Source of the DNA: Candidatus Neomarinimicrobiota bacterium
Lineage (GTDB): Bacteria; Fidelibacterota; UBA2242; B5-G15
Assembly (NCBI GenBank): GCA_017656425.1
Contig: JACDNV010000028.1
Span: 1-17,036, forward strand
Direction of reading: 5' to 3'
DNA: 17,036 bases
The notes beneath the pieces are model-generated. The model had not been told where the DNA came from and did not search any database. It saw only the letters and a program-made list of their open reading frames with translations. Within the stretch, counting starts at the first letter, position 1; each line of letters begins with the position of its first letter. The position numbers were made by a program, and so were the translations under genes. Positions 1 through 17,036 of this stretch are shown here, one piece after another.

Positions 1-1
1 G

Positions 2-1120
2 AGATATGATTTCTACAATTTTAATACTGAATATTATGCGGATAAATTTTCTCCTCATAGAGTTGAAGGGACTACGAATGTTATAAACAAAGAAGAGGCA
101 GAAAAGGGAAAAACGAAATTTACTTCTTTATTAGAACCAAGAATAGGTTTGTCATTTCCAATCTCTGAAAAGTCTGTCTTGTATTTAAATTATGGTGTAT
201 TTTTACAAAGACCACCATTTGAAAGGATTTATACCAATATTATAACTGTTAATAAGACTGAGCCTAACTACTATGAGTTAGGAAATCCAAGACTAAAGCC
301 CATGAGGACAATATCATATGATATGGGCATTTCCAGAATATTGCCTGGAGGATTTAATCTCAATGTCAGCGCTTATTTAAAAGATGTGAGTAATTTGATC
401 CAGTATTCATATTATGAGGATCTGAATGGTTATTTCTATTATACCTTTGATAATAGAGAATATGCTGATGTAAAGGGGTTTTATGTAAGTCTTGAAAAAA
501 GTTATGGTAATATATCTGGTTATATAAAATATAACTATGAATCTGATAAAGGAAAGGCAGCTGAAGATATTGGAGGTGGCGGTGCAAGGTCAAGATATTA
601 TGAAGCTGATCCGGGTTTAACTGTACAAAATCCACCGGAGGATATCTATTTAGACTATAACAGGTTACATAGAATTGTTGCCAGTTTAAATTTATTGGTT
701 CCAGGTGGTATTAAGCTAATAGAGGGAACAAATGTAAATATTACTTACAGATTCTTGAGCGGTAGACCGTTCACTTATGATGAGAAAGGATTGGGACTGA
801 GAATGAATAAAAGAACTCCCGATGAACATCATTTAAATTTTAGAATAGCTAAAACTTTTGAAATAGATAATGTTAAAGCCACCTTCTTCTTTGAAGGTTA
901 TAATATGTTGAACTACATGGTTTTCAATTATGATAGAGTATTTGGCTCAATGCAGGGTGGTGAGTTTGTGGAAAGATATGTAAAATATGAAAGTGGTGAA
1001 ATTTCTTTAGAGGAATTTTTAACAGATAATGATTTTTATCCATTTATAACCAGTCTTGATGCATATTTGATTAGTAATCAGCCAAGGCATTATAGAGTGG
1101 GAATAACTTTCAATTTTTAA
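2..1120 (+). CDS. TonB-dependent receptor, C-terminal beta-barrel (5' truncated)
   Basis: The frame is open from the left edge, giving 372 visible codons before TAA; an internal ATG at 149 is not the real start. The visible part looks like the last half of a TonB-dependent outer-membrane receptor barrel: a 'LEPRIGLSFPI' strand near the start (the usual 'xPRxGxxYPI' barrel signature), alternating hydrophobic and aromatic strands, 'LNYGVFLQRPPF', and a terminal 'RHYRVGITFNF' ending in Phe, as expected for BAM-dependent insertion. Plug and TonB box lie outside the window, so the substrate cannot be read. The next gene starts 15 nt downstream, so it is the first visible gene of a five-gene operon. 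Its place beside polysaccharide lyases suggests uptake of glycan oligomers (inference). No SusD-type partner follows; an 810-aa sorted protein occupies that position. Confidence 0.85.
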   Translation, partial: RYDFYNFNTEYYADKFSPHRVEGTTNVINKEEAEKGKTKFTSLLEPRIGLSFPISEKSVLYLNYGVFLQRPPFERIYTNIITVNKTEPNYYELGNPRLKPMRTISYDMGISRILPGGFNLNVSAYLKDVSNLIQYSYYEDLNGYFYYTFDNREYADVKGFYVSLEKSYGNISGYIKYNYESDKGKAAEDIGGGGARSRYYEADPGLTVQNPPEDIYLDYNRLHRIVASLNLLVPGGIKLIEGTNVNITYRFLSGRPFTYDEKGLGLRMNKRTPDEHHLNFRIAKTFEIDNVKATFFFEGYNMLNYMVFNYDRVFGSMQGGEFVERYVKYESGEISLEEFLTDNDFYPFITSLDAYLISNQPRHYRVGITFNF

Positions 1121-1135
1121 TAAGCTGGAGGGGCG

Positions 1136-3568
1136 ATGTTGTTCAAAAAGAGATTTAATCTAATGGTTATGTTTGTAAACGTAATTGCTACATTTTTGGT
1201 AGTATATACTCCTTCGATTGCACAGGTGGTTGGGACAAGGGAGCGCGCATATCATGAGCGAGGTATGATTAGGGAAACGTTGTATAATGATGGTGTAATT
1301 TCCCGCCCTTGGATAATATGCAAGTGGCCAGGACCTGGAGAATATTTGTTCGAGTGGCCGAAATATTCAGAAACTTATATTGATGGGCAGTATTATTATG
1401 GACATCACATGTCGCATGGTGGCGGAGTGTTTATATCTGCTAATTTAAGGAGTAAGCATACAAAGGAAGAAAGGATTTATGCATTTTGTGGTGGTACCGG
1501 TGAGAGAACTCAGACACAAGAACCATACGGTACATGGAGTTTTCCAATATCCATGAAAAAAATTGAGAATTATCCCTTATTACCTAATGGCGATATAAAT
1601 CCTGATTTTAATCCCGATGAGGCTGAAGAGATAATAATAGCAAAATGGGCTACTCCTGTTGGTATAACTGTTACTAGAACTTCAAGAGCGTGGAGCTATC
1701 CAGATTATGATGATATGATAATTTATGAATACCTATTAGTTTACGATGGTAATACTGATAGTGATACATCAACGATTGAGATGGATTATGATGGAGATGG
1801 TAAACCGGATGAAGATCTCGTAGATGTATTGTTTCATATCAGTCATTCATTTGCAACTAGTATGTTGGGATTTAACAGGTGGTATCCACCTTCGAGGGGA
1901 GAATATTATATAGGTTGGTTTTATGATGAATATCAGGGGATTTATAGACAAGATTTACGTTGGTCTTTTGATCCAGATTATTGGCTATTGTTCAATACTA
2001 CAGTGCATACAGGTTCTGAAGATACTGATAGAGAATGGTGGGCATATAAGCCAGAACCTGATCCTGATCATTTTATGGAATTTGCCACGACTAAGTTAAA
2101 TGGTGGAGGTCTGTTAGGTGCTGGTTGCCCTGGATTATGTTTATTGTATTGGGATACAAATCATTTAGCAAACCTAAATCCAAATGATCCTAACAGAGAT
2201 CCTACTTTATATAATTTGTTAAAAGATGCTAATGGAGAGTATTTTGAATTAGATGAGAATGGTCATATAAAGCAGCCGTGGAATATGAAGAATGGGACAC
2301 CTCGTTCTTCTGTTGTTAAAGTTAAAGATAGAGCATGCGACATGGATGAAAGATGGTGGACAGTATACGGTAAAGTTGGAGTTCCAAAAGGAGTGCCATC
2401 GGATGGTAATATGTATGTACTTCCAGATGGTAAAACGTGGTATGGAAGAGCGCGATTTGAATGGGATGAAACATATAATGGGACACAAATAAACAATGGT
2501 TATGGTCCATATGTTTTAAAACCGGGCGATAGCCTTGAATTTGCGTACGCAACAGTGATCGGTTATGGAGGAACTGATACCAAGATATGTTGCGGTGGGC
2601 AAAGAGATAAGCAATTTTTCAAAGTTAGGACGCTTCATAGGCCGATAATATTAAACGAAACTGACCACGATACAGAGTATGATACTGATACAGAGATAGA
2701 TACAGTATTAATGACGGATGATTATTTAGGGGAGTTTGGTTATCCTGATTACATTAATTCTGATTCAATAATTACGGTTAACCAGGTAGCTCATAAAGCG
2801 CAGGAAGCATATATAGGAAGACCATTACCTTGGGATCCAGAGAATAATATTCCAGAAGTAATTGTTTTTCCGGAGGATAATCCTAGACCATCAAAAAATC
2901 CGTGGAAATATAAAAATATACCGATTCCGCCTCCTGCACCTGTATTAAATATAGTTAACACAAGTAACGGTAAAGTTAAAATTACATGGAAGCCAACTCC
3001 AGAGCAATTTGAAAACTTGTTTCCGAACGATGTTACTGGTAGGCTCGTAAAATATTATATATGGAGATCAGAAAGGAAGAATGGTCCTTGGAAATTATTG
3101 GATTCGCTAAATGTTGGCGAAGGTTTGAATGATGATGGGCTATATGAATACGTAGATGATGATCCTGCATTTAAACTGGGAACTACAAAGTACTATGCAG
3201 TAACAAGTGTTGATAAAAATGGTTATCAAAGTGGTAAAACAAATATTACAGAGCATACGAGGGAATTAGCTAGTGTAGAAAAGATGGGAAAAGTATATGT
3301 AGTTCCTAATCCATTTTACGTAAAATCCGGTTTTGTTGATAATGATAAGATGATAAAGTTTTATGGTTTGCCTGAAAAGTGTGAAATAAGAATTTATAGT
3401 TTTTCCGGGCAACTAGTTGAAACTATACATCACGATGCGGATGTAAATTCTGATACATGGTTTCAAGTTACTAGAAACAATCAGGATTTAGCATCAGGAA
3501 TATATTTCTTTGTGGTAGTTGCAGAAAATGGTGACAAATACACAGGCAAATTCGTAGTAATAAAATAA
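1136..3568 (+). CDS. Secreted surface protein of unknown function with FN3-like domain and T9SS sorting tail
   Basis: 810 aa. ATG is preceded by GGAGGGG (1127-1133). A signal peptide spans about residues 1-30 (ending 'PSIAQ'). The large N-terminal core (about 31-590) has no domain I can name; it is rich in Trp, Tyr and Asp, has a Cys pair (C485-C486) and a calcium-loop-like 'DYDGDGKPDED' at 217-227. A fibronectin III-like domain follows (about 600-708, ending 'KYYAVTSVDKNGYQSG'), then a type A T9SS sorting domain (about 712-810: 'VVPNPFYVKSGF', 'IRIYSFSGQLV', 'LASGIYFFVV', 'GKFVVIK'). It should be exported by Sec, moved across the outer membrane by T9SS and anchored or released. From memory, proteins of this build often follow TonB receptors in Calditrichota/KSB1-type genomes, where their role is unassigned. 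A glycan-capture role analogous to SusD is only a hypothesis. Confidence 0.85.
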   Translation: MLFKKRFNLMVMFVNVIATFLVVYTPSIAQVVGTRERAYHERGMIRETLYNDGVISRPWIICKWPGPGEYLFEWPKYSETYIDGQYYYGHHMSHGGGVFISANLRSKHTKEERIYAFCGGTGERTQTQEPYGTWSFPISMKKIENYPLLPNGDINPDFNPDEAEEIIIAKWATPVGITVTRTSRAWSYPDYDDMIIYEYLLVYDGNTDSDTSTIEMDYDGDGKPDEDLVDVLFHISHSFATSMLGFNRWYPPSRGEYYIGWFYDEYQGIYRQDLRWSFDPDYWLLFNTTVHTGSEDTDREWWAYKPEPDPDHFMEFATTKLNGGGLLGAGCPGLCLLYWDTNHLANLNPNDPNRDPTLYNLLKDANGEYFELDENGHIKQPWNMKNGTPRSSVVKVKDRACDMDERWWTVYGKVGVPKGVPSDGNMYVLPDGKTWYGRARFEWDETYNGTQINNGYGPYVLKPGDSLEFAYATVIGYGGTDTKICCGGQRDKQFFKVRTLHRPIILNETDHDTEYDTDTEIDTVLMTDDYLGEFGYPDYINSDSIITVNQVAHKAQEAYIGRPLPWDPENNIPEVIVFPEDNPRPSKNPWKYKNIPIPPPAPVLNIVNTSNGKVKITWKPTPEQFENLFPNDVTGRLVKYYIWRSERKNGPWKLLDSLNVGEGLNDDGLYEYVDDDPAFKLGTTKYYAVTSVDKNGYQSGKTNITEHTRELASVEKMGKVYVVPNPFYVKSGFVDNDKMIKFYGLPEKCEIRIYSFSGQLVETIHHDADVNSDTWFQVTRNNQDLASGIYFFVVVAENGDKYTGKFVVIK

Positions 3569-3586
3569 AATTAATGGAGTAAAGGT

Positions 3587-4567
3587 ATGAGAGCTAATAA
3601 AATATTATTGACATTAATATTTTTGATTACAACTATTAATGCCCAATTTTCGACAACTCCGAAGGTCGGTACTACTGTATTTCAATTCTTAAAAGTTATC
3701 CCAAACGCTAAGGCTGCAGGATTAGGAGGCATATCTTCTACTACAATAACAACATCTGATGCAGTATTTTATAATCCAGCAGTGCTTGTGAACGGAGAGA
3801 ATATGCAACTCAGCCTATCGTATTTAGATTACTTTCTGGATGTTAATCTTAAAAGTGCTTCTTTGTCAATTAATTTAGGAAACTGGGGGGTGTTAGGTGC
3901 ATTTTTGTTATTCAACGATGTAGGTGAAATGGATTTAACTACTGCGGAGGCTGTAATATTCAATTATGAGACAGGAGAATTTAATCCTGGGTTAACGGGA
4001 GAGAAATTTAGCGTTAGTTCTCAATGTTTCGGTATGTCTTATGCAAAAAGAATAACAAATCAGTTTTCCTTTGGTTTAAACGCGAAATATGTTGTTGAAG
4101 ATTTATACAGAGCAAAAGCATCAGCATTTATTTTTGATGGCGGAGTACTGTATGAACCAGATTTTGAATATTTCAAATTAGGTGTTATGATAAGGAATTT
4201 TGGGAAAGATGTTAAATTTGTAGATGAAAGTTATCCATTACCACAGGAATTAACAATTGGTGTATCAAGTTATTTGGTTGGAGGAGAAAGACCGCTTATA
4301 AAACAATCAAATAACTTAGATATTTTGCTTTTATACAATATAAATCAAACTAGGGACCACAGCCAGCAGCAACATTTAGGAGCAGAAATTTCTATTGCTA
4401 AAAAATTGTTTATAAGGGTAGGTAGAAAATTTTATTTTGATGAGGAAGATTTTACTTATGGTGTCGGAATTAATCTGAAAAAATTCAGATTTGACTACGC
4501 ATACAATAAATTTGGGGAATACCTTCCTTCAGTTAATCATATAAGTTTTAGTATGAAAATAAGGTAA
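3587..4567 (+). CDS. PorV/PorQ-family outer-membrane barrel protein
   Basis: 326 aa. ATG has GGAG 7 nt upstream (3576-3579). The signal peptide is about residues 1-19/20 ('TTINAQ'). The mature N-terminus carries the family signature: 'GTTVFQFLKVIPNAKAAGLGG' elements at about 28-48, then 'SDAVFYNPAVL' at 57-67, which matches the 'A-FxNPAGL' motif of PorV/PorQ and FadL-like proteins. The rest is amphipathic beta-strands ending 'HISFSMKIR'. PorV (LptO) of Bacteroidetes is an outer-membrane T9SS component that carries type A-tailed cargo from the translocon to the attachment machinery. It follows a T9SS-tailed protein by 18 nt. A locus-dedicated shuttle for the sorted proteins here is plausible, but many PorV-like paralogues in FCB genomes have no assigned role. 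Length is typical for this short form; P. gingivalis PorV is longer. Confidence 0.82.
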   Translation: MRANKILLTLIFLITTINAQFSTTPKVGTTVFQFLKVIPNAKAAGLGGISSTTITTSDAVFYNPAVLVNGENMQLSLSYLDYFLDVNLKSASLSINLGNWGVLGAFLLFNDVGEMDLTTAEAVIFNYETGEFNPGLTGEKFSVSSQCFGMSYAKRITNQFSFGLNAKYVVEDLYRAKASAFIFDGGVLYEPDFEYFKLGVMIRNFGKDVKFVDESYPLPQELTIGVSSYLVGGERPLIKQSNNLDILLLYNINQTRDHSQQQHLGAEISIAKKLFIRVGRKFYFDEEDFTYGVGINLKKFRFDYAYNKFGEYLPSVNHISFSMKIR

Positions 4568-4585
4568 TAGCTGAGGAGTTGAGAT

Positions 4586-6124
4586 ATGAGAAAAAAATTA
4601 ACTTATAATATGTTAATTACTCTATTAGCAGTATTAGTATCTTTTTTAAACGGACAAAATAGGGGGAATAGATTAGGTTTTCAAGGTCTCGAACTATTAA
4701 ACTATCCACATGAGTTTAGTTATGGAGGACTTTATTTAGCTTTTTCAGGAGATATAAAAAATTTATTTTTTAACCCTGCCGGATTATCTGATGTGAAGGA
4801 TATACAAATTTTAATAAACGGATCGAGTATAAATAAGAAATGGTATGAGAGGCAGGATTATAGAAATAATAGACAACTGGTTACAGCATCGTTTATTCTG
4901 GACGGATTATATACTCCACCTGATACTTTTAATGGAATGATTGATTATGAGGCTTTTTTATTAGATACTGCTGATAATTATTATATTGTAAGTGACCCTG
5001 ATTTGGGTGAATATCAATATGATGAAGAAAGTGCTGACTGGGAAGAAAAGAAGAGTAGAAATGTCGCTGGTTTAAATGTTTCAATACCGCTGAATTTATT
5101 CAATAAGAAAATAACTATAGCTGCGGGATATAATAAAACACCAATTTATAATTACGATAGAAATGAGACATATTTAGATCCCCATTTCTCGGATGATAAG
5201 TATAATGCTCCCAGCAGAGTTACAAAGGAAGGGGATAGTGTTAGGATAAACTGGTATGATTTTAAGAGAAGTAGATTTGGGGATCTTGATGAAATTTGCT
5301 TTGCTGTTGGATTTGATATATCAGAAAACGTAAAATTAGGTCTCGGCTATAAATATATCTCTGGTATGACCAATGATTACCAGATGTTAAGTAAAGTGGC
5401 ATATTTTGATTTAATAAAAGGTTATAATACTTTTAGGTTTTCTTACGACAGCCTCGATTTGGAACTAGAAGGAGAATCAGAATTTTCTGCTCATAGATTA
5501 AACCTTGGGATTTTATATGAACACAGTAGGTTTAATATAGGGATAAATGTAAACTTGCCTTATACAATTAGTAGAAACTGGCAGTATGACAGAACGATTG
5601 CGAAAGCAACTAGCGAGAGGGTTGAAATATCTGGAAATGATAAATTAAAGCTGCCAATGACTTATTCAGCTGGGATAGTAGTTAAACCAGCTGATAATTT
5701 TATCATTGGCTTAAGCTATAACGTGAATAAACTTAGTAGAGTAAAAGTAGAAAGAAAGTATAATCAGTATGAAATACCTGTTGAATATCTGTTTATGGAG
5801 GATACTTTGAATGTTGAAGAAAACTGGAGTAACATGGACTATTTTACCATTGGAGTTATATATAGTCCAGTTAAAAACATTTCATTATCAGCGGGATACA
5901 GTTATATACCGGCGGTGTTTATACCGGACAATGTTGCGATAAAAGATAGGGGGCCTATGTCCGATTTATTTTCCTTTAGTTTGTCAACTATGCTGCCATT
6001 TGGAGAGATTATTATTAGTTATGAACTAAATAAACTCAAATACTATGATATATATTTCAGTAATACCAATTATTGCACAGAGAAATTAGATAGATTAACT
6101 GTTGGTTATAAAATTAGTTTGTAA
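4586..6124 (+). CDS. FadL/OmpP1-like outer-membrane beta-barrel protein
   Basis: 512 aa. ATG has GAGGAG (4573-4578) 7 nt upstream and lies 18 nt after the previous stop. The signal peptide is about residues 1-23 ('LNGQ'). Residues 45-66 carry 'YGGLYLAFSGDIKNLFFNPAGL', of which 'FFNPAGL' is the hallmark of the OmpP1/FadL/TodX barrel family. The remainder is a long series of amphipathic beta-strands with extracellular-loop-like Asp/Tyr/Asn segments, closing with 'LDRLTVGYKISL'. FadL-type proteins are 14-strand monomeric channels for hydrophobic compounds, whereas divergent FCB members have unknown cargo. Directly after a PorV-like gene in the same operon it is either a second, larger PorV-superfamily protein or a diffusion channel. 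Substrate cannot be inferred. The C-terminal residue is Leu rather than Phe. Confidence 0.75.
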   Translation: MRKKLTYNMLITLLAVLVSFLNGQNRGNRLGFQGLELLNYPHEFSYGGLYLAFSGDIKNLFFNPAGLSDVKDIQILINGSSINKKWYERQDYRNNRQLVTASFILDGLYTPPDTFNGMIDYEAFLLDTADNYYIVSDPDLGEYQYDEESADWEEKKSRNVAGLNVSIPLNLFNKKITIAAGYNKTPIYNYDRNETYLDPHFSDDKYNAPSRVTKEGDSVRINWYDFKRSRFGDLDEICFAVGFDISENVKLGLGYKYISGMTNDYQMLSKVAYFDLIKGYNTFRFSYDSLDLELEGESEFSAHRLNLGILYEHSRFNIGINVNLPYTISRNWQYDRTIAKATSERVEISGNDKLKLPMTYSAGIVVKPADNFIIGLSYNVNKLSRVKVERKYNQYEIPVEYLFMEDTLNVEENWSNMDYFTIGVIYSPVKNISLSAGYSYIPAVFIPDNVAIKDRGPMSDLFSFSLSTMLPFGEIIISYELNKLKYYDIYFSNTNYCTEKLDRLTVGYKISL

Positions 6125-6131
6125 AAAAAGA

Positions 6132-6140
6132 GAGGAGGAG
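6132..6140 (+). promoter_or_regulatory. Ribosome binding site that decides the start of the 6144 gene
   Basis: GAGGAGGAG lies 3 nt before ATG 6144; the core GGAGG at 6134-6138 gives a 5-nt spacing. It follows the stop codon of the upstream gene (6122-6124). This supports ATG 6144 over TTG 6102. Confidence 0.75.
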
Positions 6141-6143
6141 ACC

Positions 6144-7727
6144 ATGAAAAGGTTGGTATTTTTTCTAATGATTTGTTCCCTGTTGATTGTGCCATTGATG
6201 GCAGCACATTATGAAGTTCTTGAGATTAAGCAGGATTCTGAAGCAGATCAAGGAGCTACATTATTGGATGCATTAAAGTATATCCAACAAGGTGTAATAA
6301 CAGCTGATACTTTGCTTCTTGTTTCTGATGGCGGTTTGTATGGGATCGATACTTTTCTGATTGAGAGAGCCACTACAATCAGGATTATAGCGGCTCCGAA
6401 TCTTGAAAATAAGCCTATATTAAGACCTGTTCAGCAGGCTTACGGGGAATACGCATTATTGGATATTTCTGAACAATGTGATTTTGAATTAAACGGAATA
6501 ATTTTTGACGGTAGGGTTATGGGTGAAGATGCGGTATATGATTCTATAAGGAGATTTATAAGAATTAAAGATGCAGGAATTAATGAGGATCTTGATGTAG
6601 ATGGTGATATTAAGATAATCAATTGTGATTTTAGAAATGTTTATAAGCATCCGGAATGGCCTTTAGTAGAGGATGGACTAAAAGGTGCTGCAAGTGAATA
6701 TGAAGGTAAATTTATTGAATGGGAAAAAGGATCCACTAGTGACTCAGTAATAATTAAAAATTGTACATTTACAAATTTTGGTGATGAAATTTTAAATGCA
6801 GGTAATTCTTATAAGTCATATACTTCAGATGATGGAGTTACATACGATAAAGGGTTACCACCATTTAGTTATCTCTTAGTAGAGGATTGCACTTTTAATA
6901 ATGTAAACGGTAGTGCTATCAAGCTTTGTGATGATGCTGATAAGGACACGCCAAGTCCAAAAGTAATTATTAATCACTGTACGTTCTATAAGTGTCAGAG
7001 AAGAGTAATATGGGCGAGAGATTTCGATGGAATGGAGGTTAAAAACTTAATAATTGCAAATTCTATTTTTGGTCATGAAAGCTTTTCGGGAACTGCTTAT
7101 TTAATGCAGATTGAAGGTAAAGGGTCATATGCTGCATATATAGACACTTTTAATATAGCAGGAATAAAAGACGATGGAGATGGCGACGCCTCAGATGATA
7201 CTGTAAGGTTTGAGGGGTTTGTACTATTGGGTGCAGGTACAAAAAGAGGTATACCACTTGACTCCACGGATTATATTCCTACAATTGATAGTGCAACAGT
7301 TTACAACTACGATCCAGGGTTTGCAGATCCAGATAATGGGGACTTTACTTTAGATCCAAATTCTCCTGTGTTAACACTTGCTGATGATGGAGGAGCTCTT
7401 GGTGATAGAAGATGGGTTCCAACAGGTGGAAATTCTATTGAAAATGGTGAAGTAGCAATTTCAGAAAAATTTGAGCTCAAGCAAAATTATCCAAACCCAT
7501 TTAATCCAGTAACTACAATTGAATTTTCAGCTCCTGTAGGGGAAGTAGTTAAATTGACAGTTTATAATATGTTAGGAGAAACAGTGGAAGTTCTGTATTC
7601 TGGTAAAGTAAAACAGAGGAACAATAAGATCAGTTGGGATGCTTCTGTATATCCTGCTGGGGTATATTTTTGTAAGTTAAGTGCTCGTAATGAATCAAAA
7701 GTGGTAAAAATGATGCTATTAAAGTGA
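6144..7727 (+). CDS. Secreted right-handed beta-helix protein with T9SS sorting tail
   Basis: 527 aa from ATG 6144, chosen because a strong AGGAGGAG (6133-6140) stands just before it and a clean signal peptide follows (1-20, 'MKRLVFF...PLMA'); an upstream TTG at 6102 in the previous gene would add a charged leader and is unlikely. Residues about 38-425 form a parallel beta-helix: the N-cap-like 'LLDALKYIQQG' and 'DTLLLVSDGGLY', then repeated coil turns such as 'IKNCTFTNFGDEIL', 'VEDCTFNNVNGSAIK' and 'INHCTFYKC', closing with 'DPGFADPDNGDF' and 'DGGALGDRRW'. A type A sorting domain occupies 443-527 ('LKQNYPNPFNPVTTIEF'). The fold resembles PL6/chondroitinase B-like and DUF4957/DUF5123-type proteins, but the PL6 pair 'EVISVKS' plus 'LRHG' is absent, so lyase activity is not supported; glycan binding is possible. 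It is the last gene of the first operon and homologous to both helix modules of the next gene. Confidence 0.82.
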   Translation: MKRLVFFLMICSLLIVPLMAAHYEVLEIKQDSEADQGATLLDALKYIQQGVITADTLLLVSDGGLYGIDTFLIERATTIRIIAAPNLENKPILRPVQQAYGEYALLDISEQCDFELNGIIFDGRVMGEDAVYDSIRRFIRIKDAGINEDLDVDGDIKIINCDFRNVYKHPEWPLVEDGLKGAASEYEGKFIEWEKGSTSDSVIIKNCTFTNFGDEILNAGNSYKSYTSDDGVTYDKGLPPFSYLLVEDCTFNNVNGSAIKLCDDADKDTPSPKVIINHCTFYKCQRRVIWARDFDGMEVKNLIIANSIFGHESFSGTAYLMQIEGKGSYAAYIDTFNIAGIKDDGDGDASDDTVRFEGFVLLGAGTKRGIPLDSTDYIPTIDSATVYNYDPGFADPDNGDFTLDPNSPVLTLADDGGALGDRRWVPTGGNSIENGEVAISEKFELKQNYPNPFNPVTTIEFSAPVGEVVKLTVYNMLGETVEVLYSGKVKQRNNKISWDASVYPAGVYFCKLSARNESKVVKMMLLK

Positions 7728-7749
7728 GTTAGTTAAGTTTGTTTTGAAT

Positions 7750-7788
7750 AAAAGAGGGCTGGATTTTCCCCAGCCCTCTTTTGTTTTT
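7750..7788 (+). terminator. Intrinsic terminator after the first operon
   Basis: A perfect 13-bp stem: AAAAGAGGGCTGG (7750-7762) pairs with CCAGCCCTCTTTT (7770-7782) around a 7-nt loop, followed by G and five T (7784-7788). It lies 22 nt after the stop of the beta-helix gene. The stem is almost symmetrical in A/T tracts, so it may also work for antisense transcripts. It separates the two transcription units. Confidence 0.93.
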
Positions 7789-7832
7789 GTATTATAAGTT
7801 TTATGATAGATGCATATATTTTTCATTTTGTA

Positions 7833-7861
7833 TTGACAATATATAATACATATTATATATT
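7833..7861 (+). promoter_or_regulatory. Sigma70-type promoter for the second operon
   Basis: TTGACA (7833-7838) is a consensus -35 box; TATATT (7856-7861) sits 17 bp downstream as the -10 box (5 of 6 to TATAAT). The start would fall near 7868, leaving a leader of about 60 nt before GGAGG (7921-7925) and ATG 7931. It lies immediately after the terminator, in the only gap above 150 nt between complete genes. A Bacteroidetes-type -7 element (TAnnTTTG) is not evident, which fits a lineage outside Bacteroidetes. Prediction only. Confidence 0.65.
7838..7861 (+). repeat. Inverted repeat over the promoter core, candidate operator
   Basis: AATATATAAT (7838-7847), spacer ACAT, ATTATATATT (7852-7861): two perfect 10-bp arms. 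They run from the last base of the -35 box through the whole -10 box. A dimeric regulator bound here would exclude RNA polymerase. The arms are pure A/T in an A/T-rich gap, so chance symmetry is a real alternative. Confidence 0.4.
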
Positions 7862-7930
7862 ACACAAAGGTGGGTTGCTTTTCTTGGGCTGAATTTGATC
7901 ATGAAGTAGTCAACAAATAAGGAGGTAAAA

Positions 7931-10900
7931 ATGAAAAGTTTATTTAAGGTAGTATTATTTTCTTTTGTCTTTTTAATATTTAGTTATGCTTACGGGACGG
8001 TGACGGAGGTGGAAGCAGGTATTGGTACTTTGGAACAGGCGATTGAAAATGCCCAACCAGGTGATACTATAGTACTAATTACCAGTGGAGGTAAATATCT
8101 TGATACGACACAAGTAGTAATTGATAAGGATCTGGTAATTATGGGAGCTGAGGGTCTTGCTAATAAACCGATAATTGAATATGTTGGAGAAAGCACTTCT
8201 GCGTATATCTTCAAAGTAGTAGGTTCACCGAAAGTTACATTGGTTAATTTAGAAATCAATGGAGATGGTACTGCAGATGGAGCAGCAGGTAAGGCGAAAT
8301 ATGCTTTAAGATTGGATAATGAAGATCCAAATGGCAGTATGATAGTTAAGGTGTATGATTGTATAATGCATGACTTTAAAGAGAAGATTATCAAGCCTTA
8401 TGGAAATTGTGGTATTGATTCATTAATTGTGAAAAATAGTATTTTTTACAACGGTGCTAAAGAAGGAATAACATTGTATTCGGGCTCGTCAAGTGATCCA
8501 GCTGTTGTACTCGATTATGCGGAGATAACTAATTGTACTTTCTATAATTTTGCAAGAGAAGCCATTAAGGGCGATACCTATACTGATGCGAAAGTAAGAA
8601 TTAATCATTGTACGATTTATAACTGTGGTGGGACTAGTAAATCTATGATGTATTTTGATGATATGGCTGATGTAGAGGTTAAAAATTCGCTTTTTGTAGG
8701 TAATAGTTACGATGATTATTTTGCGCGTTTTGAATCAGAGGAAAGTATTTTTAAATACAATGGTGTGTGGGATGTCTTTAATCCGAAAGTACAAGATGCC
8801 ACTGTCACTGATACTTTTCATTTAGATCCTCTTTTCCAGGATCCTGACAATGGTAATTTTTATTTAGCTGAGAACTCACCCGCTCGAGGAAAAGCTGATG
8901 ATGGTCATGCTTTGGGAGATTTGAGATGGGAGGAAGTGCCCGGTAAGTATATTTTATCCGTTGTTATTGAAGGAGAAGGTAGCTATGAATTGTATCCTCC
9001 TGGTGGTGTGTATGACCCTGGTACAGAGGTAACCATAACAGCTATACCTGAGACCGGGTGGAAAATAGATCATTGGGAACCTTCTAATTTTCCGCCTGAT
9101 GGTGAGACGATGACAGTTACAATGGATGGAAATAAAACTGTGGTAATTGTTTTTGCACCAATGGTGGAAGAATTATCTTATGAAGTTGTGGGAATCGGTC
9201 ATTTGGAATTCGATCCTGCACCAATTGATACAACAGAAACGGGGTTTTTGTTCAAACAATATAGTGATGTCCAAATAACTGCTGTGTCAGATACAACCTC
9301 TATGGCATTCAAAGAGTGGCAGGGAGATGTTACATCCACTGATAATCCAATTACGGTGTCTATGGATTCCAGTATTTTCCTATTAGCAGTCTTTGAGCCG
9401 GTTGTTCCACAGTGTTCATTGAATGTAGAAATAGCTGGATTAGGTAATGTGATTCAAGTACCAGAACCATATGGATTTTATGAGTCTTATGACAAAGGTA
9501 CCGAAGTAATGTTAGTTGCAGAACCATTTATTGGATGGAAATTTGATGGGTGGTCGGGAGATACGACTTCTACTGAGGATACGATTGTTGTCACCCTGGA
9601 TTCGACTGTAGATATTGTAGCGAATTTTAGCGAAATACAGGTTGCAGGAGGCAGGATTGAAATAGAAGCCGATGAAACAGTTAATACATTGTATTGGGCA
9701 ATAGAGTATGTTAGAAATACTAGCGTCGATACCATTGTGCTGGCTACAGATGGTGGTGTATATGAAGCGGATGAGTTTATTAATGTAAATACGAATGTAA
9801 CTATAATGGCAAAAAAAGGATTGGCGAAAAAGCCTATAATAAAGGGCAATCCAGATCCAAGTTATTCATCGGGTATATTCCAGATAAAAGTGGGTGAAGA
9901 GCAACCGATCAGGTTTTCACTTATTGGTGTAGAGGCGTATGGAGCAAAATATACAGTAAGAACTGATGATGATACAGTAAGGGCGATAATAAAAGTAGAT
10001 AGTTGTTACTTCCATGATGCAGGTGAAGTATTGGTAAAGGTATATCCAAAATCGTTTGTGGATAGTTTAATAATTACTAATACAAAATTCAGAAATAGTG
10101 GGAAAGAAGGTATTTATTTGAAAGAACCGAACACTATAGGATATCTAAATGTTGAAAATTGTACTTTTATCCACATTGCGAGAGAAGCAATAAGAGTAAG
10201 AGATAATGATGATATGACAATTTTCATTAATCACTGTACTTTTGATTCTATAGACTATGATAAAGACTATAGGATGATATATCCAGAAGGTGTAAATAAT
10301 GTTACAATAAGGAATTGTATTTTTGCAAATCAGCTTGGTTCGAATGATGAGGTATTTAAACTATATGGTGAATCGGTTGCCGATCATATATTGTTGTGGA
10401 ATACAGCTACTGAGATAGAGCGAGAAGGAGAAGCGTGGATAGATGAGGAAACTATATGGAGTTTTGATCCAAAATTTGTAGATCCATCTACTGACGATTA
10501 CACTTTGTCTGCAGAGTCTCATGCTTATGATATAGCGAGTGATGGATTGGCCTTGGGTGATCTTAATTGGGCAACAGAAGAGCCTATACATGTATTTTTA
10601 ACTGTAGAAATACAGGGAAATGGTAAGGTAAGTATGGAGCCTCCTCCAGTTGGTTTAAGCTACGATCCAGGTACATCGGTAACGCTAGTTGCTGATCCCG
10701 ATAGTGGATGGGTATTCAAAAGTTGGGAAGGTGACATTACTGGATCTGATAATCCTATCAGTGTAGAAATTAATGATGATATGCATGTTGTAGCAGTTTT
10801 TGAAGTTAAAACCGGGATTTCTGAAGAGGCAATTCCTGCTGAATATGAACTATCACAGAATTATCCAAATCCTTTTAATGCGAGTACGGTTATAAAGTTT

Positions 10901-11101
10901 GCTATTAAAGAGGAAGGACATACCACATTGTCCATTTATGACTTAATGGGAAGGGAAGTTATGCGATTGATTGATGAGGTCAAGAAGCCCGGCTATTATC
11001 AGGTATATTTTAATGCAAGTAAACTGCCATCCGGTGTATATTTCTATAGGTTAGAATCGGGTGATTTTGTTAGTATAAAGAAAATGTTGTTAGTGAAATA
11101 A
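7931..11101 (+). CDS. Large secreted protein with two beta-helix modules, four InlB-type B-repeats and a T9SS tail
   Basis: 1056 aa. ATG follows GGAGG (7921-7925) by 5 nt. Signal peptide about 1-22 ('FSYAYG'). Order: beta-helix 1 (about 23-335; 'NAQPGDTIVL', 'GLANKPII', 'INHCTIYNC', closing 'DPLFQDPDNGNF...ALGDLRW'); three divergent InlB B-repeat-like domains (about 340-410, 414-490, 495-567; 'YDPGTEVTITAIPETGWKI'-type); beta-helix 2 (about 571-882; 'VDTIVLATDGGVY', 'GLAKKPII', 'INHCTFDS', 'ALGDLNW'); a fourth B-repeat (about 886-958; 'YDPGTSVTLVADPDSGW'); type A sorting domain (971-1056, 'LSQNYPNPFNASTVIKF'). The two helices align cap to tail, so the protein arose by internal duplication of a helix-plus-B-repeat unit. 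No PL6 catalytic Lys/Arg motif is visible in either helix. Likely role: cell-surface glycan binding or scaffolding; an unknown catalytic activity cannot be excluded. It is first in the second operon, ahead of two lyases. Confidence 0.85.
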   Translation: MKSLFKVVLFSFVFLIFSYAYGTVTEVEAGIGTLEQAIENAQPGDTIVLITSGGKYLDTTQVVIDKDLVIMGAEGLANKPIIEYVGESTSAYIFKVVGSPKVTLVNLEINGDGTADGAAGKAKYALRLDNEDPNGSMIVKVYDCIMHDFKEKIIKPYGNCGIDSLIVKNSIFYNGAKEGITLYSGSSSDPAVVLDYAEITNCTFYNFAREAIKGDTYTDAKVRINHCTIYNCGGTSKSMMYFDDMADVEVKNSLFVGNSYDDYFARFESEESIFKYNGVWDVFNPKVQDATVTDTFHLDPLFQDPDNGNFYLAENSPARGKADDGHALGDLRWEEVPGKYILSVVIEGEGSYELYPPGGVYDPGTEVTITAIPETGWKIDHWEPSNFPPDGETMTVTMDGNKTVVIVFAPMVEELSYEVVGIGHLEFDPAPIDTTETGFLFKQYSDVQITAVSDTTSMAFKEWQGDVTSTDNPITVSMDSSIFLLAVFEPVVPQCSLNVEIAGLGNVIQVPEPYGFYESYDKGTEVMLVAEPFIGWKFDGWSGDTTSTEDTIVVTLDSTVDIVANFSEIQVAGGRIEIEADETVNTLYWAIEYVRNTSVDTIVLATDGGVYEADEFINVNTNVTIMAKKGLAKKPIIKGNPDPSYSSGIFQIKVGEEQPIRFSLIGVEAYGAKYTVRTDDDTVRAIIKVDSCYFHDAGEVLVKVYPKSFVDSLIITNTKFRNSGKEGIYLKEPNTIGYLNVENCTFIHIAREAIRVRDNDDMTIFINHCTFDSIDYDKDYRMIYPEGVNNVTIRNCIFANQLGSNDEVFKLYGESVADHILLWNTATEIEREGEAWIDEETIWSFDPKFVDPSTDDYTLSAESHAYDIASDGLALGDLNWATEEPIHVFLTVEIQGNGKVSMEPPPVGLSYDPGTSVTLVADPDSGWVFKSWEGDITGSDNPISVEINDDMHVVAVFEVKTGISEEAIPAEYELSQNYPNPFNASTVIKFAIKEEGHTTLSIYDLMGREVMRLIDEVKKPGYYQVYFNASKLPSGVYFYRLESGDFVSIKKMLLVK

Positions 11102-11102
11102 T

Positions 11103-11107
11103 GAGGG
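11103..11107 (+). promoter_or_regulatory. Ribosome binding site that decides the start of the lyase gene
   Basis: GAGGG directly abuts ATG 11108, which is too close to serve it, but is 9 nt from in-frame GTG 11117. The GTG start also gives a better signal peptide beginning 'MKRKVLNL'. It lies just after the upstream stop codon (11099-11101), so translational coupling is likely. Confidence 0.55.
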
Positions 11108-11116
11108 ATGCGCTAC

Positions 11117-13483
11117 GTGAAAAGAAAAGTTTTGAACTTAAAAACAGGCCTGTTTTTTAAGACAGGCCTGTTTTTTATCATATTTTTTATAGGTATTTCT
11201 AATTGTGTGAAAAAGGATAGTTGGATCAGTGGTGATATTAAGGGCGTTAGTTATAGTAATATACCACGTGATAGATTATTATCTGATGGTGAGCTTGTGC
11301 GATATATCAACATTGGGAAAGGTGTTCTTCCTGGATATTACGAAAAGCTTGAAATAGGTGATACATTTGGGGCTCTGAAAATATTTGGTGAATATATAAA
11401 AGAAAGAAAGGTACCTCGCTATTTTTTTGATAAGGATAATATTGACAAAAAGATAGAGTATTACAAGAAAAATTATCGTGCAGCATTGTATTATCATAAG
11501 ATGCGAGCAGATGCATTTATTAATACATTTGGAGTAGACCTATTCTGGAAATTGCCAGCGAGGGACCTTTTAGGAAGGGATTATACACCTAACACTATAA
11601 GGTTGGTTGCCAGGCAGCAAAACTCGATTGATATGGCGTTGGCATATCATATAAATAGGGAAATAGACTATTATTACAAATTTATTAGTATGGTAAAAGA
11701 TTTTGTATCTGATTTAGAATCTGGAAATGTTGAGACTGGTGCGAATAGTATTTTTGAAAGATTTTATGCTGGGATACGAATTAGAAACTGGTTATTTAGT
11801 TATTATATGTTTTCTGATCTACTATCTCCGGAAGATCATATTTTATTTTTGAAGGTATTTTTATTACATGCTGCCAATTTATATGATACATGCCGTAAAT
11901 TTCACTGGGGTAATCACCAATTGCATGGTCTTGAAGGTTTGTTTGAAATTACCACTATGTTTCCTGAACTGACTCCTATGCGGGATTGGAATAGAGTAGC
12001 GATAGACTTAATTATAGAACATATAAAGAGAGAAATTAAAGAAGATGGTTTTCATCATGAGAGAGCTTCCCATTATTATAGAAAGGATTTAAAGAATTAT
12101 ATACGAGTGTTCCTCTTGGCGAGGAGAAATGATATTAATATGGGGGATCTTTTTTATAAGAAATTCAGGAATATGTTTGAAGCTGCTATGAAAATAATAA
12201 TGCCCAATGGTAGATTGCCCGTGCTACAGGATGAGCAGGAGATAGATGTTAACGATGGAATATATTTTGACAAAAATCGAAAAGCGTATTTTATGGATAA
12301 CAATATAGCAGAGTTGCATGATCCTCCTATTTCGAGCATGTTAGCGGTGGGTGCGTATATTTTCAAAGATTCAACCTATCGGTACTATAGTGATAATGTA
12401 TTTCCTATGGAGTTTTATTGGTATTTTAATGATGTAGCGCTCAATGAGAGGTATTTAGATATAGGCGTAAAAAAACCAAAGTATACGTCTGTGGCTTTGA
12501 AGAGTAGCGGTTATTATGTGATGCGTAGCGGATTGAAACCAACTGATAATTATATGATTATAGATGCTGGGTTAGCTAAAGATAAGCCTGATCATACACA
12601 TGGTGGGCAATTAGGGGTTATTCTTTTTGGTAAAGGATTAACTTTATTGCCTAATTATAAAGTAAAGTATGGTGACCCATCATTTAAGTCAATGAAAAAT
12701 TCATTTTTTAAAAATGTGGCATTGTGTGATTATATACCACTGGCTGATGGTTGGATAAGTAATAAGGCAAGAACGGGATTTGGAAAATGGAGCAGATTAG
12801 CAGATGTGGATGTAATTGATTGGATAACAACGGATAATTATGATTATTTTGCTGGTACTCACCATGCCTATGATTCAATTGGTGTAAAGTATATCCGTGA
12901 AATAATATTTTTTAAGCCAAAATGTTGGGTGATAATAGATAGGTTTAAATCAAATGATTTTCATAATTATGTACAAATTTGGCAAGGGGAGTATAATAAA
13001 ATTGATTATGATTATAATAAGATTGTTATGATGAAATCTCCTATTAAGTTTACAATACAGCAAGCTGACCCATCAAAGATGTTTATTCATCAGTATGAAG
13101 ATTTTGGTAAAGAATATGTGATTTTCGAGAAAAAAGGTAAGTGTAGTTGTGATTTTATAACGGTTTTATATCCTGAACTAATAGCAGTTGATAGAGACTT
13201 TGGGGTTAAGTATTTTGAATATAAGGATTATGATTTAACCACAATAACTGTAAATGAATACACATTTCATTTGTATAGACGAAAGAATTATGTAAAGGAC
13301 GATTTCGTCGAGACTGATGCTAGATTGGTTTTAATATCGAAAAGGCATGGTAAACCATATAGTGTAATGATGTATGATGGATCGAAAATTTCATACGATA
13401 AGCTTAATTATAGGTTCAAAAGTAATAAGACGGTAACATTCAATAATATTAATAATAATTGGAGTATTCTAGAAATTAATTAG
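11117..13483 (+). CDS. Heparinase II/III-type polysaccharide lyase, probable lipoprotein
   Basis: 788 aa from GTG 11117 (ATG 11108 would add three residues). The N-terminus has basic residues, a hydrophobic stretch and a lipobox-like 'GISNC' with C30, suggesting a lipoprotein; Asn at -1 is unusual. Residues about 60-360 are the alpha-helical toroid: 'GDTFGALKIFGEYIKERKVP' resembles the Hepar_II_III_N segment; 'WGNHQLHGLEGLFEI' supplies the Asn-His pair (N266, H267); 'EDGFHHERASHYY' supplies E315, R316 and Tyr 320/321. The C-terminal beta-sandwich (about 455-788) carries 'PDHTHGGQLGV' with H493/H495. These match the Asn/His/Tyr/His active-site set of the heparinase II/III clan (PL12, PL15, PL17, PL21), which cleaves uronic acid polymers by beta-elimination. 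I cannot separate the families by eye; PL17-like alginate oligosaccharide lyase is likely from the PL6 neighbour. There is no T9SS tail, unlike its neighbours. The 5' end contains the tandem repeat described separately. Confidence 0.85.
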   Translation: MKRKVLNLKTGLFFKTGLFFIIFFIGISNCVKKDSWISGDIKGVSYSNIPRDRLLSDGELVRYINIGKGVLPGYYEKLEIGDTFGALKIFGEYIKERKVPRYFFDKDNIDKKIEYYKKNYRAALYYHKMRADAFINTFGVDLFWKLPARDLLGRDYTPNTIRLVARQQNSIDMALAYHINREIDYYYKFISMVKDFVSDLESGNVETGANSIFERFYAGIRIRNWLFSYYMFSDLLSPEDHILFLKVFLLHAANLYDTCRKFHWGNHQLHGLEGLFEITTMFPELTPMRDWNRVAIDLIIEHIKREIKEDGFHHERASHYYRKDLKNYIRVFLLARRNDINMGDLFYKKFRNMFEAAMKIIMPNGRLPVLQDEQEIDVNDGIYFDKNRKAYFMDNNIAELHDPPISSMLAVGAYIFKDSTYRYYSDNVFPMEFYWYFNDVALNERYLDIGVKKPKYTSVALKSSGYYVMRSGLKPTDNYMIIDAGLAKDKPDHTHGGQLGVILFGKGLTLLPNYKVKYGDPSFKSMKNSFFKNVALCDYIPLADGWISNKARTGFGKWSRLADVDVIDWITTDNYDYFAGTHHAYDSIGVKYIREIIFFKPKCWVIIDRFKSNDFHNYVQIWQGEYNKIDYDYNKIVMMKSPIKFTIQQADPSKMFIHQYEDFGKEYVIFEKKGKCSCDFITVLYPELIAVDRDFGVKYFEYKDYDLTTITVNEYTFHLYRRKNYVKDDFVETDARLVLISKRHGKPYSVMMYDGSKISYDKLNYRFKSNKTVTFNNINNNWSILEIN
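11140..11176 (+). terminator. Terminator-like hairpin inside the 5' end of the lyase gene
   Basis: AAAAACAGGCCTGT (11140-11153) pairs perfectly with ACAGGCCTGTTTTT (11162-11175), giving a 14-bp stem with an 8-nt loop (11154-11161) and ending in a run of six T (11171-11176). It is 38 nt after the stop of the upstream gene and within the lyase signal-peptide codons. It could end transcription of the upstream gene, act as an attenuator relieved by ribosomes translating the lyase leader, or be a coincidence of the duplicated palindrome. The T run is largely consumed in pairing, as in A-tract/T-tract terminators. Confidence 0.55.
11141..11176 (+). repeat. 18-bp tandem duplication encoding KTGLFF twice
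   Basis: Two adjacent in-frame 18-bp units (11141-11158 and 11159-11176) differ at one base (third base of the Lys codon, A versus G). Each contains the palindrome ACAGGCCTGT and encodes Lys-Thr-Gly-Leu-Phe-Phe. Together they form most of the hydrophobic part of the lyase signal peptide. Confidence 0.92.
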
Positions 13484-13517
13484 GTGTTAAATCGTTATTA
13501 TTTCTGGTTCATTGTAT

Positions 13518-13522
13518 GGAGG
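13518..13522 (+). promoter_or_regulatory. Ribosome binding site that decides the start of the PL6 gene
   Basis: GGAGG lies 8 nt before ATG 13531. An upstream in-frame ATG at 13516 overlaps this site and would have no ribosome binding site of its own, so 13531 is the better start. The gap to the previous stop (48 nt) shows no terminator or promoter. Confidence 0.75.
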
Positions 13523-13530
13523 TTAGCAAA

Positions 13531-16500
13531 ATGAAAAAGTTAGATTTGTTGTTTTTGATTTTAAGTTGCTTTTTCCTTAGCAATGTTGTAGGTGAGGGGA
13601 TCATAGTTAATAATTTGAGGGACTTTGAAAGTGAGATAAGTAATGCTTCGCCGGGTGATACAATTGTGTTAGAGAATGGGGTATACGATGTATCCGAAGG
13701 TCCTATATATATATCATATATAAATGGTGAGGAGTCAAATCCAATAGTAATAAAATCAGAAAGTGTTTTGGGAGTAGAAATTACCGGCGAGTATTCATTC
13801 TATGTTAAAAACAGTTCCCATGTGGAAATAAATGGATTCAAAATAACTCAAAAAGTTAAATCAAATTGTTTTAAGATTGAAAGTTCTAATAATATTAGAG
13901 TTACAAATTGCTATTTTGATCCTCATGAGGATGGGAGTAAGAGTTATTGGTTATATGTAACAGGAGAGTCTAAGTATATAAGGATAGATCATAATGAATT
14001 TAATACAAAGTATGATGAAGGGTGTTTCATAGTTGTATATGGACCATCAGATGGTATCAGCCAATATGTAACAATAGATCATAATTACTTTAAAGGGCAT
14101 TATTTTACTGGTTCTAATGGAGGAGAGGCAATTAGGTATGGTGACAGTAAAAGGCAGAATTATCCTTCACATGCTGTAATAGAGTATAATCTTTTTGAGG
14201 ACTGTAATGGAGATCCAGAAGTGATTTCTGTTAAAAGTACGAATCTGACAGTACGTTGGAATACACTAAGAGAATGTAATGGTTCAATGGTGTTGAGACA
14301 TGGGGATAGTTGTAATGTGTATGGTAATTTTATAATGAATGGACATGGAGGTATACGGTTTTATGGAGATAATCAAAAGATAATAGGAAACTATATCTTT
14401 GATTGCGATGATATCGGAAGGGATGGGTCCCAATCAGATGTCTTAGCAGCAATAGCAATTGGTGCTGGGGATAAAGATGATTTAGAGAATGGTCAGAATA
14501 CATATGATAGACCGGAGGACTGTATTGTAGCGTATAACACTCTTTACATGAACAAAGGTAAAAACATAGCAGTGGGTGTATTAGGTTCAACGTCTTATCC
14601 CCCCAAAAATGTACAAGTTATTAATAATGTAGTTGTGAGTAATAACAATAAATGTCTTGAGATTTTAAAAAATCCAATAAACTTAACATTTTGTAGTAAT
14701 ATTTTTTATGGTAGTACATCTCATGGAGATATTGATACTGGGTTTACATGGGTAGATCCTATGGGTGTTTTGGATGAGATGGGAGTCTATCATGTAAAGG
14801 AAGGTAGTCCTGTTATTGATAATGCAGTTACTGTAGATGGGCTTGGCTTTTATGATATAGATATTGATGGACAACATAGAGATGCTAGTTATGACATAGG
14901 AGCGGACGAGTTTAGTGGTACTCCAGTAGTAATAAGGCCATTAATGCCGTGGGATGTGGGTCCCCAGAAGGAAAAAATTTGTAGATCTGTTGAAGATATA
15001 TTGAACGCTTTAAAAAATGCTTCACCTGGGGATAAGATACTTGTAGAACCGGGTGAGTATATCTCCGATGGATTTAATTCTGGACACGAGGAAGCCTATT
15101 ACTATAGTAATATTGATGGATTAGAGGATAAACCAATAATATTTGCATGTACGGACACCGATACATATGCTGCACTAAAAGGTACAAACATAGAGGAGAG
15201 AAATGTTCTATACATAACTGGAGATTACTGGCATATAGGTGGGTTGGATATTAGTGGTGGTTTGAGAGGGGTGGTGTTAGATAATGCAAATAATGTCATT
15301 TTAGAAAATTTGAAAGTTCATGATGTAGGGCAGGAGGGTATTCATATTAGGGATGGTAGTTCGTTTGATATTGTAAGAAACTGTAGGATATACGATACTG
15401 GTCTCAAAATACCTGGATACGGGGAAGGTATATATGTTGGTTCTGCTGTCAATCATTGGGATGAATTCGATGAAAGGCATTATTTTGTATTAATTTCTAA
15501 CTGTATAATAGGTCCAGGAGTGACGGCTGAACATGTAGATATAAAAGAAGGAACATGGGGAACAATAGTAGAGAACTGTACATTCTATGGAGAAGGTATT
15601 ACTGGAGAGAATTATGGAGATAGTTTCATGGATGTTAAGGGAAATTATTCTATAATAAAAGATAATGTTGGATATTCACAAAATAATTCAATTATTGAGG
15701 ATGCTTTTCAGGTGCATTTAAAAGAGTCAGTGTGGGGAAGAAACAATATATTTTATGGTAATACTTTATATCTTGATTTTCCAGAGCAATATGTCGTGGA
15801 TGTTTCATCTGGAGCTTCAGCAGTAGTAAAGGATAATGTCCGTATACCACCTGGCAATATGTATAAAGGGAACTACGAAGTAGTAGATGAATTGCCCCCC
15901 ATTGTAACTATAGCAAGCCCTGAGGATGAGTCTGTATTTGATCCGGGTACACAAATTGAAGTAGAAGCGTTAGCATATGACGCAGATGGGAGTATTGACA
16001 AGGTGGAATTTTTTGTAGATGGTGAAAAGATAGCCGTTGACTATTATCCTCCATATGAGGCGAAAATTGAAAGTATGCCAGCAAAAGAGATAAAGTTATG
16101 GGCAGTTGCAACTGATAATAATTCAAATGTGAGTGTTTCTGATACTGTATTAATTATGTGTTCGACGATTTTTAAGATTCCTATACAGAATATTGTTGAT
16201 ATAGAAACTGATGAGAATAATGAGCGTAATGCAGTTGATGGAGATTATGAGACATATTGGAGTGTATATGGAGAGAATGGTTGGTTGTGGATTAAGTTTG
16301 ATGATATTTATGAGGTTGACTATATGAAGATATATTTCTATAAGGGAGATGAGAGGGAGTATTATTTTAGTATTTACTCATCATTAGATGGCTTTAACTG
16401 GGAATTAATTAAAAAAGATACCAGTGATAAAAAGGAAGGTTTCCAAACTTTTAATCTACCAAATACTAACGCTATGTACTTTAAATATGTAGGTAATGGA

Positions 16501-16857
16501 AATAGTGTAAATCTTTTCAATAGCATAGTTGAAATTGAAATATGGGGAAAGAGGGTAGAGGCTGATATTGAAAATGAGGATGGAGCAATTGCAAGAGATG
16601 TTATCTTAAAACAAAATTTTCCAAATCCATTTAATAGCATCACGAATATAAAGTATTATATACCAAATAAATCAGAGGTCAAGTTGCAGTTGTATAATTT
16701 AAAAGGTGAGCTTGTAAAGACTATAGTAAATTGTGTGCAAGAACAGGGAGAATATCATATAAGGCTCGATGGTGAAAGTTTATCCTCTGGGATATATTTG
16801 TGCAGACTAATAGCTGGTGATGAGATAAAGACAATCAAGATTGTTCTAATTAAATAG
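13531..16857 (+). CDS. PL6-family polysaccharide lyase (alginate lyase/chondroitinase B type), multidomain, T9SS-sorted
   Basis: 1108 aa. Signal peptide about 1-22. Beta-helix 1 (about 24-462) is PL6: 'NASPGDTIVLENGVY' cap, 'GGEAIRYG' (197-204), 'GDPEVISVKS' (227-236) and 'LRHGD' (255-259). K235 and R256 are 21 residues apart, as in the catalytic pairs of chondroitinase B (K250/R271) and AlyGC (K220/R241). N196, D228 and E230 fall at the spacing of the AlyGC calcium ligands N181, E213 and E215, with Asp for one Glu. Beta-helix 2 (about 482-785) restarts with 'NASPGDKILVEPGEY' and has 'GEGIYVGSAV' and 'AEHVDIKEGTWG'. Then a bacterial Ig-like domain (about 789-876, 'DADGSIDKVEFFVDG'), an F5/8 type C/CBM32-like discoidin domain (about 879-1008, 'AVDGDYETYWS', 'EIEIWG'), and a type A sorting tail (1024-1108, 'LKQNFPNPFNS'). 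It eliminates at uronate residues in alginate or dermatan/chondroitin-type chains at the cell surface; substrate is not decidable by eye. It is last of the lyase operon. Confidence 0.9.
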   Translation: MKKLDLLFLILSCFFLSNVVGEGIIVNNLRDFESEISNASPGDTIVLENGVYDVSEGPIYISYINGEESNPIVIKSESVLGVEITGEYSFYVKNSSHVEINGFKITQKVKSNCFKIESSNNIRVTNCYFDPHEDGSKSYWLYVTGESKYIRIDHNEFNTKYDEGCFIVVYGPSDGISQYVTIDHNYFKGHYFTGSNGGEAIRYGDSKRQNYPSHAVIEYNLFEDCNGDPEVISVKSTNLTVRWNTLRECNGSMVLRHGDSCNVYGNFIMNGHGGIRFYGDNQKIIGNYIFDCDDIGRDGSQSDVLAAIAIGAGDKDDLENGQNTYDRPEDCIVAYNTLYMNKGKNIAVGVLGSTSYPPKNVQVINNVVVSNNNKCLEILKNPINLTFCSNIFYGSTSHGDIDTGFTWVDPMGVLDEMGVYHVKEGSPVIDNAVTVDGLGFYDIDIDGQHRDASYDIGADEFSGTPVVIRPLMPWDVGPQKEKICRSVEDILNALKNASPGDKILVEPGEYISDGFNSGHEEAYYYSNIDGLEDKPIIFACTDTDTYAALKGTNIEERNVLYITGDYWHIGGLDISGGLRGVVLDNANNVILENLKVHDVGQEGIHIRDGSSFDIVRNCRIYDTGLKIPGYGEGIYVGSAVNHWDEFDERHYFVLISNCIIGPGVTAEHVDIKEGTWGTIVENCTFYGEGITGENYGDSFMDVKGNYSIIKDNVGYSQNNSIIEDAFQVHLKESVWGRNNIFYGNTLYLDFPEQYVVDVSSGASAVVKDNVRIPPGNMYKGNYEVVDELPPIVTIASPEDESVFDPGTQIEVEALAYDADGSIDKVEFFVDGEKIAVDYYPPYEAKIESMPAKEIKLWAVATDNNSNVSVSDTVLIMCSTIFKIPIQNIVDIETDENNERNAVDGDYETYWSVYGENGWLWIKFDDIYEVDYMKIYFYKGDEREYYFSIYSSLDGFNWELIKKDTSDKKEGFQTFNLPNTNAMYFKYVGNGNSVNLFNSIVEIEIWGKRVEADIENEDGAIARDVILKQNFPNPFNSITNIKYYIPNKSEVKLQLYNLKGELVKTIVNCVQEQGEYHIRLDGESLSSGIYLCRLIAGDEIKTIKIVLIK

Positions 16858-17010
16858 TAATGTAATTGTGGTGTAGTGAATAATGAATGAACCATTTGGG
16901 GGAAAGAGTGAATAGTCATATGTCATAAGTTATACTTGTAAAAATATTTTTGGATGTTTTATATTTATTGTTATATTGATACTGAGTGGATCTAAGAAGT
17001 GAGGTGAGTA
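16858..17010 (+). other. Intergenic stretch after the PL6 gene
   Basis: 153 nt, A/T-rich. I see no convincing intrinsic terminator after the PL6 gene. A weak promoter is possible (TATATT at 16972-16977 with poor -35 candidates around 16950). Whether the next gene belongs to the same transcript cannot be decided. Confidence 0.4.
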
Positions 17011-17036
17011 ATGGCGTATGAATTTAAGGCAATTAA
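17011..17036 (+). CDS. Start of an unidentified gene (3' truncated)
   Basis: ATG 17011 is preceded by GAGGTGA (17001-17007) at a suitable distance, and eight complete codons (MAYEFKAI) are visible before the window ends. No signal peptide is apparent in these residues, so a cytoplasmic protein is possible. Too short to identify; in lyase loci the next gene is often an enzyme for unsaturated uronate metabolism or a transporter, but nothing here shows that. Confidence 0.55.

Follow-up and report, generated by a model that had tools for sequence, protein, structure and literature searches.

Gene context and start of the lyase

The window, i.e. the whole 17,036-nt stretch of DNA analysed here, belongs to a deep-sea bacterium of Candidatus Neomarinimicrobiota. 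A gene for a secreted beta-helix protein, a heparinase II/III-family lyase gene and a chondroitinase-B-like gene follow each other on the forward strand (Table 1). GTG 11117 is the likely start codon of the lyase, because ATG 11108 reads ATA in a 95.6% identical relative (L011/G001, Candidatus Neomarinimicrobiota isolate B5_G15) in which the GTG is unchanged. This start lies 15 nt past the upstream stop. As read from the translation, the lyase N-terminus comprises an n-region KRK, a hydrophobic core GLFFIIFFIGIS, and a non-canonical lipobox I-S-N-C. The chondroitinase-B-like gene begins 32 nt past the lyase stop and is thus also located downstream of the hairpin described below.

Table 1 Features of the lyase locus and of the loci used for comparison; plain numbers are positions in the window
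Feature	Position	Strand	Remarks
Ordinary intergenic terminator, upstream of operon (yardstick)	7746..7786	+	17-bp stem, score 30.3
Upstream gene: secreted beta-helix protein	7931..11101	+	Pfam: DUF5123, InlB-B-like repeats; type IX secretion C-terminal tail
Stop codon TAA of upstream gene	11099-11101	+	
Heparinase II/III-family lyase gene	11117..13483	+	Pfam Hepar_II_III_N 2.9e-28, Hepar_II_III_C 2.9e-7
GTG start codon of lyase (likely)	11117..11119	+	kept in relative L011, where ATG 11108 is ATA
Signal-peptide codons, VKRKVLNLKTGLFFKTGLFFIIFFIGISNC	11117..11206	+	from translation; core formed by unit 2, U-tract and following codons
Terminator-like hairpin	11140..11175	+	16-bp stem, UUUA loop, -22.4 kcal/mol
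Unit 1 (KTGLFF)	11141..11158	+	18 bp, AAAACAGGCCTGTTTTTT
Hairpin GC core	11145..11170	+	
Unit 2 (KTGLFF)	11159..11176	+	18 bp, AAGACAGGCCTGTTTTTT
U-tract, TTTTTTATCATATTT	11171..11185	+	directly 3' of GC core; terminator score 34.6
Chondroitinase-B-like gene	13516..16857	+	Pfam Chondroitinas_B 2.1e-37; type IX secretion tail
rplQ terminator / GHL10 signal peptide	L150:1486-1560 (G000:C10)		homologues L151-L161, L178-L197
Barrel / secreted protein / dnaX-like locus	L080:1497-1560 (G000:C14)		also L081-L089, L162-L174

Sequence and fold of the hairpin

Recomputation confirmed the duplicated palindrome described in an earlier, sequence-only reading of this DNA: two 18-bp units (11141-11176) are 17/18 identical and both contain ACAGGCCTGT. 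The same bases serve as hairpin and as KTGLFF-KTGLFF codons within the lyase ORF, likewise as proposed. Shifted by one A, unit 1 is a perfect 18-bp palindrome (11140-11157), one of three such palindromes in 417 kb. The minimum free energy (MFE) stem consists of 16 bp, including one G-U and six GC pairs, with a 4-nt loop, and is followed by T6. The 14-bp stem with an 8-nt loop put forward in the sequence-only reading represents this helix minus its two inner pairs. Counted from the upstream stop, the end of which is at 11101, the stem begins after 38 nt, in agreement with the earlier figure, and the GC core after 43 nt; counted from GTG 11117, the distances are 23 nt to the hairpin and 28 nt to the GC core.

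The folding calculation that had been suggested as a check is in line with a stable structure. Besides the energy of the stem itself (Table 1), the 141-nt region around the hairpin folds with a z-score of -4.5, and none of 200 shuffles was equally good. In the MFE and centroid folds alike, the terminator helix alone is prominent around this site. Two hallmarks of an intrinsic terminator are present at 11140-11185, namely a GC-containing stem-loop and a U-tract directly after the stem. Searches with the Rfam 15 covariance models at gathering threshold gave no match in the window, L150 or L092, and no relatives were found among viral contigs. A repeat family or uptake-sequence pair was considered and rejected, as the motif is absent elsewhere in the genome and, among 61 relatives, copies with three mismatches are confined to G001.

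Terminator quality compared to chance

The hairpin was rated with a d'Aubenton-Carafa-type terminator score, which allows for comparative use only. On this scale it reaches 34.6 compared to 30.3 for the intergenic terminator at 7746, with a formula and energies that follow E. coli and 37 °C conventions and may not suit the RNA polymerase and growth temperature of the host. The genomic background comprised 1.62 Mb of stretches with 1309 ORFs and 1.33 Mb of coding interior. Scores of at least 20 occurred 27 times in intergenic DNA, three times in the first 110 nt of ORFs, and never in the coding interior (Fisher P = 0.0008). The three start-proximal sites are the lyase hairpin, the rplQ-GHL10 locus (see below), and a site ahead of hisG with an uncertain start. 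When the signal peptide of the lyase was recoded synonymously according to genomic codon usage, the observed score was reached in 1 of 10,000 sequences.

The pre-hisG site (L092, minus strand; CCCGGGTTCTCAGGTGAGGGAGTTGAGGACCCGGG + T6, score 36.3) lies about 75 nt before the hisG-like start and is possibly a his-operon attenuator. It was set aside as a further terminator within an ORF because the true start is probably past the hairpin. At L074:10445, a long hairpin lacking a U-tract directly follows a stop codon, ahead of a gene that probably encodes a lipoprotein and truly starts some 78 nt farther downstream. The idea that signal peptides are generally prone to hairpins via complementary Lys (AAA) and Phe (TTT) codons was dismissed: signal-peptide genes fold slightly less than other genes, and their observed folding minus the synonymous null is approximately zero.

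These numbers bear on an alternative according to which a palindromic stretch of 18 bp underwent a recent in-frame tandem duplication and the resulting hairpin is tolerated without a regulatory role. A duplication of this kind could accidentally have placed a terminator in an essential export signal, at a cost to the cell. A duplicated palindrome folds automatically, so that the palindrome, its repetition and the hairpin are linked coincidences rather than independent ones, and unit 1 contributes nothing essential to the signal peptide. Still, only 25 of 20,000 random duplicated KTGLFF codings were as stable as the lyase hairpin, and the absence of terminator-quality sites from 1.33 Mb of coding interior argues against mere accident.

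Conservation among relatives

The lyase hairpin is known from two near-identical copies only, the second being that of L011/G001, where the hairpin is identical and both units are retained. This identity is uninformative with respect to selection, as about 1.2 changes are expected (dS 0.088, dN 0.017) and none was seen. The hairpin is missing from the distant lyase homologues L005, L007, L008, L009 and L013, which occupy other gene contexts and show ordinary signal-peptide codons. The sequence-only reading had named orthologues with ordinary codons as evidence against its proposal; this applies to the distant homologues, whereas the 95.6% identical relative keeps the hairpin. The narrow distribution counts in favour of a recent accident. 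Conversely, the geometry of the site matches an overlap of terminator and signal peptide that is conserved across the phylum (see below), and we consider an accidental origin without function unlikely on balance.

The two genomes also speak to the notion of a slippage-prone phase switch that gains or loses one 18-bp unit. The repeat is direct and in frame, and deletion of one unit in silico yields the product VKRKVLNLKTGLFFIIFFIGISNC while the terminator score drops from 34.6 to -47.9. Of the predicted consequences of such a loss, removal of the hairpin was thus borne out, and shortening of the hydrophobic core was not, since the core of VKRKVLNLKTGLFFIIFFIGISNC is intact. With a single slip at the repeat, the genes would escape termination and export would not suffer. 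The comparison of unit copy number, proposed as a check of the phase switch, gave two units in both the window and L011/G001; no one-unit variant was seen in this small sample. As the repeat moreover consists of two 18-bp copies rather than a long array, a phase switch is regarded as highly improbable.

Two side observations concern the origin of these contigs. Positions 1-3435 and 8183-13462 of the window are 95-96% identical to G001, which is placed in another genus, and one core region is 77% identical; this reflects either a recent horizontal exchange of the polysaccharide locus or mis-binned contigs. A lyase of 46% identity comes from a contig of 3.6 kb that carries the label Candidatus Dadabacteria (L012, DCAB01000018.1) and could have been mis-binned or transferred.

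Terminator and signal peptide at two other loci

The architecture of the lyase site, a hairpin with U-tract about 25-60 nt past the upstream stop and inside the next signal peptide, is shared by two other loci. One of them, L037:14469, was found by scanning start-proximal codons. Here the genes are ordered rpoA, rplQ and a gene of the GHL10 family, the signal peptide of which (MKKIVYFKRAVNVAAFFFLITF) is encoded by GGCAGTTAATGTGGCTGCC + T9. Of 61 genomes, 57 contain a homologue of the GHL10 gene; 32 of these homologues, representing many families of the phylum, were inspected at their 5' ends. A terminator-like hairpin within the signal-peptide codons is present in all 32, each preceded by an in-frame start. 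The distance from the rplQ-like stop to the hairpin is 35-50 nt in the 19 homologues printed in full, and the spacing from start to hairpin is near-constant. The hairpin scores above zero in 31 of 32 homologues compared to 3.4 expected from synonymous recoding (P <= 0.05 in 31), figures which are not strict probabilities as the codon usage of G000 was applied throughout and relatives were treated as separate.

Hairpin sequences differ between the GHL10 homologues and stem pairs co-vary. In the 19-nt group, 98.7% of cells pair and both sides have changed in 15 cells (shuffled mean 5.1); in the 21-nt group, 96.3% pair and both sides have changed in eight (shuffled 1.5). The rows of this comparison are the best hairpin per region, which favours pairing, a bias that is limited by slid controls and by a synonymous null that likewise takes the best hairpin. 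At this locus, codons have been selected for the hairpin, and its geometry is conserved. The overlap of terminator and signal peptide is best supported at the rplQ-GHL10 junction.

The second locus comprises an outer-membrane-barrel-like gene, a secreted-protein gene and a dnaX-like gene, names that derive from reading the sequences; a Pfam search of the secreted protein ahead of the dnaX-like gene gave no match. Strong hairpins of unrelated sequence lie inside the start of the secreted-protein ORF in G000, G001, G003, G004, G012, G013 and G014, and a terminator is found immediately ahead of the ATG in G008, G011, G016 and G017. The U-tract is poor in the hairpins of several genomes. Judging from these sequences, the locus looks like an evolutionary series in which the terminator moves from before the gene to inside the gene.

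Proposed mechanism and competing explanations

Based on terminator quality, the recoding null and, by shared anatomy and geometry, the comparative data from rplQ-GHL10, the lyase hairpin is attributed to the intrinsic terminator of the upstream gene, overlapping the signal-peptide codons of the lyase and acting as a partial terminator (attenuator) of the lyase and chondroitinase-B-like genes (estimated probability roughly 0.6). At the lyase, we infer from the letters of the DNA that transcription terminates in cells, that read-through is partial and that regulation results. A factor-independent terminator 38-43 nt past the stop would serve the beta-helix gene. Because the lyase starts just 15 nt past this stop, the terminator falls inside its signal-peptide codons; the signal peptide of the next gene would have expanded across the preceding gene's terminator. 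Since codons for hydrophobic residues are rich in U, a U-tract can serve as Phe, Leu or Ile codons, and at the lyase it would double as Phe and Ile codons within the hydrophobic core. When RNA polymerase exits the upstream gene, it is predicted to stop at the hairpin in some passes. Every lyase transcript must cross the hairpin because it sits in the coding sequence, and being unavoidable there it would make expression of the lyase and chondroitinase-B-like genes dependent on read-through; the polymerases that pass would transcribe both, and the element would set the ratio of the first to the later genes.

Distances of this order are compatible with efficient termination in E. coli, where a terminator more than 30 nt past a stop reaches its full efficiency of about 0.9 and terminators located in the initial 100 bp of coding regions are functional (PMC4824070). 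Once a ribosome has started at GTG 11117 and advanced by at least a few codons, it may block the hairpin, resulting in a weak translation-dependent relief. A stronger version of this idea holds that the hairpin is a translation sensor, lyase expression hanging on ribosome loading at GTG 11117 and signalling, e.g., export or translation capacity. The 28 nt between GTG and GC core and the intrinsic-terminator anatomy would suit such a device, and the pil1 attenuator (PMC3894217) provides a precedent. As in leader-peptide attenuators, the terminator is in a translated region where the regulated gene begins; there is no distinct leader peptide closed by a stop codon of its own, the frame running into the lyase. 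Against a sensitive sensor stands the weak effect of translation in E. coli, where a terminator 30 bp past the start codon lost about 10% of its efficiency when translated (PMC4824070), which favours a fixed partial terminator. Ribosome-controlled attenuation therefore appears doubtful, albeit the least improbable of the alternatives. Accordingly, the attenuator of the sequence-only reading gains indirect support from score, recoding null and the other loci, and its ribosome-dependent melting is plausible but less likely than a fixed partial terminator.

The hairpin might also act after transcription, either as a ribosome-termination structure that limits reinitiation or as a stabiliser or processing site of mRNA ends between cistrons. 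It sits between the first and second cistrons, and reinitiation in bacteria responds to stable structures past stop codons (PMC7518266). However, the conserved rplQ-GHL10 design includes a U-tract, which a stability or reinitiation element would not need. A general enrichment of strong hairpins past stops in tight gene pairs was also sought in this genome and no clear enrichment emerged. We deem a post-transcriptional role improbable.

Returning to the partial terminator, a wider reading has, in our estimate, slightly better than even odds: in Neomarinimicrobiota, terminators of upstream genes would have been kept by selection inside the signal-peptide codons of the next gene, with rplQ-GHL10 as a co-evolved, dual-coded case and the lyase as a young, tandem-duplicated instance. 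Export signal and transcription stop would then be one element that permanently attenuates the gene of the exported protein. At rplQ-GHL10, the terminator of a ribosomal-protein gene would spell out the signal by which a secreted enzyme is exported, hydrophobic U-rich codons and U-tracts sharing bases. By this reading, genes of secreted proteins that follow highly expressed genes should be inherently attenuated, and for the window it yields a specific model of the expression ratio in a polysaccharide-degradation operon. It also serves as a warning, as gene callers and terminator callers each throw out the call of the other.

Comparison with known systems

Intrinsic terminators are usually viewed as intergenic elements or as parts of leaders. 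The terminator at 7746-7786 equals the lyase hairpin in quality of stem, loop and U-tract, but is intergenic whereas the latter lies in codons. A hairpin with U-tract in the first ~100 nt of a coding sequence, shortly past an upstream stop, is likewise seen in tR2 constructs in E. coli (PMC4824070) and among ORF-internal 3' ends (PMC7815308). Those cases are engineered or scattered; here, the elements encode signal peptides and, at rplQ-GHL10, co-vary across a phylum. Ribosome termination structures (PMC7518266) resemble the lyase site as stable mRNA structures shortly past an operon stop codon. Conversely, they require no U-tract, and their proposed target is reinitiation rather than RNA polymerase.

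The pil1 attenuator of Streptococcus gallolyticus (PMC3894217) shares with the lyase a repeat-containing translated region beside a premature terminator, which in pil1 is reported to follow the leader stop by 39 nt. It is phase-variable, with a terminator placed after a separate leader peptide and before the structural gene. Unlike in pil1, the lyase terminator is located in the signal peptide of the structural gene itself, and variation in repeat number was not seen in the two genomes. We found no described case of a terminator overlapping a signal peptide in the open-access literature, although prior description is uncertain. The double use of the same bases at the lyase and two other loci suggests a previously undescribed throttle on the second gene of a pair.
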